A stretch of 64,000 nucleotides of DNA, from positions 903,001 to 967,000 of the forward strand of contig NZ_JAUOEO010000001.1 of the NCBI RefSeq assembly GCF_030540825.1, read 5' to 3'. The notes under the pieces were generated by a model. That model was not told the DNA's origin. It saw only the letters and a list, made by a program, of their open reading frames with translations, and did not search any database. The position numbers and the translations under genes were made by a program. Origin of the DNA: Flavivirga spongiicola. Its GTDB lineage: Bacteria > Bacteroidota > Bacteroidia > Flavobacteriales > Flavobacteriaceae. Of this stretch, positions 1 through 64,000 are shown piece by piece (position 1 is the stretch's first letter; each line of letters opens with the position of its first letter).

Positions 1-421
1 TAGTAGTTATGACACCCGAAAAACACCTTACGAAGGCCATTATCAACATTATAATACTAAGATTATTAATACTGAAGAAGAAGTTAACTTTATAAAAGGT
101 GATTATATTATTTATACACATCAGGATGCCTTTAGATATTTATTAGAAACTTTAGAGCCACATGCACCTGATTCCTTTTTCAATTGGAACTTCTTTGACA
201 CCGTTTTACAGCAAAAAGAAGGATTCTCTCCTTATGTTTGGGAAGACAAAGCTTTAGAGTTATTAAACAATAACCCGAAGCTAAAAAAAGCATTTGAACA
301 TCGCAAAAAAAACTCAACAACATTCAATAATAATTGGTACGAGCAATTAGATTGGATCCACAAGCAAAGTGAATATTACGAAGATGCCCATATGCAGTAT
401 CCTATATACAGAGTGAAATAA
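1..421 (+). CDS. M14 zinc carboxypeptidase-like protein, C-terminal part
   Basis: An open frame enters the window and ends at TAA 419-421; about 139 residues remain. The stretch contains PYEGHYQHYN, a GDYIIYTHQ segment, LLETLEPHAPDSFFNWNFFD and QQKEGFSPYVWED. From memory this pattern is typical of the C-terminal part of large exported M14-family (zinc carboxypeptidase-like) proteins of Bacteroidetes, which carry the catalytic domain further upstream. The catalytic HxxE/H zinc ligands are therefore outside the window and cannot be checked. The following sulfatase gene is convergent, so this gene is not part of that operon. The family call rests on recall of sequence pattern only. Confidence 0.6.
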   Translation, partial: SSYDTRKTPYEGHYQHYNTKIINTEEEVNFIKGDYIIYTHQDAFRYLLETLEPHAPDSFFNWNFFDTVLQQKEGFSPYVWEDKALELLNNNPKLKKAFEHRKKNSTTFNNNWYEQLDWIHKQSEYYEDAHMQYPIYRVK

Positions 422-496
422 GCCACTATAGATTTAAAACCCATAGTTTTTAACAAAAAAAGAAATTCTTTTTTACAGAATAAAGCTATAATCGCT

Positions 497-612
497 ACTT
501 GTCATTCCTGCCTTTCGTCCTAGCCTGTCTTGAGCGGAGTCGAAAGGCTTAAGATAAACTACAACAGGAATCCACATATAAAATGGATTCCACATCAAGC
601 GAGGAATGACAA
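497..612. repeat. Intergenic palindromic repeat with TGTCATTCCT/AGGAATGACA ends
   Basis: The convergent gap between the peptidase and the sulfatase operon holds a palindromic unit. TGTCATTCCT (500-509) is matched by its inverse AGGAATGACA (602-611). An inner hairpin is formed by GGAATCCA (567-574) and TGGATTCC (584-591). Copies of the same GGAATGACA theme lie at about 15.87 and 60.46 kb, so this is a dispersed repeat. As a strong hairpin between convergent genes it may also end transcription, although it has no clean T-run. Nothing else was recognised in the 302-bp gap. Confidence 0.6.
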
Positions 613-723
613 AATTGAGATGGAAATTTTATAGAAACTAAAGTAACAACAATGAAATTGCAGGATTTTAACCTTTTGCTTGAAAATAAAATTCATAAAC
701 CCGAATTAAACATTTGAGACTCA

Positions 724-2559
724 TCAATGATTTACTTTTTCAACATTAATATAGAAAGCATTACTTTGCTCTCCGTTTTCCATATCGAAATAGGCAAATA
801 GCTTTGTTTTTCCTTGTGGAACTTCCACTTCGAGTATTGCCGATTCAGAATTATTATCCACTTTAATTGTCTTTTTTTGATTCGCTACCTCTAAATGGGC
901 TTTTACAAATTTCATAGCCTTTCCATTTATTCTGGCATTTGCAAAAGAAGTCGAAGGGATAGAATCCTTCACTTCGGCTCCCAAAGCAAGTTTACTTTCA
1001 ACAGGCCATCTCCTCAAATGAAAACGATAGGTCCCGGATTTCACAAAATTCACTAAAAAGGGTGCTGGCTTCATGGTCTTTCCCTTTCGAATTTGAGTTT
1101 GATTCCAAGGCGGATATTGATCTGTGGTATGGGCATCATGACAAGTAATAACATCAACAGCATCCGTTGTTCCCAGATTGATTATTGAATGTTTGGTTTC
1201 CTTAATTACCTGACTCCACCAATTTTGATAAAAAGTATTCATTTCCATGACTCTTTTTGGGTATTGCTCAGCTACGTTTGTCTTTTGACCCGGATCTTCA
1301 GAAATATTGTAAAGTTCTGTTCCATGAATCAAACGCCAGTCTCCGTTCATAACACAACTTTGTTTTCCTTTGATTGGCCAGGGTACTCTTTGAGTATCAG
1401 TAACCAAATATCTATTGCCAATCTCCTCTTTGTTCAAAAGATAAGAACTAACATCTTTACCGTCCATGGTTTTTGTTGCTTTGAAGCTCTGCCCTGTAAG
1501 CGAGGTAAGCGTGGGTAACACATCTACGTGCGCTGTTAATTCATTCAACTTTTCACCTCCAATAAGATTTCCTTTGGGCCATCTTATAATAAAAGGAACA
1601 CGGTGTCCGCCATCATATTCACTGCCCTTAGTTCCTCGCATACCAGCATTATACCCCCTTGAAGCGGTACCATTATCCGTTGTAAAGATCATGATTGTAT
1701 TTTCTACAATACCAAGGCTTTCCATACGGTTGATCAGCTTTGAAAAATTGTCATCAATATTGGTAATCATCCCATAAAACCGTTTTTGATTTTCAGAAAG
1801 TTGCTCCTCATCCTTGTATAAATTATAATACTCCTGAGGTACATTATAAGGACTATGAGGTGCATTCAAACTTAGATAACATAAAAAAGGATTATCTTTT
1901 TTATCTTCAATAAATTTTATCGCCTCATCAAACCAAATATCAGTGCAGTAACCTGTTTTCTTTTCTGGAACTCCATTCCTAAAGTAGGTGTCATCAAAAT
2001 AGTCATTATTCCAATAATCCGGGGTTTGTCCAACCCCGCCACCTCCGTGGTAAAAGGTTTCTTGAAAACCTCTGTCATAAGGTAAAAAAGGATGATTGTC
2101 CCCAAGATGCCATTTACCAAACATCCCAGTCGAATATCCATTAGCTTTAAAAACGTCTGCCAAGGTCGTCTCTCCTTCATTAAGTATAGAGGCTCCCATA
2201 ATGGTATGCCAAACTCCATTTCTGTTACAGTTTCTCCCGGTTAAAAGTCCTGCTCTGGTAGGTGCACAGGTAGTACCCACATGATAATTTGTTAGGTTGA
2301 CACTCTCAGTCGAAAATTTGTCTATATGCGGCGTTTTAATGATCGAATTGCCTGTATGTCCTAAATCACCATAGCCCTGATCATCAGTTATCACAATAAT
2401 TACATTAGGTCTGTTATCTAATTTGGACGTTTCTGATGCCTTCTTATCTGCACAAGAAGATTGCATAACCAACAAAAACAACAAAGACATTCTCATGGTA
2501 TATTTTATTGTTTTTTTATTCTTTTGACTTTCGGGTTCCTTTAATTTTAAAAGTTTCAT
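724..2559 (-). CDS. S1-family sulfatase (FGly type), lipoprotein
   Basis: Sulfatase that should remove sulfate esters from a polysaccharide or oligosaccharide. The N-terminal metal-binding segment ITDDQGYGDLG and the formylglycine motif C-A-P-T-R (in GTTCAPTRAGLLTGR) are both present, followed by GKWHLGD, so the active site looks intact. Cys rather than Ser at the motif means it needs an FGE/anSME-type maturase, not seen here. At 611 residues it carries an extra C-terminal beta-rich domain of about 110 residues. Codon 22 (2496) or 24 (2490) may be the true start, since RMSLLFLLVMQSSC then reads as a lipoprotein signal. It is last in a four-gene minus-strand operon, 90 bp after the second sulfatase. 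The substrate position cannot be told from sequence alone. Confidence 0.9.
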   Translation of the reverse strand: MKLLKLKEPESQKNKKTIKYTMRMSLLFLLVMQSSCADKKASETSKLDNRPNVIIVITDDQGYGDLGHTGNSIIKTPHIDKFSTESVNLTNYHVGTTCAPTRAGLLTGRNCNRNGVWHTIMGASILNEGETTLADVFKANGYSTGMFGKWHLGDNHPFLPYDRGFQETFYHGGGGVGQTPDYWNNDYFDDTYFRNGVPEKKTGYCTDIWFDEAIKFIEDKKDNPFLCYLSLNAPHSPYNVPQEYYNLYKDEEQLSENQKRFYGMITNIDDNFSKLINRMESLGIVENTIMIFTTDNGTASRGYNAGMRGTKGSEYDGGHRVPFIIRWPKGNLIGGEKLNELTAHVDVLPTLTSLTGQSFKATKTMDGKDVSSYLLNKEEIGNRYLVTDTQRVPWPIKGKQSCVMNGDWRLIHGTELYNISEDPGQKTNVAEQYPKRVMEMNTFYQNWWSQVIKETKHSIINLGTTDAVDVITCHDAHTTDQYPPWNQTQIRKGKTMKPAPFLVNFVKSGTYRFHLRRWPVESKLALGAEVKDSIPSTSFANARINGKAMKFVKAHLEVANQKKTIKVDNNSESAILEVEVPQGKTKLFAYFDMENGEQSNAFYINVEKVNH

Positions 2560-2649
2560 GTATTTATATTAATTCTTTTTTGAAAAGTGCTACTTCAACT
2601 GCACTTGGTACAGACTGTAAACATTCATGTGTTTCATTGTATTTAAATA

Positions 2650-4005
2650 TTACAAGTTTCCTATGGTTCTTTTTTCTGAAGTCATTATCGAATCTAATCT
2701 TTTCATTTTCTCTTTGAGCATACCGACTTTCTCAGGAATTTTTTTAGCTAAATTGTATGCTTCTGATATATCGCTTTCGATATCAAAAAGAAAAGTACCT
2801 TCATCAAGTAGTAAAAGTTTATACTTCCCCTCCCTAATACCTTCGAGTTTTCCTTTAGAAGAATAATATAAAAAGGGCTTAGTATCTATTTTTTGGTTGA
2901 CTTCTAAAAGTGCTCCAGAAACATCTTGTCCGTCGATTTTCTTTTTAGGAAGTTTCGCATCACACAAACTGGCAATGGTAGGTAATATATCCATGTTGGT
3001 AATAACCTGACGCTGCATTGTTCCTGCGGGAACTTTACTTGACCATCTAACAATACAAGGCACACGCTGACCTCCTTCCCAGGTAGTTCCTTTGGCTCCT
3101 CTTAAAGGCCCCGAAGAACCTCCCTCGGTCTTGAATACTTTCCAGGGGCCATTGTCTGAAGTGAATATGACCAGCGTATTCTTGTCAATGCCTTGTGCTA
3201 TTAATGTTTCCAGAATTTGTCCTACGCTCCAATCAATCTCTTCTATGGTATCACCATAAGGTCCTCTCACACTCGTATTTTGAAACTTAGCGGAAGCATA
3301 AATAGGGATATGTGGCATGGGGTGTGCTAAATACAAGAAGAATGGTTTTTTTTCACTTTTTTTAATAAAGTTCACCGCTTTTTCTGTTAGCCTTTTGGTA
3401 AGTGTAGTCTGATTCGGATCTAATTCCAAAGTATCAGATTGCGATAATAGAGGTAAGCGCCACTTATAACCATTATTTCCCATATACCCCTGTTCTTTTT
3501 GGCTCATATCGTTGCTAAAGGGTATACCGAAAAATATATCAAAACCTTGATTATGAGGCAGGAATTTTTCCTGATGCCCCAAGTGCCATTTGCCAATGCA
3601 AGCTGTAGAATAATTCTTTTCTTTTAGAATTTCTGCTATGGTCTGTTCTTCTGGATTGAGCCCTGTTGTAGATTGTGGGAACAATACACCTTTTTCAAGA
3701 CCTACCCGTTTTGGGTAAGCTCCAGTCATGAGGGCAGCTCTAGAAGGGGTGCATACTGGCGCTGCTACATAGAACTGAGAAAGTTTCATGCCTTCAGCGG
3801 CCATTTTATCCAAATGAGGTGTGTAAATTGTAGGGTTGCCATAACTACTTAAGTCGCCATAGCCCATATCATCAGTATAAATAATAATAATATTTGGATT
3901 TTGAGCTTTCTTTTGTGCATAGGAATTAAACATTATAAAACCTGCAATGGTGATAAATAAAATTGATGTTTTCATTTTTTGTTTTTCAAATTTAAACCAC
4001 TTCAT
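2650..4005 (-). CDS. S1-family sulfatase (FGly type), secreted
   Basis: Second sulfatase of the operon, 451 residues, close to a minimal single-domain S1 enzyme. Visible are the metal ligands in YTDDMGYGDLSSYGNP, the formylglycine motif C-T-P-S-R in VCTPSRAALMTGAYPKR, GKWHLGH and the late FTSDNGPW segment. Codon 11 (3975) is the better start: MKTSILFITIAGFIMFNSYAQ is a clean SPase I signal peptide, whereas the ten residues before it are charged. The two sulfatases share family architecture but differ strongly in sequence and length, so they probably act on different sulfate positions or sugars. It sits 86 bp after the GH43-like gene. Confidence 0.92.
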   Translation of the reverse strand: MKWFKFEKQKMKTSILFITIAGFIMFNSYAQKKAQNPNIIIIYTDDMGYGDLSSYGNPTIYTPHLDKMAAEGMKLSQFYVAAPVCTPSRAALMTGAYPKRVGLEKGVLFPQSTTGLNPEEQTIAEILKEKNYSTACIGKWHLGHQEKFLPHNQGFDIFFGIPFSNDMSQKEQGYMGNNGYKWRLPLLSQSDTLELDPNQTTLTKRLTEKAVNFIKKSEKKPFFLYLAHPMPHIPIYASAKFQNTSVRGPYGDTIEEIDWSVGQILETLIAQGIDKNTLVIFTSDNGPWKVFKTEGGSSGPLRGAKGTTWEGGQRVPCIVRWSSKVPAGTMQRQVITNMDILPTIASLCDAKLPKKKIDGQDVSGALLEVNQKIDTKPFLYYSSKGKLEGIREGKYKLLLLDEGTFLFDIESDISEAYNLAKKIPEKVGMLKEKMKRLDSIMTSEKRTIGNL

Positions 4006-4091
4006 AAAATTATATTTAAGTGAAAATAGTTAATTCATAAATCTTTACTAGTAGGACAAATCCAATAAGCTATTTATTATTTTAATTGGTT

Positions 4092-5183
4092 TTAATTGGT
4101 TTTAATTGGAATATGTACATTAAAAGGAAGGTTTATACTGTCTGTGCTATTTTTTAGTTGAACAGCGCAAAAAAGTATGGCCGGTTTACCATTTTTGTTA
4201 AACCATATCTGAGGTCTTTCCAAATATTTTAAATCACTTACACTGCCATCTTCCCAGGTAATTTCCGGTATCATAACATTTGGGTTTTCCGCAGACCTCC
4301 AATCCTTACCATCTTTCGAAATAAAGAGCGCCAAACCATGTTTTCCCGTATAGAGCCCTCTTTGATCATCCAGTATGGCATAATAATTCCCGTCTTGAAA
4401 CCACAAAAAGGGATCTTCAGCCTCTTTATCTGTAAGGATGGGGGTCTCTGCAATAATAAATGGCCCGTCAGGGTTTAACGATGTTGCCGTACACTGAATC
4501 ATTCTATTTTTAAGTTCTGGATTATTTGAACGCGTTTTGAAAATCATAAGGTAGGAACCATCTGGTTTTTGACAAACACTAGGGTTTACCATATACCCTT
4601 CAGCTCCTTTTTCCTCTTGGTATTCAATTAGTGGAGATTTACTAACGACCCATGGGCCATTAGGGGTATCTGCTACAGCAACACCTATTCTTTGTCCCCA
4701 GCGGTGGTTTTCTTTTTCAGATTCTCTCCCAAAATCATCATTTACATGGGAAATAAAGTACAAATAATATTTGTTACCAAACTTTTTAATGTGAGGATTA
4801 TGTGCAGATTGCTCATTCCAATGCCCTTTACCAAATCCTTCTAATATTACTTCTTTATGCTTATATGGACCTCCCGGTGAATCGGCAACCGCATAAGCAA
4901 TCACTGAATGATCCAACCACCCTGCGAATCCTTCAGACTTAGGCCATGTTGAATAATAAAGATGGTATTTTTGATCTTCTCCTTCTACCATTGAAGCTCC
5001 CCATATATAATTATTAGGATCTTTAAGTACCGAATGAAAAGGCACAGACTGGATTAGTTCGCTCAAAACAAGCTCCTTAGAAGTATTTTTTATTGCTGGT
5101 CGTCTTTCTGTTTTCTTTTTTTCCATACATGACAGTATCGAGACTAAAAAAACTACCAATAATAATAAATTCTGTTTTTTCAT
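4092..5183 (-). CDS. GH43-like five-bladed beta-propeller glycoside hydrolase, lipoprotein
   Basis: 363 residues starting with MKKQNLLLLVVFLVSILSC, a clear lipoprotein signal. The body has repeated aromatic and acidic strands typical of the GH43/GH32-like propeller fold: WGASMVEGEDQKYHLYYS, NPHIKKFGNKYYLYFIS, GYMVNPSVCQKPDGSYLMIFK, AEDPFLWFQDGNYYAILDD. The evenly spaced Asp and Glu residues (EDPFLW, EITWEDGSV) are candidate catalytic residues, but the exact family and specificity are not recognised. Its position between a GH20 hexosaminidase and two sulfatases suggests it trims a sulfated glycan at the cell surface or in the periplasm. Overall fold call is good; activity is inferred. Confidence 0.7.
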   Translation of the reverse strand: MKKQNLLLLVVFLVSILSCMEKKKTERRPAIKNTSKELVLSELIQSVPFHSVLKDPNNYIWGASMVEGEDQKYHLYYSTWPKSEGFAGWLDHSVIAYAVADSPGGPYKHKEVILEGFGKGHWNEQSAHNPHIKKFGNKYYLYFISHVNDDFGRESEKENHRWGQRIGVAVADTPNGPWVVSKSPLIEYQEEKGAEGYMVNPSVCQKPDGSYLMIFKTRSNNPELKNRMIQCTATSLNPDGPFIIAETPILTDKEAEDPFLWFQDGNYYAILDDQRGLYTGKHGLALFISKDGKDWRSAENPNVMIPEITWEDGSVSDLKYLERPQIWFNKNGKPAILFCAVQLKNSTDSINLPFNVHIPIKTN

Positions 5184-5384
5184 TTTGCTGATTTTAAATT
5201 AACTCGATTTTCTTAAAAGGAAACCCAATCCCCCCATTTAGTATCTTTAAACTCTTATTTATAATAAGGGCTGTTTTTTAAGGTTCCACATCTACTTCCT
5301 TATTTTATACGTTTATAATAATAGCCACTAAAGCCTCAATAGGGTTTCTAAAAAATGTTTGTTTTTTAAACGCTTTATCCATAT

Positions 5385-7721
5385 TTAATTTACTATAATT
5401 TCATCTATCCATATACGTGATGGTGCTCCACTTCTACGATGACCATCCGGAATAGTATTAAAACCTTTTGCTTTTATTTTTAATATTTTTGTTTTAACAG
5501 CACCAAAAGGTATACGCGTATTTACCTTATTTCTTCCTTGTTCGGTTGCTATTTCTAACTGCTCTTTTTGGACTAGTAACTTAAATGTTTTTCCATCGAC
5601 TGACCCAAATACTTCAATATCTGTTGGAGGATAAATACCTGAATTAGTAAATCGTAAAGCATCAAATTCTATTTCTTTTACTTCAGTTACTTTATCAAAA
5701 AGAACATTTACTTCTACTTTGTTAGAAAAAGAATACCAAGACCTGTCTCCTTTAGAAAGTGATCCATAGCTCAAATCTGTTAATTTTTCAATTTTCTTTC
5801 CTTGTCTATCAAAAACCTTAGCATTCTTTGCTTTATGAATTGAGAATTTTTTAGATGAAAGATATCCTACAGCTTTATCATTATTAAATGCTCTGGCTTG
5901 TAGCTGAGATGTTTTTGAAATAGTAAATGGTTTACCGTATTTAGGAGATTGAAGCGTAGGTTTTGTGCCATCTAAAGTATAATGAATATTTAATTCGTTA
6001 GCTTCGGTTTTCATTTGTATTTCAATTTCTTTTCCATTTCCGACATGGTCTATCCAAGGGCTAAAAGCACTTACTGCATAACGAACTTCTTGTGCATCCA
6101 ATCTGCTAAATTGAGTATAAAGTCGATTAACAAAATGATTCCAATTTTTCTTTTTATGTGGTGTCCATGCACTTTCGGCAATAGCATAAGTTCTGGGAAA
6201 AGTCATATACGTTAGTTTGCCCCAATCACCAATAGACTCTGTCCACATATTAGCTTGAATACCTTTAATCAATTTGCCTTCTTCCTGGGTCAGTGCATCG
6301 GGAATTACTTTATAATTATATGACGTAGAAAGCAACAAGCGAGAATATCCTAAATTAGGTTCTAAGTCATCATGCCCTTGTTTTAAATCTATATAACAAT
6401 AATTACTAGGAGTCATAATAACTTCATGCCCTGCTTTCGTTGAAGTGATGCCTCCTTTTTCTCCTCTCCAACTCATGACCGTAGCATTGGGAGCTAAACC
6501 ACCTTCCAGTATTTCGTCCCAGCCTATCATAATACGATTGCGCTTATTGATTATAGTTTCTACACGTTTAATAAAATAACTTTGTAACTCAAGCTCATCT
6601 TTTAATTTTTCATCTTTCATTCTTTGTTGTGCAAAAGGATCTACTTTCCATTGTTCTTTATTGCATTCATCACCACCTATATGCACATACTTGTATGGGA
6701 ATAAATCCATGACTTCATTAAGCATTCTTTCTGCAAACTGAAAGGTTTCTTCTTTTCCGGGATTATATGTATTATTCTTGTGGACACCGCCAGTAGCTAC
6801 ATAAGGTGCAGCATTTACACAACCTATTTCTGGATAAGCTGCAATAGTAGCTTGAGCGTGTCCTGGCATATCTATTTCTGGGATAATTTCTACACAACGT
6901 TCTTTGGCATAAGCGATAATTTCTTTGACATCTTCTTGGGTATAAAATCCGCCATAAGTTGCTTTTTCTTCTAGTTTTTGCTCTGGCCTGCCCCACCAAT
7001 TAGACTTAGTTTCGTCGGTAATATTATGGTCTACCCTCCAGGCTCCAATTTCAGTAAGTTTTGGATAGCTCTTTATTTCTAATCGCCACCCCTGGTCGTC
7101 TGCCAAATGCCAGTGAAACCTATTTAACTTAAGTTCACTCATAAAATCAATGACTCGCTTTACTTGTTCTTTTGTAAAGAAATGCCGGGATACGTCCAGC
7201 ATATAACCACGCCAACCAAATGTTGGATAATCTTTAATATCTACCGTTGGTATACCCCATCGAATATTTTGTAATGTATTTTTATAAAAAGCTACAGGAA
7301 GTAACTGTTTCAAACTTTGTAAAGCATAGAAAAAACCTTCTTTTGAAGCTGCTTTTATTGTTATATTACTAGTAGTTACTTTTAAATTATAGCCTTCACC
7401 TTTTATTGTTTTGTCTGTACTAATCCTAATATCTCCTTGACCTCCTATATTTATTTGTGGCGTCCAACCAGCTACTTTTTCAAACTGATTAAAAAATTGA
7501 TTTGCTATAGTTTTTTGTTTTTCATTTTCTACAGTTATTATTGAAGAGGCTTTAACTTCAAAGTATCCATCTGCTTCAATTTGACTTATTGGTTGTGGAA
7601 TAATGTGCGTTTTTCCTATTTGAAGTTCTAACTTTTTCTGCTCACATGAATTTAATAGTAGCAAACTCAATATCAATGTACTTGTAAGTTTAAAAACTCC
7701 TTTACTATTAATAGTTATCAT
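5385..7721 (-). CDS. GH20 beta-N-acetylhexosaminidase, multidomain
   Basis: Removes terminal beta-linked GlcNAc/GalNAc. The 778 residues read as: lipoprotein-like signal ending LLLNSC; GH20b N-domain (about 35-165); catalytic TIM barrel (about 165-510) with HWHLADDQGWRLEIK and the paired catalytic Asp-Glu in HIGGDEC; a chitobiase C-terminal-like segment (TLDGTKPTLQSP, about 575-620); and a final F5/8-type discoidin-like domain, which may bind carbohydrate. It is the first intact gene of the sulfatase operon, 201 bp ahead of the GH43-like gene. A hexosaminidase with sulfatases suggests a sulfated aminosugar-containing glycan such as a glycosaminoglycan-like polymer; that is inference. Confidence 0.93.
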   Translation of the reverse strand: MITINSKGVFKLTSTLILSLLLLNSCEQKKLELQIGKTHIIPQPISQIEADGYFEVKASSIITVENEKQKTIANQFFNQFEKVAGWTPQINIGGQGDIRISTDKTIKGEGYNLKVTTSNITIKAASKEGFFYALQSLKQLLPVAFYKNTLQNIRWGIPTVDIKDYPTFGWRGYMLDVSRHFFTKEQVKRVIDFMSELKLNRFHWHLADDQGWRLEIKSYPKLTEIGAWRVDHNITDETKSNWWGRPEQKLEEKATYGGFYTQEDVKEIIAYAKERCVEIIPEIDMPGHAQATIAAYPEIGCVNAAPYVATGGVHKNNTYNPGKEETFQFAERMLNEVMDLFPYKYVHIGGDECNKEQWKVDPFAQQRMKDEKLKDELELQSYFIKRVETIINKRNRIMIGWDEILEGGLAPNATVMSWRGEKGGITSTKAGHEVIMTPSNYCYIDLKQGHDDLEPNLGYSRLLLSTSYNYKVIPDALTQEEGKLIKGIQANMWTESIGDWGKLTYMTFPRTYAIAESAWTPHKKKNWNHFVNRLYTQFSRLDAQEVRYAVSAFSPWIDHVGNGKEIEIQMKTEANELNIHYTLDGTKPTLQSPKYGKPFTISKTSQLQARAFNNDKAVGYLSSKKFSIHKAKNAKVFDRQGKKIEKLTDLSYGSLSKGDRSWYSFSNKVEVNVLFDKVTEVKEIEFDALRFTNSGIYPPTDIEVFGSVDGKTFKLLVQKEQLEIATEQGRNKVNTRIPFGAVKTKILKIKAKGFNTIPDGHRRSGAPSRIWIDEIIVN

Positions 7722-7751
7722 ATTTATTTTTTATTGTTGTCAAATTTGTTT

Positions 7752-7931
7752 TTATCTATTAAACTCTATGAGGCCTCCATCGATAGGAAAATCTGTACTT
7801 GTAAATACTAATACAATACTAACCCCTATTTCTTCAGCTTCCCTGTTTATTCTACCAATTGGCTGTTTTTTTTGATAGATTATCTAACACTACTCTTGAG
7901 TTTCTATTCCTTAGAGAGAATTATATTAATT
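7752..7931 (-). pseudogene. Decayed C-terminus of a short-chain dehydrogenase (SDR)
   Basis: Read on the minus strand, this spacer encodes QPIGRINREAEEIG, then TSTDFPIDGG and a stop at 7752-7754. This is the usual SDR C-terminal pattern (PIGR..xPEEI ... G.xxPxDGG) with roughly ten residues missing between the two blocks. Just upstream, across an 8-T run near 7866-7873, the matching segment VVLDNLSK appears in another frame, so there is also a frameshift. The Rossmann and catalytic YxxxK parts are absent. It lies directly upstream of the GH20-sulfatase operon, so the operon probably once began with a sugar dehydrogenase. Confidence 0.6.
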
Positions 7932-8357
7932 TAATTTTCCTTAAAATCAGTTCCAGTATAAATCATTAATTAGAAGGGTTCTTTATTGTCCACAATTTAT
8001 TTATTTATGCCAACAATAACTACCAAATTTTCCACCATCCTTGATACTATTTTGCTACGTAAAAAACATAAAATACCTCAATAGAGAAACCTTTGTTATA
8101 AAAAGTTTAGGCTGACAATACCAGTTCTATTATGAAAACAACCGCAAACAGTTGTAAAACAAAGATTGGTGGTTTTTAGTATCTTCATATAACTGGCGTT
8201 GCTATAAAACACCAATTATGACATAACTAAATGTATACTCACATAAGTTTTTTTGGAGGTTAATTTTGTCTCGCAAGAATTTGAAAACAAAACCGGTCTA
8301 AACTTCTTATAGATAAGCTTACGGGTTTAAAGCTGAGTTTCGAGAAATTCTTTTCTG
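7932..8357. other. Spacer upstream of the GH20-sulfatase operon, no gene recognised
   Basis: About 430 bp of AT-rich sequence between the SDR remnant and the Nudix gene. I found no long frame or recognisable protein remnant on either strand. A small dyad ACAAC-N8-GTTGT occurs at 8138-8155 and could be a regulator site, but it is short enough to be chance. Confidence 0.3.
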
Positions 8358-8939
8358 TCAAACCAAGAGCTTAATATTAGCATAGGAGTTTTCAAGAGCA
8401 CGTTTAGCTTGATTTTTATTTAACCATTCAACTTTAGTTATCCCCTCTTCTTCTTGGGCATACAAATTACCATTGAAGTTAGTTTTCATTTCAAACCAAT
8501 AGGTGATTTTTATTTTATGCCGTCCGTTACGTTTAAAAATATGATAGGTAGTTTCTAAAGGTTTTGTTATTTCTAACCCACCGACCCCGGTTTCTTCTGA
8601 CACTTCACGAATCGCTGTTTTTTCTATAGTTTCATTACCTTCTACCTTTCCTTTAGGTAAGTCCCATTTATCATTTCTGTATATAAATAAAACAGCATTG
8701 TTCTCATTATATACTTTGCCTCCACCAGCAATAACATTAGGTAATTTTTTCAAGAATTTTTTCAGAAGCTTATCTTCATTTTTATGAATAAGACGAACTT
8801 CTTTTAAAGAAGTCGTATCAAGTTCCTTTATAACTTTCCCAATATTTACAGTATCTAGCAAATAATTTTTAAAGTTGATTTCTTGTTCAACTTTAGTTGT
8901 TAATATAATAGGTTTGTCCCCAACAAAAACTTTATACAT
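8358..8939 (-). CDS. Nudix hydrolase
   Basis: 193 residues with a full Nudix box, GKVEGNETIEKTAIREVSEE followed by TG (GX5EX7REUXEEXGU), at about residues 97-119, so the Mg-binding Glu residues are all present. A preceding WDLPKG strand and a later YWFEMKTNF strand fit the alpha/beta/alpha Nudix fold. The N-terminal 75 residues are not part of the core domain and are not recognised. It should hydrolyse a nucleoside-diphosphate-linked compound, but the substrate cannot be predicted. It is divergent from pyrE, 132 bp apart; this pairing is common in flavobacteria as far as I recall. Confidence 0.9.
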   Translation of the reverse strand: MYKVFVGDKPIILTTKVEQEINFKNYLLDTVNIGKVIKELDTTSLKEVRLIHKNEDKLLKKFLKKLPNVIAGGGKVYNENNAVLFIYRNDKWDLPKGKVEGNETIEKTAIREVSEETGVGGLEITKPLETTYHIFKRNGRHKIKITYWFEMKTNFNGNLYAQEEEGITKVEWLNKNQAKRALENSYANIKLLV

Positions 8940-9058
8940 ACGTTACAACTAACAATTACAGTCTGGTAAAAGTATCATTTTTAGTTATAATCTACTCATT
9001 GTTGAAAAAAATATTTTTTATTCGTAAAGCAACAATTAGGTAAAACTAAATTTATATG

Positions 9059-9066
9059 TAATTTTG
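9059..9066 (+). promoter_or_regulatory. -7 promoter box TAATTTTG for pyrE, nearly leaderless
   Basis: TAATTTTG matches the Bacteroidetes -7 consensus TAnnTTTG exactly. Only five bases separate it from the pyrE ATG at 9072, so the transcript should start at or within a few bases of the start codon. No convincing TTG -33 element is visible at the usual spacing. Confidence 0.55.
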
Positions 9067-9071
9067 CCAGC

Positions 9072-9716
9072 ATGATTTTTAACAAAGACACAGCAAAAAA
9101 AACTGCCGAAGTTTTATTACAAATTAATGCAATAAAACTTAGCCCAAAAGAACCATTCACTTGGGCATCTGGATGGAAATCCCCAATTTATTGCGACAAC
9201 CGTATTGCATTATCATTTCCACTAATTCGTAATTACATTAGTGAAACAATGGGTAAGCAAATTGAAAAACAATATGGCAAACCCGATGTTATTGCTGGTG
9301 TTGCTACTGGCGCTATTGGTATAGGCATGCTAGTTGCAGATTATCTGGGATTACCTTTTATTTATGTAAGGCCCGATGCAAAAGGACATGGCAGAAAAAA
9401 CCAAATAGAAGGTTTTATTGAAAGCGGGCAAAATATTGTCGTTGTTGAAGACTTAATTAGTACAGGAAAAAGTAGTTTAAATGCCGTAAAAGCTTTAAAA
9501 GAGGCAAATCTAAATGTAAAAGGCATGGTTGCTATTTTCACTTATGGTTTTGAAGTTGCAACGAAAAATTTTGAAAAAGAAAATATTCATCTTCAGACTT
9601 TAAGTAACTATGAAAGTTTATTGGAACAAGCTTTAGACACCAAATACATTTCTGAAGCAGAGTTAAAAACATTATCCGAATGGAATAGCAATCCAGCAGA
9701 ATGGAACGCTAATTGA
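9072..9716 (+). CDS. pyrE: Orotate phosphoribosyltransferase
   Basis: Converts orotate and PRPP to OMP in pyrimidine synthesis, cytoplasmic. At 214 residues it has the normal length. The PRPP-binding loop VVVVEDLISTGKSS (about residues 122-135) and the flexible-loop segment RPDAKGHGRKNQIEG are intact, as is the N-terminal FTWASGWKSPIYCDNR substrate-binding segment. The ATG at 9072 is supported by the -7 box just before it. The SRPBCC gene follows after 95 bp on the same strand. Confidence 0.97.
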   Translation: MIFNKDTAKKTAEVLLQINAIKLSPKEPFTWASGWKSPIYCDNRIALSFPLIRNYISETMGKQIEKQYGKPDVIAGVATGAIGIGMLVADYLGLPFIYVRPDAKGHGRKNQIEGFIESGQNIVVVEDLISTGKSSLNAVKALKEANLNVKGMVAIFTYGFEVATKNFEKENIHLQTLSNYESLLEQALDTKYISEAELKTLSEWNSNPAEWNAN

Positions 9717-9811
9717 TATGACACATGTATGTTGTTTAGTTGTGGAGCCGTTTAGGTAAAATGACAAAAACATAACTTAACAAATCAACAACAAACGAAA
9801 AACAGTAAAAA

Positions 9812-10207
9812 ATGAATTTAGAATCTCCAAAAATCAACGTTAATAAATCATCACAAGAAGTATTTGATTTTTTATCTGATGTTAAAAATTTTGAATCTTT
9901 AATGCCCGAAAACATTAGCAAGTTTGAAGTTTTAGAAAATGACAAATTCTTATTTGCTTTAAAAGGTATGCCCGAAATTATTCTTAAAAAGAAAGAAGCA
10001 ATAGCTCCAAATAAAATAATTTTAGGAGCAGCTGGCGGGAAATTAGATTTTTCACTAATTGGAAATATTGTTGAAGTTGACGAGACTTCTAGTGAAGTAC
10101 AATTAGAATTTTCAGGAGATTTTAATCCAATGATGGCGATGATGATAAAAGGACCAATCAGTAAATTCATTGAAACGCTTGCTACCAGTATTCCAAATGC
10201 TATTTAA
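9812..10207 (+). CDS. SRPBCC (START-like) family protein
   Basis: 131-residue protein beginning MNLESPKINVNKSSQEVFDF, with strand and helix spacing typical of the helix-grip SRPBCC fold: an early VFDFLSDVKNFESLMP helix pair and a C-terminal amphipathic helix (MMIKGPISKFIETLATSI). Members bind hydrophobic ligands or act in quinone or lipid metabolism; no catalytic residues can be assigned. It lies downstream of pyrE and converges on birA, overlapping birA by 4 bp at the stop codons with no terminator between them. Function unknown. Confidence 0.8.
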   Translation: MNLESPKINVNKSSQEVFDFLSDVKNFESLMPENISKFEVLENDKFLFALKGMPEIILKKKEAIAPNKIILGAAGGKLDFSLIGNIVEVDETSSEVQLEFSGDFNPMMAMMIKGPISKFIETLATSIPNAI

Positions 10208-10935
10208 TATAAAAGGGTAATTGCTTTTAAATCGAACTCTTTTATAATATCATCTTCTAACAAAACTTGAAGATTTCCAGACTCAGAAATCCCTTCTATA
10301 AAACCAGAAAATACGGTACCTTCTTTATCTTTAAATGTTGAAGGTTTATTTTTTCTAAATAAGTAAGCTTCATAATCTTCCTTTAAAACATCATATTGTC
10401 CTTTTTTTAAAAGAAGGAAATAATATTTTAAATTTTTTAGAATGACGTGAACTATTTCATCCAGATCAAAAATTTTTCCAGATATCATTTTTAACGACGA
10501 GGCTTTGGGTAAATTTTCAAATTTAGTTTGATTTACATTTAAACCAATACCAATAACGGAAGCATTAATTTTATTTTGCTTTATGACATTTTCTATTAAA
10601 ATACCACAAATCTTCTTGTCTTCTGACAAAATGTCGTTTGGCCATTTTACACTTAATCGAGAAATTGAAAAAAATTGGAGTGTCTTCAGTAAAGCTAGAG
10701 AGGTAATAATACTAATATAAAAAGGGTGTTCCAAATGAAGTTGAGATACATCTTTAAATACGCTAAACGTAAGGTTTTTCGATGCTTGCGAGCTCCAAAC
10801 AGTGCCCATTTGTCCTCGCCCTTGTGTTTGTTTTTTCGCAATAACAGTCGTATAATCATCCACTGTTTCTTCTGCACTAAGCTTCCTTAAATAGCTATTT
10901 GTGGAATCGATGGCATTAAGTTTGACTATAAGCAT
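10204..10935 (-). CDS. birA: Biotin--[acetyl-CoA-carboxylase] ligase
   Basis: Activates biotin as biotinyl-AMP and attaches it to the biotin carboxyl carrier protein. The 243-residue protein has the diagnostic QTQGRGQMGTVWSS loop (biotinyl-AMP binding), the KWPNDIL motif and the GIGLNVN segment. It lacks an N-terminal helix-turn-helix, so it is the ligase-only form and not a repressor. The C-terminal SH3-like domain is present (about 195-243). It is transcribed divergently from rsfS, 93 bp away, and its stop overlaps the SRPBCC gene on the other strand. Confidence 0.95.
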   Translation of the reverse strand: MLIVKLNAIDSTNSYLRKLSAEETVDDYTTVIAKKQTQGRGQMGTVWSSQASKNLTFSVFKDVSQLHLEHPFYISIITSLALLKTLQFFSISRLSVKWPNDILSEDKKICGILIENVIKQNKINASVIGIGLNVNQTKFENLPKASSLKMISGKIFDLDEIVHVILKNLKYYFLLLKKGQYDVLKEDYEAYLFRKNKPSTFKDKEGTVFSGFIEGISESGNLQVLLEDDIIKEFDLKAITLLY

Positions 10936-11001
10936 ATTGAAGTTATTGTGACACTTTGAAATCTTATGATTATTTTAAAGTATAAAGAACTAAAAAAATA
11001 A

Positions 11002-11009
11002 TAACTTTG
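11002..11009 (+). promoter_or_regulatory. -7 promoter box TAACTTTG for the rsfS-ftsH operon
   Basis: TAACTTTG is an exact TAnnTTTG match, 19 bases before the rsfS ATG. No clear -33 TTG is visible at the expected distance, so the call rests on the -7 element and its position. Confidence 0.5.
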
Positions 11010-11028
11010 CACAAATTAAAGAAAATTA

Positions 11029-11400
11029 ATGGCGAAAGAAAATATAAGCGCAGACCAACTAATATCTGTAATAATAAATGGCATTGAAGATGTTAAAGGC
11101 AAAGAAATAAATATTCTAGATTTAAGAGAGATTGAAAATACGGTTTGTGATTACTTTATAATTTGTGAAGGAACTTCAAACACACAAGTAAACGCCATAG
11201 TTAATTCAATACAAAAAAAAGTAAGCAAAGAACTTAAAGACAACCCTTGGCATACCGAAGGGGTCGATAATGCAGAATGGGTATTAATAGATTACGTAAA
11301 TGTTGTAGTGCATGTGTTTCAAAAACATATAAGAGAGTATTATGATATTGAAAGTCTTTGGGGCGATGCAAAAACAACAGTTATAGAAACTAGTTACTAA
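11029..11400 (+). CDS. rsfS: Ribosome silencing factor
   Basis: Binds uL14 on the 50S subunit and blocks subunit joining when nutrients are short. The 123-residue protein shows the family pattern: INILDLREIENTVCDYFIIC near residue 25-45, followed by NAEWVLIDYVNVVVHVF and REYYDIESLWGDA at the end. Length and motifs are normal. It is followed by ftsH after 9 bp, so the two are co-transcribed from the box at 11002. Confidence 0.96.
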   Translation: MAKENISADQLISVIINGIEDVKGKEINILDLREIENTVCDYFIICEGTSNTQVNAIVNSIQKKVSKELKDNPWHTEGVDNAEWVLIDYVNVVVHVFQKHIREYYDIESLWGDAKTTVIETSY

Positions 11401-11409
11401 AAAAATCAG

Positions 11410-13350
11410 ATGGCAAACGACAAAAAAAATATAAAAGATAAAAAACCAAAATTTAGCCCGTACTGGATTTATGGTATATTAATAGCCGTTTTCTTAGGCT
11501 TTCAGTTATTTAGTAATGGAAGCTATCAAGACGGTAACATGACCACACCTTCAGACTTTTTTAGGTTTTTAGAAGATGGTGATGTTGAAAAAGTAGATAT
11601 TGTAAAAAACACACGTGTAGCCAAAGTTTATTTAACTAAAGATGCCGAAACCAAAGAAGTTCATAAAAACTCTAAGCCAACTACACTTATACCTTCTGCA
11701 ACAAAATTACCAAACTATAAATTTGAATTTGGTGATCTTCAAAATTTTGAGAATCGCTTAAATGACCTTACAAAAGATTTAACAGTAAAACCTATTGTAA
11801 CGTTTGACACTGAAACCAACGATTGGGGAAATCTTTTAATGGGTATACTTCCCTTTATTTTACTTATTGGGGTTTGGATTTTTATCATGCGACGTATGTC
11901 TGGTGGTGCTGGCGGAGGTGGCGGCGGTCAGATTTTTAATATCGGAAAATCTAAGGCAAAACTTTTCGATCAGAATACCGAAGTTAAAACAACGTTTAAA
12001 GATGTTGCTGGTTTAGAAGGAGCCAAAGAAGAAGTTCAAGAAATTGTTGACTTCCTTAAATTTCCAGAAAAATATACGACGCTTGGTGGTAAAATTCCAA
12101 AAGGCGCTTTACTTGTAGGACCTCCAGGAACAGGAAAGACATTATTAGCCAGAGCTGTCGCCGGCGAAGCTAAAGTACCTTTCTTCTCGTTATCAGGTTC
12201 GGATTTTGTTGAAATGTTTGTTGGTGTTGGTGCCTCTCGTGTACGAGACTTGTTTAAGCAAGCCAAAGAAAAATCACCCTCAATAATTTTTATAGATGAA
12301 ATAGATGCTATTGGCCGTGCTAGGGGTAAAAATGCCATGTCTGGAAGTAACGATGAACGTGAAAACACACTCAATCAACTATTAACAGAGATGGACGGTT
12401 TTGGTACAAATACAAATGTTATTGTAATTGCTGCTACCAACAGAGCTGACATTTTAGATAAAGCTTTAATGCGTGCCGGACGTTTTGATAGACAAATTTT
12501 TGTTGATTTACCAGATATCCGTGAACGTAAAGAAATTTTTGAAGTGCATTTAAGGCCTTTAAAAAAAGCCAAAGATTTAGACACTGATTTCCTTTCAAAA
12601 CAAACACCTGGATTCTCTGGAGCAGATATTGCTAATGTTTGCAATGAAGCTGCTTTAATTGCTGCTAGAAATGGTAAAAAAGCAGTTGATAAACAAGATT
12701 TTCTTGATGCTGTAGATAGGATTATTGGTGGATTAGAAAAGAAGAATAAAATAATAACGCCAAGTGAGAAAAAAGCGGTTGCCTATCACGAAGCTGGTCA
12801 TGCCACCGTAAGTTGGATGCTTGAACATGCTGCGCCTTTGGTAAAAGTAACTATTGTTCCTCGTGGCCGCTCGTTAGGTGCTGCATGGTATTTACCAGAG
12901 GAACGTTTAATTGTTCGACCAGAACAAATGCTAGATGAAATGTGTGCTGCTCTTGGTGGTCGTGCTGCTGAAAAAGTAATTTTTGATAAAATATCTACTG
13001 GAGCACTTAGTGATTTAGAAAAAGTAACTAAGCAAGCTAGAGCCATGGTTACCATATATGGGTTAAGTGACAAAATTGGAAACTTAACTTATTACGATTC
13101 TGGACAAAGCGAGTATGGCTTTACAAAACCTTATAGCGAACAAACGGCAGAATTGATTGACAAAGAAATTTCCGATATTATTGAAAAACAATATCAGCGA
13201 GCAATCAAATTACTTGAAGACAATAAAGACAAGTTAACAGATCTTGCTGAAGTGCTTCTTGAAAAAGAGGTCATCTTCAAAGATAATCTTGAAAAAATAT
13301 TTGGAAAACGTGCTTTTGAAAAAGAAGAGCGTGAAAACTTAGACAAATAG
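11410..13350 (+). CDS. ftsH: ATP-dependent zinc metalloprotease FtsH
   Basis: Membrane-bound AAA+ protease that degrades misfolded and regulatory membrane proteins. In 646 residues: TM1 (about 17-35), periplasmic domain, TM2 (about 140-160), a Gly-rich linker (GGAGGGGGG), AAA domain with Walker A GPPGTGKT and Walker [15 protein letters not shown] region [19 protein letters not shown], and the peptidase motif HEAGH. All catalytic residues are present. It follows rsfS by 9 bp and is ended by the strong hairpin at 13385. Confidence 0.98.
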
Positions 13351-13384
13351 CCTGATAAGCGCATAATTTTGTTAAGCTTTTAGT

Positions 13385-13424
13385 AAAAATCTTAAATTAA
13401 TCGTATGGTTAATTTAAGATTTTT
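13385..13424 (+). terminator. Rho-independent terminator after ftsH
   Basis: A 16-bp perfect stem, with arms at 13385-13400 and 13409-13424 and loop TCGTATGG, ending in a T-run. It separates the rsfS-ftsH unit from the LUD-cdsA-psd-ACBP unit. Confidence 0.85.
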
Positions 13425-13472
13425 TATATTTGATAAACCTCAAAAAGAATTCTGTTAATAGCAACCACTTAA

Positions 13473-14081
13473 ATGAGTCTTTTTAGAAAAATTTTTGGTT
13501 CCAAATCTGAACGTTCAGGAGAAGAACTAAAATCTGACGATAGAGGCAAATATATGCCAGAAATAAAACTACCAATAGACGAAAGGTTTACCATAAACTT
13601 TAAAGCTAATGGTGGCAAGTTTTTGTATTGTGAAAATTTAAACGAAATATTCTTCAATTTAGAACATATTATTGAAGAAAATAATTGGAAGAAAAAAAAG
13701 ACCTTGTTATTTGATGAGAATTTAAAAGATAAATTTATAAACTCTAATTTAAAGTCTACAAATAAAATAAGTGAAGCAACTTTTTTTTTAACAACCTGCG
13801 AAAATCTCATTGCTAATGATGGGTCATTACTGATATCTTCAAAGCAAATTTTCGAAAAGAAACTTCCTGAATTGCCCGTAAATTTTATTGTATTTGCAAC
13901 TACGAGTCAAATTGTTGAAAATATTGGAGAAGGTTTACGTGGTATAAAATCTAAAAACAGACAAAAAATCCCAACTAATATAACAACCATAAAACATTTT
14001 AAATCTGGTGACGAAAAAGATTTTCTTAGCTATGGAAGTAGTGCAAAAAATCTATACCTACTACTCTTAGAAGATTTATAG
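13473..14081 (+). CDS. LUD domain-containing protein (LutC-like)
   Basis: 202 residues. The segment EATFFLTTCENLIANDGSLL and the late NFIVFATTSQIVENIGEGL are the pattern I associate with the LUD (lactate utilisation, YkgG/LutC) superfamily. No iron-sulfur cysteines are present, so it is not LutB. It lacks lactate-operon partners and instead sits between ftsH and cdsA, 1 bp before cdsA, so it is probably translationally coupled to phospholipid synthesis genes. Function here is unknown. Confidence 0.75.
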   Translation: MSLFRKIFGSKSERSGEELKSDDRGKYMPEIKLPIDERFTINFKANGGKFLYCENLNEIFFNLEHIIEENNWKKKKTLLFDENLKDKFINSNLKSTNKISEATFFLTTCENLIANDGSLLISSKQIFEKKLPELPVNFIVFATTSQIVENIGEGLRGIKSKNRQKIPTNITTIKHFKSGDEKDFLSYGSSAKNLYLLLLEDL

Positions 14082-14082
14082 A

Positions 14083-14904
14083 ATGAAAGAAATTCTTATT
14101 CGATCACTTTCTGGGCTACTTTATGTCTCGCTATTAATTATATGCCTGAATTACGAGCAACTATTAATAGCTCTTTTTTTTGTTTTTGGCTTGGTCTGTA
14201 TGGGTGAGTTTAAAAAACTCATTCAGCTTAAAAGCTATATCCCTTATCTGATTTTTATTATACTTTATGCCGTTTTTGGGTATTGGCAATCAGTACTAAA
14301 TACCGATACAGGATTAGATGAAGCTACTCAAATACTTATGGTACTTACTATTTTTGTTGAGTTATTTTTAATAAAAGATTTGTTTTCAGAAAAAACAATT
14401 CCACTTTTTGCTTCGAAGCGATTTATTCTCACAACATTTTATTTATCAAGCGCTTTTGTATTCTTAATTTTGATAGTTAATTACCATAAAAACTATGATC
14501 CAAGCATATTATTAGGGTCTTTTATTTTAGTTTGGGTGAATGACTCATTTGCTTATTTAGTTGGTAAAAATTTTGGAAAGCAAAAGCTTTTTGAAAAGAT
14601 CTCACCTAAAAAAACTGTAGAAGGTTTTCTTGGCGGTTTATTCTTTTCGTGTGTAGCAAGTTATTTTATTGCTACCTTTACAGAACTTTTAGGATTTACA
14701 AGTTGGCTAATTCTAAGTATTATTATTAGTGTATTTGGAACTTTAGGGGACTTAATTGAGTCTAAATTTAAAAGACAAGCTAATGTTAAAGATAGCGGTG
14801 TAATTATGCCTGGTCATGGTGGATTATTAGATCGATTAGACAGCATTATTTTTGCAGCCCCGTTTATATATTTATTTTTAAGAATTTTACAATATGTTTC
14901 ATAA
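14083..14904 (+). CDS. cdsA: Phosphatidate cytidylyltransferase
   Basis: Makes CDP-diacylglycerol from phosphatidate and CTP at the inner membrane. The 273-residue polytopic protein carries the family signature near residues 226-252: SKFKRQANVKDSGVIMPGHG followed by GLLDRLD, with all Asp, Lys and His residues in place. Another conserved segment, SPKKTVEGFLGG, precedes it. It overlaps psd by 11 bp, which signals tight co-expression of the two phospholipid enzymes. Confidence 0.96.
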   Translation: MKEILIRSLSGLLYVSLLIICLNYEQLLIALFFVFGLVCMGEFKKLIQLKSYIPYLIFIILYAVFGYWQSVLNTDTGLDEATQILMVLTIFVELFLIKDLFSEKTIPLFASKRFILTTFYLSSAFVFLILIVNYHKNYDPSILLGSFILVWVNDSFAYLVGKNFGKQKLFEKISPKKTVEGFLGGLFFSCVASYFIATFTELLGFTSWLILSIIISVFGTLGDLIESKFKRQANVKDSGVIMPGHGGLLDRLDSIIFAAPFIYLFLRILQYVS

Positions 14905-15544
14905 AGAAGGCCATAAAATTATACTTATAACTTTTATATTTATTATTGCATCCTTTTTATTGGTTGACAATTTTATTGAAATTGAATGGTTAAGGGCGCT
15001 TATTCTTATTGCTTTGTTAGTATTTTTAATACTCATCCTTCAGTTTTTTAGAAACCCTAAACGCAATACTTTACCCAATGACAAACAAGTGGTTTCCCCT
15101 GTTGATGGAAAGGTTGTTGTGATAGAAGAAGTGTTCGAAAAAGAATATTTTAAAGAAAAACGTTTGCAAGTAAGTGTATTTATGTCTCCAATAAATGTAC
15201 ATGTTACGCGTTATCCAATTGGAGGTAGTGTTATTTTTAGCAAATATCATCCAGGTAAATACTTAGTAGCTTGGCATCCTAAAGCAAGTGAAGAAAATGA
15301 ACGCTCCACAGTTGTTGTAGAAAATGAGACTTATGGTAAAGTTCTATATAGGCAAATTGCTGGAGCTTTAGCAAAACGTATTGTAAACTATGCTAAGCTA
15401 AATGATAAGGCTATACAAGGTGCAGACTCTGGCTTTATTAAATTTGGCTCTAGAGTTGATTTGTATTTGCCTTTAGATACAAAAGTAAAAGTACAGCTTA
15501 ATCAAAAAGTTCGTGGTGGAGAAAGTGTTATTGCCGAAGTTTAA
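14894..15544 (+). CDS. psd: Phosphatidylserine decarboxylase proenzyme (short form)
   Basis: Forms phosphatidylethanolamine by decarboxylating phosphatidylserine. The 216-residue length fits the short (archaeal-like) Psd family common in Bacteroidetes. An N-terminal pair of membrane segments (about 8-48) is followed by VSPVDGKVV, FMSPINVHVTRYP and the self-cleavage site FGSR near residue 190, where the Ser becomes the pyruvoyl group. The gene starts inside cdsA and its stop overlaps the ATG of the ACBP gene (TAATG). Confidence 0.95.
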   Translation: MFHKEGHKIILITFIFIIASFLLVDNFIEIEWLRALILIALLVFLILILQFFRNPKRNTLPNDKQVVSPVDGKVVVIEEVFEKEYFKEKRLQVSVFMSPINVHVTRYPIGGSVIFSKYHPGKYLVAWHPKASEENERSTVVVENETYGKVLYRQIAGALAKRIVNYAKLNDKAIQGADSGFIKFGSRVDLYLPLDTKVKVQLNQKVRGGESVIAEV

Positions 15545-15810
15545 TGACCGATAAAGATTTAGACATAGAGTTTCAAAATGCTGTTAACAGAGTAAATGCG
15601 TATACCGAGCCTTTTCCTGCAGATACGCTTTTAAAGCTTTATGCATACTACAAAAAAGCTACCAATGACTATGGTAGACCAAAAAGCAAAAAACCCATAA
15701 TTAATGCCTTTAAAACCAATGCGCTATTTCAAGCTAAGAATATTAGTGAGGATGAGGCTAAACGCATGTACATAGACTTAGTAAATAATTATTTTTTATA
15801 TAGAAAATAA
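15544..15810 (+). CDS. Acyl-CoA-binding protein
   Basis: 88-residue soluble protein with the four-helix ACBP pattern: LDIEFQNAVNRVNAYTE, then LLKLYAYYKKAT (the YxxYKxAT signature) and a Lys-rich centre, ending in the DEAKRMYIDLVNNYF helix. The usual KWDAW segment is replaced by KTNALFQ. It binds long-chain acyl-CoA esters and may supply the lipid enzymes encoded just upstream. Its ATG overlaps the psd stop by one base. Confidence 0.9.
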   Translation: MTDKDLDIEFQNAVNRVNAYTEPFPADTLLKLYAYYKKATNDYGRPKSKKPIINAFKTNALFQAKNISEDEAKRMYIDLVNNYFLYRK

Positions 15811-15865
15811 AGAATATCAGAAGGCGAAAACCTCATACATAAAACTTATTATTTTCCCTAAACGG

Positions 15866-15908
15866 ATTCCTGCCTTACTGAAACAAGTTCAGCATAAATC
15901 GCAGGAAT
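15866..15908. repeat. Dispersed palindromic repeat (ATTCCTGC...GCAGGAAT)
   Basis: ATTCCTGC (15866-15873) and GCAGGAAT (15901-15908) form an 8-bp inverted pair followed by GACAAAAC. This is the same GGAATGACA theme as the repeat at 497-612. It lies in a convergent gap, just before a true terminator. Confidence 0.55.
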
Positions 15909-15916
15909 GACAAAAC

Positions 15917-15950
15917 AAAAAACCCATCAACATATTGTTGATGGGTTTTC
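15917..15950. terminator. Bidirectional terminator between the ACBP gene and secDF
   Basis: AACCCATCAACA (15921-15932) pairs perfectly with TGTTGATGGGTT (15936-15947) over a 3-base loop, with A-run on the left and T-run on the right. It can serve both convergent genes. Confidence 0.85.
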
Positions 15951-15983
15951 TTAATGAAGAAAAATAAAATAGTTTGAGTTAAC

Positions 15984-18974
15984 TTATTTCTTCTTCTTTT
16001 CTTCTAGTTTTTGAACTGAGTCGTACATGATCGGCGTTGCAATAAACAGAGATGAATACGTCCCTACTATAACTCCTACTATTAAGGCAAACATAAAACC
16101 TCTAATTGAATCTCCACCAAAAATAAAGATGGCTAATAACACCACTAAAGTGGTTAGTGAGGTATTTAATGTTCTACTTAATGTACTACTAAGCGATACA
16201 TTTACAACGCGATTAAATTCCCAATTACCATGGTCATTAAAGAATTCACGGATTCTATCAAACACGACCACTGTATCATTTAATGAATAACCAATAACTG
16301 TTAAAATAGCCGCAATAAACGCTTGGTCTATTTCCATATTAAATGGCATAAATTTATATGTTAAAGAGAAGATTCCTAATACAATTAATACATCATGGAA
16401 TACTGCCGCAACTGCTCCTAAAGAGAATTGCCATCTTTTAAAACGAATTAAAATATAAAGGAACACTACTATTAAAGACCCTAAAATCGCCCAGAATGAT
16501 GCTTGTTTGATATCATCAGCAATAGTTGGGCTCACTTTGTAGTATTTCATTAAACCAATTGTTTTAGTATCTGAATCACTAATAAAATCTTCATAAGACA
16601 TCCCTTCTAAATACGGTTGTAATGCATCAAATAATGATTTTCTAATAGCTTCATCAACTTCGGCACCAGTCTCATTTACTTTATACTTCGTTGTAATTTT
16701 TAACTGATTTGCATCACCAAAAGTTTTAGCATCTGCACTATTGAAAACCTCCGGTTTTGATAATACGCTTGTAATTTCCGAAGCACTAACATCTTGAGCA
16801 AAACGCACTTGATATGTTCTACCTCCTACAAAATCCACACCTTGATCTAAACTGTTAGTAAACAAAGATCCTAAACTCAACAAAATAAAAGCACCAGAAA
16901 TCATATAAGCGATTTTACGTTTCTGTAAAAACTCAATATTTATATTTCTGAAAAGGTTTTTTGTAATAGCAGTAGAAAAATCTAATTTACCACCTTTATT
17001 GGCATACCAATCAACTAACAATCTAGTAATAAATATAGCTGTAAATAAAGAGGTTCCTATACCTATTAATAAAGTAGTGGCAAACCCTTTAATTGGTCCA
17101 GTACCGAATATAAATAAAATTAAGGCCGTTAAACCAGTCGTAATATTTGCATCTAAAATAGAAGATAAAGCATTACTAAAACCATCTTTAATAGCTTCTT
17201 TTTGCCCTTTTCCTTTAGTTAATTCTTCTCGAATACGTTCAAATATAAGTACGTTCGCATCCACCGACATACCTATTGTTAATACGATACCAGCAATACC
17301 TGGCAATGTTAATACGGCTCCTAATCCTGATAAAACACCAAAGATTAATAAAATGTTTAACAACATGGCAGCATCAGCAAAACCACCTACTTTACCATAA
17401 TAAAACACCATCCACACTAACACTAATGCTAATGCTATTAAGAATGACATGGTACCACTATCAATGGCTTCTTGTCCAAGTGATGGCCCAACGACTTCAC
17501 TTTGAATAATATCAGCCGATGCCGGTAATTTCCCTGCACGTAATACGTTTGCTAAATCGACCGCTTCATTTAATGTGAAATTTCCAGAAATTGAAGAATT
17601 TCCTCCTGCAATAGGCCCAGTTGTAACACCTGGTGCAGAATATACGATATCATCTAAGACAATAGCTATTTGACTTTGCTGAGCATATGCTTTACCGGTC
17701 ATGTCTTCCCAAATCTTAGCGCCTTTTGCATTCATCTGCATAGAAACTTCAGATCTATTAGCAGCGTCAAACTGATTACGAGCATCAACAATAACTGAAC
17801 CACTTAACGGAGGTGTATTATCTCTATTTCCTACTAAAGCATATAAATCTATTATCTCTCCATCTTTTTCCGGTTTCCCAAAAACAAATTTGGCATAACG
17901 TTGTTCGGCTGGTAATAACTCTCTTACTTCTGGTCTGTTTAAATAATCAAGAAGTATTGCTTTATCTTTAAGCTCAAATCTTCCAATGACAGGACCACCT
18001 TGGTAACCTTGCCCTCTAAATAAGTCGAAAATAGGGTTATTTTCAGTCTCAACCGCCGTAGAATCTGTTGTTGCATCTCCTAAAAGATCATCAATAGTAT
18101 CATCTTCAGTACTTTCTCCATCTTGAGGTTCTTGCTCCTCTTCGGTTACTTCAGGTTTAACAGATTCTTTTAAAAGTTCGTTTGCTTGTGCTAAAAAGTT
18201 AAAGAATTGCTCACCTTTATAAGCATCCCAAAATTCCAGCTGAGCTGTGTTTTGTAATAATTTTAAAGCACGCTCTTTATCTTTAACCCCTGGTAGTTCA
18301 ACTAAAATACGACCTGAATTACCAAGACGTTGAATAGTAGGTTGTGTGACACCAAATTCATCAATACGCTTACGCAATACTTCAAAAGCTGAAACAATAG
18401 ATTCATCTACTTTTCTCTCTATAACTTGTTTAGCCTCATCATCAGACATATTACTATTAATTTCACCATCTAAATCCTTTGTGTAAAAAATATCTGGTGA
18501 TGCTAATTTTGTATCTCCTTTAACAGCATCAAAAGCTCTGAAAAAAGATTCCAAATAAGATTCTTGCGCATCTTTTTGAAGCTCTTCTGCATCATCTAAA
18601 GCTTTATTAAATGCCGGGTCTTTACTTTTATTTGCCAATCCTTCTAAAATATCTCTTACAGATATTTGCAAAGTCACACTAACTCCTCCTTTAAGGTCTA
18701 AACCCAGTGGCATCGCTTTTTCTTTCACTTCATTATAAGTGAATTTAGAAATACCAAGGTTAAAAACGGTATCTGTCGCAATAGACTCTAAATAATTAAC
18801 TTCCTCCTGACTTCTTTTCGCGCGATAATCAGCTTCCGTTTCTGGAATTTTATTGATTGCGATCTCCTCCGCATTACTTTCTATTCGATTTGCTTTAAAT
18901 GTAAACGATAATTGGTAAATACTTACCAATCCGAACAAAACTGCAAATAGTTTTACTAATCCTTTATTTTGCAT
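15984..18974 (-). CDS. secDF: Protein translocase subunit SecDF (fused)
   Basis: Proton-driven partner of SecYEG that pulls preproteins across the inner membrane. The 996-residue protein is a SecD-SecF fusion. SecD starts with one TM, the LGLDLKGGVSVTLQI motif (about 72-86), the P1 domain (EVLRKRIDEFGVTQPTIQRLG) and five more TMs. SecF begins near residue 650 with the GVDFVGGRTYQVRF motif and has its own six TMs. An acidic, low-complexity insertion (EEEQEPQDGESTEDD) sits in the periplasmic region near residue 275. The fused form is normal for Bacteroidetes. The next gene upstream on this strand encodes a small exported protein with a P1-like pattern. Confidence 0.97.
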   Translation of the reverse strand: MQNKGLVKLFAVLFGLVSIYQLSFTFKANRIESNAEEIAINKIPETEADYRAKRSQEEVNYLESIATDTVFNLGISKFTYNEVKEKAMPLGLDLKGGVSVTLQISVRDILEGLANKSKDPAFNKALDDAEELQKDAQESYLESFFRAFDAVKGDTKLASPDIFYTKDLDGEINSNMSDDEAKQVIERKVDESIVSAFEVLRKRIDEFGVTQPTIQRLGNSGRILVELPGVKDKERALKLLQNTAQLEFWDAYKGEQFFNFLAQANELLKESVKPEVTEEEQEPQDGESTEDDTIDDLLGDATTDSTAVETENNPIFDLFRGQGYQGGPVIGRFELKDKAILLDYLNRPEVRELLPAEQRYAKFVFGKPEKDGEIIDLYALVGNRDNTPPLSGSVIVDARNQFDAANRSEVSMQMNAKGAKIWEDMTGKAYAQQSQIAIVLDDIVYSAPGVTTGPIAGGNSSISGNFTLNEAVDLANVLRAGKLPASADIIQSEVVGPSLGQEAIDSGTMSFLIALALVLVWMVFYYGKVGGFADAAMLLNILLIFGVLSGLGAVLTLPGIAGIVLTIGMSVDANVLIFERIREELTKGKGQKEAIKDGFSNALSSILDANITTGLTALILFIFGTGPIKGFATTLLIGIGTSLFTAIFITRLLVDWYANKGGKLDFSTAITKNLFRNINIEFLQKRKIAYMISGAFILLSLGSLFTNSLDQGVDFVGGRTYQVRFAQDVSASEITSVLSKPEVFNSADAKTFGDANQLKITTKYKVNETGAEVDEAIRKSLFDALQPYLEGMSYEDFISDSDTKTIGLMKYYKVSPTIADDIKQASFWAILGSLIVVFLYILIRFKRWQFSLGAVAAVFHDVLIVLGIFSLTYKFMPFNMEIDQAFIAAILTVIGYSLNDTVVVFDRIREFFNDHGNWEFNRVVNVSLSSTLSRTLNTSLTTLVVLLAIFIFGGDSIRGFMFALIVGVIVGTYSSLFIATPIMYDSVQKLEEKKKK

Positions 18975-19213
18975 TCTTCTATTATTTTTTTGTCAAATTT
19001 TTTAAAACGAGCAAATTCATGGTTTACCTTATGATTTGACAATTATTTTTTATGGTACAAATAAGACGTTTTTTAGCTTTTTAAAATACATGATGAAAGC
19101 CCATCTTATTATATTTTTTTGATTTTTGGAAAATGCTTTTTAAAATTCTATGTTTCTTTTCCAAAGGCATTAAGACATACCTTTATATGAAAAGTAAAAA
19201 GCATTATTTAAGG

Positions 19214-19840
19214 TTAAGAATTCCCGTAAGCAGCTGGTCCAGCTCTAACATCAGGAACATTATGTGACATATTATCTATTGTAATTGCAATATGTCTACG
19301 TACTTTATAAGCTATTTTAACAATTCTATCTTCTTCGCTAGTATTTAGTTTACCTATATATAAATTAGGATTGGAAAATCGATCGTATTCGTGTTTTAAC
19401 TCTGCAATGTATGTTCCATTTAAGTCAGATTCAGCATCTGTACCATTTTGGATTTCATATACATCTAGGTTATAACCATTTTTGTTTTCGTTAGAAGGAA
19501 ACTTGGAGTGTTCTTCATCCTTATTAGAAAAAGCGTAATCAAGTTCTAGTTTTTTTTCTTCAGAAGAAAATATTTTTTTTATGCTGGCTACATCGACATC
19601 ACTGTAATACGTGATTTTAAGTCTTCCATCTTCTTTCTTTCCTACTTGAATATTATCTATTCCTAAAGTTAGCAATTGCTTTTTTACAACAGCAATGGCA
19701 TCTTGAACTTCGTCTGATGTAACTTCATCATAGATAAACTCCATGACAATTTCCTGATTCGGTACAGAAATTTGTTTCTGGCAAACACCTAATAAAGTGA
19801 GGGCAATAACTAAAGTACTAAAGTACCATTTCGCTTTCAT
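19214..19840 (-). CDS. Exported protein with SecD P1-like pattern, unknown function
   Basis: 208 residues beginning MKAKWYFSTLVIALTLLGVC, a signal sequence whose Cys20 would allow lipidation, although Val at -1 is atypical. Residues 32-92 read as a beta-alpha-beta unit: an IVMEFIYDEV strand, helix VQDAIAVVKKQLLTLGI, then DNIQVGKKEDGRLKITYYS. This resembles the helix and 'x.I.R.GDxRI.VELPG' strand of the SecD P1 domain. It lies 239 bp upstream of secDF on the same strand. The resemblance is by eye and could be convergent; I do not recognise a named family. Confidence 0.7.
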   Translation of the reverse strand: MKAKWYFSTLVIALTLLGVCQKQISVPNQEIVMEFIYDEVTSDEVQDAIAVVKKQLLTLGIDNIQVGKKEDGRLKITYYSDVDVASIKKIFSSEEKKLELDYAFSNKDEEHSKFPSNENKNGYNLDVYEIQNGTDAESDLNGTYIAELKHEYDRFSNPNLYIGKLNTSEEDRIVKIAYKVRRHIAITIDNMSHNVPDVRAGPAAYGNS

Positions 19841-19933
19841 GCGTGTTTATCTATTGTTTTTAATGGTCATGTAACATCCATATAATCTTTTTACCAAATA
19901 TAGATATGTTTTCAAGCCTCAAATATAAAGAAA

Positions 19934-19959
19934 TAAAGACTGTATTTCTACAGTCTTTA
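19934..19959 (-). terminator. Terminator after mdh
   Basis: An 11-bp perfect stem, TAAAGACTGTA (19934-19944) and TACAGTCTTTA (19949-19959), with a 4-base loop, placed 30 bp after the mdh stop on the minus strand. Confidence 0.8.
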
Positions 19960-19988
19960 TATAAATATCTATTTTATGCAATAAATTG

Positions 19989-20921
19989 TTATACTTCCAC
20001 TTCTAATAATGCATTTGTTTTTCTAACACCTTCAGCACTAGTTTGCATATGCGCTTTTTCAGCATCGCTAAGTGGAACATCAACAATACTTTCAATACCG
20101 TTTCTACCTAAAATAACAGGTACACCGATACAAATATCATTTAGACCATATTCTCCTTCTAAGAATGTAGAACAAGGGAACATTTTTTTCTGGTCGCAAG
20201 CAATGGCTTGTACTAACCCGCTTACCGCCGCTCCCGGTGCATACCAAGCAGAAGTTCCTAATAATTTAGTAAGTGTAGCACCGCCAACTTTAGTATCTTC
20301 TTTTACTTGATTTAATCTGTCTTCACTTAAAAACTCAGACACCTTGATACTGTTCCTGGTTGCCTGACTTGTTAATGGCACCATACCCGTATCACTATGC
20401 CCACCTATTACCATACCGTCAACATCACTAATAGGAGCTCCTAAAGCTTCAGCTAATCTATATTTAAATCGAGCAGAATCTAAAGCACCACCCATACCAA
20501 TAATTCTATTCTTAGGTAAGTTGGTTGATTTATGTGCTAGATAAGTCATCGTGTCCATTGGATTACTAACTACTATAAGAATAGTATTTGGAGAATGCTC
20601 AATTAAACTTGATGATACTGATTTCACAATACCAGCATTAATGCCTATTAATTCTTCACGTGTCATTCCTGGTTTACGAGGAATTCCAGAAGTAATTACA
20701 CAAATATCACTATTTGCAGTTTTACTATAATCGTTTGTAATACCGGTTATTTTAGTATCAAAACCATTTAATGATGCACATTGCATTAAATCCATAGCTT
20801 TTCCTTCTGCATAACCTTCTTTAATGTCTAATAAAACGACTTCTGAAGCAAAATCTTTAATAGCAATATACTCCGCACAACTTGCGCCTACTGCTCCTGC
20901 TCCTACAACTGTTACTTTCAT
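19989..20921 (-). CDS. mdh: Malate dehydrogenase
   Basis: NAD-dependent malate to oxaloacetate, TCA cycle. 310 residues of the LDH-like MDH type: N-terminal VVGAGAVGASCAEYIA (GxGxxG NAD site), DICVITSGIPRKPGMTR (mobile active-site loop with the substrate Arg residues), SNPMDTMTYLAHK, the MGGALDSARFKYRLAE segment, and catalytic His in IGGHSDTGMVPL. Length is normal. It is flanked by terminators on both sides, so it is monocistronic. A TAATTTTG -7 box lies at 21036-21043 on the same strand. Confidence 0.97.
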   Translation of the reverse strand: MKVTVVGAGAVGASCAEYIAIKDFASEVVLLDIKEGYAEGKAMDLMQCASLNGFDTKITGITNDYSKTANSDICVITSGIPRKPGMTREELIGINAGIVKSVSSSLIEHSPNTILIVVSNPMDTMTYLAHKSTNLPKNRIIGMGGALDSARFKYRLAEALGAPISDVDGMVIGGHSDTGMVPLTSQATRNSIKVSEFLSEDRLNQVKEDTKVGGATLTKLLGTSAWYAPGAAVSGLVQAIACDQKKMFPCSTFLEGEYGLNDICIGVPVILGRNGIESIVDVPLSDAEKAHMQTSAEGVRKTNALLEVEV

Positions 20922-21066
20922 GTATTTATAATTTTTTATTGTTATTGGTAACTCCTAAATTATTTCTTTTTTAATGAAATTTTCTTGACACAAATCTCAC
21001 AATATAAAAGCCTAAATTATATGATTTTAGTCATGCAAAATTACAAATTTATATACTCTAAATAAA

Positions 21067-21097
21067 AAAAAGTACAAGATTAAATCCTGTACTTTTT
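21067..21097 (-). terminator. Terminator after the DUF6588 gene
   Basis: AAAAAGTACA (21067-21076) pairs with TGTACTTTTT (21088-21097); three further pairs extend the stem inward past one mismatch. It sits 55 bp after the DUF6588 stop codon on the minus strand. Confidence 0.8.
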
Positions 21098-21151
21098 AAA
21101 CTATAACAAAATATAAACTAATTAAAATTAAACGTCTTTATTTTTGAATTT

Positions 21152-22165
21152 TTATCTAAAACTAAATGCCATTCCTGCAGATAATGTATTATACTCTTGT
21201 AATGTATAGTCTGCAAAAAGTTTAAAGAAACCAAGACTTAATCTTATTCCAAGCGTTGTTCTAAAACCACTAGCATCAAAATCTAAGTTTAAAGGATCTG
21301 TAACTGTTTCTGTAATGGTTGGTCCTGATACTACAGGGGTATATTGCAAATTGTATGATCCTAACATTTTTAGCGTTGAACTACCTCCACTGTATCCTAA
21401 GCCTCCATAAACATTGATAATTGGAAAGTTTAACGATCCTATGGCTTGTACTGTAAATGCATTTAATTTAAATTCTGCATTTTGATTCTGACCAGATATA
21501 GCGTTACCGTCGATACTATAATTTACATCCATAGACGTATATGCTGCTAATACAGAAACGTGTAATGGTAATTTATCTACTGGGCCAAAAATACTTGTTA
21601 TTTCTTTTTTAAGCCCAACTCCAAATAATTTCCCTTTTGCATCGTCACTCCCAACTTCTGGAACTAAACGTAACATCACATCAAATTTATAAGGTAATCC
21701 TACACCTAATTGCAAGGCTGGAGTTGGTACTGCTCCCAAAGGTAAATCGTCACTTATACCAGATGGCATTTCAAAAGAAGCCGTTACAGCCTGTCCTTGA
21801 ACGGTTGCATTTACATCCAACATAACACCATCTCCTTTACCTGCTACTGTTGGGTTTATAGAAGATCCCGGTGTTGTTATACTCGTTAACCCTAAATTGG
21901 CAATATCGAAGAATTCATCTTTTGATGGAATCATTGAGGCATTCAGGCCAATTGTAATATCAAATCCCAGTTTTTTATGAGCTTTAGCGGTATGATACCA
22001 CCCACTGTTCATTCCATAAATTAACCCTTTCATCGCAGGATTAATATAGCTATTTGTTAGTTTGTTTGCATCATCTCTGGCTGCAAGTAAAATACTTTCT
22101 AGTTCTTGTGAACGAGATATGTGTGTTACTAATAATAGTAAACATAATAAGGTTAACTTTTTCAT
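21152..22165 (-). CDS. DUF6588-family outer-membrane-like protein
   Basis: About 337 residues. I chose the ATG at 22165, because MKKLTLLCLLLLVTHISRSQ is a clean signal peptide, while the 34 codons upstream (to 22267) are basic and lack a reason to be translated. The mature start ELESILLAARDDANKLTNSY and SGWYHTAKAHKKLGFDITIG are the pattern I recall for DUF6588 proteins of Bacteroidetes. Alternating hydrophobic strands and a C-terminal SLGFFKLFADYTLQEYNT...FSFR suggest a beta-barrel in the outer membrane. Role unknown. Confidence 0.8.
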   Translation of the reverse strand: MKKLTLLCLLLLVTHISRSQELESILLAARDDANKLTNSYINPAMKGLIYGMNSGWYHTAKAHKKLGFDITIGLNASMIPSKDEFFDIANLGLTSITTPGSSINPTVAGKGDGVMLDVNATVQGQAVTASFEMPSGISDDLPLGAVPTPALQLGVGLPYKFDVMLRLVPEVGSDDAKGKLFGVGLKKEITSIFGPVDKLPLHVSVLAAYTSMDVNYSIDGNAISGQNQNAEFKLNAFTVQAIGSLNFPIINVYGGLGYSGGSSTLKMLGSYNLQYTPVVSGPTITETVTDPLNLDFDASGFRTTLGIRLSLGFFKLFADYTLQEYNTLSAGMAFSFR

Positions 22166-22347
22166 TCTTTTGTCAATTTTGGTTAAAACAAAAGTATAAA
22201 AAAAACGACACAAAGCAACTTTTAGTCGAAAAAAATTACTTTTAATCGACTTATTTGGTTGAAACATTAAAATAATGTAGAAATTTACTACATAATTATT
22301 TTGTTTAAACTAAAAATTTTTAATCTTTTTAAAAATGTTTTAGAGGG

Positions 22348-22530
22348 TTAATTATTATTAAGGTTAAAATAACTAACAACATTGTTATACCAAATGTTCT
22401 GAGTCATTTTTCCCAAAAAAGAATGCCTTTTGGCACCAATCCTTTCTTTATATCTTCTGCAATCAAATCGCATAAAATACGTCTAAAATATTCGTGCCTT
22501 GGAAATAACCAGAATTAGTTTTTCGATAGG
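22348..22530 (-). pseudogene. uxaC: Remnant of uronate isomerase (uxaC) C-terminus
   Basis: On the minus strand this spacer encodes PRHEYFRRILCDLIAEDIKK in one frame and, after a frameshift, FLGKMTQNIWYNNVVSYF in another, ending at the stop 22348-22350. These blocks match the well-known UxaC C-terminus (RHEYFRRILCNLxG ... MVQDICxNNAxxYF). An in-frame stop also precedes the first block. Everything upstream of roughly the last 60 residues of the isomerase is gone. The remnant is joined directly to a piece of uxuA. Confidence 0.75.
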
Positions 22531-22544
22531 TATAATCTGCTTCG

Positions 22545-22640
22545 GTACTTGCACTTACAATTCTAGATAACCCTAAAATTGATATTGGAGAATCATCAGG
22601 GTGTAGACACATCAATAATTATTGTTTTCTGCTACCGGTA
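22545..22640 (-). pseudogene. uxuA: Remnant of mannonate dehydratase (uxuA)
   Basis: Reading on the minus strand from about 22620, the frame encodes LLMCLHPDDSPISILGLSRI followed by VSASTEADY. This corresponds to the conserved UxuA segment HPDDPP...GLPRIVST. A TAA lies just upstream in the same frame, and the rest of the enzyme is missing on both sides. Together with the uxaC piece it marks a deleted glucuronate-catabolism pair downstream of the GH20 gene. Confidence 0.65.
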
Positions 22641-22667
22641 ATATCTTTAATATATCTATGCTCTATT

Positions 22668-24329
22668 TTATTTATAAGTGCTAAAATTCTCCACCCAATT
22701 TGGTTTCAAAATACGTCCTGGTTCTTTTGTGTTTTCTGGGGAAAAGTAATCAAAGTAATAAATCTCTTTTGACTTATAAATTTTTAGAATTGTTTTTAAT
22801 CGTTTTTGAAAATTCTCAAAAGATTTGTTACTTTTCTTTGTCCACCCTGCCTCAGCTAAAGCAGAAATTCTTGGATACAGCATAAAATCGAATCTTTTTT
22901 CTGTATTAATTTGTTCTGTCCATAAGTTTGCTTGAATTCCCAAAATTCCAGAATTTTCTAAATCAATAGTATTTGACGAGTCAGGAAAATTATACACGTC
23001 ATCTAACGGACAAAAACCATCCCACCTTCGTCCAATACTATGACTATCATCCTGTACAAAATCAAAATATAGAGGCTTTCTTGGGCATAAAATCATTTTA
23101 TAATTATTTTTCAAGCCTTTTTCTAAAATCTGTGGTTTATCATGTCTCCACCACATAGCAACAGTACTCTCATTATTCATATTATTTTCTACAACTTCAT
23201 CCCACCCCATAACTTTTTTATTTAAGGAAAGAATTGTATCTCGTATTCTATTAATAAAATAAGTTTCTACTTCTTTAATCTTCTTTAATTTCTCTTTTTT
23301 CATTAAAGCAATAACTTCCTTGTCTTTTACCCAATGCTGATTACCAAAACTAACTTCATCTCCCCCTATATGAATATATTTTGAAGGAAATAGAGTAGTA
23401 ACTTCTTTAAGGATTTCTGTTAAAAAAGCATATGTAGATTCTTTAGCTGGATGAAAAGTAAAATGAGGGTTCTTTTCGGTACCTCCTCCAGAAAATTCAG
23501 GATATGCTCTCATTACTGCTGACGCATGACCTGGTACATCTATTTCTGGAATGACTTCAATATTTCTTTGAGAAGCAAAGTGAATAATTTCTTTAATATC
23601 TTCTTGTGTATAGAACTGAGCTTCTGTATTAGAGTTACTATAATTACCTATGGCGCCAATACTAGTTAATTTAGGGTATTTTTTAATTTCTATTCTCCAA
23701 CCAGGTGCATCTGTAAGATGCCAATGAAATTTATTTAATTTTTGCAAAGACATCAACTCCAACAGTTGCTTAATCTTTTCTTTGCCAAAAAAATGTCTTG
23801 ATTCATCTACCATGACACCTCTCCATACATAGCGAGGCGAATCTTCAATTTGAACATTAGGAATATCAATTTCGTTGGTAGTTCCTTCCTTTAAATTATC
23901 TATGTCTAATAATTGCCTTAAAGATTGCAAGCCATTAAAAACGCCTTTTCCAGAACCTCCTATAATACGTATTGATTCTTCAGTAATAGATAAACTATAA
24001 GCTTCATCAGAAGTCATATTGTTATCAATATCTATTGCTATATAATTTGTTTTTAAATCTAATTCTGTTTTTATTTCTAAACTAAAACCTAAATGCTTTT
24101 GAATTAAGCCTATGAATACTGAGCTCTTAGTTTTTAATTCCTGTAAGTTTTTATGAATGACAAATTTTGTGTTCTTATTCAAGAAAAATCGCCCCTCTTT
24201 TATCTCTAACTTCTGAGGGTATGGTATTATTGAATACATATCTATAGTATTCTTAGCATCTTTTTTGCAAGCCGTAAACACAGATAAAAACGACAAAAAT
24301 ATTAAAAGGCGAATGTTATTATAAATCAT
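22668..24329 (-). CDS. GH20 beta-N-acetylhexosaminidase, lipoprotein
   Basis: 553 residues, lipoprotein signal ending LSVFTAC. Domains: GH20b (about 30-165) and catalytic barrel (about 167-515) with HWHLTDAPGWRIEIKKYPKL and the catalytic pair in HIGGDEVSFG. It lacks the extra C-terminal domains of the GH20 at 5385-7721, and the two are clearly different subfamilies. It is 161 bp downstream of the Gfo/Idh/MocA genes and directly upstream of the uxuA/uxaC debris. The order suggests a former pathway releasing aminosugars and uronic acids from a glycan; that pathway is inferred. Confidence 0.93.
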   Translation of the reverse strand: MIYNNIRLLIFLSFLSVFTACKKDAKNTIDMYSIIPYPQKLEIKEGRFFLNKNTKFVIHKNLQELKTKSSVFIGLIQKHLGFSLEIKTELDLKTNYIAIDIDNNMTSDEAYSLSITEESIRIIGGSGKGVFNGLQSLRQLLDIDNLKEGTTNEIDIPNVQIEDSPRYVWRGVMVDESRHFFGKEKIKQLLELMSLQKLNKFHWHLTDAPGWRIEIKKYPKLTSIGAIGNYSNSNTEAQFYTQEDIKEIIHFASQRNIEVIPEIDVPGHASAVMRAYPEFSGGGTEKNPHFTFHPAKESTYAFLTEILKEVTTLFPSKYIHIGGDEVSFGNQHWVKDKEVIALMKKEKLKKIKEVETYFINRIRDTILSLNKKVMGWDEVVENNMNNESTVAMWWRHDKPQILEKGLKNNYKMILCPRKPLYFDFVQDDSHSIGRRWDGFCPLDDVYNFPDSSNTIDLENSGILGIQANLWTEQINTEKRFDFMLYPRISALAEAGWTKKSNKSFENFQKRLKTILKIYKSKEIYYFDYFSPENTKEPGRILKPNWVENFSTYK

Positions 24330-24344
24330 AAACGTTTTATGTAT

Positions 24345-24490
24345 CTTAATAAAAGGTATTAAACCCGAAATCTCGCTAGATACCGAAGCAAGTTCAGCAC
24401 ATGAAGTGGGATTAGTTCAACTAGCTGTTTTGAATGCATTGCTTCGCAACTTTTCAAAACAGAGTTTTCCTGCCACGCAATAAGCGTGGA
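24345..24490. repeat. Hairpin-rich intergenic element
   Basis: The gap between the GH20 gene and the oxidoreductase holds two hairpins: CTGTTTTGAA (about 24425) with TTTTCAAAACAG (about 24452-24463), and CCACGC-AATAA-GCGTGG (about 24473-24489) touching the oxidoreductase stop. A stretch AAGCAAGTTCAGCA is shared in part with the repeat at 15.88 kb. It may process or terminate the operon message between these genes. Confidence 0.45.
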
Positions 24491-25684
24491 CTAATAAGAA
24501 TAACTCTCTTTCCAATATTGGATTTCTTCATTATGCATGGCATCTAAGGATAGCTGCACTGCAACAGCCGTATTTGCTCCTGTATAAATATTTGAAACAG
24601 GCATTTTATTATCTAAAATAGAGTTCCTAAAATCTACTAAGGCTTGTTTGCTTGGATCTATGTGAGATATATTTATAGGAATTCCTTTCCCTTGTAAATG
24701 AGTATTTGCCGTAGCACCAGATACACCATCTACATCGGTAAATTCCTTCTTATAACCATTTTCATAATAAATCCACGCCTTAGTATAATCTAGCAAAATT
24801 GTTCCTTTACTACCATGGACTTTTATTTGATAATCTCCTAATGCATTGTTTGTTAAACACGTAAATTTTGCTTTCACACCGCTCGGGTATTCAAATAATA
24901 AATGGATATTGTCAAAAGTCTCTCGTCCATCTTTCCAAAAGTCAATACCTCCTGTACCCATAATTTTTTTAGGATTTTCGCCTAAAACCCAATTCACAAA
25001 ATCTATTTGATGGGAACATAATTCTGCTGCCATTCCACCAGAATATTCTTTATACATTCTCCAATTTATAGCGCGCTCTAAAGATAGCTCTGGTACTGGT
25101 CTCCGCCAATTACCATTTCTATTCCATTGGCATTCAAAAGATGTTATTTGCCCCAACTCACCTTTTTTAATAAACTCTACAACATGTTTATAAAGCTTTG
25201 AACTATGATATTGATGACCTGTTTGGAAAATTGTTTTAGTATTAGATGTTTTTTTTACCAAATCATCTATTCCGACTAAGCCTTTAGCCATTGTTTTTTC
25301 ACAATATACATGCTTACCTGCATCTATAGCATCTATGGCTATGGCTGCATGGGTATTAAAAGGTGTGGCTATTAATACGGCATCAATGTCTTTATTGCTT
25401 AGCAGTTCCTCATAATTAGTATATGCTTTTGCTTTGTTTTGGGTTCTTGAAAGCCCATTTTCTAATCGAAAAGGCAGTACATCACAAACGGCAGAAACGT
25501 TAATTCCTTCAATAGTATTTAGTATAGGTATAAGTCCACCTCCCCTATCTCCAGTTCCTATAATGCCTACATGAATCATGTTACTGCTACCAATATTTTT
25601 GGACATAGCTTGTAAAACAGGTACGCTAGCAACAATTCCAGCAGATACGAGACCGCCTTTAGTTAAAAATTCTCTTCGCTTCAT
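24491..25684 (-). CDS. Gfo/Idh/MocA family oxidoreductase, Tat-exported
   Basis: NAD(P)-dependent sugar or cyclitol dehydrogenase family, 397 residues. A twin-arginine signal MKRREFLTKGGLVSAGIVAS precedes a Rossmann domain starting at IHVGIIGTGDRGGGLIPIL. The family's E-K-P loop reads CEKTMAKG, so Pro is replaced by Thr. The C-terminal domain has WNRNGNWRRP and the HQIDFVNWVLG active-site helix. Export as a folded protein with bound cofactor is expected for this subgroup. It follows the next oxidoreductase by 7 bp. Confidence 0.92.
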   Translation of the reverse strand: MKRREFLTKGGLVSAGIVASVPVLQAMSKNIGSSNMIHVGIIGTGDRGGGLIPILNTIEGINVSAVCDVLPFRLENGLSRTQNKAKAYTNYEELLSNKDIDAVLIATPFNTHAAIAIDAIDAGKHVYCEKTMAKGLVGIDDLVKKTSNTKTIFQTGHQYHSSKLYKHVVEFIKKGELGQITSFECQWNRNGNWRRPVPELSLERAINWRMYKEYSGGMAAELCSHQIDFVNWVLGENPKKIMGTGGIDFWKDGRETFDNIHLLFEYPSGVKAKFTCLTNNALGDYQIKVHGSKGTILLDYTKAWIYYENGYKKEFTDVDGVSGATANTHLQGKGIPINISHIDPSKQALVDFRNSILDNKMPVSNIYTGANTAVAVQLSLDAMHNEEIQYWKESYSY

Positions 25685-25691
25685 TTTTTAT

Positions 25692-27029
25692 TTATAACTT
25701 AGGTTCCCAACCTTGTTGATAGTCTCTTTTCCAATGCGTCATTGCTTTATCATTATTCAAAACTTTACCCGTTTTAGAATCTATTTTTAAAGTTTCTCCT
25801 ACATCCTGAGCCATATTACCTAAATGGCATAACATCGTTGAAATACTAGCATCTTGAATATCAGAATTCAAATTTTTATCTTTACGTATCGCATCAAAGA
25901 AATTACCAACATGGTCAACATCTAACCCTCCTATACCTCTTGTATTCGTTGTAGCACTGGCTGATTTCTCCAATTCTTCTTTAATAGGATTGCCTTGTAA
26001 ATCGAATAATTTATAAAAATTACGGTCTAATTGTATAGACCCTTCACTTCCGTAAATAGTAACACCTCTTCCTGGTCTTTCTGGCTTCATGATACCTCTA
26101 CTATGCCCTGTCCATGTAATAAATTTTTCATTTTCAAATTTATAAGTTACTTGCTGATTATCTACAAATTCCCAATCATCTTTATAAGTATACTTTCCTC
26201 CAAACGAAGCAATACTTTCTGGCAAATTAACGCCTAAAGCCCATCGACAAATATCAATTTCATGAGTACCATTATTATGAATTTCTCCTGTTCCCCAATT
26301 ACGGAACCAATGCCAGTTATAAGGATGGATATTATCCTTATAATCTTTTCTAGGAGCTGGCCCTTGCCATAATTCCCAATCTAATGTTTTAGGAACATCT
26401 ATTTTGTTTCCTATTCCTATGGATTCTCTATTATTAGAATAATAAGCTTCCCCCTTGTATACATTGCCAATAATTCCTGCTCTAATATCTTTTATGGCAT
26501 TCATAGATGTTTGAGCAGAACGTTGCTGGTTGCCCATTTGCACTTTTTTACCATACTTCTTTTGAGCAGCAACTAATAGATCATTTTCATAAGGGTTATG
26601 GCTGCAAGGTTTTTCTACATACACATGTTTCCCTGCTTGCATTGCTAAAATTGCCATAGGTGTATGCCAATGTTCTGGCGTTGCTATAAAAACAGCATCT
26701 ACAGCTTTATCTTCTAAAATCTTTCGAAAATCTTTTTCTACTTTAGGGATGTAACCAATATTTTCTTTGCACCAAACATTGTGTTCCTCTAAAATGATAT
26801 CATCTACATCACAATTATAAAGTATCTTAGCATTTAAATCTTGATGAATTGCTATAATATGTGCTTTCGCCCTGCTACGTACTCCAATAACTGCACAACC
26901 TATATGATCATTTGCTCCAAGAATTCTCGAATAACTTTGGGCTGAAACACCAGTTAAGCTTCCTGTAAATGCAACCCCAACTGCTCCTATTGTCGCTTTT
27001 TTTATAAAATCTCTTCTGTTTGAACTCAT
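25692..27029 (-). CDS. Gfo/Idh/MocA family oxidoreductase, Tat-exported
   Basis: 445 residues with a Tat-type signal MSSNRRDFIKKATIGAVGVA ending SAQ. The Rossmann part has GCAVIGVRSRAKAHI and TPEHWHTPMAILAMQAGKHV followed by YVEKPCSHNPYE, so the catalytic Lys of the EKP motif is present. HNNGTHEIDICRWALG provides the usual active-site His and Asp helix. It is a distinct paralogue of the downstream 397-residue enzyme; two such enzymes in one operon suggest a two-step or reversible oxidation, for example at C3 of a sugar. It starts 14 bp after the DUF1080 gene. Confidence 0.93.
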   Translation of the reverse strand: MSSNRRDFIKKATIGAVGVAFTGSLTGVSAQSYSRILGANDHIGCAVIGVRSRAKAHIIAIHQDLNAKILYNCDVDDIILEEHNVWCKENIGYIPKVEKDFRKILEDKAVDAVFIATPEHWHTPMAILAMQAGKHVYVEKPCSHNPYENDLLVAAQKKYGKKVQMGNQQRSAQTSMNAIKDIRAGIIGNVYKGEAYYSNNRESIGIGNKIDVPKTLDWELWQGPAPRKDYKDNIHPYNWHWFRNWGTGEIHNNGTHEIDICRWALGVNLPESIASFGGKYTYKDDWEFVDNQQVTYKFENEKFITWTGHSRGIMKPERPGRGVTIYGSEGSIQLDRNFYKLFDLQGNPIKEELEKSASATTNTRGIGGLDVDHVGNFFDAIRKDKNLNSDIQDASISTMLCHLGNMAQDVGETLKIDSKTGKVLNNDKAMTHWKRDYQQGWEPKL

Positions 27030-27043
27030 GCGTAAAGCACTTT

Positions 27044-28450
27044 TTAATTAAACTCTCTTATTTTTATACTTCTAAAATGTACCGTATCTCCGTGATCTTG
27101 CAGTAAAATGTGACCACTTGCCCATTGACCAAATTTTGGCCATTTATTATATTTACTATAAGCTACTAGGGCTCTAAACATTTGGGAGGATCTATCATAT
27201 TCAATAGTCTTTTCATTATTTAGCCAGTGCTCGACTTTACCTCCTTTTACAACTATTCTTGCTTTATTCCAACGGTCAATACCTTTAAATTGCTTACCTC
27301 TCCCTGGAATTGAAAGATTCTCTGCCGCTATTAAATCATATAATGAAGACATCGTTCTATTACCACCTGTTCCTGCTTTTGCATCTGGGTGGTTTTTATC
27401 ATCTAAAATTTGAAATTCACAACCAATTGCAGAACCTGGTCCTTTATTGAGTTCCGGATCTACAAAATATTTAATTCCGCTATTTGCTCCTTTTGTTATT
27501 TTAAACTCTAATTCTAATTCAAAATCACTAAAAACATCTTTTGTAATAATATCACCAGGCCCAGTAGATTCTCCTCCATCCGTAGCCAAAACAGATAAAA
27601 CACCATCGTTTATTTCCCATCCTGATTTTGGAAATTGAACTGTTTTTGCGCCTTTCCATCCATTGGTTGTTTTTCCATCCCATAATAATCGCCATCCATT
27701 TCTTTTTTCGTTATCTGTAATTCTATTAATCAAATAACTCATCTCACGAACTTGTGGATCTGACACCCAACTTTCCCTTTCCAAATTATCAGTCTTTATT
27801 CTGATATTTCTCCATCTTATTTTCTTACCAGCATGTCCCTCATTTGTCCCAATACCATGTACTTGAAGACCAATAAATCCAGATGCTGTTAAATCATCAA
27901 CCAAATTAGAACATTGTACTCCGTTAATCCATGTTCTAATGGAATTACCTACAGCCTCCACCCTGCATTTATTCCAAACACCATTTTTAAAAGCTTTTCT
28001 TCCTTTTGGATTAAGCGACAATGGATATATCCATGCTCTTCTGGATTCATCGTAAATACCTCCACTAAAAGCACGAGCGCTAGGATCTATTTCAAATTGA
28101 TACCCATGAACCCTTCCATTGTTATAATCTTTAAAGCTATTAGATCTAAATTGCACACCCGTATTAATCGAAGGGTCAGCCAGAATTTCAAATTCCAAAA
28201 TAAAATCACCGTAGCTTTTTTCGGTACATAAAAAACTGTTTGGGATATTAGTCTTCGTTATCCCCACAATTTCATTATTATCTATTATATATTTAGCGGT
28301 TCCATTTAACTGTTTCCATCCATCAAAATTCTGTCCATTAAAAAGTGTCACCCACTCACCTTCCTGTGCCTGTGAATAAGCTTTGACACCTATAAAGTTG
28401 ACAAGAACAAGGCTCATTATAAAAAATAGTTTTGGCTTTAATTGTATCAT
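27044..28450 (-). CDS. Two-domain DUF1080 (3-keto-glycoside hydrolase-like) protein
   Basis: 468 residues: signal peptide (about 1-27, ending AYSQAQ), then two DUF1080 beta-jelly-roll domains. The first begins WVTLFNGQNFDGWKQLNG, the second RLLWDGKTTNGWKGAKTV; each contains the GVQFRS/GIKYFV strand and a late HGHxxHFRSIKI-like end. Characterised DUF1080 members cleave or eliminate 3-keto-glycosides made by Gfo/Idh/MocA enzymes, and two such enzymes follow in this operon. The tandem domain form may reflect one catalytic and one binding domain; I cannot say which. It is the promoter-proximal gene. Confidence 0.9.
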   Translation of the reverse strand: MIQLKPKLFFIMSLVLVNFIGVKAYSQAQEGEWVTLFNGQNFDGWKQLNGTAKYIIDNNEIVGITKTNIPNSFLCTEKSYGDFILEFEILADPSINTGVQFRSNSFKDYNNGRVHGYQFEIDPSARAFSGGIYDESRRAWIYPLSLNPKGRKAFKNGVWNKCRVEAVGNSIRTWINGVQCSNLVDDLTASGFIGLQVHGIGTNEGHAGKKIRWRNIRIKTDNLERESWVSDPQVREMSYLINRITDNEKRNGWRLLWDGKTTNGWKGAKTVQFPKSGWEINDGVLSVLATDGGESTGPGDIITKDVFSDFELELEFKITKGANSGIKYFVDPELNKGPGSAIGCEFQILDDKNHPDAKAGTGGNRTMSSLYDLIAAENLSIPGRGKQFKGIDRWNKARIVVKGGKVEHWLNNEKTIEYDRSSQMFRALVAYSKYNKWPKFGQWASGHILLQDHGDTVHFRSIKIREFN

Positions 28451-28486
28451 AGTTTTATAAAAATAAATTATTTTAAATCACAGGAT

Positions 28487-28500
28487 CGTGTGCGCACACG
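28487..28500. promoter_or_regulatory. GC-rich palindrome CGTGTGCGCACACG, LacI-type operator
   Basis: A perfect 14-bp palindrome with CG at its centre lies 37 bp before the DUF1080 start in otherwise AT-rich DNA. Central-CG palindromes of this form are typical LacI-family operators. No LacI-type gene is encoded in the window. The remaining sequence to 28841 shows no gene. Confidence 0.6.
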
Positions 28501-28841
28501 TAAAATTATGAATTTATATGAAATGCGCAAATTTATTAAGATAAAATAATAGCACAATCATTTTGTGTTTTTGCAATTAAGTATACTATTTGTTAAATGA
28601 TTTTTAAGTTTGGAAACAATTAAAGGTATAGCAAAAACATGATGTATCAATAGGTACTGTTGATAGAATAATACACAAATAGATCTAGAATTTCTAAAAA
28701 ACCAAAGTTACATATTGACAGAATAATTAAGAAAAATAGCAACGCTAACTATTTATAAACATATTGTCTTCAAAACATTAAAACAGTTGAATATGATACA
28801 AAGGATAAAAACAATCGTTTAAAAAAACGTTCTTAAAAACA
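28501..28841. other. Non-coding spacer between the DUF1080 operon and gyrB
   Basis: About 340 bp of AT-rich DNA with no convincing frame on either strand and no recognised RNA gene. It should contain the promoter of the DUF1080 operon next to the palindrome at 28487. The spacer ends at the gyrB terminator. Confidence 0.4.
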
Positions 28842-28872
28842 AATACCCCTAATATAAAATATCAGGGGTATT
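28842..28872 (-). terminator. Terminator after gyrB
   Basis: AATACCCCT (28842-28850) pairs with AGGGGTATT (28864-28872). It lies 28 bp after the gyrB stop and is followed by a T-rich stretch on the minus strand. Confidence 0.8.
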
Positions 28873-28900
28873 AAAAAATTAAACTTATTTTGCTTTTTAA

Positions 28901-30862
<1,962 letters not shown>

Positions 30863-30929
30863 CTATAAGTTAAAACTTGATTTTATTCCATAAAAAAATG
30901 ACGCTAATGCATCATTCTTTGGATACTAA

Positions 30930-30937
30930 CAAATATA
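30930..30937 (-). promoter_or_regulatory. -7 promoter box TATATTTG for gyrB
   Basis: An exact TAnnTTTG match on the minus strand (CAAATATA on plus), about 80 bp upstream of the gyrB ATG. No clear -33 TTG is seen at 19-21 bp. Between here and 31359 the plus strand is AT-rich with no gene recognised. Confidence 0.4.
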
Positions 30938-31359
30938 CGAAATCAACCTACCTTTAAAAAGCATTTTAGAGACTTTATACAATAATTATCAACAATTGTT
31001 AATTACTAAAAAACTCCTTAAATCGACTAAAAAGCACCTTAAAATGGATTTCAACTATTTTTTACATGATTGTTAAAATTAGAAAACATTAAAATCGTTT
31101 AGAGGATAAGTTTCAACTTTGCTCAAGGCAAGCTATATTAATTTCTAACAACTATTTATACTAAAAAATAAATCTTAGAAAAGAAATTCAAATAAATAAA
31201 AAACTTCTTTTCCCATTTATAACAACAAAATATTCTGTCAAGAATTAAACTTAAATGAATAATTATTGTAGAACTAATAAATTAATTTTAAGTTTTTTAT
31301 TAATTTGACAATAAAAATATTAGATCATGAAAAATGATGTTTAGTAAATTTATTCTATA

Positions 31360-31367
31360 TATATTTG
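31360..31367 (+). promoter_or_regulatory. -7 promoter box TATATTTG of the gat-asp operon leader
   Basis: An exact TAnnTTTG match. It would start transcription at about 31373, leaving some 12 nt before the leader-peptide ATG at 31385. The -33 TTG is not evident at the usual spacing. The position immediately before a leader ORF and terminator is what an attenuated operon requires. Confidence 0.55.
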
Positions 31368-31384
31368 ACAACAGATAAAGTATT

Positions 31385-31432
31385 ATGACAATAAATAACA
31401 ACAATAATAATTTCAATAATCCTAATTTTTAG
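31385..31432 (+). CDS. Asn-rich leader peptide of the gat-asp operon (15 aa)
   Basis: A 15-codon ORF, M-T-I-N6-F-N2-P-N-F-stop, in which nine codons specify Asn, six of them in a row (31394-31411). The stop TAG is at 31430-31432. It is followed at once by an antiterminator arm and a Rho-independent terminator, then the genes that make Asn-tRNA(Asn). This is the classical structure of an amino-acid operon leader peptide, here for asparagine. The same codons also form a small hairpin, ATCCTAA (31419-31425) with TTAGGAT (31429-31435). The peptide itself probably has no function. No homologue is known to me; translation is inferred. Confidence 0.7.
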   Translation: MTINNNNNNFNNPNF

Positions 31433-31436
31433 GATC

Positions 31437-31471
31437 GGAAGGTTATTGTTTAAATATATATAAAGCCTTCC
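31437..31471 (+). promoter_or_regulatory. Predicted antiterminator of the Asn attenuator
   Basis: GGAAGG (31437-31442), starting five bases after the leader stop codon, can pair with CCTTCC (31466-31471), extended by T-G and T-A pairs to 8 bp. The right arm is the same sequence that forms the 5' arm of the terminator, so the two structures exclude each other. A ribosome finishing at the stop codon would cover the left arm and favour the terminator; one stalled on Asn codons would leave it free. Confidence 0.6.
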
Positions 31472-31491
31472 AAATTTGGAAGGCTTTTTTT
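31462..31491 (+). terminator. Attenuator terminator upstream of the gatC-like gene
   Basis: AAAGCCTTCC (31462-31471) pairs perfectly with GGAAGGCTTT (31478-31487) over a 6-base loop, followed directly by more T residues. It stands between a promoter-leader ORF and the first structural gene, not after a gene, which is the position of an attenuator. Confidence 0.85.
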
Positions 31492-31512
31492 ATTAATCTA
31501 ATAAATGAAACC

Positions 31513-31782
31513 ATGAGTAAAATTATGACAGTCGACATATTGTCGAGTATTAAAGGAGCTCAACCTTCTGAGGCAGTGAGCAAATTATTTGACGTGATTA
31601 AAAATGCACAAACAGCAAATGATACCCCCTTTAATAATCATCATAATAATGGCGTGTCTTTAAATAATTTGAGAGATGATGTAGTGATTGAAAGCTCTGC
31701 TTTGGAGAAACAAATCATTAAAGACAATTTCCCGAAAGAGAAAGATGACTATTTAGTAGTTTCTAAAGTTATAGATGCATAG
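31513..31782 (+). CDS. gatC: GatC-like subunit of Asp-tRNA(Asn)/Glu-tRNA(Gln) amidotransferase
   Basis: 89 residues. The C-terminal half, NLRDDVVIES...FPKEKDDYLVVSKVIDA, matches the GatC pattern (LREDxV.PS ... APExEDGYFxVPKVI). The N-terminal half does not show the usual GatC helices and instead has a His/Asn-rich NNHHNNG patch. GatC wraps around GatA and stabilises the complex. The gene is 3 bp upstream of gatA and downstream of the Asn attenuator, which supports the call. A tiny frame M-K-P-stop (31505-31516) overlaps its ATG. The divergence makes the call probable, not certain. Confidence 0.65.
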   Translation: MSKIMTVDILSSIKGAQPSEAVSKLFDVIKNAQTANDTPFNNHHNNGVSLNNLRDDVVIESSALEKQIIKDNFPKEKDDYLVVSKVIDA

Positions 31783-31785
31783 GTT

Positions 31786-33186
31786 ATGGAATCTCAAATA
31801 CAACATATCCACCAACAATTGATGGACAAGAAAATTTCTTGTATCGACTTGATTCAGGAAAAATTAAGCTTGCTTAAAAAAAATACTCATAACACCGTAA
31901 ACGCTTTACTAACCGAATTAGCTTTAGAACGAGCAGCCAAGGTAGATACCAAAATTGCAAATGGAGAAACTATTGGTTTACTTGAAGGGATTCCGTTTGG
32001 TATTAAAGATGTTTATATGCTTCAAGGCACTTATGCAACAGCTAGTTCAGACTTACTAAAAAATTATAAATCGGCATATACCGCCACAGCCATTCAAAAA
32101 TTATTGGATGCAGGTGCCATACCTATTGTAAAAGAAAACTGTGATAGTTTTGGTCATGGGTCTTCTAGTGAAAACACCATTTTTGGAGCCGTTAAAAATG
32201 CTATAAATCCAGAATTAGTGGGTGGTGGTTCTAGTGGTGGCTCAGCCGTTAATGTGGCTAAAGATTATACCGTCTTTTCTATTGGTGGAGATACAGGTGG
32301 TTCGGTTCGCCAACCAGCTGGCTATAATAATGTATATGGTTTAAAACCAACTTACGGAAGAATATCACGCTATGGTTTAATGGCCTACGCATCATCAACA
32401 GATTGTGTTGGTCCTTTGGCAAAATCTGTAGAAGACATTCGCATTGTCTTAAATGTGATGAGCGGAAAAGATATAAAAGATCAAACAACTTATAATTCAG
32501 AAGGCATTGAAAAAGAAAATATTTTAAATGCAGCTGACATTAAAACGGTTGGTTATTTTAAAAACTTTATTGAAAGCGAAGCCATCGATACTCAAATTAA
32601 AGATGATTTTTTAGCATCGATCGAAAAAATAAAAGCAAATGGCATAAAAGTAAAAGAACTGGATTTCTTTAAATCTGATATTCTGGTTTCTACTTATTAT
32701 ACCTTGGCTATGGCAGAAACAGCATCAAACCTATCACGTTTAGACGGTACCAATTATGGTGACCGTATTGACAATAAGGATCTAAAGGAGTCTTATGCTG
32801 TGACACGATCCGAGAAATTTTCGGAAGAAACCAAACGAAGAATTGTCGGTGGGAATCAAGTATTATCTCAAGGGTTTTCTGATGAAATCTATTTAAAAAG
32901 TCTCGCTTTAAGGGATTTAATTTCTGAAAACTTCGAAAAAGATTTTAAAGAAGTGGATATTATCTTATCCCCCGTTACGCCTAGTACACCGCCTAAAATT
33001 GGAGATAGTTTAAAAGATCCTTTAGCCATGTACTTATCTGATGCTTATACGGTAGGTTTTAGCTTAGGACAACTACCTACCTTAACCATTCCTCAAGGTA
33101 CGGAAACAGGTTTACAGGTTACAGCAGCAAAAAATAATGACGAACTCGTTTTGAAGTTTGCTAACTTCTTAAAAGATACGATATAA
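31786..33186 (+). CDS. gatA: Asp-tRNA(Asn)/Glu-tRNA(Gln) amidotransferase subunit A
   Basis: Amidase subunit that releases ammonia from Gln or Asn for transamidation of misacylated tRNA. 466 residues with the amidase-signature triad visible: Lys in GIPFGIKDVY, Ser of GGGSSGGSA and nucleophile Ser in GGDTGGSVRQPAG. AYASSTDCVGPLAKS is a further GatA hallmark. Its stop overlaps the gatB::aspS ATG (TAATG), so the two are translationally coupled. Confidence 0.95.
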   Translation: MESQIQHIHQQLMDKKISCIDLIQEKLSLLKKNTHNTVNALLTELALERAAKVDTKIANGETIGLLEGIPFGIKDVYMLQGTYATASSDLLKNYKSAYTATAIQKLLDAGAIPIVKENCDSFGHGSSSENTIFGAVKNAINPELVGGGSSGGSAVNVAKDYTVFSIGGDTGGSVRQPAGYNNVYGLKPTYGRISRYGLMAYASSTDCVGPLAKSVEDIRIVLNVMSGKDIKDQTTYNSEGIEKENILNAADIKTVGYFKNFIESEAIDTQIKDDFLASIEKIKANGIKVKELDFFKSDILVSTYYTLAMAETASNLSRLDGTNYGDRIDNKDLKESYAVTRSEKFSEETKRRIVGGNQVLSQGFSDEIYLKSLALRDLISENFEKDFKEVDIILSPVTPSTPPKIGDSLKDPLAMYLSDAYTVGFSLGQLPTLTIPQGTETGLQVTAAKNNDELVLKFANFLKDTI

Positions 33187-36100
33187 TGGATTTGGAACAA
33201 TTAGACACGGCATTAAAAGCCCATGAATTAGAATTGGTAATCGGACTGGAAACGCACGTACGATTAAATACCAAAACCAAGTTGTTTTGTTCTTGCCCAA
33301 ACCAAGAAATAGAAACGCCAAACGAACATATATGTTCTGTTTGCACAGGACAAATGGGGGTTTTACCTGCTATTAATAAAGAAGCTATCAACAAAGCCAT
33401 TTATTTTGGAAAAGCTGTAAAATCATCTTTTGAAAACGAAGTCATTTCCTGGGACAGAAAACATTACGAATACCCGGATAATCCAAAGAACATTCAAATC
33501 ACACAGTTTCACAACCCCGTCATACCAGACGGACAAGTCTCTTGTTTTAGAAATGATGGATCTCAATTTACAGTTAATTTAACCCAAGTACATATCGAGG
33601 AAGACGCTGCTAAATTGATGCATGAAAAAACGGTGTCGTTAGTCGATTTTAATAAGGCCGGGGTACCGCTTATTGAAATTGTAACCGAACCATGTATTCG
33701 TCATATTGAAGATGCTTCAACCTATGCACAATACATTCAACGTATTGTTCAGAATTTAAAGATATCTGAAGCCAACTTGGAAAAAGGAGAATTTAAATCG
33801 GATGTTTCTGTATCGCTTCGTAAAAAACATAGTTATAATTTAAATCCACGTACCGAAATAAAAAACTTGAACTCGTTTAAGTTTATGGTAGAGGCTTTAA
33901 AAGAAGAAGTTGAAAAACAATTCAACTATTATATAGAGCATAAAGAGTTTCGACCAGATCAAACCACCGTTTTATGGGATGCCGATTTAAAGCAAACTAA
34001 AACGATGCGTAAAAAGGAGTTTGAAGCCGATTATCGTTTTATCTCAGAACCAGACTTACCTTTCGTTTCGATTAAAGAAGTCGTCGATACCATTAAGGTT
34101 GATACAAGTACCTTACCATACGCTGTAGAATCTATTTTAATTAAAGGAGGCGTATTACCACAAGATGCTAAATTTTTCACAGCAGATTCGTTACGTTCTG
34201 AAACGTTTATTGCCATAAATAATGCCCTTAAAGACCCTTCTTTTGTTGCAAAGACATTAGTGAACAATATTGGTGCTGATGAATATGCCGACATACACAG
34301 AATAGAACATCTTATTGAAATATTTAAACTATTCAGAGATGAAAAGATAACATCTGTATTGGTTCAAAATGCCATTACATCGTATCTAAAAGACAGGGAT
34401 TTTGATTATAATAAGTATTTTAAAGATAATACCATCTCAGAATCACAAATTCAGGATGCTATTGAAAAAGTGATTTCTGAAAATGATGCTGTTGCAAATG
34501 ATATTAAAGGAGGAAACCAAGGAAAAGCAGGTATTCTAGTTGGTAAGGTAATCGCTATTATTGGAAAAGGCGCCTCTGGAAAAGTAATTCGGGAAGGGAT
34601 TCTTAGTCAGTTGCAAAGTTCATCTCCAGAAGTTCAGAATTCTCTAACAACCAACAACCAACAACAATCAACCAACAACCAACAACCAACAACCAAAATA
34701 CAAGAAGAGATATTACCTAAAACCCCTATTGTTATAAAAGACGAATACAGAACGCATTTAATTTCAGATGTTTCTGAAGAAAATATTTCTGAAGACGTTA
34801 CTTTTTCAGGATGGGTGTCAAGTGTTCGTGATCATGGTGAACTTATTTTTATCGATTTACGAGATTCCAGTAACGAAGTGTTTCAAGTACGTTTAAGTAG
34901 AGAGTCGTTCCCTAATTTAGATGAGCTGGTAAAATTAAAACCAGAATCGGTGATAACGGTCACGGGTACTATTGTTCAACGTAAAGAAGATGATTATAAC
35001 GCTGCGTTGCGAACAGGTAAAATAGAAATGGAAACGGCTTCTTTAGAGATTTTAAACCTTTCTAGAACACTGCCTTTTGAAATAAAGAGAGCAACTAAAA
35101 CAAACGAGACCACTCGTTTTCAATATAAATATTTAGATCACAGAAATAACGATGTTCGCAGGGTTATTATTAACCGTCACAAAGTCATTAAATTGATGCG
35201 TGATATTTTAGATGAACAAAATTTCTTAGAAATTGAAACACCTATATTAAGTGCAGGAACAGACGAAGGAGCCAGAGAATTTATAGTTCCTACTCGTAAA
35301 CAAGCGGGCGCATTTTATACCCTACCACAAGCTCCACAACAATTTAAACAAATGTTGATGGTAAGTGGTTATGAAAAATATTTCCAAATTGCACGTTGTT
35401 TTAGAGATGAAGATTCTCGCGGTGATCGTCAACCGGAATTTACGCAGTTAGATTTAGAAATGGCTTATGCCAGTATGCAGCAAATTATAGATTTGAACAC
35501 CAACATGTTCAATAACATCGTTAAGAAAATATATGGTAAAAAATGGATTCTACATCCGTTTGAGGTGATCACCTATAAAGAAGCGATGGACAAATATGGT
35601 TGCGACAGACCCGATTTACGTTTTGGTTTACAATTACAAGATATTACAGATATTGTAAAAGACACCACCTTTCAGGTATTTAGTAAACCCATTGAAGAAG
35701 GCGGTATTGTAAAATGTATTAAAGTATCTGCTGAAGAACAAGGAAAGAAGCGTTTATCTAAAGGACAAATAGAGAAGCTAACTGCTATAGCCCAACAGCA
35801 CGGCTTAGGGGGTTTAGCATATATTATTGTTAATGAAAACGATTTGCAATCACCAATTATTAAGTTTTTAGGTGAAGATATTGCAACCGGTATTATTAAA
35901 ACAACCAACGCTCAAGTTGGTGATATTGTATTTTTCTCTGCCGCAGACTATGTGACAGCAAATAAAGCACTAGACGCAGTTCGTCAAGAACTAGGTAGCA
36001 TGTTGCGTTTAATAAACCCGAAGGAATTAAGACCTGCTTGGGTTGTAGACTTTCCTATGTTTGAAAAAACAGATGAGGGCCGTTGGACATTTACCCATAA

Positions 36101-36527
36101 TCCTTTCTCTATGCCAGCTATTTATGATATTGACAAGCATATGAATGGCAATGAGAACGAAATCGGAAGTATTATTGCTCAACAATACGACCTCATCTTA
36201 AATGGTTACGAAATTGGAGGCGGTTCTGTTCGTGCTCACAAACCTGAAATTCTGGAAGCTACCTATAAAAATATGGGGTATAATAAAGAAGAAATGCTTA
36301 AAAGCGTTGGCACAATGTATAAATCTTTCCATTATGGTGCGCCACCACACGGAGGTATTGCCTGGGGGGTTGATAGGTTGATGATGATATTAGAAAAAAA
36401 GGCATCTATTCGTGAAGTCATGGCGTTTCCAAAAACAGGAACCAGTGAAGATTTATTATTCGGGGCACCTTCTTTATTATCAGATAAAAAAGTTGAAGAA
36501 ATGAATGTAAAAGTGATGAAAAAATAA
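33186..36527 (+). CDS. gatB/aspS: GatB-AspRS fusion: amidotransferase subunit B / aspartyl-tRNA synthetase
   Basis: 1113 residues joining both steps of Asn-tRNA(Asn) synthesis. Residues 1-478 are GatB: VIGLETHVRLNTKTKLFCSC, zinc Cys pairs (CSC and CSVC), EPDLPF and the tail GGNQGKAGILVGKV. Residues about 480-518 are a Gln/Asn/Thr-rich linker. Residues 520-1113 are bacterial-type AspRS: OB-fold anticodon domain with RDHGELIFIDLRD, motif 2 FRDEDSRGDRQPEFTQLD (about 738), GAD insertion, and motif 3 GIAWGVDRL. His in the DHG segment is the residue linked to non-discriminating AspRS, while discriminating enzymes tend to have Leu. Such a fusion lets Asp-tRNA(Asn) pass directly to amidation. There is no frameshift or stop at the junction. 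Confidence 0.93.
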   Translation: MDLEQLDTALKAHELELVIGLETHVRLNTKTKLFCSCPNQEIETPNEHICSVCTGQMGVLPAINKEAINKAIYFGKAVKSSFENEVISWDRKHYEYPDNPKNIQITQFHNPVIPDGQVSCFRNDGSQFTVNLTQVHIEEDAAKLMHEKTVSLVDFNKAGVPLIEIVTEPCIRHIEDASTYAQYIQRIVQNLKISEANLEKGEFKSDVSVSLRKKHSYNLNPRTEIKNLNSFKFMVEALKEEVEKQFNYYIEHKEFRPDQTTVLWDADLKQTKTMRKKEFEADYRFISEPDLPFVSIKEVVDTIKVDTSTLPYAVESILIKGGVLPQDAKFFTADSLRSETFIAINNALKDPSFVAKTLVNNIGADEYADIHRIEHLIEIFKLFRDEKITSVLVQNAITSYLKDRDFDYNKYFKDNTISESQIQDAIEKVISENDAVANDIKGGNQGKAGILVGKVIAIIGKGASGKVIREGILSQLQSSSPEVQNSLTTNNQQQSTNNQQPTTKIQEEILPKTPIVIKDEYRTHLISDVSEENISEDVTFSGWVSSVRDHGELIFIDLRDSSNEVFQVRLSRESFPNLDELVKLKPESVITVTGTIVQRKEDDYNAALRTGKIEMETASLEILNLSRTLPFEIKRATKTNETTRFQYKYLDHRNNDVRRVIINRHKVIKLMRDILDEQNFLEIETPILSAGTDEGAREFIVPTRKQAGAFYTLPQAPQQFKQMLMVSGYEKYFQIARCFRDEDSRGDRQPEFTQLDLEMAYASMQQIIDLNTNMFNNIVKKIYGKKWILHPFEVITYKEAMDKYGCDRPDLRFGLQLQDITDIVKDTTFQVFSKPIEEGGIVKCIKVSAEEQGKKRLSKGQIEKLTAIAQQHGLGGLAYIIVNENDLQSPIIKFLGEDIATGIIKTTNAQVGDIVFFSAADYVTANKALDAVRQELGSMLRLINPKELRPAWVVDFPMFEKTDEGRWTFTHNPFSMPAIYDIDKHMNGNENEIGSIIAQQYDLILNGYEIGGGSVRAHKPEILEATYKNMGYNKEEMLKSVGTMYKSFHYGAPPHGGIAWGVDRLMMILEKKASIREVMAFPKTGTSEDLLFGAPSLLSDKKVEEMNVKVMKK
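34645..34696 (+). repeat. AACAACCA-type microsatellite inside the GatB-AspRS linker
   Basis: The DNA of the linker is almost wholly a degenerate AACAACC/AACCAACA tandem repeat, encoding Thr, Asn and Gln. The same unit appears on the opposite strand in the intergenic region at 61371-61402. It may represent an intergenic microsatellite that became coding when the two genes fused. Confidence 0.7.
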
Positions 36528-36556
36528 TTTTTATATCCTTCAAAGTTTTAACTTAG

Positions 36557-36586
36557 AAAGCCGACATAATAGTGTCGGCTTTTTTT
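36557..36586 (+). terminator. Terminator after gatB::aspS
   Basis: AAAGCCGACA (36557-36566) pairs perfectly with TGTCGGCTTT (36573-36582), followed by a T-run. It ends the operon that began with the attenuator. Confidence 0.9.
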
Positions 36587-36588
36587 AT

Positions 36589-36663
36589 GAACTCATTTAA
36601 ACTTTTTCAATTGGTTGCAAAACGACTGATTTTCGCTTTAATCCAAAAAGTTTAAATGAGTTC
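36589..36663. repeat. 75-bp element with perfect 19-bp inverted ends
   Basis: The 19 bases GAACTCATTTAAACTTTTT at 36589-36607 are repeated exactly in inverse at 36645-36663, around a 37-base centre. It lies just after the operon terminator and has no T-run of its own, so it is not a simple terminator. It could be a miniature mobile element or a mobile palindrome; no transposase is nearby. Confidence 0.7.
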
Positions 36664-36774
36664 TATACCAAAAACGTAAATTTTAACATCCGCAAGCGAC
36701 TTTTATAAGAACCTTAACACAATTTACATTTATCTTTAAACGATTCTAATCTTAAACACTAAAAAAAAATCATT

Positions 36775-37317
36775 ATGAAAAAATCAACATTTTTTACAAC
36801 TATTGCTTTTGCTTTTATTATGCTATTATCTACAAATGTAGATGCTCAAAAATTCTCTAAACTAGACAAAAGCCCAATGGATGCAGCAGCATTTCCAGCT
36901 AGCTATAAAGACGCTAATAAACTTATTAAAATAGTTTATAGCAGACCTCAACTTAAAGGAAGAGCTCTTAGTGCGTTAGCACCAAACGGTAAGGTTTGGA
37001 GGCTTGGAGCTAATGAAGCTGCAGAATTAACGCTTTTTACAGATATGAAATTAGGAAATACTTCTGTAAAAGCTGGAACATATACTTTTTATGCGATTCC
37101 TGGAGACAAAGAATGGACAGCTATTATTAGTAAAGACTTAAACGTTTGGGGTTCTTATTTCTATAAAGAAGCAAACGATGTTGCTCGTTTATCTGTACCG
37201 GTAACGTCTGGAGAATCTGTAGAAGCATTCTCTATTGCTTTTGATGAAGCTAATGGCAGCATAAATATGCATTTAGGATGGGGAACGACCAGAGTTGCTG
37301 TTCCTTTTACTAAATAA
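36775..37317 (+). CDS. DUF2911 family exported protein
   Basis: 180 residues with an SPase I signal (MKKSTFFTTIAFAFIMLLST...VDAQ). The mature part contains KIVYSRPQLKGRALSALAP, WRLGANEAAELTLF and AGTYTFYAIPGDKEWTAIIS, which is the pattern of DUF2911, a family of small periplasmic or extracellular proteins of Bacteroidetes. No catalytic function is known to me. It appears monocistronic, with a strong bidirectional terminator after it. Confidence 0.9.
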   Translation: MKKSTFFTTIAFAFIMLLSTNVDAQKFSKLDKSPMDAAAFPASYKDANKLIKIVYSRPQLKGRALSALAPNGKVWRLGANEAAELTLFTDMKLGNTSVKAGTYTFYAIPGDKEWTAIISKDLNVWGSYFYKEANDVARLSVPVTSGESVEAFSIAFDEANGSINMHLGWGTTRVAVPFTK

Positions 37318-37337
37318 AATCGGTTAGACGGTTAGAC

Positions 37338-37386
37338 AAAATAAAAATGTTCCAATAATATAAAACTATTGGAACATTTTTATTTT
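37338..37386. terminator. Bidirectional terminator between DUF2911 and queE
   Basis: A 20-bp perfect inverted repeat: arms 37338-37357 and 37367-37386, loop ATATAAAAC, A-rich on the left and T-rich on the right. Both converging genes can use it. The adjoining CACCTAACACCTAACACCTAA is a short microsatellite. Confidence 0.9.
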
Positions 37387-37424
37387 GTAAATTGAATACT
37401 TCCACCTAACACCTAACACCTAAT

Positions 37425-38054
37425 TTAAGGTATATTCAAATATTTATGTGTTTGAAGTGACACTTTCCATTTAGGGTTTGCCATAACATAATCTACAATT
37501 TCAGGTACAACCTTATCACGCTTACTCCATTCTGGTTGCAAATACAAGATACAATCTTTATTAACCTTAGCGGCTTGTTCTTCTGCAAAGCGAAAATCAT
37601 CCTTATTATAAACAATGACCTTAAGCTCATCTGCATTATCATAAACTTCTTTAGTAGGTAACTTCATTTTTTTTGGCGACAAACAAATCCAGTCCCAGGT
37701 GCCTGTTAATTTATAAGCTCCAGACGTTTCTATATGTGTTTGAAGCCCTTTCTTTTTCAATTGGTCTGTTAAAATAGTCATATCCCACATTAATGGTTCG
37801 CCTCCAGTTACAACAATAGTATCACTATACTTTTCAGCATTCTCAACAATCTTAACAGTTTCAGTAGGGGGATGTAAATTCGCATTCCAACTTTCTTTAA
37901 CATCACACCAATGGCATCCTACATCGCATCCGCCTATACGAATAAAATAGGCAGCAGTACCTTTATGGTACCCTTCTCCTTGTATAGTATAAAACTCTTC
38001 CATTAAAGGCAGCATTTCACCTTTATCAATATGCATTTCATCGGATTTTTTCAT
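37425..38054 (-). CDS. queE: 7-carboxy-7-deazaguanine synthase (radical SAM)
   Basis: Forms the deazaguanine ring of queuosine. The radical-SAM cluster motif reads CDVGCHWC (CX3CX2C), in GGCDVGCHWCDVKESW, preceded by EEFYTIQGEGYHKGTAAYF, all QueE hallmarks; GGEPLMWD is the SAM-contact segment. I chose the ATG at 38054: an exact -7 box, TATCTTTG, lies at 38061-38068 inside the alternative longer frame (to 38078), so that longer start would be upstream of the transcript. The result is a protein of 209 residues, typical for the flavobacterial form. Transcript would be nearly leaderless. Confidence 0.92.
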   Translation of the reverse strand: MKKSDEMHIDKGEMLPLMEEFYTIQGEGYHKGTAAYFIRIGGCDVGCHWCDVKESWNANLHPPTETVKIVENAEKYSDTIVVTGGEPLMWDMTILTDQLKKKGLQTHIETSGAYKLTGTWDWICLSPKKMKLPTKEVYDNADELKVIVYNKDDFRFAEEQAAKVNKDCILYLQPEWSKRDKVVPEIVDYVMANPKWKVSLQTHKYLNIP

Positions 38055-38060
38055 AGTTTG

Positions 38061-38068
38061 CAAAGATA
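38061..38068 (-). promoter_or_regulatory. -7 promoter box TATCTTTG for queE
   Basis: An exact TAnnTTTG match on the minus strand with six bases between it and the ATG at 38054. It decides the start codon and suggests a leaderless or near-leaderless message. Confidence 0.55.
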
Positions 38069-38093
38069 CATATTCCATTACTTATTCATTACA

Positions 38094-38125
38094 TTTTGAT
38101 TTCCAATTCGAATTTTATACCTTCG
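38094..38125 (+). promoter_or_regulatory. Promoter of the VGIGTTTP-type exported protein gene
   Basis: TTTTG (38094-38098), 19 bp spacing and TACCTTCG (38118-38125). The layout equals the Bacteroidetes -33/-7 promoter, with C instead of T in the third position of the TTTG block. The ATG follows 46 bp later. Confidence 0.5.
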
Positions 38126-38171
38126 TTTTCGGATTAATTAAAAGTAAATAGATTCTCAATCTCTCTCAAGA

Positions 38172-38792
38172 ATGAAAAAAATCGCCTATTCTGTAATGCT
38201 GTTATGCAGTTATTATAGCTTTTCGCAAGTTGGAATTGGTACTACTACCCCATCTTCTGAATTAGAAATTGAAACCACTAACACTGGAATTCCTGCCTTA
38301 GAGTTAAACCCACAATCTGCACCAACTGGTTCCGTAACCGGACAATTAGCCGTTATAGGAGATAAACTATTTATGTATGATGCCACCAGAGTGAAATGGC
38401 TTAGTACAGAAACAACTGCGCTTCAATATGGTTATGAAAATTCAGCAGATGATCAGGTAATCTGGTTTGGTGGAGATGTTGGTAATAATTCAGCAACAGA
38501 TACTGCTTCAGGTGCTAAAATGCCTTTCGATGGGACTATTGTTTATATGACAATTGAGTCATCAGGAGGAAATGCTTCAAAAAGTTTTGAAATTGAAATC
38601 AACGGAACTGCTGTTCCAAATAATGCAGATCCTACTCTAGATGGAAGGTTTAATCTTTCTGGAGGCTCTTTCACCAGAACTACTTTTAACATAGATTTTA
38701 ATGCTGGAGACTATATCATGTTAAGAGCCAGATCTAATGGTAGCGGCGTTATAGATCCAGCTGCAATCATTTGGGTAAAATGGCGTGAATAG
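38172..38792 (+). CDS. Exported protein with VGIGTTTP N-terminus, unknown function
   Basis: 206 residues with a signal peptide (MKKIAYSVMLLCSYYSFSQ). The mature N-terminus VGIGTTTPSSELEIE is the same opening used by the two giant head-repeat proteins at 53-57 kb, and is common on Bacteroidetes cell-surface proteins. The C-terminal 130 residues are beta-rich (GTIVYMTIESSGG, FNIDFNAGDYIMLRARS), reminiscent of a C1q-like jelly roll or phage receptor-binding domain; I do not recognise the exact family. It stands alone, divergent from queE. Confidence 0.75.
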   Translation: MKKIAYSVMLLCSYYSFSQVGIGTTTPSSELEIETTNTGIPALELNPQSAPTGSVTGQLAVIGDKLFMYDATRVKWLSTETTALQYGYENSADDQVIWFGGDVGNNSATDTASGAKMPFDGTIVYMTIESSGGNASKSFEIEINGTAVPNNADPTLDGRFNLSGGSFTRTTFNIDFNAGDYIMLRARSNGSGVIDPAAIIWVKWRE

Positions 38793-38887
38793 ATTAAGCT
38801 TTATAATTTACTAGCCTCATTTTTCACAATAAAACCTTATTTTTTTCTTCTTTATTTTTCCTGTATTTTTATGCAAAATTATAGCAT

Positions 38888-40429
38888 ATGGGGACTAAGG
38901 AAACTTTTTTTAAATATATAACTGAAGGCAATACGACTAAAGGTGATTTTATTCCGATAGGTGCTGCCATGTTAGATGGAGAAACAGTTACGGGCGCCCA
39001 TGTAAAAATACCTTTAAAGACCATGAACCGTCATGGTCTAATTGCTGGTGCCACTGGTACGGGAAAAACAAAATCTTTACAAGTACTGGCTGAAAATTTA
39101 AGCGACAAAGGAATTCCTGTATTGCTTATGGATATTAAGGGTGATTTAAGCGGTTTAGCACAACCAAGCCCCGGGCATCCAAAAATTGATGAACGTCACG
39201 AAAAAATAGGGCTACCATTTGAAGCTAAACCTTTTCCTGTTGAAATATTAACACTTTCTGAACAAGATGGAGTACGTTTAAGAGCGACCGTTACCGAATT
39301 CGGACCTGTATTGCTTTCGAGAATTTTAGATTTATCTGAAACACAATCTGGAGTTGTAGCAGTCATATTTCAATATTGTGATGACAATAAGCTGCCTATT
39401 CTGGATATAAAAGATTTCAAAAAAATATTACAGTATGCCACTCAAGAAGGAAAAGCAGAATTCACCAAAGCTTATGGTCGAATTTCGACAGCATCAACTG
39501 GAGCTATTTTACGTAAAGTTGTTGAATTAGAGCAACAAGGTGCCGATTTGTTTTTCGGTGAAACTTCTTTTGACACTCAGGATTTACTAAGAATTGATGA
39601 GAATGGACGTGGTTATATTAATATTATCAGATTAACAGATATTCAAGATAGACCCAAGTTATTTTCAACATTTATGCTAAGTTTATTAGCAGAAATTTAC
39701 TCAACATTTCCTGAGCAAGGTGATAGTGACAGACCCGAATTAATTCTCTTTATTGACGAAGCTCATTTAATTTTTAATGAAGCTTCAAAAGCGTTATTAA
39801 ATCAAATAGAGAGTATTGTAAAATTAATAAGGAGTAAAGGTGTAGGCTTGTATTTTGTAACTCAAAATCCAACGGATGTTCCAGAAGCAGTTCTAGGGCA
39901 ACTTGGTTTAAAAGTACAACATGCGCTTAGAGCTTTTACTGCTAAAGATAGAAAAGCCATAAAACTTACGGCACAAAACTATCCAGATTCCGAGTATTAC
40001 GACACCACCGAAGTCTTAACATCTTTAGGTATTGGTGAAGCTCTAGTATCTGCTTTAGATGAAAAGGGAAGACCAACCCCTTTAGCCGCTACCATGATGC
40101 GAGCACCAATGAGTAGAATGGATGTGTTAACCGATGTAGAATTAAGCGCCTTACTTTCAAAATCCAAATTGGTAAAAAAATACAATAAAGATATTGATAG
40201 AGAAAGTGCTTATGAAATGCTTAATGAAAAAATAGAACACGCTGAAGCTGAGGAAGCAAAAGAAAAAGCAAGACAAGAAAGAGAGGCTCTTAAAAAGGCA
40301 GAATCTAAAAAACGTACTACCAGTTCCAGAAGAAAAAGTACTAGAATGAATCCTATTGTTAAAGTACTCACAAGTGCTACTTTTATAAGAAGCGTTTTTG
40401 GTATTTTAACTAAAGTATTAAAAAAATAA
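38888..40429 (+). CDS. HerA/DUF853-like P-loop ATPase
   Basis: 513 residues, cytoplasmic. Walker A GATGTGKT at about residues 53-60 after HGLIA, VLLMDIKGDLSGL (a DUF853/YjgR hallmark), and Walker B ILFIDEAHLIF at about 285-295. The C-terminal 80 residues are a charged coiled coil rich in Lys, Glu and Ala, then a hydrophobic end. Members of this HerA/FtsK-like group are of unclear cellular role. The following lipoprotein and YitT genes lie 43 and 8 bp apart on the same strand, suggesting one operon. Confidence 0.9.
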   Translation: MGTKETFFKYITEGNTTKGDFIPIGAAMLDGETVTGAHVKIPLKTMNRHGLIAGATGTGKTKSLQVLAENLSDKGIPVLLMDIKGDLSGLAQPSPGHPKIDERHEKIGLPFEAKPFPVEILTLSEQDGVRLRATVTEFGPVLLSRILDLSETQSGVVAVIFQYCDDNKLPILDIKDFKKILQYATQEGKAEFTKAYGRISTASTGAILRKVVELEQQGADLFFGETSFDTQDLLRIDENGRGYINIIRLTDIQDRPKLFSTFMLSLLAEIYSTFPEQGDSDRPELILFIDEAHLIFNEASKALLNQIESIVKLIRSKGVGLYFVTQNPTDVPEAVLGQLGLKVQHALRAFTAKDRKAIKLTAQNYPDSEYYDTTEVLTSLGIGEALVSALDEKGRPTPLAATMMRAPMSRMDVLTDVELSALLSKSKLVKKYNKDIDRESAYEMLNEKIEHAEAEEAKEKARQEREALKKAESKKRTTSSRRKSTRMNPIVKVLTSATFIRSVFGILTKVLKK

Positions 40430-40472
40430 GTCAACAATCAATATTAACCAATACCTAAATCATTTTTAAATA

Positions 40473-41033
40473 ATGTATAAATCATTTTTTAGTCTTATTA
40501 TTCTTAGCCTCATATTTTCTAGTTGTAAAAAAGAGCAAAACCCTTTTGAAATTGGAAAGCAACATATTGGGTTATTGACAGATTCTACACAGGTTAGAGA
40601 TCTTAAAAGTATTTTTGCTAAAGATTCTTTAGTAAGATTTACTAGTGGTGATGAATTTGCTGGTAGTAAAAACAATATAGAGATATTTGAAAAAGGCGGT
40701 GCAAAACTTTTAGTTCTCACCCCTAAACAAGCTTTAGACTCCACATCGGTTATTGAAAGCATTCAAATTATTGACCCTCGATATAAAACAGGCAAGAACA
40801 TTACTACTCTAAGTACTTTTAAAGATATTTCGAGTACCTATAAAATTTCAAAAATAAATAGCCTCATAAACTCTGTTCTTATTATTGTAAATGAATTAAA
40901 CGCAAGTTTTGTTATAGACAAAAAAGAGCTTCCTGCCAATCTTAGGTTTAATATGGATGTTAAAATAGAAGCAACACATATTCCTGATAACGCTAAAATA
41001 AAATACTTTTTCTTAAACTGGACTATGCATTAA
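40473..41033 (+). CDS. Lipoprotein of unknown function
   Basis: 186 residues, lipoprotein signal MYKSFFSLIILSLIFSSC followed by KKEQ. The body has alternating alpha and beta segments (IGLLTDSTQVRDLKSIFAKD, VIESIQIIDPRYKTGKNITT) and no recognised domain. It sits between the HerA-like ATPase and the YitT gene, 8 bp ahead of the latter, so it is probably co-expressed. A flavobacterial conserved protein as far as I recall. Confidence 0.8.
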   Translation: MYKSFFSLIILSLIFSSCKKEQNPFEIGKQHIGLLTDSTQVRDLKSIFAKDSLVRFTSGDEFAGSKNNIEIFEKGGAKLLVLTPKQALDSTSVIESIQIIDPRYKTGKNITTLSTFKDISSTYKISKINSLINSVLIIVNELNASFVIDKKELPANLRFNMDVKIEATHIPDNAKIKYFFLNWTMH

Positions 41034-41041
41034 TAAACAAA

Positions 41042-42013
41042 ATGAATCCATTCTTATCGAAACTATTAATAGATCTTGCCCGCAAAAGACTTGAAAAAAA
41101 ACAAGTAAACAAGCCTGTAAGTAAAAAACAAATAGTTCCTCTGGTAAGAAAATTTCAAATTGAATTATCGCATGCGATTAAAGAATATCTTTTTATTACA
41201 ATTGGTGTTTTTTCTGCTGGATTTGGTTTAAAAGGTTTTTTACTACCAAATCAATTTATTGATGGTGGAGCCACAGGTATTTCTCTTTTATTAGAAAATG
41301 TGACACCATTAAAATTAGGGGTATTATTACTTTTAGTGAACCTACCTTTTTTAATTCTTGCTTCTAAAACTATTAGTATCAAATTTGCACTAAAAAGTAT
41401 TGCTGCCATTTCATTTTTAGCTGTAGTTGTACACTTTATAGATTATCCTACCGTTACAGATGACAAGTTATTGATTGCTGTTTTTGGTGGTTTCTTTTTA
41501 GGATTGGGAATTGGCATGTCCATGCGTGGTGGAAGTGTTATTGACGGCACTGAGGTATTGGCTATATTTTTAAGTAGAAAGCTATCATTAACTATTGGGG
41601 ATGTTTTATTATTGATTAACATCATAATATTTTCTGTAGGCGCTTATATACTCTCCATAGAAACAGCTCTCTATGCTATTCTTACCTATTTAGTCGCAGC
41701 AAAAACAGTAGATTTTGTAGTTGATGGTGTAGAAGAATATGTTGGGGTTACCATAATATCAGACAAGCACGAAGCTATAAGGGTCATGTTAATCGAAAAA
41801 TTAAGACGTGCTTGTACCATATATGCTGGCAAAGGTGGCTTTGGAAAACAAGGTAATGGTTACGATAAAGATATTATCTATACGGTTGTAACACGTTTAG
41901 AACTAGCCAAATTACAAACTGAAATTGATAAAATTGATAGAAAAGCATTTATTATTATGGGAATTGTTAAAGATTTAAAAGGCGGTATGATTAAGAAAAA
42001 ACCCATGAAATAG
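41042..42013 (+). CDS. YitT family membrane protein
   Basis: 323 residues. Five hydrophobic segments (about 50-70, 85-105, 115-135, 150-170 with GGFFLGLGIGMSMRGGSVID, and 180-215) form the YitT/DUF161 core, followed by a soluble C-terminal DUF2179 domain (about 230-310: GVTIISDKHEAIRVMLIEKL, RGCTIYAGKGG-like loop). Function is unresolved in the family. The stop codon TAG at 42011-42013 shares its last base with the first unit of the heptanucleotide array. Confidence 0.92.
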   Translation: MNPFLSKLLIDLARKRLEKKQVNKPVSKKQIVPLVRKFQIELSHAIKEYLFITIGVFSAGFGLKGFLLPNQFIDGGATGISLLLENVTPLKLGVLLLLVNLPFLILASKTISIKFALKSIAAISFLAVVVHFIDYPTVTDDKLLIAVFGGFFLGLGIGMSMRGGSVIDGTEVLAIFLSRKLSLTIGDVLLLINIIIFSVGAYILSIETALYAILTYLVAAKTVDFVVDGVEEYVGVTIISDKHEAIRVMLIEKLRRACTIYAGKGGFGKQGNGYDKDIIYTVVTRLELAKLQTEIDKIDRKAFIIMGIVKDLKGGMIKKKPMK

Positions 42014-42250
42014 TTAGATGTTAGATGTTAGATGTTAGATGTTAGATGTTAGATGTTAGATGTTAGATGTTAGATGTTAGATGTTAGATGTTAGATGTTA
42101 GATGTTAGATGTTAGATGTTAGATGTTAGATGTTAGATGTTAGATGTTAGATGTTAGATGTTAGATGTTAGATGTTAGATGTTAGATGTTAGATGTTAGA
42201 TGTTAGATGTTAGATGTTAGATGTTAGATGTTAGATGTTAGATGTTAGAT
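42013..42250 (+). repeat. Heptanucleotide array (GTTAGAT) x 34, perfect
   Basis: 238 bp of uninterrupted GTTAGAT repeats, exactly 34 copies, fills the space between the yitT stop and the cupin gene and supplies the cupin's start codon. There is no variation between copies and there are no spacers, so it is not a CRISPR. In each frame it reads M-L-D-V-R-C-stop, 21 bases long, with the next ATG directly after the TAG. Length changes by slippage are expected. Confidence 0.98.
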
Positions 42251-42637
42251 GAAAATAAATATTACGTGGAAGAAAAAAAATATACGATACAAAACAATCC
42301 GTTTGTTGTACCAACTACAGACGGAAAAATCATAAAAGAACATTTTGGAATAGCTTCCAACAGTAATTCACAAATTAGTATCGCACATATGAAGGCGCCT
42401 TCTGGATGGAGCGAACCTTTTCAAACACCGGAATTTGACGAATTCACCTTTATAATAAAAGGTAAAAAGCAATTCATTATTGAAGACGAAACCATTATTT
42501 TAGAAGCTGGCCAATCTATTAAGATTGAGAAAAATACCAGAGTTCAATATTCCAATCCTTTCACTGAAATATGTGAATATATAGCTATTTGTATACCCGC
42601 ATTTTCTATAGACTTAGTAAACCGAGAAACTAAATGA
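42242..42637 (+). CDS. Cupin domain protein
   Basis: 131 residues forming a single cupin barrel: GWSEPFQTPEFDEFTFIIKG and ILEAGQSIKIEKNTRVQYSN are the two cupin motifs, although metal-binding His residues are few, so it may be a non-enzymatic or sugar-binding member. The ATG (42242-42244) lies inside the last units of the heptanucleotide array; no other start fits the frame. It overlaps the alpha/beta hydrolase gene by 4 bp (ATGA), so the two are co-translated. Its expression may depend on the array. Confidence 0.85.
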   Translation: MLDENKYYVEEKKYTIQNNPFVVPTTDGKIIKEHFGIASNSNSQISIAHMKAPSGWSEPFQTPEFDEFTFIIKGKKQFIIEDETIILEAGQSIKIEKNTRVQYSNPFTEICEYIAICIPAFSIDLVNRETK

Positions 42638-43461
42638 ATGCGTACTTTATAAAAATTATTGGGTTTTATATAAATTTAATAAGTCATTTTTCGTCAATAT
42701 ATGCTGCAAAATTGGCTATTAAGTTATTTTCAACCCCTCAAAAAGGGAGGCTTAATGAAAAAGAAAACCTGTATCTCGACTCTGCTATCCAAGAAGAAAT
42801 CATTCATAAAAACATTTCAATCAAAACTTACTGTTGGAAGGGTGAAAAAGAAACTATTTTATTAGCACATGGCTGGGAAAGTAATGCCTATAGATGGAAA
42901 AGCTTTATCGAAATTCTAAAGCCTTTAAACTATACCATTATTGCTCTTGATGCTCCAGGACATGGCAATTCTAGTGGAAAATTATTTAATGCAATTCTTT
43001 ATTCAGAATGCATACATGCTGTTGCTAAAAAATTTAAAGCAAATACTATAGTAGGTCACTCGGTTGGTGGTACAGCAACTATTTTTTCACAATACAAAAA
43101 ACAGTTAGCATCTATTGAAAAAATAGTCTTGCTGGGGGCTCCAGCAGATTTTGTTGGTGTCTTTGAACGATATGAAACTATGATGGGTTATAATAAGAAA
43201 GTTTCTCATGCTATGGCACAGTATGTATTAAGAGAACTTAATCATTTACCAGCATACTATTCTGCTCCTGATTTCATAAAAGAAATCGAAGCAAAAATAT
43301 TGGCTGTCCATGACAAGAAAGATAGAATTATCCCTTACACAGATGGACTAAAGTTCAAAAAAAACTACGAAAAAGTAGAATTTATTGGTACTAAGGGCTT
43401 TGGACATGGCCTAAAAAACGAAACTGTTCACAATCATGTTATTGACTTCCTAAACGCATAA
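42634..43461 (+). CDS. Alpha/beta hydrolase
   Basis: 275 residues. The oxyanion region HGWESNAYRW follows the first strand, the nucleophile elbow is GHSVGG (Ser about 141), the Asp is expected in ILAVHDKKDRIIPY, and the catalytic His in GFGHGLKN near the end. All triad residues are therefore present. The substrate is unknown. It overlaps the cupin gene by 4 bp, and rluF follows with its own -7 box. Confidence 0.9.
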   Translation: MNAYFIKIIGFYINLISHFSSIYAAKLAIKLFSTPQKGRLNEKENLYLDSAIQEEIIHKNISIKTYCWKGEKETILLAHGWESNAYRWKSFIEILKPLNYTIIALDAPGHGNSSGKLFNAILYSECIHAVAKKFKANTIVGHSVGGTATIFSQYKKQLASIEKIVLLGAPADFVGVFERYETMMGYNKKVSHAMAQYVLRELNHLPAYYSAPDFIKEIEAKILAVHDKKDRIIPYTDGLKFKKNYEKVEFIGTKGFGHGLKNETVHNHVIDFLNA

Positions 43462-43468
43462 AATGTTG

Positions 43469-43476
43469 TACTTTTG
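43469..43476 (+). promoter_or_regulatory. -7 promoter box TACTTTTG for rluF, nearly leaderless
   Basis: Exact TAnnTTTG match with only four bases between it and the rluF ATG at 43481. It overlaps the region just after the hydrolase stop. Confidence 0.5.
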
Positions 43477-43480
43477 AAGC

Positions 43481-44239
43481 ATGGAAGTACAGTTAAAACG
43501 TATTAATAAATTTTTAAGCGAGGTTGGGTATTGTTCACGTCGTGAAGCTGATAAACTTATTGAAGCAGGGCGTGTTACTATAAATGGTGTTGTTCCTGAA
43601 ATGGGTGCAAAAATTGCTTCTGGAGATATTGTGCATGTTGATGGTGAAGAAATAAAAAACACCAAAGAAGGCTTTGTCTATATAGCGTTTAATAAACCTG
43701 TTGGAATTGTTTGTACTACGGATACTTCTATTGAAAAAGACAACATTATTGATTTTATAAACTACCCAAAACGCATTTTTCCAATCGGGAGATTAGATAA
43801 ACCTAGTGAAGGTTTAATTCTTTTGACCGATGATGGTGATATTGTAAATAAAATTTTGCGTGCTAGTAATAATCATGAAAAAGAATATATTGTAAAAGTA
43901 GACAAACCCATATCGCAAACATTTATAACGCGTATGTCTGGTGGTATTCCGTTAGCTGAATTAAACAGAGTGACTAAAAAATGTAAAGTTGAAAAACTAA
44001 GCACCTACCAATTCAAAATTATCTTAACCCAAGGTTTGAATAGACAAATTCGTCGTATGTGTGAATATCTAAACTACGAGGTAGAAACACTTAAACGTGT
44101 TAGAATCATGAATATTAAAATGGACATGCCCATTGGCGAGTACAGAGAATTAACAAAAGAAGAATTTGATGAGTTAAATAATTTGATTAGTAATTCTACC
44201 AAAGAATATCAGGAATCTCCAAAAAGAATAAAAAAATAA
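43481..44239 (+). CDS. rluF: 23S rRNA pseudouridine(2604) synthase
   Basis: 252 residues. N-terminal S4 RNA-binding domain ([20 protein letters not shown]), then the RsuA-type catalytic domain with the active Asp in [18 protein letters not shown] (about 103), and the [17 protein letters not shown] motif. LKRVRIMNI and the PIGEYRELT end fit RluF rather than RluB. A VOC-family gene follows 10 bp downstream, so both may be co-transcribed. Confidence 0.93.
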
Positions 44240-44249
44240 ATTCTTAACT

Positions 44250-44675
44250 ATGAACAGCTTAACATCTCCTTTTCATTTAGCTATACCTGTTCATAACCTC
44301 TCGGAATGCAGAGATTTTTATAGAGATATTTTAGGCTGTAAGGAAGGCAGAAGTAGTGATTGTTGGGTGGACTTTAACTTTTTCGGTCATCAATTAGTTA
44401 TTCATTACAAGCCAAAAGAAAAAGATAATATGCATACCAATTTAGTAGATGGAAAGGATGTCCCCGTACCACATTTTGGAGTCGTTCTACCATGGGATGT
44501 TTTTCATGTTTTTTCGGAACGTTTAAAAAAACAAAACATTGATTTTATTATTGCTCCTTATATTCGTTTTGAAGGTTTAATTGGGGAGCAAGCAACCATG
44601 TTTTTTAAAGACCCTTCAGGAAATGCTCTGGAGTTTAAATCCTTTAAGGATATGGGGCAACTGTTTGTTAAATAA
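44250..44675 (+). CDS. VOC family protein (glyoxalase/dioxygenase-like)
   Basis: 141 residues with two beta-alpha-beta-beta-beta modules: [20 protein letters not shown] with a metal-site His at the start, HQLVIHYK, then [20 protein letters not shown] and [15 protein letters not shown] with the late Glu. These are the usual metal ligands of vicinal-oxygen-chelate enzymes. Substrate not known. Confidence 0.88.
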
Positions 44676-44681
44676 TCATTC

Positions 44682-44825
44682 TTATTTAAAGAAATATATA
44701 GTCGTTAAAAAAAGGACGAAAAGACAAAAAAGAAGCATGACTAAAAGATCATTTAATTTTTTAAGTCTGGCAAATTCTTCAAATATCGATTTACTTTCTT
44801 CAGGAGAGTCTGTCATTTTATTCAT
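44682..44825 (-). CDS. Small single-TM protein (47 aa)
   Basis: Minus-strand frame of 47 codons: a hydrophilic, acidic start (MNKMTDSPEESKSIFEEFAR), a LKKLNDL turn, then one transmembrane segment (LLVMLLFCLFVLFLTTIYFF). The clean split into a soluble and a membrane part suggests it is real. It converges on the VOC gene, 6 bp apart. Function unknown; it may be spurious. Confidence 0.45.
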   Translation of the reverse strand: MNKMTDSPEESKSIFEEFARLKKLNDLLVMLLFCLFVLFLTTIYFFK

Positions 44826-45112
44826 AGCATTTATTTACAGATAATTATAATATATTATAACTAAAATTAACTACTAATATTATCTATAGAAATTAAAATA
44901 ATGCGAAGGTGAATAATTTAGGTCTAAAAAAGGATTTTTAAGTATTAAAGGATTCTTATTTTGAAGTTTCTAGAGCTAATAAATCTAATTTCATCAAAAC
45001 AAACCACTTTACACGATATTCAAGAGGCCTAAAAAGTAATATATTTTGTTTCTCGGTAATATTTAGAATGACACTTTTTGGACAACCTCATATCTTTAAT
45101 GAAACATCTTCT
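44826..45112. other. Spacer with no recognised gene
   Basis: AT-rich, no credible frame in either direction. It probably holds the promoter for the 47-residue protein and the 3' region of the LytTR gene. Confidence 0.35.
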
Positions 45113-45847
45113 TTAGGAGGGTTTAAAAAAAGTTAAAAATTCTTTTTTCCTACTTCTTGCCAAATCAACCTCTGTATTATCTATTAATTGAATCTTACCT
45201 CCTCTTCCATTAATATATCCTTTTACACATTTCATATTTACTATATTAGACTGATGCACTCTAAAAAACCCATAATCCTTTAAAAGTTCTTCATACTCTT
45301 TTAATGTTTTGGCTACCAAAAGTCGTTTTCCATTTAAAAAATAAACATAAGTATAGTTACGTTCTCCTTCAAACCTTAAAATTTCATGATAATTTACAAC
45401 TTGAAACCCATTCTTATAGGGTAATAAAATTTGCTCATGTTCATGATTCAATTGATGTGCTTTAAAAACACTGTATTGCTCCTTATTTACAGCTATTTTT
45501 GAAACTTTAGATACTGCTCTTTGTAGTTCTTCTACATCTATAGGTTTTAACAAATAATCTAAAACACTAAACTTAATTGCTTTTAGGGCATAGTTATTAT
45601 ATGCAGTTGTAAAAATAACATGAAACGTATGCCTATCTATTGATTCCAGTAAGTCGAACCCATTTTCAAAAGGCATTCGTATATCCAAAAACACTAAATC
45701 CGGATGATACTTTTTAATTAAGTCTCTGGCTTCATTTGCAGAAGCAGCTTTTCCTAAAACCTGAACTTCTTTACAAAATAAACTCAACATGCCTGATAAG
45801 GTTTCTAAGGCCCCTTTTTCATCATCAACTAATATGGCTCTTATCAT
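45113..45847 (-). CDS. LytTR-family response regulator
   Basis: 244 residues. Receiver domain (1-120) with DD at 8-9, phospho-acceptor Asp in LVFLDIRMPFENG (about 55) and Lys in DYLLKPID. The LytTR DNA-binding domain (about 140-240) has ILRFEGERNYTYVYF, FRVHQSNIVNM and an Arg/Lys-rich final region. The start codon overlaps the stop of the preceding kinase gene (TAATG), so the pair forms a two-component system with the 1157-residue kinase. Confidence 0.94.
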   Translation of the reverse strand: MIRAILVDDEKGALETLSGMLSLFCKEVQVLGKAASANEARDLIKKYHPDLVFLDIRMPFENGFDLLESIDRHTFHVIFTTAYNNYALKAIKFSVLDYLLKPIDVEELQRAVSKVSKIAVNKEQYSVFKAHQLNHEHEQILLPYKNGFQVVNYHEILRFEGERNYTYVYFLNGKRLLVAKTLKEYEELLKDYGFFRVHQSNIVNMKCVKGYINGRGGKIQLIDNTEVDLARSRKKEFLTFFKPS

Positions 45848-48800
45848 TAGAAATCTTTAGGAAGTTTAATTTTTACTATAGTTCCTGTTGGTTCTTTTAA
45901 ATCCTCAACAACAACCTCTATATCCTTTTTATCGTTAGTGTTCCAAACAGATTTTAATCTTTTTTTGGTTATAATCATTCCGGAATTTTTATTCTTCATA
46001 CTCTTTTTATTCTTTCTACCTAGTCCATTATCATGTATACTACATAATATATGTTCTTTAAATTCTTCAAAGTGAATATTAATTTCTTTATCTGTTTCCT
46101 TTTCACTTAGCCCATGAATAATAGCATTTTCAACAATGGGCTGTATAAACATTGGAGGGATTTTAACATTATATATATCAATATCATGAACCACAAAATT
46201 TAAAACAATGGGATTATGAAATCTAAGATTTTCTAAATCTACATAATTACGAATCACCTGAATTTCATCATCTATAGAAACAAATTTCATTTCTGAATGC
46301 TCCAGCGATGCGCGGATTAATTTTCCAAACTTGTTAAAGTAATCTAAAGATGTTTTAACATTGTTTGAAATAACAAATTGTTGAATAGAGTTTAAAGCGT
46401 TAAAGATAAAATGTGGGTTAATTTGATTTAAAAGTGCTTTTAATTCCATTTTATTACGCTCTTGTTCTAAATCGTCATAAGCTATCGAGAGTTCTTCTTT
46501 TTGATGTGCAATAGTTCGAGTTCTTTCTTCTACAATATGTTCTAATACAAGTTGCTTCTTTTTCATTCTGGAACCATACCATTTAAAGCTCCCTATAATT
46601 AATAAAATACTTAAAATAATATAGCTATTAATTGCCCAAAGGCTAAGCCACCACGGTGGAGAAATTGAAAACTTATATTGTAGTGGTTTACTCCATTGAC
46701 CTGATTTGCTAATTGCTTTTACATTAAAAGTATAAGTTCCTGGTGGTATATTCCTATAATCAGCTTTATTTTCACTACTTAGAATACTCCACGCTTCATC
46801 TAAACCATCTATTTTATAGGCATACTCAATACTATGGGGTGCACTCCAATCTATACCAGCAAACTTAAAAGTTAAATGATTAAAATTAAATGGTAATTCT
46901 AAATGTTTAGGATAATTGTGAAAATTTTCAACCTCAGCAGCACAACCCTTTATTTTATTTAAAAAAGGTGTCGATGTATTATAAATGGTATCACTCAACA
47001 AACTATAATTAATACTTTTTTGGTTAATGTCTATAGTGTTTAGCTGAATTGATGGAGCGGAATCTATCAAATTAAAACTATTGAGGTTAAAATTTATAAC
47101 ACCGCTAATAGTACCAAACCACATATCGTGATTTTTATCAAAGAGACTACTATTTGCATAAAATATAGTGGACTTTAATCCGTCATTTTTTTGAAAATTT
47201 GTAATGTACCCATCAATAGATTTCATTTTTACATCATCATCAACTTTTGCAATCAATTCTTTATCTAAAACCACGCAATTCAAACCTTTGCTTGTTCCCA
47301 TCCATATATTTTCTTTTTGATCTTGTAACAAAGACCAAACTATGTTATTAGATAAACCATCGTCTTCAGCAAAACTTTTTATAGTCTTTCCATTATATAC
47401 ACAAACACCTTTGTGAGTACCAAACCATATATTTCCCTTCTTGTCTTCTAAAATAGTCCAAACTATATCACTTGGTAGGCCTTCTTTTTGTGCATAAAAT
47501 GTAAACGCTTCATTTTTGTATTTGCAAACTCCTCCACGGTTAGTAGCTATCCATACATTTCCTTTTGTATCTTCTAAAATATCCCAGATTACATAACTTG
47601 AAAAACCTTCTTCAAAATTATAATTTACAAATTCTTTACCGTCGAATCGATCCAAACCTCCCATTTCAGTACCAATCCATATATTCCCTTCTCTATCCTC
47701 TAAAACACTCCATACCATATTTTCTGATAAACCAGAACTCTTATCATATTGCGTAAATACTTCACCATCAAACTTAAATAATCCTTGGCTAAAAGTACCA
47801 AACCAGATATTTCCTTTACTATCTTCTGTTAAAGAAATGACTTTTTTAGCCACCAATCCTTGCTCTTCTCCATAATGGATAAAGTTAGAGCCATCATATT
47901 TAGATAACCCACCTCCATATGTACCAAACCAAATATGTCCTTTTTTGTCTTCATAAATTGAGAAAACCTGTTCAGTAGGCAATCCTTCATTTTTTGTATA
48001 ATGCAAAAAAGAATTGGGATTAAACTTAAAAAGGCCAGCTCCTTCCGTTCCTCCCCATATATTATTCTTACTATCTATAAGTAAATGTCTAATTTCATCA
48101 TGAGGGAGCCCTTCTTTTTTAGTTATATTATAAATTGTTTTTCCATCATATCTTGATAAGCCTCCTCCATGAGTTCCAAACCAAATATTATTATTTTGAT
48201 CCTCAACTATTGAGATTACTTTATTATGTGTCAATCCTTCTTTAGTTGTAATTTTTTCAAGCGAATGCCCATTATACCTACATGCCCCACCGTAAGTCCC
48301 TATCCAAATCTCCTTATTTGAAGCTTCATAAACAGATAAAATCCTATTATCTGGTAATCCATTTTCTTTTGTTAAAGAATAAAAGGATTCTCCATTATAT
48401 ATACTAATACCAGAGTTCTTTGTAGCAAACCATATATTTTTATTTTGATCTTCTACCATGGATACGACGTCGTTACCAATTAGCCCAGTACTTTTTGTAT
48501 AATGTGTAAAGATTTCACCATTATATTTTACCACGCCGTTTGCGGTTCCAAACCATATATTGCCAGCGCTATCTTCTATAATACTCCAAATAGTCCTATC
48601 TGGAAATCCATTTTCATCTGAATAGTGAGTAAAGGTCTTACCATCATATTTAGTTACCCCTCCGGAATAATGACCAAACCATAAATTTTGCTTGCTGTCT
48701 TCGAATATCGTCCAGACATAGTTATTAAATAAGCCTTCTTTTTCTGTAAAGTGTAAAAACTCTACGCCGTCAAATTTGCTAACACCTCCTCCATAATACC

Positions 48801-49338
48801 CCATCCATATATTATTTCTAGAATCTTCAAAAGAATAAACAACATATGATGAGTTCAAACCTTGGTCTACATCCATCCATTGAATGTCTAAAATAGCATT
48901 GTCTCTATATAATGGTTTCTCTGATTTGACTGGCTTCGGAAAAAACACGGTACTTTTATTTCCTTCTAGTATCGTATCTTTTGGTAGAGATACGTCATTT
49001 TCTCCATGTTTTATTAATTTCTGATTAAGAGACACTAAAATGGTTTCTATATTTTTTATTTTTTTAGGAGTATTTTTTGATTTTACAATTTTCGGTGGTT
49101 TTTTAAGTTTTGTTTTGGTTACCCCTGATTGATTCAACAACGTTTTTTTCCCTTCTAACTTAATAGGGATATTTGTTTGCAGCGTATCACCTGTTATTAA
49201 AACTTGATAATGATCATTGTCAATATCTTCTTGTACAGAATTTAATTTACTATCGCTGCTATTTCCGCAGGAAATTAAAAATAAAATCGATAATAAATAA
49301 ACCCATTTAAAATTTCTCATTGCTGCTAAAAATGTCAT
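45847..49338 (-). CDS. Two-component sensor: reg_prop propeller, Y_Y_Y and LytS-type kinase
   Basis: The start is probably codon 7 (49320): MRNFKWVYLLSILFLISC reads as a lipoprotein signal, giving 1157 residues. About 14 propeller repeats with the motif GNIWFGTxxGGxxxYDG cover residues 150-690, i.e. two seven-bladed propellers. A Y_Y_Y domain follows (about 790-880), then one TM (WLSLWAINSYIILSILLIIG), and a LytS-type kinase core with NQINPHFIFNALNSIQ (phospho-His) and an ATP-binding N-box ENAIIHG. It senses an extracytoplasmic ligand and signals to the LytTR gene that overlaps it. Lipid anchor plus TM is an odd combination. The HATPase G-boxes look degenerate but present. Confidence 0.93.
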   Translation of the reverse strand: MTFLAAMRNFKWVYLLSILFLISCGNSSDSKLNSVQEDIDNDHYQVLITGDTLQTNIPIKLEGKKTLLNQSGVTKTKLKKPPKIVKSKNTPKKIKNIETILVSLNQKLIKHGENDVSLPKDTILEGNKSTVFFPKPVKSEKPLYRDNAILDIQWMDVDQGLNSSYVVYSFEDSRNNIWMGYYGGGVSKFDGVEFLHFTEKEGLFNNYVWTIFEDSKQNLWFGHYSGGVTKYDGKTFTHYSDENGFPDRTIWSIIEDSAGNIWFGTANGVVKYNGEIFTHYTKSTGLIGNDVVSMVEDQNKNIWFATKNSGISIYNGESFYSLTKENGLPDNRILSVYEASNKEIWIGTYGGACRYNGHSLEKITTKEGLTHNKVISIVEDQNNNIWFGTHGGGLSRYDGKTIYNITKKEGLPHDEIRHLLIDSKNNIWGGTEGAGLFKFNPNSFLHYTKNEGLPTEQVFSIYEDKKGHIWFGTYGGGLSKYDGSNFIHYGEEQGLVAKKVISLTEDSKGNIWFGTFSQGLFKFDGEVFTQYDKSSGLSENMVWSVLEDREGNIWIGTEMGGLDRFDGKEFVNYNFEEGFSSYVIWDILEDTKGNVWIATNRGGVCKYKNEAFTFYAQKEGLPSDIVWTILEDKKGNIWFGTHKGVCVYNGKTIKSFAEDDGLSNNIVWSLLQDQKENIWMGTSKGLNCVVLDKELIAKVDDDVKMKSIDGYITNFQKNDGLKSTIFYANSSLFDKNHDMWFGTISGVINFNLNSFNLIDSAPSIQLNTIDINQKSINYSLLSDTIYNTSTPFLNKIKGCAAEVENFHNYPKHLELPFNFNHLTFKFAGIDWSAPHSIEYAYKIDGLDEAWSILSSENKADYRNIPPGTYTFNVKAISKSGQWSKPLQYKFSISPPWWLSLWAINSYIILSILLIIGSFKWYGSRMKKKQLVLEHIVEERTRTIAHQKEELSIAYDDLEQERNKMELKALLNQINPHFIFNALNSIQQFVISNNVKTSLDYFNKFGKLIRASLEHSEMKFVSIDDEIQVIRNYVDLENLRFHNPIVLNFVVHDIDIYNVKIPPMFIQPIVENAIIHGLSEKETDKEINIHFEEFKEHILCSIHDNGLGRKNKKSMKNKNSGMIITKKRLKSVWNTNDKKDIEVVVEDLKEPTGTIVKIKLPKDF

Positions 49339-49530
49339 AAAAATTTATTTTATTAAATCACAAATAACCTTCTCTTATATAAAAAGTAAGTTTTAAACTA
49401 CTTATAAAGGCTGGAAACGCCCTTTAATCCTCATATAAGTCCCATCTGATAAATTTACATATAATCTTATTAAGTACTAACTACCTTCATATTTAATAGC
49501 CATAAAAATGACTCTCTAAAACTAACAACT

Positions 49531-50277
49531 ATGATTAGAACATTAATTATAGAAGATGAAACTATATCCAGTAATCACATCGTTGATTTGTTAAACAATT
49601 ATTGTGCTGAAACATTTATAATAGAAGCAGAAATAGAAAGTGTTTTAGGTGCCATAAAATGGTTTATGAATAATGACGAGCCCGATTTAGTATTTATGGA
49701 CATACATTTAAGTGATGGTCACAGCTTTGAAATTTTTAATAAAGTAGACATTAATTGCCCCATAATATTTACAACAGCTTACGATGAATATGCTATTAAA
49801 GCATTTAAAACAAACAGTATTGACTATTTACTAAAGCCTATTACACAAGAAATTTGTGATCAAGCAATATCAAAGTTTTTAAAATTAAGACGATATCATG
49901 AAAAAGTTGGTTCATTAAAAATAAATAGTGTCAAAACAAATAAAGAACGGTTTTTAGTAAAATTGGGTAATAAATACACACCATTAAAAACTGAAGATAT
50001 TGCCTATTTCTACAAAGATGATATTGTATTTGTTAGATCTTTTAATGGCAATAGCTACCCAATAAACAGTTCTTTAAGTACCATTGAAAATTCAATAAGC
50101 ACCAGTACTTTTTTTAGGGCCAACCGGAAAATTATAATCAATATTAATGCCATAGAATACCTTGCTCAATATAAACCCGGGCAATTAACGATTAAAGTTA
50201 GTCCTAAATTTGAAGAGATTATTGTTTTAAGCCAGGAGAGGTCCTGTTCTCTAAAATCATTACTAAATTGTTCTTAA
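49531..50277 (+). CDS. LytTR-family response regulator
   Basis: 248 residues. Receiver Asp in LVFMDIHLSDGHSFE (about 56) and Lys in DYLLKPIT; LytTR domain in the last 110 residues, beginning FLVKLGNKYTPLKTEDIAYF. It is a close paralogue of the regulator at 57559-58320 (shared NKVDINCPIIFTTAYDEYAI and LGNKYTPLK). It converges on the PAS-kinase gene (17 bp apart) and is divergent from the propeller kinase. Its cognate kinase is probably the PAS kinase next to it. Confidence 0.93.
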   Translation: MIRTLIIEDETISSNHIVDLLNNYCAETFIIEAEIESVLGAIKWFMNNDEPDLVFMDIHLSDGHSFEIFNKVDINCPIIFTTAYDEYAIKAFKTNSIDYLLKPITQEICDQAISKFLKLRRYHEKVGSLKINSVKTNKERFLVKLGNKYTPLKTEDIAYFYKDDIVFVRSFNGNSYPINSSLSTIENSISTSTFFRANRKIIININAIEYLAQYKPGQLTIKVSPKFEEIIVLSQERSCSLKSLLNCS

Positions 50278-50294
50278 AATGTTAATTAGGCAAT

Positions 50295-51320
50295 CTACTC
50301 TACAACTTTAGAGTCTAGAAAAGGGACCCACGCTTCATAGAAATCCTTCTTTTCATCAAAAACAGGTTTTAGATCTGATAAGCGGTCATACTGTTCATTT
50401 ATATTTTTTAACCCTATCCCAAAAGATTTATACTTGGAATCTATTCTTTTGTTAATATTATTTGTAACCAAAATACCTTCGTCTTTAGATGCAATAGATA
50501 TAATTAATTTTTTATTTAAATAAAGTGCATTATGTTTAAATACATTCTCTATTAAAATCTGTAAAGCAAAGGGAACAATATTTTTTTTCAGATCCTTTTT
50601 AGCTACATTGTAATTAATAACAAACTTATTATTAAAACGAACCGCTTGTAAGAACTCATAGTCTTTAATAAAGCATAATTCTTCTTTTACGGTAACGGTT
50701 AACTTGTCTCTAATTTCTAAAATATAGCGATAGGTACTAGCTAGTTTTTCTGTAAACTCTTGTGATTTTCTTTGGTCAATATTTATTAATGGTGCTAAAA
50801 CGCTTAAACTATTAAAGAAGTAATGGGGGTTAACCTGATTTTTTAGGACTTCTAATTCTGACTTGATTTTGTCTTGTTTAAACTTTTCCTTTTCTAATAT
50901 GGCTTCTTGAAGTTTTTGTTCTTTTTCTTTTCTTTTAGTAATGTCAATTACAACAGCTAAAGCGTATGTTTCGTTATTAAACTTATGATGATTTAAGCTA
51001 ATTTCTACAGGGAATTCTGTTTTATTTTTATGTAATGCAAAAACCTCAACGCCAATGCCATGAGGCCTTTTTCTAGGGTGCTTTATATAATTATCTCTTA
51101 ATCCTACGTGCTCTTTTCTTTCTTTAGCTGGTATAAGAATTTCAATTTTTTGCCCTATTAATTCTGATTGCTCATATCCAAACATTTCTGTTGTAGTAGG
51201 ATTAATCATCCTTACCACACCATATTTATCAGTTAAAATCCATGATTCTGTAGCCGTATTAAAAATAGTTTTAAAGAAATCATCAACATATAAGTTAAGA
51301 TCATCTGCTCCAGAAATCAT
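50295..51320 (-). CDS. PAS-domain LytS-type histidine kinase
   Basis: 341 residues without a TM segment, so cytoplasmic. A PAS domain (about 12-130: DKYGVVRMINPTTTEMFGYE, HKNKTEFPVEISLNH) is followed by a short coiled coil and the kinase core with NQVNPHYFFNSLSVL (phospho-His) and ENVFKHNALYLN (ATP N-box). The gene begins 5 bp after a T9SS cargo gene, so a sensor is co-expressed with a surface protein. Signal unknown. Confidence 0.92.
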   Translation of the reverse strand: MISGADDLNLYVDDFFKTIFNTATESWILTDKYGVVRMINPTTTEMFGYEQSELIGQKIEILIPAKERKEHVGLRDNYIKHPRKRPHGIGVEVFALHKNKTEFPVEISLNHHKFNNETYALAVVIDITKRKEKEQKLQEAILEKEKFKQDKIKSELEVLKNQVNPHYFFNSLSVLAPLINIDQRKSQEFTEKLASTYRYILEIRDKLTVTVKEELCFIKDYEFLQAVRFNNKFVINYNVAKKDLKKNIVPFALQILIENVFKHNALYLNKKLIISIASKDEGILVTNNINKRIDSKYKSFGIGLKNINEQYDRLSDLKPVFDEKKDFYEAWVPFLDSKVVE

Positions 51321-51325
51321 AAGTG

Positions 51326-52720
51326 TTAGGTTTTAATTAATTTAACAATGTCTCCTCCAAAATTAACGAAATAAAAACCGCTATTTATGTTATCATTAAA
51401 TTGAATATAAAAACTTATCAAGTCACCTTTTTCTGTCTTTTCTATACTCGTACTTACCTCTTCTCCCAAAACATTATAGATCACAGGATAAGCTTCACTA
51501 GATGTATCTAAGAAGTTCTTTGACTTTTTAATTTTAAGCTCTAAATAATCCTGAACTGGATTAGGAAAAATTTGCATATTAATGGAAGATATCCTTTTTG
51601 TATTTAATACATTACCTAAATAATTAACATCAAAATATGCTCTTAGGTTGATGTTTTCACTATCTGAAGTCTTTTTATTATAAATTAAAAAAGAAGCTAC
51701 GTCTCCATGCATACTAACAATACCATGTGAAGCCTCGGTTTTAAAATTAGATAGTAAGTATCCTATTTTAAAAGTACCTATCCCCGAATTGGCGCCTGCA
51801 ACCGACGTATCGACTCCATTTATAAATGATGTTATATTTCCAGAGACATCTCTATGTATTTCAATCAGTTGCCATTGATTTAATAACACCGCATTTGGTG
51901 TTGTTATAGTAACTACCGGACTAGGGGGCACTGTATTTCCAACTCTAAGTTTAATCGTATTATTAGACACTTTATGTGTAACATAATGAGCTCCTAAACC
52001 AAAATACGACCAATCCCCTGTTGTTGTTTGGTCGGCAGGTTTTGCCAAAAGAAAAACAGAAAATGCGCCCGTTAAACTAATAGCATCTGCGCCTTCTATC
52101 TCAAGATATTTATCTTGCTTAAATTTATAATTACCCATCCCATCGTCTCCATAGGCAGGGCCTCCCCTCATACATGGTTTTCCGTTTATACAGTTACTAA
52201 TATAACATGGCTTCTCTTTATCATCTTGCCCAAAATTTCTACCACTAGTATATTCTGGTGGGTTAAAACCTCCACTTGGCATATAATCGGATTGGTCTAA
52301 CCATCTCCTTACACATCCTTCGCCACAGCTATTTGATACATCGCAATACTGTTCTGTAATTATGGCGCTTTCTGAATTTGGGTGATTCAAACAAAAATCG
52401 GATTCGCATGTTGCTACATGATGACTTTCACTAATATTAGCACTTTCAACGAAAAAGACTAAATCACTAACATCCTTTGGCTTAAATTGAGCATGAACTT
52501 TAGTAGACGTTAAGACACCAATAAGAGAAATCCATATTAAAACTGAAAATAGTAATTCGAATGTTGCTTTCCTCTTTTTTAGGATTTGCAGGTTTTTCTC
52601 TATTTCTTTATTTCTTCTTTTATAAAAAACGATCTCATTATATAAATCTAATGGGTTTTTAATTCTTAGATTATATCTAGAATATGTAAAATTTATTTGG
52701 AGTTTATTTTTGGTTTTCAT
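51326..52720 (-). CDS. T9SS cargo protein with LamG-like domain and unusually long N-terminus
   Basis: 464 residues. The first ~55 residues are basic and hydrophilic, then a hydrophobic helix (FELLFSVLIWISLIGVLTS, ending VHAQ) acts as signal, so the signal peptide is extended. A Cys-rich region follows (about 105-200: eight or more Cys), then a LamG-like jelly roll (SVFLLAKPADQTTTGDW, WQLIEIHRDVSGNITSFING). The C-terminal SINMQIFPNPVQDYLELKI is a type A T9SS sorting domain. Likely exposed on the cell surface or secreted; role unknown. It is directly upstream of the PAS kinase gene. Confidence 0.88.
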   Translation of the reverse strand: MKTKNKLQINFTYSRYNLRIKNPLDLYNEIVFYKRRNKEIEKNLQILKKRKATFELLFSVLIWISLIGVLTSTKVHAQFKPKDVSDLVFFVESANISESHHVATCESDFCLNHPNSESAIITEQYCDVSNSCGEGCVRRWLDQSDYMPSGGFNPPEYTSGRNFGQDDKEKPCYISNCINGKPCMRGGPAYGDDGMGNYKFKQDKYLEIEGADAISLTGAFSVFLLAKPADQTTTGDWSYFGLGAHYVTHKVSNNTIKLRVGNTVPPSPVVTITTPNAVLLNQWQLIEIHRDVSGNITSFINGVDTSVAGANSGIGTFKIGYLLSNFKTEASHGIVSMHGDVASFLIYNKKTSDSENINLRAYFDVNYLGNVLNTKRISSINMQIFPNPVQDYLELKIKKSKNFLDTSSEAYPVIYNVLGEEVSTSIEKTEKGDLISFYIQFNDNINSGFYFVNFGGDIVKLIKT

Positions 52721-52796
52721 TTTCCTGAGTTATTTAAGTTTAACACAAAAAATCTTACCTGACAAAACAATGGAATAATAAACGAGTCTATTTTAT

Positions 52797-53021
52797 TTAA
52801 AAACTATTATCAATCATATTTCTTAAATAATTCAATTCTTTGATCGTATACTCTTCTAATTTCTGTCTATAAGTTTTTTTTAATTTGTCATCAAGTAAAG
52901 CATGTTTTATATTTCTTTTGTAATCATACTTTATACTTCTAATGGTGTGTCTTAGTTGCAATAAAGAGCTTTCAAAATTCTTTAATCTTATTATTTTTTT
53001 ATCTGCCTCGTTAAGCTTCAT
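52797..53021 (-). CDS. Small coiled-coil protein of unknown function
   Basis: 74 residues, highly charged and helical (MKLNEADKKIIRLKNFESSL), no signal peptide. It lies on the same strand between the T9SS gene and the first head-repeat gene. Not a recognised family, but its codon use matches neighbours and it fills its gap neatly. Confidence 0.6.
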   Translation of the reverse strand: MKLNEADKKIIRLKNFESSLLQLRHTIRSIKYDYKRNIKHALLDDKLKKTYRQKLEEYTIKELNYLRNMIDNSF

Positions 53022-53054
53022 TTTTTATACTTTTTATATAATTATTTTTATTTA

Positions 53055-55115
53055 TTAGTTTAAATCTTGCCATACCATACCATTATAAACTCTTAGTTTA
53101 TGTGTAGTAACATCATAATATATATCTCCTTCTGAAGGGGCAACTGGTGCTGATACTGCTGGTTGCATGTTTAAAGAAGTATCTACTTTAACGTCTCCAC
53201 CTACATTTAATGTATGAGTTAAACTTGGTATAGTAGAGTTTATACCTAACATATCACTAGCAAAATCACCGCCTATTAATGGCGTTGTAGAGTTACTATT
53301 TTCTATATATAACCTCTCTGAGTTAGTTTCTGAAAATCCTGCTTGATAACCTATAAATATATTTTTAGATGCTGCTATACCAGTATTACGCCCAGCTTGG
53401 TGTCCTAACATTACATTATTAGCCCCAGACACATTACTATAATTTGCTTCATTACCTAATAATACATTATTACTACTAGATGCATTAAGATACCCTACTT
53501 GATACCCCATTCCTATATTATAACCTCCAGAATCATTCCCATATAGGGCATCATACCCTATCCCTATATTATAGGATCCAGACGTATTACTGTACATAGC
53601 TTGACGCCCTAGCCCTATATTATGACTTGATGTGTTGCTATATAATGCATGATATCCAATACTTACATTATAACTCCCAGATGCATTACTATACAATGCT
53701 CTTGTACCCATAGCTATATTGTATTCTCCATCAGTATTATTATATAGAGCTCCTTCTCCTACAGCGTTATTATAATTTCCTGTAGTATTGCTATACAAAG
53801 ACTGACTACCGAATGCTACATTAAAATTACCATGCGTATTAGAGTACAACGCTTGGTATCCCAAAGCTTGATTGTCACGCCCTGTTGATATAGTTCCAAC
53901 ATTAAGGTACATGGCTTGGTCTCCAATAGCGACGTTTTGTAACCCCAAAATATTACTGTTTAAGGTTTGATACCCAATGGCCACATTTTTCTCTCCACCA
54001 ACATTACTCTTTAATGCCTCAACTCCTACTGCAACATTGGTTGTTCCACCTACATTAGATGCTAATGTATTTGTACCTAAAGCTATATTCTCAGTTCCTG
54101 AATTACTACCTAATGTTGCGCTACTGGCGAGTGCATTTTTCCCTAAAGCTATATTCCTATTTCCTGTTTCATTATTTATTAAAGCATTATGCCCTAATGC
54201 TAGGTTATTAACACCACTAGTATTGTTGTATAGTGTATGAAACCCTAAAGCTGTATTACCTATACCTCCATCATTTGAATATAAGGCTTCATGCCCTACA
54301 GCTACATTTTCATCACCATCATCATTGGTTATTAAAGCTCTTGATCCCATAGCAACATTTCTAAGTCCAGACGTATTAGTCTCTAAGGCTGAATAGCCTA
54401 ATGCTACATTATCATTAACCGTTGAGTTTCTTAGGGCGTTGTGCCCAATAGCCACAGTGGTAGCCCCTGTACTTGAATATAAGGCATTATTACCAATAGC
54501 AACACTTTGATTTGATGTTGTCACTGAATATAAAGCACTATGCCCTATAGCTACATGATGTTGACCGTTTGTATTGGAAGTTCCAGCCAATTCTCCTATA
54601 AAAACATTTTGTCTAAAAGGAAATACCTTCGTATTCTCACCAGCATTATTACCAAGAAATACTGAACCTGTATTTTTTACTTCTATTTGCCCTTTTGTAG
54701 TAATACTTACTTTTATAACATTATTAGTTCTAATATCTAATTCTTGATTATCTGTGGTTCCTAAAAAATGTGTTCCGCTAGTCGTACTAATATTTCCTGT
54801 AGTATACCAGTCGATATTAGTTGTTTGCGTCGTAAGAATACGTACCCACGCTGTACTATCCCAAAAATAAAACCCAGGAGTAACATCAGCTACCGTTGCC
54901 GTATTAAATACCAAAAGTCCTTCTACTTCTGTTCCTGTTATTGTTGACGAATCTGATAAAGACGTTAAAGCAACTCTAGGAATTAACAATCCTAAATCTG
55001 AGCTTGAAATATCTAATGCCGAAGAGGCGTCAGGAGAATTTGTTCCAACACCTATTTGAGCATAAGAAAATATGCTACATAAAAAACTAAAAAATGTTAA
55101 GTAAATGATCTTCAT
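53055..55115 (-). CDS. Head-repeat (Hep/Hag- or YadA-like) surface protein
   Basis: 686 residues with signal peptide (ending FSYAQ) and the mature start IGVGTNSPDASSALDIS. Residues about 165-600 are a long tract of 14-16 or 21-23-residue repeats of the form GxxNVAIGxxALxxNTxGxxN, which fold as a left-handed beta-roll in YadA heads. The final 85 residues (LYIENSNSTTPLIGGDFASD ... KLRVYNGMVWQDLN) are shared with the tandem paralogue at 55248. It has no T9SS domain, coiled stalk or anchor domain, so how it stays outside is unclear. An adhesin or fibre role is likely. Confidence 0.85.
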   Translation of the reverse strand: MKIIYLTFFSFLCSIFSYAQIGVGTNSPDASSALDISSSDLGLLIPRVALTSLSDSSTITGTEVEGLLVFNTATVADVTPGFYFWDSTAWVRILTTQTTNIDWYTTGNISTTSGTHFLGTTDNQELDIRTNNVIKVSITTKGQIEVKNTGSVFLGNNAGENTKVFPFRQNVFIGELAGTSNTNGQHHVAIGHSALYSVTTSNQSVAIGNNALYSSTGATTVAIGHNALRNSTVNDNVALGYSALETNTSGLRNVAMGSRALITNDDGDENVAVGHEALYSNDGGIGNTALGFHTLYNNTSGVNNLALGHNALINNETGNRNIALGKNALASSATLGSNSGTENIALGTNTLASNVGGTTNVAVGVEALKSNVGGEKNVAIGYQTLNSNILGLQNVAIGDQAMYLNVGTISTGRDNQALGYQALYSNTHGNFNVAFGSQSLYSNTTGNYNNAVGEGALYNNTDGEYNIAMGTRALYSNASGSYNVSIGYHALYSNTSSHNIGLGRQAMYSNTSGSYNIGIGYDALYGNDSGGYNIGMGYQVGYLNASSSNNVLLGNEANYSNVSGANNVMLGHQAGRNTGIAASKNIFIGYQAGFSETNSERLYIENSNSTTPLIGGDFASDMLGINSTIPSLTHTLNVGGDVKVDTSLNMQPAVSAPVAPSEGDIYYDVTTHKLRVYNGMVWQDLN

Positions 55116-55247
55116 AATTTATTTATTTAGAAATGGGGTGGTTTAATCCAAGAAGCTTTGACTCGTCATTATTAATCATTTTCCTCTGTTTCATTAAGCT
55201 TCTCATATTTATATACTATGCATCATTATATAATGATGATATGTCTT

Positions 55248-57323
55248 TTAATGTAAATCTTGCCATACAGTACCATTATAAACTCTTAGTTTATGTGCAG
55301 CTGCATCATAATACACATCACCTTCAACTGGTGTTCCTGGTGCTGTACCAGGTTGAATATTTAATAAGGTATTTATTTTTACACTTCCGCCTACTGTTAA
55401 TGTATGGGTTGTTCCTGATATTGCTGTATTGATTGCCACTCTATCATTAGCAAAATCCCCACCAATTAATGGTGCTGTAGTATTTGAGTTTTCTATATAT
55501 AATTTATTTGAAGTAATATCGTTATAACCAGCTTGATGACCTATAAACACGTTTCCTAAAACAGAAGTAAGACCTGAACCAAAACCAGCCTCATAACCAA
55601 TAACAACACTATTCCCACCTGTTCGATTATTATAATTTGCACGATAACCAATGATAATATTATTAGCTCCTAAAGTATTATTTACACCAGACTCAAAACC
55701 CATAGAGATATTATTGGCTCCTAAAGTATTTTCTCTTAACGTTGCAAACCCTAAAGCCAGATTGTTAGTCCCCATCGTAGTTTTACCTAATGCATTATTC
55801 CCTATAGCTAAATTATTATCAACCGTTGCTGAAGCTAAAGCTTGAAACCCTATAGCTACATTATGATCTCCAGATTGGTTATCTTTTAAAGCTTCAAATC
55901 CAGAGGCTATATTATAATGGCCATCAACATTGCCTAATGCAGCACTAGAGCCTATAGCATTATTGTAAGTGCCTAAACTGTTATTAGCTAAAGCCTGACT
56001 ACCAATGGCATTATTTTCAGTTCCAGAGTCATTGAGATATAAAGCATGGTACCCAATACCATTATTTCTAGTTCCGCTTATATTATAATGTAAAGCTTCA
56101 TCTCCAATAGCATTATTTTGAGTTCCATCTACATTATCGAATAAAGTTTGAAACCCTAAAGCTACATTCTTGGTTCCTATTGTATTATCATGTAATGCTT
56201 CTTGACCAACCGCCACATTATTTGTTCCTGTTAAATTACTTGTTAAGGATTCTACACCAACTGCTATATTACTACTACCAAGTGTGTTGGCAACAAGAGC
56301 ATTTAAACCTACGGCCACATTATTACTACCATCAGTGTTACTAAACATGGCACGATAGCCTAAAGCTAAATTATTATCTCCCTCTTCATTGTTATACAAT
56401 GCGTTAAATCCCAAAGCACTATTACCGTTACCTATGGTATTATCTAAAAGAGACCTCTGTCCTACACCTACATTTTCACTACCTGATTGGTTATAAAATA
56501 ATACCCCCCTACCAACTGCAACATTACTAGACCCCGTCATTGTGCTACCAAACCCTTCTAAAGTAGCATAACCTAAAGCTACATTATCTACACCTGTAGT
56601 ATTATACCTCATAGAGTCATATCCAAGTGCTACGTTTCTGGATCCTAAATTATTTAACAAAGCTCTAGAACCAATTCCAATATTACGATCTCCAATATCA
56701 TCGGTATCACTATCAGTACCATTTCCCACATTATCATACATTGCTAAATATCCTATTGCAATATTGCTTGTTCCTGTAGTATTTGAATATCCAGCATTAG
56801 AGCCGACAAATATATTTTGCCTATTAGCTAGATCATCATTTTCACCAGATTGATAACCAAGAAACACAGATTCTCCCGTATTTACTGTTTCTATTTGACC
56901 TTTAGTAGTAATTCTTGCTCTAATTACATTATTAGTTCTAAAATCTAAATCTTGACCATCTGTAGTTCCTAAAAAATTTGTTCCACTTGCAGTTCCAGAA
57001 TTTCCTAATAAGCCCCATCCTGTTCCTGAAGTAACACCAGAAAAAAGACGATCCCAACTAGAGCCATTCCAAAAATAAAAACCAGATGTAACATCAGATA
57101 TTGTAGCCGTATTGTAAACTAAAAGCCCTATAGCTTCTGTACCAGTAATTGTTGATGTATCATTTTGTGACGCTAATGACACTCTAGGGATTAACAGCCC
57201 TGAGTCTGTACTTGTTATGTCTAAAACCGATGAAGGATCGGGAGAGGTAGTACCTATACCGACTTGACAATAAGTTAATAAAGAAAATAAAAGACTAAAA
57301 ATTGTTATGTAGGTTGTTTTCAT
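55248..57323 (-). CDS. Head-repeat (Hep/Hag- or YadA-like) surface protein, paralogue
   Basis: 691 residues, same plan as the downstream 686-residue protein: signal ending TYCQ, VGIGTTSPDPSSVLDITS opening, a repeat tract of GxNNVALGxxAL units and a C-terminal LYIENSNTTAPLIGGDFAND ... LRVYNGTVWQDLH. The two genes are in tandem 132 bp apart and clearly arose by duplication. The repeats of the two are diverged enough that they are not near-identical copies. The LytTR regulator at 57559 follows upstream on the same strand. Confidence 0.85.
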   Translation of the reverse strand: MKTTYITIFSLLFSLLTYCQVGIGTTSPDPSSVLDITSTDSGLLIPRVSLASQNDTSTITGTEAIGLLVYNTATISDVTSGFYFWNGSSWDRLFSGVTSGTGWGLLGNSGTASGTNFLGTTDGQDLDFRTNNVIRARITTKGQIETVNTGESVFLGYQSGENDDLANRQNIFVGSNAGYSNTTGTSNIAIGYLAMYDNVGNGTDSDTDDIGDRNIGIGSRALLNNLGSRNVALGYDSMRYNTTGVDNVALGYATLEGFGSTMTGSSNVAVGRGVLFYNQSGSENVGVGQRSLLDNTIGNGNSALGFNALYNNEEGDNNLALGYRAMFSNTDGSNNVAVGLNALVANTLGSSNIAVGVESLTSNLTGTNNVAVGQEALHDNTIGTKNVALGFQTLFDNVDGTQNNAIGDEALHYNISGTRNNGIGYHALYLNDSGTENNAIGSQALANNSLGTYNNAIGSSAALGNVDGHYNIASGFEALKDNQSGDHNVAIGFQALASATVDNNLAIGNNALGKTTMGTNNLALGFATLRENTLGANNISMGFESGVNNTLGANNIIIGYRANYNNRTGGNSVVIGYEAGFGSGLTSVLGNVFIGHQAGYNDITSNKLYIENSNTTAPLIGGDFANDRVAINTAISGTTHTLTVGGSVKINTLLNIQPGTAPGTPVEGDVYYDAAAHKLRVYNGTVWQDLH

Positions 57324-57558
57324 AACTGTAAAGTTTTGGGGTTATATACCGAAATATAGACACAGTAGAGAAAATACTGAGGTTCATATGTGTTGAACAC
57401 AAATATTTAGTCCATGAAATGCATTTTTTTACGTTTAAAGTGAAATCGCTTGATATTACTGGGTTTTTTAAGGTTTTTCTTACTTTCGTTTATTCGTTAT
57501 ATCAAATAGCCCTTTAAGAAATAAGCAATTTATTTATGGGAAAAGTAGATTTTGTAAT

Positions 57559-58320
57559 CTAATTTAATAAAGATTTTAAATGACTTGATTTTTCCTGACT
57601 CAGAATGATGAGTTCCTCAAATTTTGGTTTTACTTTAAGGACTAATTGGCCAGGTTTATATTGAGAAAGGTATTCTATGGCATTAATATTTACTAATATT
57701 TTTCTATTGACTCTATAAAACATATTGGAGTCTATAGAGTTTTCAATACTAGATAATGAGTTATTGATTGGATAATTATTACCATCAAAAGATCTTATAA
57801 ATACAATATCATCTTTATAAAAATAAGCAATGTCTTCTACCTTAAGAGGCGTATATTTATTACCTAACTTTACTAAAAACCGTTTCTTATACAGTTTTTC
57901 CTTATCCAAATTCAAAAGACTTACCTTTTCATTTTCTATTAATTGAGATCGTTTATCTCTTCTTATTTTCAGAAATTTCATGATAGCCTGATAAAAATCT
58001 TTTTCTGTAATTGGCTTTAATAAATAGTCTATGCCATTTGTTTTAAATGCTTTAATGGCATATTCGTCATATGCTGTTGTAAATATTATGGGACAATTAA
58101 TGTCGACTTTATTAAAAATTTCAAAGCATAAACCATCACTTAAGTGGATGTCCATAAATATTAAGTCTGGACTATCATTATTAATAAACCATGAAACTGC
58201 ATCAATTATATTATCTATTTCTTTTTCTACCCTAAATCCTTGTGAACAATATTTACTTAATAAAGAAACTATATAATTGCTAGAAACACTTTCATCTTCT
58301 ATCACAACTACTTTTACCAT
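57559..58320 (-). CDS. LytTR-family response regulator
   Basis: 253 residues. Receiver domain with Asp in LIFMDIHLSDGLCFE (about 56) and Lys in DYLLKPIT; LytTR domain from FLVKLGNKYTPLKVEDIAYF onward. Paralogue of the regulator at 49531-50277. It is upstream of and in the same direction as the two head-repeat genes (235 bp gap), so it may control them. No kinase is adjacent; the PAS kinase 6 kb away is the nearest candidate. A 19-bp perfect inverted repeat lies 23 bp before its ATG. Confidence 0.93.
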   Translation of the reverse strand: MVKVVVIEDESVSSNYIVSLLSKYCSQGFRVEKEIDNIIDAVSWFINNDSPDLIFMDIHLSDGLCFEIFNKVDINCPIIFTTAYDEYAIKAFKTNGIDYLLKPITEKDFYQAIMKFLKIRRDKRSQLIENEKVSLLNLDKEKLYKKRFLVKLGNKYTPLKVEDIAYFYKDDIVFIRSFDGNNYPINNSLSSIENSIDSNMFYRVNRKILVNINAIEYLSQYKPGQLVLKVKPKFEELIILSQEKSSHLKSLLN

Positions 58321-58342
58321 AGATTTAAATTTTTTTATATTC

Positions 58343-58392
58343 AGAGCTCATCTTGACTTTTCCTATTTCCTAAAAAAGTCAAGATGAGCTCT
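58343..58392. repeat. Perfect 19-bp inverted repeat upstream of the LytTR gene
   Basis: AGAGCTCATCTTGACTTTT (58343-58361) is repeated exactly in inverse at 58374-58392, with a 12-base loop. No T-run follows on either side. It lies in the divergent gap between the LytTR regulator and the T9SS gene, so it is not a conventional terminator; it could be an operator, an mRNA-stability hairpin or a mobile palindrome. Confidence 0.85.
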
Positions 58393-58613
58393 CATTGTAA
58401 AAGCATTAAACGTATGCTTTTGAGGCATAAAGTAAATTTAAGACTACTTATTCAATACCTACATTTATTCAAGCCTCAAAAAAGGTTCTTCAGAAGACAT
58501 ATATTCCATTTCGTGGTTTTTGAACTGTAAAACACAAAAATCAAACGCTACATTTGAATGTATCATGACTACATAAATGATGCTTATTATAAATCTTTCT
58601 AATCCCAAATCTT

Positions 58614-60377
58614 ATGAAACGTTTATACTCTTTATTACTATTAATTACTGTTAATAATTTATCCTTTTCACAATTATCAGTAAGAAATGATGCTTATGTT
58701 TTTATAAATGATGAAGTTGTCTTTGTTGAAGATGATATTAATCTAAATGAAACAAACAGTAGCATGTATCTGCGCAGTGAAGCGCAAGTGATTCAAGGTA
58801 CCGGTGTGACCGGAAACTCCGGTGTTGGTGAACTAAGTGTTTATCAGGAAGGTAATGTAGGCGAATACGAATACAATTATTGGTGCTCTCCTATTGGTAG
58901 TAAAACCAGTAATAATGTAAATAATCCTTTTGGTGTTACGCTTTTTAATGATGTGACCGGCCTTATAACCTCAACACCTGCAACTGTTGTCCATTTACCT
59001 GGATATAACGGTACCTCCAGCCCGTTGGTCATTGAAGATTACTGGATCTGGAAGTTTATTGCTTCTGATGAATATTCTGAATGGATACATATACGGGGTA
59101 ATACCACCATAAACCCTGGGGAAGGCTTTACCATGAAAGGAACTGTCGGATCTGGTGATGCACAACGATACGACTTTAGAGGAAAACCCAATAATGGTAC
59201 CATCAGTGTGAGTGTTGATAACAACCAGCTTTCATTGGTCGGCAATCCATACCCCTCTGCCTTGGATGCCCTGGCTTATATACATGATCCGCAAAACGCT
59301 GCCGTAATTACAGGTACTTTACAATATTGGGAGCAAGACCCTAGTGTGAACTCTCACCACCTCAAAGACTATAATGGAGGGTATGCCACCTATACTATCA
59401 ATGCGACGGGTACTGTAGAAACTTCTATATCTGCTGTTTTTAATACTTATAATGGTGATGGCAGTATTAATGTTGCTGGAACCGGAACCGGTAGTAAAAC
59501 CCCTAGACGCTATATACCCATCGGACAAGGGTTTATGGTCGAAGGCACAGCTTTAGGTGTGGTTAGAGCAAAAAACAGCCATAGAATATATATAAAGGAA
59601 ACACATGCTGATAGTGAGTTTTTTAAAAATTCGAATACTAAAAACAAAGCAAAAAAAACCACCGATGGTTTTTCAAAGGTCCCCAGCGATTACAAGCGTT
59701 TTAGGTTAAATGTTGACTTTAATGATACCTATACAAGACAGCTGGTCGAAACTTTTCATGGTTCGGCTACCGATGGTTTTGATTACGGATTGGAATCTAA
59801 GGTAAACGAGGATGAAACTTTGGCTTCGGATGCGCTTTGGTTTATCGATGGCATACCTTATGTGGCCGAAGCATTGCCTTTTGACCCTTCGCTAAGAATT
59901 CCTTTGACTATTAAAGTAAATAAAGAAACCCTTATTAGAATTAGAATTGCGGACATTCAGAATTTTGAAAATGATCAGCCTATTTATCTTCATGATACAG
60001 AAAACAACACATTTGTAGATTTAAAATCTCAGGATTTTAATATCAATCTTGATACCGGTAATTACACAGATCGGTTTAAGATTGTTTTTGGGGAAAACAG
60101 CCTGAACACTACTGAGGTCAATCTGGAGGACTTAAGGGTATTCCAAAACAACGCTATTGCTCAATTAAAAATTTCAAACCCAAATGCTTTAAACATAAAA
60201 GCTTTTAGCTTATTTGATGTTGCTGGTAAGGAAGTCCTGAACAAAAGAGTTCTTGATTCAAAAAAGACATACAATTACTCTACTAAATCACTTAGTGACG
60301 GTGTGTATATTGTACAAGTAAACTTAGACAATAATCAGGTGTTTAACAAAAAGATTGTAGTAACTAATAATAAATAA
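58614..60377 (+). CDS. T9SS cargo surface protein, higher GC than neighbours
   Basis: 587 residues: signal peptide (MKRLYSLLLLITVNNLSFSQ), a beta-rich body (VNDNIN..., GEYEYNYWCSPIGS, LSLVGNPYPSALDALAYIHD), and a C-terminal type A T9SS sorting domain ending ISNPNALNIKAFSLFDVAGK ... SDGVYIVQVN. This architecture (YWCSPIG, VGNPYPSA) is frequent in flavobacterial surface proteins of unknown role. The first two thirds use more G/C-ending codons (for example CTGCGCAGTGAAGCG) than neighbouring genes. Confidence 0.87.
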   Translation: MKRLYSLLLLITVNNLSFSQLSVRNDAYVFINDEVVFVEDDINLNETNSSMYLRSEAQVIQGTGVTGNSGVGELSVYQEGNVGEYEYNYWCSPIGSKTSNNVNNPFGVTLFNDVTGLITSTPATVVHLPGYNGTSSPLVIEDYWIWKFIASDEYSEWIHIRGNTTINPGEGFTMKGTVGSGDAQRYDFRGKPNNGTISVSVDNNQLSLVGNPYPSALDALAYIHDPQNAAVITGTLQYWEQDPSVNSHHLKDYNGGYATYTINATGTVETSISAVFNTYNGDGSINVAGTGTGSKTPRRYIPIGQGFMVEGTALGVVRAKNSHRIYIKETHADSEFFKNSNTKNKAKKTTDGFSKVPSDYKRFRLNVDFNDTYTRQLVETFHGSATDGFDYGLESKVNEDETLASDALWFIDGIPYVAEALPFDPSLRIPLTIKVNKETLIRIRIADIQNFENDQPIYLHDTENNTFVDLKSQDFNINLDTGNYTDRFKIVFGENSLNTTEVNLEDLRVFQNNAIAQLKISNPNALNIKAFSLFDVAGKEVLNKRVLDSKKTYNYSTKSLSDGVYIVQVNLDNNQVFNKKIVVTNNK

Positions 60378-60400
60378 TATTCTTAAGTAGTTTTGAAGCT

Positions 60401-60479
60401 GTGAAGAGTCTCTTATAATATAATGGTTGATTTTACAATAAATAATATAAGATTCTTCACTACGTTCTGAATGACAAGA
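60401..60479. repeat. Dispersed palindromic repeat (GATTCTTCAC...GAATGACA)
   Basis: GTGAAGA-GT-CTCTTATA (60401-60417) and TATAAGATTCTTCAC (60446-60460) form an imperfect hairpin, followed by TACGTTCTGAATGACAA. It is a diverged member of the GGAATGACA family at 497 and 15866, here between convergent genes (T9SS and folD), where it may also act as a terminator. Confidence 0.5.
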
Positions 60480-60481
60480 TA

Positions 60482-61360
60482 TTATATATTATGTCTCTCT
60501 CGAGCAAGTAATGTATTTTTAAGCAACATAGCAATTGTCATTGGTCCTACGCCTCCTGGAACAGGTGTAATGTAGCTCGCTTTTTGACTAACATTAGCAA
60601 AATCGACATCTCCAACTATTCTATATCCTCTTGGTCTGGTTTCATCTATAACTCTTGTAATCCCAACATCTACGATAACGGCATCATCTTTAACCATTTC
60701 TGCCTTTAAGAAATTAGGAACTCCTAATGCTGAAATAATAATATCTGCTTGTGATGTGATTTGAGTGATATTTTTAGTATGGCTATGTGTTAAAGTTACT
60801 GTAGAGTTTCCAGGGAATCCTTTGCGACCCATTAAGATACTCATAGGTCTACCTACAATATGGGAACGCCCAATAACAACGGTATGTTTTCCTTTGGTTT
60901 CTACACCATAACGGTCTAGCAATTCCAAAATACCAAATGGTGTTGCCGGAATAAAAGTAGACATATCTAAAGCCATTTTACCAAAATTTGTAGGATGGAA
61001 ACCATCTACATCTTTATCTGGATTAACAGCCAATAATATTTTTTGCTCATTAATTTGTGGAGGTAATGGCAACTGAACTATAAAACCATCAATCTCAGGG
61101 TTTTCATTAAGTTCTTTTATTTTTTCTAATAACTCTATTTCACTCGTCGTATTAGACATTTGCACCAAAGTAGATTCGAAACCAACGCGTTCACAAGCCT
61201 TCACTTTACTACCAACATAGGTTAAACTTGCTCCATCATTACCAACGATGATCGCTGCTAGATGAGGCACTTTTTCCCCTTTGTCTTTTATTTTCTGAAC
61301 TTCAGCTGCAATTTCATTTTTAATATCATTACTTACTTTTTTTCCGTCTAAAATTGTCAT
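60482..61360 (-). CDS. folD: Methylenetetrahydrofolate dehydrogenase/cyclohydrolase
   Basis: Bifunctional one-carbon enzyme of the cytoplasm. 292 residues with the YVGSKVKACERVGFES active-site Lys segment (about 50-65), QLPLPPQINEQKIL, the NADP-binding GRSHIVGRPMS loop, and PGGVGPMTIAMLL at the end. All family motifs are present. It is co-oriented with ffh, 107 bp downstream of ffh's neighbouring spacer, but the microsatellite-rich gap leaves operon membership open. Confidence 0.97.
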   Translation of the reverse strand: MTILDGKKVSNDIKNEIAAEVQKIKDKGEKVPHLAAIIVGNDGASLTYVGSKVKACERVGFESTLVQMSNTTSEIELLEKIKELNENPEIDGFIVQLPLPPQINEQKILLAVNPDKDVDGFHPTNFGKMALDMSTFIPATPFGILELLDRYGVETKGKHTVVIGRSHIVGRPMSILMGRKGFPGNSTVTLTHSHTKNITQITSQADIIISALGVPNFLKAEMVKDDAVIVDVGITRVIDETRPRGYRIVGDVDFANVSQKASYITPVPGGVGPMTIAMLLKNTLLARERHNI

Positions 61361-61370
61361 TGTTTAGTGT

Positions 61371-61460
61371 TTGGTTGTTGGTGCTTTGTTATTGGTTGTT
61401 AATGAAGTTTTAAAAATAACTCCAATCTCTTCTGTCTTCTGTCTTCTGTCTTTTGTCCTT
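61371..61460. repeat. Microsatellites between folD and ffh
   Basis: Two degenerate tandem runs: TTGGTTGTTGG-type units (61371-61402) and TCTGTCT/TTCTGTC units (about 61427-61457). The first is the complement of the AACAACCA unit that makes up the GatB-AspRS linker, so the same simple repeat occurs in both coding and non-coding places of this genome. Confidence 0.75.
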
Positions 61461-61467
61461 AAAAAAC

Positions 61468-62796
61468 CTAACGCATCCCCTTCATCATTTGCATCATTTT
61501 TTTGCCTCCGCCTCCTTGCATCATCTTCATCATCTTACTCATTTGGTTAAATTGCTTTAATAACTGATTGATTTCTTGAACAGAAGTTCCCGAACCTTTT
61601 CCTATACGTATTTTTCTACTTGAATTTATAATCGACGGATTGCTTCTTTCTTTAGGTGTCATAGAATGAATAATAGCTTCAATACCTTTAAAAGCATCAT
61701 CATCAATATCAATATCCTTCATCATTTTTCCAGCACCAGGAATCATACCCATAAGGTCTTTCATATTCCCCATTTTCTTAATCTGCTGAATTTGCTTCAG
61801 GAAATCATCAAAGCCAAATTGGTTTTTAGCTATTTTCTTTTGAAGTTTACGTGCTTCTTCTTCATCAAATTGTTCTTGGGCTCTTTCAACTAAAGAAACA
61901 ACATCACCCATCCCAAGAATACGATCTGCCATACGCGATGGATAAAACACATCAATGGCTTCCATTTTTTCTCCTGTACCAATAAACTTAATGGGTTTGT
62001 TTACTACAGATTTTATAGAGATTGCCGCACCACCACGAGTATCGCCATCTAATTTTGTTAGTATAACACCATCAAAATTCAATACATCATTAAAGGATTT
62101 TGCAGTGTTAACCGCATCTTGCCCTGTCATAGAATCTACAACAAACAATGTTTCTTGTGGTTGAATAGCCTTGTGAATGTTTGATATTTCGGTCATCATA
62201 ACCTCATCAACAGCTAAACGACCTGCAGTATCAATAATGACTACATTATATCCATTAGCTTTTGCATGGGCAATACCTGCTTTAGAAATTGCAACAGGAT
62301 CATTATTTCCTCTATCACTAAAAACCTCTACGCCTATTTGATCTCCAACAACATGCAATTGATCGATCGCAGCTGGACGATACACATCACAGGCCACTAA
62401 TAATGGTTTTTTAGTTTTCTTATTTTTAAGATAATTAGCGAGTTTACCAGAAAAAGTAGTCTTACCAGAACCTTGTAAACCGGACATTAAAATAACACTT
62501 GGCGTACCAGAAAGGTTAATACCTTCTGCATCACCTCCCATAAGTTCAGTTAACTCATCTTTTACGATTTTAACCATTAACTGACCTGGTTGTAATGTTG
62601 TTAAAACATTTTGACCAAGCGCTTTTTCTTTAACTCTTTTGGTAAATTCTTTGGCTATTTTAAAATTAACATCGGCATCAAGCAAGGCACGACGAACTTC
62701 CTTTAAAGTTTCAGCTACATTAACCTCTGTGATGCTTCCATGTCCTTTTAAAACGTGTAAGGCTTTATCTAATTTATCGCTTAAATTATTAAACAT
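61468..62796 (-). CDS. ffh: Signal recognition particle protein
   Basis: SRP54 GTPase that binds signal sequences and SRP RNA. 442 residues: N domain (1-85), G domain with GLQGSGKTTFSGKLA, DTAGRLAVDEVMM and LTKLDGDTRGGAA, and the Met-rich M domain (about 300-442) ending in a run of Met, Gly and Lys (MMKMMQGGGGKKMMQMM). Length and order are standard. A TAACTTTG -7 box lies 25 bp upstream of the ATG. Confidence 0.98.
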   Translation of the reverse strand: MFNNLSDKLDKALHVLKGHGSITEVNVAETLKEVRRALLDADVNFKIAKEFTKRVKEKALGQNVLTTLQPGQLMVKIVKDELTELMGGDAEGINLSGTPSVILMSGLQGSGKTTFSGKLANYLKNKKTKKPLLVACDVYRPAAIDQLHVVGDQIGVEVFSDRGNNDPVAISKAGIAHAKANGYNVVIIDTAGRLAVDEVMMTEISNIHKAIQPQETLFVVDSMTGQDAVNTAKSFNDVLNFDGVILTKLDGDTRGGAAISIKSVVNKPIKFIGTGEKMEAIDVFYPSRMADRILGMGDVVSLVERAQEQFDEEEARKLQKKIAKNQFGFDDFLKQIQQIKKMGNMKDLMGMIPGAGKMMKDIDIDDDAFKGIEAIIHSMTPKERSNPSIINSSRKIRIGKGSGTSVQEINQLLKQFNQMSKMMKMMQGGGGKKMMQMMKGMR

Positions 62797-62821
62797 AATT
62801 TACTTTTAATTTTAAGAATGG

Positions 62822-62829
62822 CAAAGTTA
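62822..62829 (-). promoter_or_regulatory. -7 promoter box TAACTTTG for ffh
   Basis: Exact TAnnTTTG match on the minus strand (CAAAGTTA on plus), 25 bases before the ffh ATG. No clear -33 TTG. Confidence 0.5.
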
Positions 62830-62881
62830 ATGATTTGAAGCGTATTAATAAAGTGGCTTATTATAAAAAATGGAATAAAAA

Positions 62882-62913
62882 AAGGCTATCAAATTGTATA
62901 ATTTGACAGCCTT
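62882..62913 (-). terminator. Terminator of the truncated gene upstream of ffh
   Basis: AAGGCT-A-TCAAAT (62882-62894) pairs with ATTTGA-C-AGCCTT (62901-62913) with one mismatch. On the minus strand it ends in seven T residues, so it terminates the gene that ends at 62986. Confidence 0.8.
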
Positions 62914-62985
62914 ATAAAGGAAATATAGCTAATTAACCTAACTAACCGAAAGATAAGTTTTTCCTTTTTTTAATCAAAAACATAA

Positions 62986-64000
62986 TTATTCTTTCTTTTC
63001 AAGAACCAATATGCGTTCTATTGCACCACTGGCATTGTAATCTTTTAATTCAATTCTATTAGGAGAGATTTCTTTAATTCTCCACCTGTGGTTTAAGTCA
63101 TCAAATGGGGCATTATTTCCGAAAAACAATCCAAGATTTAAACCATCTTTTCTATATGATAACCAAGACCCGCTAAAAACACTCTCATTAGGATCGGTTA
63201 CTTTTACTCTACCCGTTTCAATAAAGTCTAAAGTGTACATAAAGAATTCTTCTGTTTTATTTACATCTCCATCTTCATATAAAGCTACTTCCCATTCACC
63301 AGTAATAAGTACATCATCAATATAATTTAAATCTTCATCAGTGTTAGGACAATGTCTCTCTAAGATCATTTTATTATTAGCATTTTCAAGTTTAATTAAA
63401 CCTGGCTCTAAGAATGTAATTAGCCATTCTAATTTTAAATCTGGCCTTCCTTCAAGGGTAATGCTTAAACCTATTCCAGCATTTCTTACTAATACTTCAT
63501 AAGTTCCTTCAACTAACTCACCGTTAACTCTAATTTTAACAACATTTTCTGGTAAAAACTTTAAAGGAGTCCCTATATAATCTTTTTCATTATCCGCACC
63601 ATCAACACTTAATCGTGCCACTCTCCATAAACATTCTTGTAAATAGTTTTCAACTCTTTCCTTAGTATGATCTATAACAACATCACAGTTTTTCTTCATG
63701 ATGATTCTGTTACCTCCAACTTCATAAAGTTTAATTTTACCATATTCAATATCATACACAACCCACTCTAAAGTAAAATCTGCCAGTGTATCAAATTCTA
63801 ACTTTAAAAGTGCTCCTCTATCTGTTACACGAGTACTCCATGTTCCTGTTAAAACATCTCCACCTCTTGCACGCATTACAACAACATTATCTTCTTTAAA
63901 GTTTAAAGCATACTCTTTATACTCTGCAGTATTATCCTGATTATTTCTTTTAAACTCATGAACAACCCAAGGGCATATTTTTAAATACTCATCTAAACGC
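62986..64000 (-). CDS. Repeat protein of unknown function, 5' part outside window
   Basis: The frame stays open to the window edge, so at least 338 residues are coded here and the true start lies beyond 64000; an internal ATG at 63876 is not the start. The sequence before it (CPWVVHEFKRNNQDN, EYALNFKEDNVVVMRARGGD) continues the same style. Three related beta-rich units are seen, each with LTGTW/VEGTY/ITGEW start, a LEW strand and G-K-I-K-L/G-L-I-K-L end, reminiscent of lipocalin-like barrels. Not a family I recognise. Confidence 0.7.
   Translation of the reverse strand, partial: RLDEYLKICPWVVHEFKRNNQDNTAEYKEYALNFKEDNVVVMRARGGDVLTGTWSTRVTDRGALLKLEFDTLADFTLEWVVYDIEYGKIKLYEVGGNRIIMKKNCDVVIDHTKERVENYLQECLWRVARLSVDGADNEKDYIGTPLKFLPENVVKIRVNGELVEGTYEVLVRNAGIGLSITLEGRPDLKLEWLITFLEPGLIKLENANNKMILERHCPNTDEDLNYIDDVLITGEWEVALYEDGDVNKTEEFFMYTLDFIETGRVKVTDPNESVFSGSWLSYRKDGLNLGLFFGNNAPFDDLNHRWRIKEISPNRIELKDYNASGAIERILVLEKKE

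Follow-up and report, generated by a model that had tools for sequence, protein, structure and literature searches.

Ribosome-mediated attenuation is the mechanism of the trp, his, leu, thr, ilv and phe leaders of enterobacteria, and to our knowledge asparagine is missing among the amino acids sensed by leader-peptide attenuation. T-boxes bind uncharged tRNA directly; Saad 2012 is said to describe one that controls tRNA-dependent amidation in Clostridium acetobutylicum, and Saad 2013 reportedly a two-codon T-box. In the family considered here, leader-peptide attenuation has been suggested upstream of amino-acid operons of Flavobacterium psychrophilum (PMC9723704), a proposal that, as worded in the main text of that paper, resembles the present one in bacterial family and mechanism class; this main text has neither asparagine nor gatA, while its supplements could list an Asn case, and the Flavobacterium gat operons judged among our loci were without a leader. 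Moreover, PMC2494555 places no T-box before amidotransferase genes in the set treated there, and PMC4206432 holds it an open question, for Bdellovibrio, why organisms with AsnRS keep GatCAB. An Asn attenuator was not described among the papers listed by the literature searches, an absence that is no proof of novelty since subscription papers were mostly beyond reach, and no paper on this GatB-AspRS fusion was among those listed.

The element compared with these systems lies in the window, that is, the whole stretch of 64,000 nucleotides analysed from Flavivirga spongiicola (NZ_JAUOEO010000001.1, positions 903,001 to 967,000), with all its parts on the forward strand. It is very probably a ribosome-mediated transcription attenuator of the trp/his type, which would read the supply of Asn-tRNA(Asn) and control a gatC-gatA-gatB::aspS operon. 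Like the enterobacterial attenuators, it has a leader ORF enriched in the product's codon, predicted pairings 1:2, 2:3 and 3:4 that overlap, and a predicted intrinsic terminator before the first gene, but it differs from them in the Asn codon, the tRNA-amidation target, the Bacteroidota-type box and a hairpin across the stop codon. With the clostridial T-box it shares an extra AspRS accompanied by GatCAB beside AsnRS and a presumed regulation through tRNA charging, whereas its likely sensor is the translating ribosome and it gave no T-box match. The proposed mechanism is of the classic kind; the Asn specificity and the tRNA-amidation target are new within the literature searched.

The original prediction had placed the leader ahead of gatC-like, gatA and gatB::aspS genes, and model matches and coordinates agree with it. 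The gatC-like gene (31513..31782) was matched weakly, under both the Pfam and TIGR cut-offs (PF02686, 20.7 bits for a cut-off of 23; TIGR00135, 20.9 bits for a cut-off of 47.1), while gatA (31786..33186) had TIGR00132 as its best family, below the equivalog cut-off (433 bits for a cut-off of 481), and scored 371 bits with PF01425. GatB and AspRS were both above cut-off in the fusion gene (33186..36527; NF004012, 396 bits for a cut-off of 338; TIGR00459, 644 bits for a cut-off of 374), in which GatB occupies residues 14-477 and a bacterial-type AspRS residues 520-1113. The fused protein was 94% identical to a Flavivirga counterpart. The fusion (33186-36527 in the window; also L002) coexists with a stand-alone AspRS encoded at another site of the genome, 39% identical to the fused one. 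Full-length fusions (E ≤ 1e−200) were found in 59 out of 397 family genomes, this count including one partial copy on a short contig.

Direct reading of the leader bore out most of what had been claimed from the sequence. A TAnnTTTG box, TATATTTG, stands at 31360..31367 and is followed by the leader ORF MTINNNNNNFNNPNF (31385..31432), which runs over 15 codons from the ATG at 31385 to the stop TAG at 31430-31432 and encodes M-T-I-N6-F-N-N-P-N-F, with the predicted nine Asn codons, six of them consecutive at 31394-31411. Segment 1 (31400..31414), made up of AACAATAAT (31400-31408) and TTTC (31411-31414), was delimited from the folds and holds the putative regulatory codons pairing with segment 2; a small hairpin across the stop codon, ATCCTA with TAGGAT, spans 31419..31435. 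Segment 2, GGAAGGTTATTGTT (31437..31450), was defined by pairing conservation and contains the candidate antiterminator arm GGAAGG at 31437-31442, beginning five bases past the stop codon, and the competing CCTTCC was read 23 bases beyond it, at 31466-31471, both as predicted. This CCTTCC belongs to segment 3, AAAGCCTTCCA (31462..31472), whose partner is either segment 2 or segment 4, TGGAAGGCTTT (31477-31487), the latter continuing in a T-run to 31491 and forming the end of a predicted intrinsic terminator (31477..31491). The terminator and its T-run stood, although the stem, given before as 10 bp, has 11 pairs (31462-31472 with 31477-31487), with seven T and −15.9 kcal/mol. An equal stability of this hairpin was reached in none of 200 shuffles, and the same was true of the fold of the 114-nt leader (−29.4 kcal/mol, compared to −13.5 ± 2.7 in the shuffles; 0 of 200).

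The distribution of the element was established in relatives found by a contig scan with the fused protein, of which the best 80 out of 574 confirmed loci were taken, nearly all from Flavobacteriaceae. In 78 of these 80 loci gatC was matched ahead of gatA, the contig starting later in the other two. The assessable set comprised 78 operons, namely 77 loci and the window, leaving out L067 and L080 (contig without gatC) and L093 (contig ending inside gatC). Beforehand, the prediction was to count as refuted if homologous operons were missing the Asn-rich ORF or the arms that compete, and 50 of the 78 carried the element: 49 were recognized by a pattern consisting of Asn leader, segment 2 arm and terminator, and L036 by a covariance model (119.4 bits). 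All alignment-based figures cover the 49 only. In L036 (3032-3328), the leader is intact, and some 180 nt of other DNA separate its terminator from gatC, compared to about 20 nt in the window. The remaining 28 operons had no model match ahead of gatC, and their lack of the element counts against the attenuator reading. Both GGAAGG and CCTTCC were absent from all 28 (260 nt before gatC; 158 nt in L085), so that the absences concern the whole switch and not one arm; a terminator-like hairpin was present in three of them (L059, L069 and L070). The leaderless operons belonged to Flavobacterium, Lutibacter, parts of Tamlana, Algibacter and Polaribacter, and others. When the fused proteins were placed on a tree (78 rows, quick method), eight gains or losses were needed to account for the presence of the leader, and the simplest reading of this pattern, though not a proof, would be a single origin of the gat leader followed by repeated loss.

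A covariance model built from the 49 leaders, with filters that may lose weak matches, was searched against the 397 family genomes and gave a single strong match in each of 37 of them, scoring 87-127 bits, followed by a match of 53 bits. All 37 strong matches lay directly ahead of gatC and gatA. The leader was present in 36 of the 59 fusion genomes, while in the 37th leader genome the contig ends in gatA. Since many of the 397 genomes appear identical to assemblies among the 80 loci, the two counts overlap. A scan of 295 genomes of the class gave a strong match only in the own genome, and two others at 57 bits. These results bear on whether Asn codons might have fallen by chance next to an ordinary terminator. 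The region is AT-rich, AAT and AAC are common triplets in it, and among 20,000 dinucleotide shuffles of 31100-31512 as many as 43 had a short ATG ORF with six or more Asn; none reached at least nine, and none had six in a row. The retention of the element in 50 of 78 operons and the position of all 37 strong matches before gatC further oppose such a coincidence, which is refuted by conservation and to which we assign practically no probability. On this comparative evidence, which outweighs that of the shuffles, it is confirmed that the element is not due to chance. Furthermore, when 60 nt upstream were searched, every one of the 49 aligned leaders had TAnnTTTG, which we take to be the Bacteroidota-type promoter box, 10-23 nt ahead of its start, with 2.5 of 49 expected from single-base shuffles; in a sigma-70 scan, sites were no more numerous than in shuffles.

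The competing pairings were maintained across the 49 leaders. For the 3:4 terminator, found by one rule in every leader, 95.7% of the cells were paired, and two-sided changes (e.g. G-C to A-U or A-U to G-C) amounted to 20 cells, compared to 7.8 in shuffles. The 2:3 pairing of GGAAGG with CCTTCC was almost invariant (98.6% of cells paired, the first G being absent in four of the 49), and no covariation was found in it within the 49 leaders, the pairing being nearly invariant. To the 1:2 pairing the leader ORF contributes AACAATAAT and TTTC, which pair with GAAGGTTATTGTT of segment 2 and enclose the stop-codon hairpin TCCTA-N5-TAGGR. The helix of segment 1 with segment 2 had 96.5% of its cells paired and the stop-codon hairpin 93.5%, while the 1:2 structure overall reached 95.6% of 931 cells; the base closing the stop hairpin beyond the ORF was A or G in all 49 leaders. 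Variants that still kept a 1:2 pair were nearly all changes to G-U, with one from U-G to C-G, and no compensatory change in 1:2 was found within the 49 aligned leaders. The 1:2 pairing, resting on conservation and not on covariation, would complete the 1-2-3-4 layout of the trp type. Compensation exists outside the gat leaders, in leaders before asnA that are presented below and were compared by eye: the stop hairpin of L175 reads TCAGT/ACTGA, and segments 2, 3 and 4 covary as GAAAGG/CCTTTC/GAAAGG in L168 and as GAGAGG/CCTCTC/GAGAGG in L169.

In the minimum-energy fold of the full-length RNA, 3:4 formed in 49 of 49 leaders and the outer 1:2 stem in 38. So stable a terminator might simply be a fixed one, standing behind an unrelated small Asn-rich protein with no switch at all; GGAAGG would then have no role, and its conservation, at 6-8 nt past the first stop base in 48 of 49 leaders and paired with segment 3 as above, argues against this and leaves it very little likelihood. 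A riboswitch, T-box or protein-binding leader in which the ORF would be incidental is harder still to credit: there is the precedent of the clostridial T-box attributed to Saad 2012 for tRNA-dependent amidation, but an Rfam scan of the whole 64-kb window at gathering thresholds gave zero matches, T-box included, and the consensus fold was limited to the 1:2 and 3:4 hairpins. In an RNA ending at segment 3 and free of ribosomes, no thermodynamic preference for 1:2 was seen, 2:3 winning in 40 of 49 leaders, and hence 1:2 could exert a protective effect only kinetically.

Within the aligned leaders, the ORF had 14-17 codons with 6-10 Asn in all 49 cases, starting with ATG in 48 and GTG in one. Codon positions were counted from the leader Phe, and p-values for codon choice ignore relatedness and are hence overstated. 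At position −4, AAC made up 40 of 48 Asn codons, its C pairing with G, while AAT was found at −3 in 48 of 49 leaders and at −1 and +2 in all of them. The Phe codon itself was TTC in 45 of 49 leaders, compared to 23% of the Phe codons in gatA of the same loci (without the window). At the predicted-unpaired positions +1 (31415-31417) and +4 (31424-31426), AAT was nearly fixed in the former (45 of 46 Asn codons) and accounted for 36 of 36 Asn codons in the latter; our guess is that AAU is perhaps the more starvation-sensitive codon, which would explain AAT at +1 and +4. The last residue of the peptide was free (F, V, I, L, C, S, T, R, Y, W and others), the penultimate one was Asn in 36 of 49 leaders, and 13 of the 49, most of them from Polaribacter, had Arg or Leu instead of Asn at position −2. 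The stop codon, TAGG and GGAAGG were retained while the last residue varied, and in L084 the stop lies two codons further downstream with the TTAGG arm retained.

Several drug-sensing leaders work by nascent-peptide arrest, and the same terminator/antiterminator switch might be triggered here by arrest on the N-run with FNNPN in response to a small molecule or drug. At the residue level FNNPN is near-constant, as this would lead one to expect, but the wide variation of the last residue and the Arg or Leu at −2 do not suit it, the TTC and CCT codons are explained by RNA pairing, the product of the operon is probably Asn-tRNA, and the asnA, ilvD, ilvE and pheA-like leaders described below bear the codon of their own product. 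We therefore hold arrest by the peptide to be improbable. The geometry of an attenuator responding to Asn-tRNA was tested on the assumption that the ribosome reaches 12 nt downstream of the first base in its A site. Counted from the first stop base, segment 2 begins at 7 nt in 34 leaders, at 8 nt in 12, at 6 nt in two and at 2 nt in one. With this assumed edge, 2:3 formed in 48, 48, 48 and 49 of the 49 leaders when the ribosome waited at −4, −1, +2 and +4, respectively (36 of the leaders have an Asn codon at +4), and in none of them when it stood at the stop codon. The modelled placement of the antiterminator thus fits an attenuator, being covered at the stop codon and free at the regulatory codons.

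The proposed mechanism would work as follows. When Asn-tRNA is ample, the ribosome would reach the stop codon and cover segment 2, so that the 3:4 terminator forms and transcription stops ahead of gatC. When it is scarce, the ribosome would wait at an Asn codon; it would then cover segment 1 and leave GGAAGG exposed, and the free segment 2 would pair with segment 3, in which case no terminator forms and the operon is read. The fused AspRS would then make Asp-tRNA(Asn), whose amidation yields Asn-tRNA(Asn), and the operon would act as an asparagine-biosynthesis operon. Because AsnRS is also present, charging with free asparagine would shut the operon. This scheme assumes transcription-translation coupling in the phylum Bacteroidota. 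The earlier attenuator reading is supported by the parts, their conservation, their spacing and the gene content, from which we infer termination in vivo, stalling, read-through, the enzyme specificities and the response to Asn-tRNA charging.

Similarly built leaders were found before other genes. Among the weak matches listed by the family scan (up to 53 bits), 13 were inspected; six belong to Ile/Val leaders of ilvD or ilvE, and seven resemble plain gene-end terminators. In the own genome, L142 (G000:C1:1431547-1431672, reverse strand) has the Ile/Val leader MKKQILNIVSIIVIVIISQR with the segment 2/3/4 design before ilvD (717 bits), and scored 44.5 bits with the gat-leader model. Ile/Val leaders were also observed before ilvD in L135, L137, L140 and L147 (assigned by similarity of the protein start) and before ilvE in L144 (307 bits). 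Furthermore, in L151 (from 1509) and L175 (2570-2693) a leader containing Phe/Tyr codons and followed by a terminator stands before a pheA-like gene, both genes scoring below the curated cut-off of the model. L151, whose leader has Phe codons, came from the class scan, and its gene was matched with the prephenate dehydratase model.

An Asn leader before asnA was first met in the class scan (L150/L168). A total of 23 asnA loci were screened upstream by rule, giving Asn leaders in L155, L161, L168 and L169, and nine of the 23 were inspected by eye, which added L164 and left L166 doubtful. Another four asnA loci came from 46 genomes of the order of L168, two with tandem Asn leaders (L175 and L176) and two without (L177 and L178). 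Overall, Asn leaders stood before asnA in seven out of 27 loci from other families (six by rule and one by eye), all six rule-positive loci having a terminator. In a control of 40 dinucleotide shuffle rounds, the rule alone was met 1.2 times on average, with a maximum of four, and never together with a terminator. The tandem Asn attenuators before asnA (L168, 1159-1401; L175, 1141-1398; L176, 1167-1412) belong to one other order of the class, and L169 has two Asn-codon leaders as well. Only L168, L175 and L176 scored well with the gat-leader model (49-62 bits), compared to up to about 36 bits for stray opposite-strand matches. Given their low scores, the other asnA leaders share the design and not the sequence of the gat leaders; on these sequence comparisons, the two kinds of leader may have arisen from one ancestor.

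The own genome encodes AsnRS (604.7 bits for a cut-off of 342.6) as well as GlnRS, so the operon would be a second route to Asn-tRNA(Asn) and not the only one; the idea of the operon as the sole source was rejected for this reason. It also has three AsnB-type proteins above cut-off, while a search for AsnA gave no match, and none of its four asnS and AsnB-type genes had an Asn leader upstream by rule. Since the AsnB-type genes may also supply asparagine, this genome is not the cleanest case. A total of 80 chosen genomes were then compared: 37 with the leader, 23 with the operon and no leader match, and 20 without the fused operon, these last taken in handle order. AsnRS was present in 36 of 37, 19 of 23 and 20 of 20 of them, respectively, and AsnB above cut-off in 13, 11 and 19. 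AsnB was thus absent from 24 of the 37 leader genomes, the single one of which without AsnRS was 76% complete. The absence of AsnB distinguished 36 of 60 operon genomes from one of 20 others (Fisher P = 1.3e−5, a value that ignores relatedness and is overstated). Among genomes at least 90% complete, AsnRS was lost in 0 of 34 with the leader and four of 22 operon genomes without it (P = 0.02, relatedness ignored), a hint that loss of AsnRS is linked to absence of the leader, two of the four genomes sharing a genus. G180, G228, G237 and G383 are near-complete and have the operon, with no AsnRS above cut-off and no strong leader match.

The fused AspRS has His at the equivalent of H31 of the P. 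aeruginosa Asp/Asn enzyme, a residue that presumably matters for the Asp/Asn specificity of AspRS, and so did 75 of 78 fused rows (three unparsed), the position being occupied by Lys in the stand-alone AspRS and by Leu in the enzymes of E. coli and Thermus. At the equivalent of G82 of the P. aeruginosa AspRS, which we take to be a second specificity site, the fused AspRS has Asp and not Gly, which counts against the proposed route. The His at the H31 equivalent suggests that the fused AspRS is able to charge tRNA(Asn). Moreover, the tRNA(Asn) of the own genome carries the U1-A72 pair, which bacterial GatCAB requires according to PMC4206432.

In marine Flavobacteriaceae, the genes that follow the leader probably produce tRNA-bound asparagine, and to judge by the gene content the operon looks like a regulated asparagine supply that replaces AsnB, beside the salvage of free asparagine by AsnRS. 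We lean towards viewing the Asn-sensing attenuator as a shared Bacteroidota module placed on two unrelated asparagine routes, AsnA making the free amino acid and a GatCAB-AspRS fusion operon, which would have replaced AsnB, making it on the tRNA, with the operon as an inducible tRNA-based pathway and the attenuator kept where AsnRS competes for the tRNA. The controlled enzymes would themselves make the sensed Asn-tRNA(Asn), the shortest possible loop, and the gat leader would be convergent in purpose with the clostridial T-box by a different mechanism. The conserved and easily scored set of attenuators for Asn, Ile/Val and Phe could be used to test transcription-translation coupling in Bacteroidota. 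Finally, the attenuator offers a reason for an organism with AsnRS to keep the GatCAB route.
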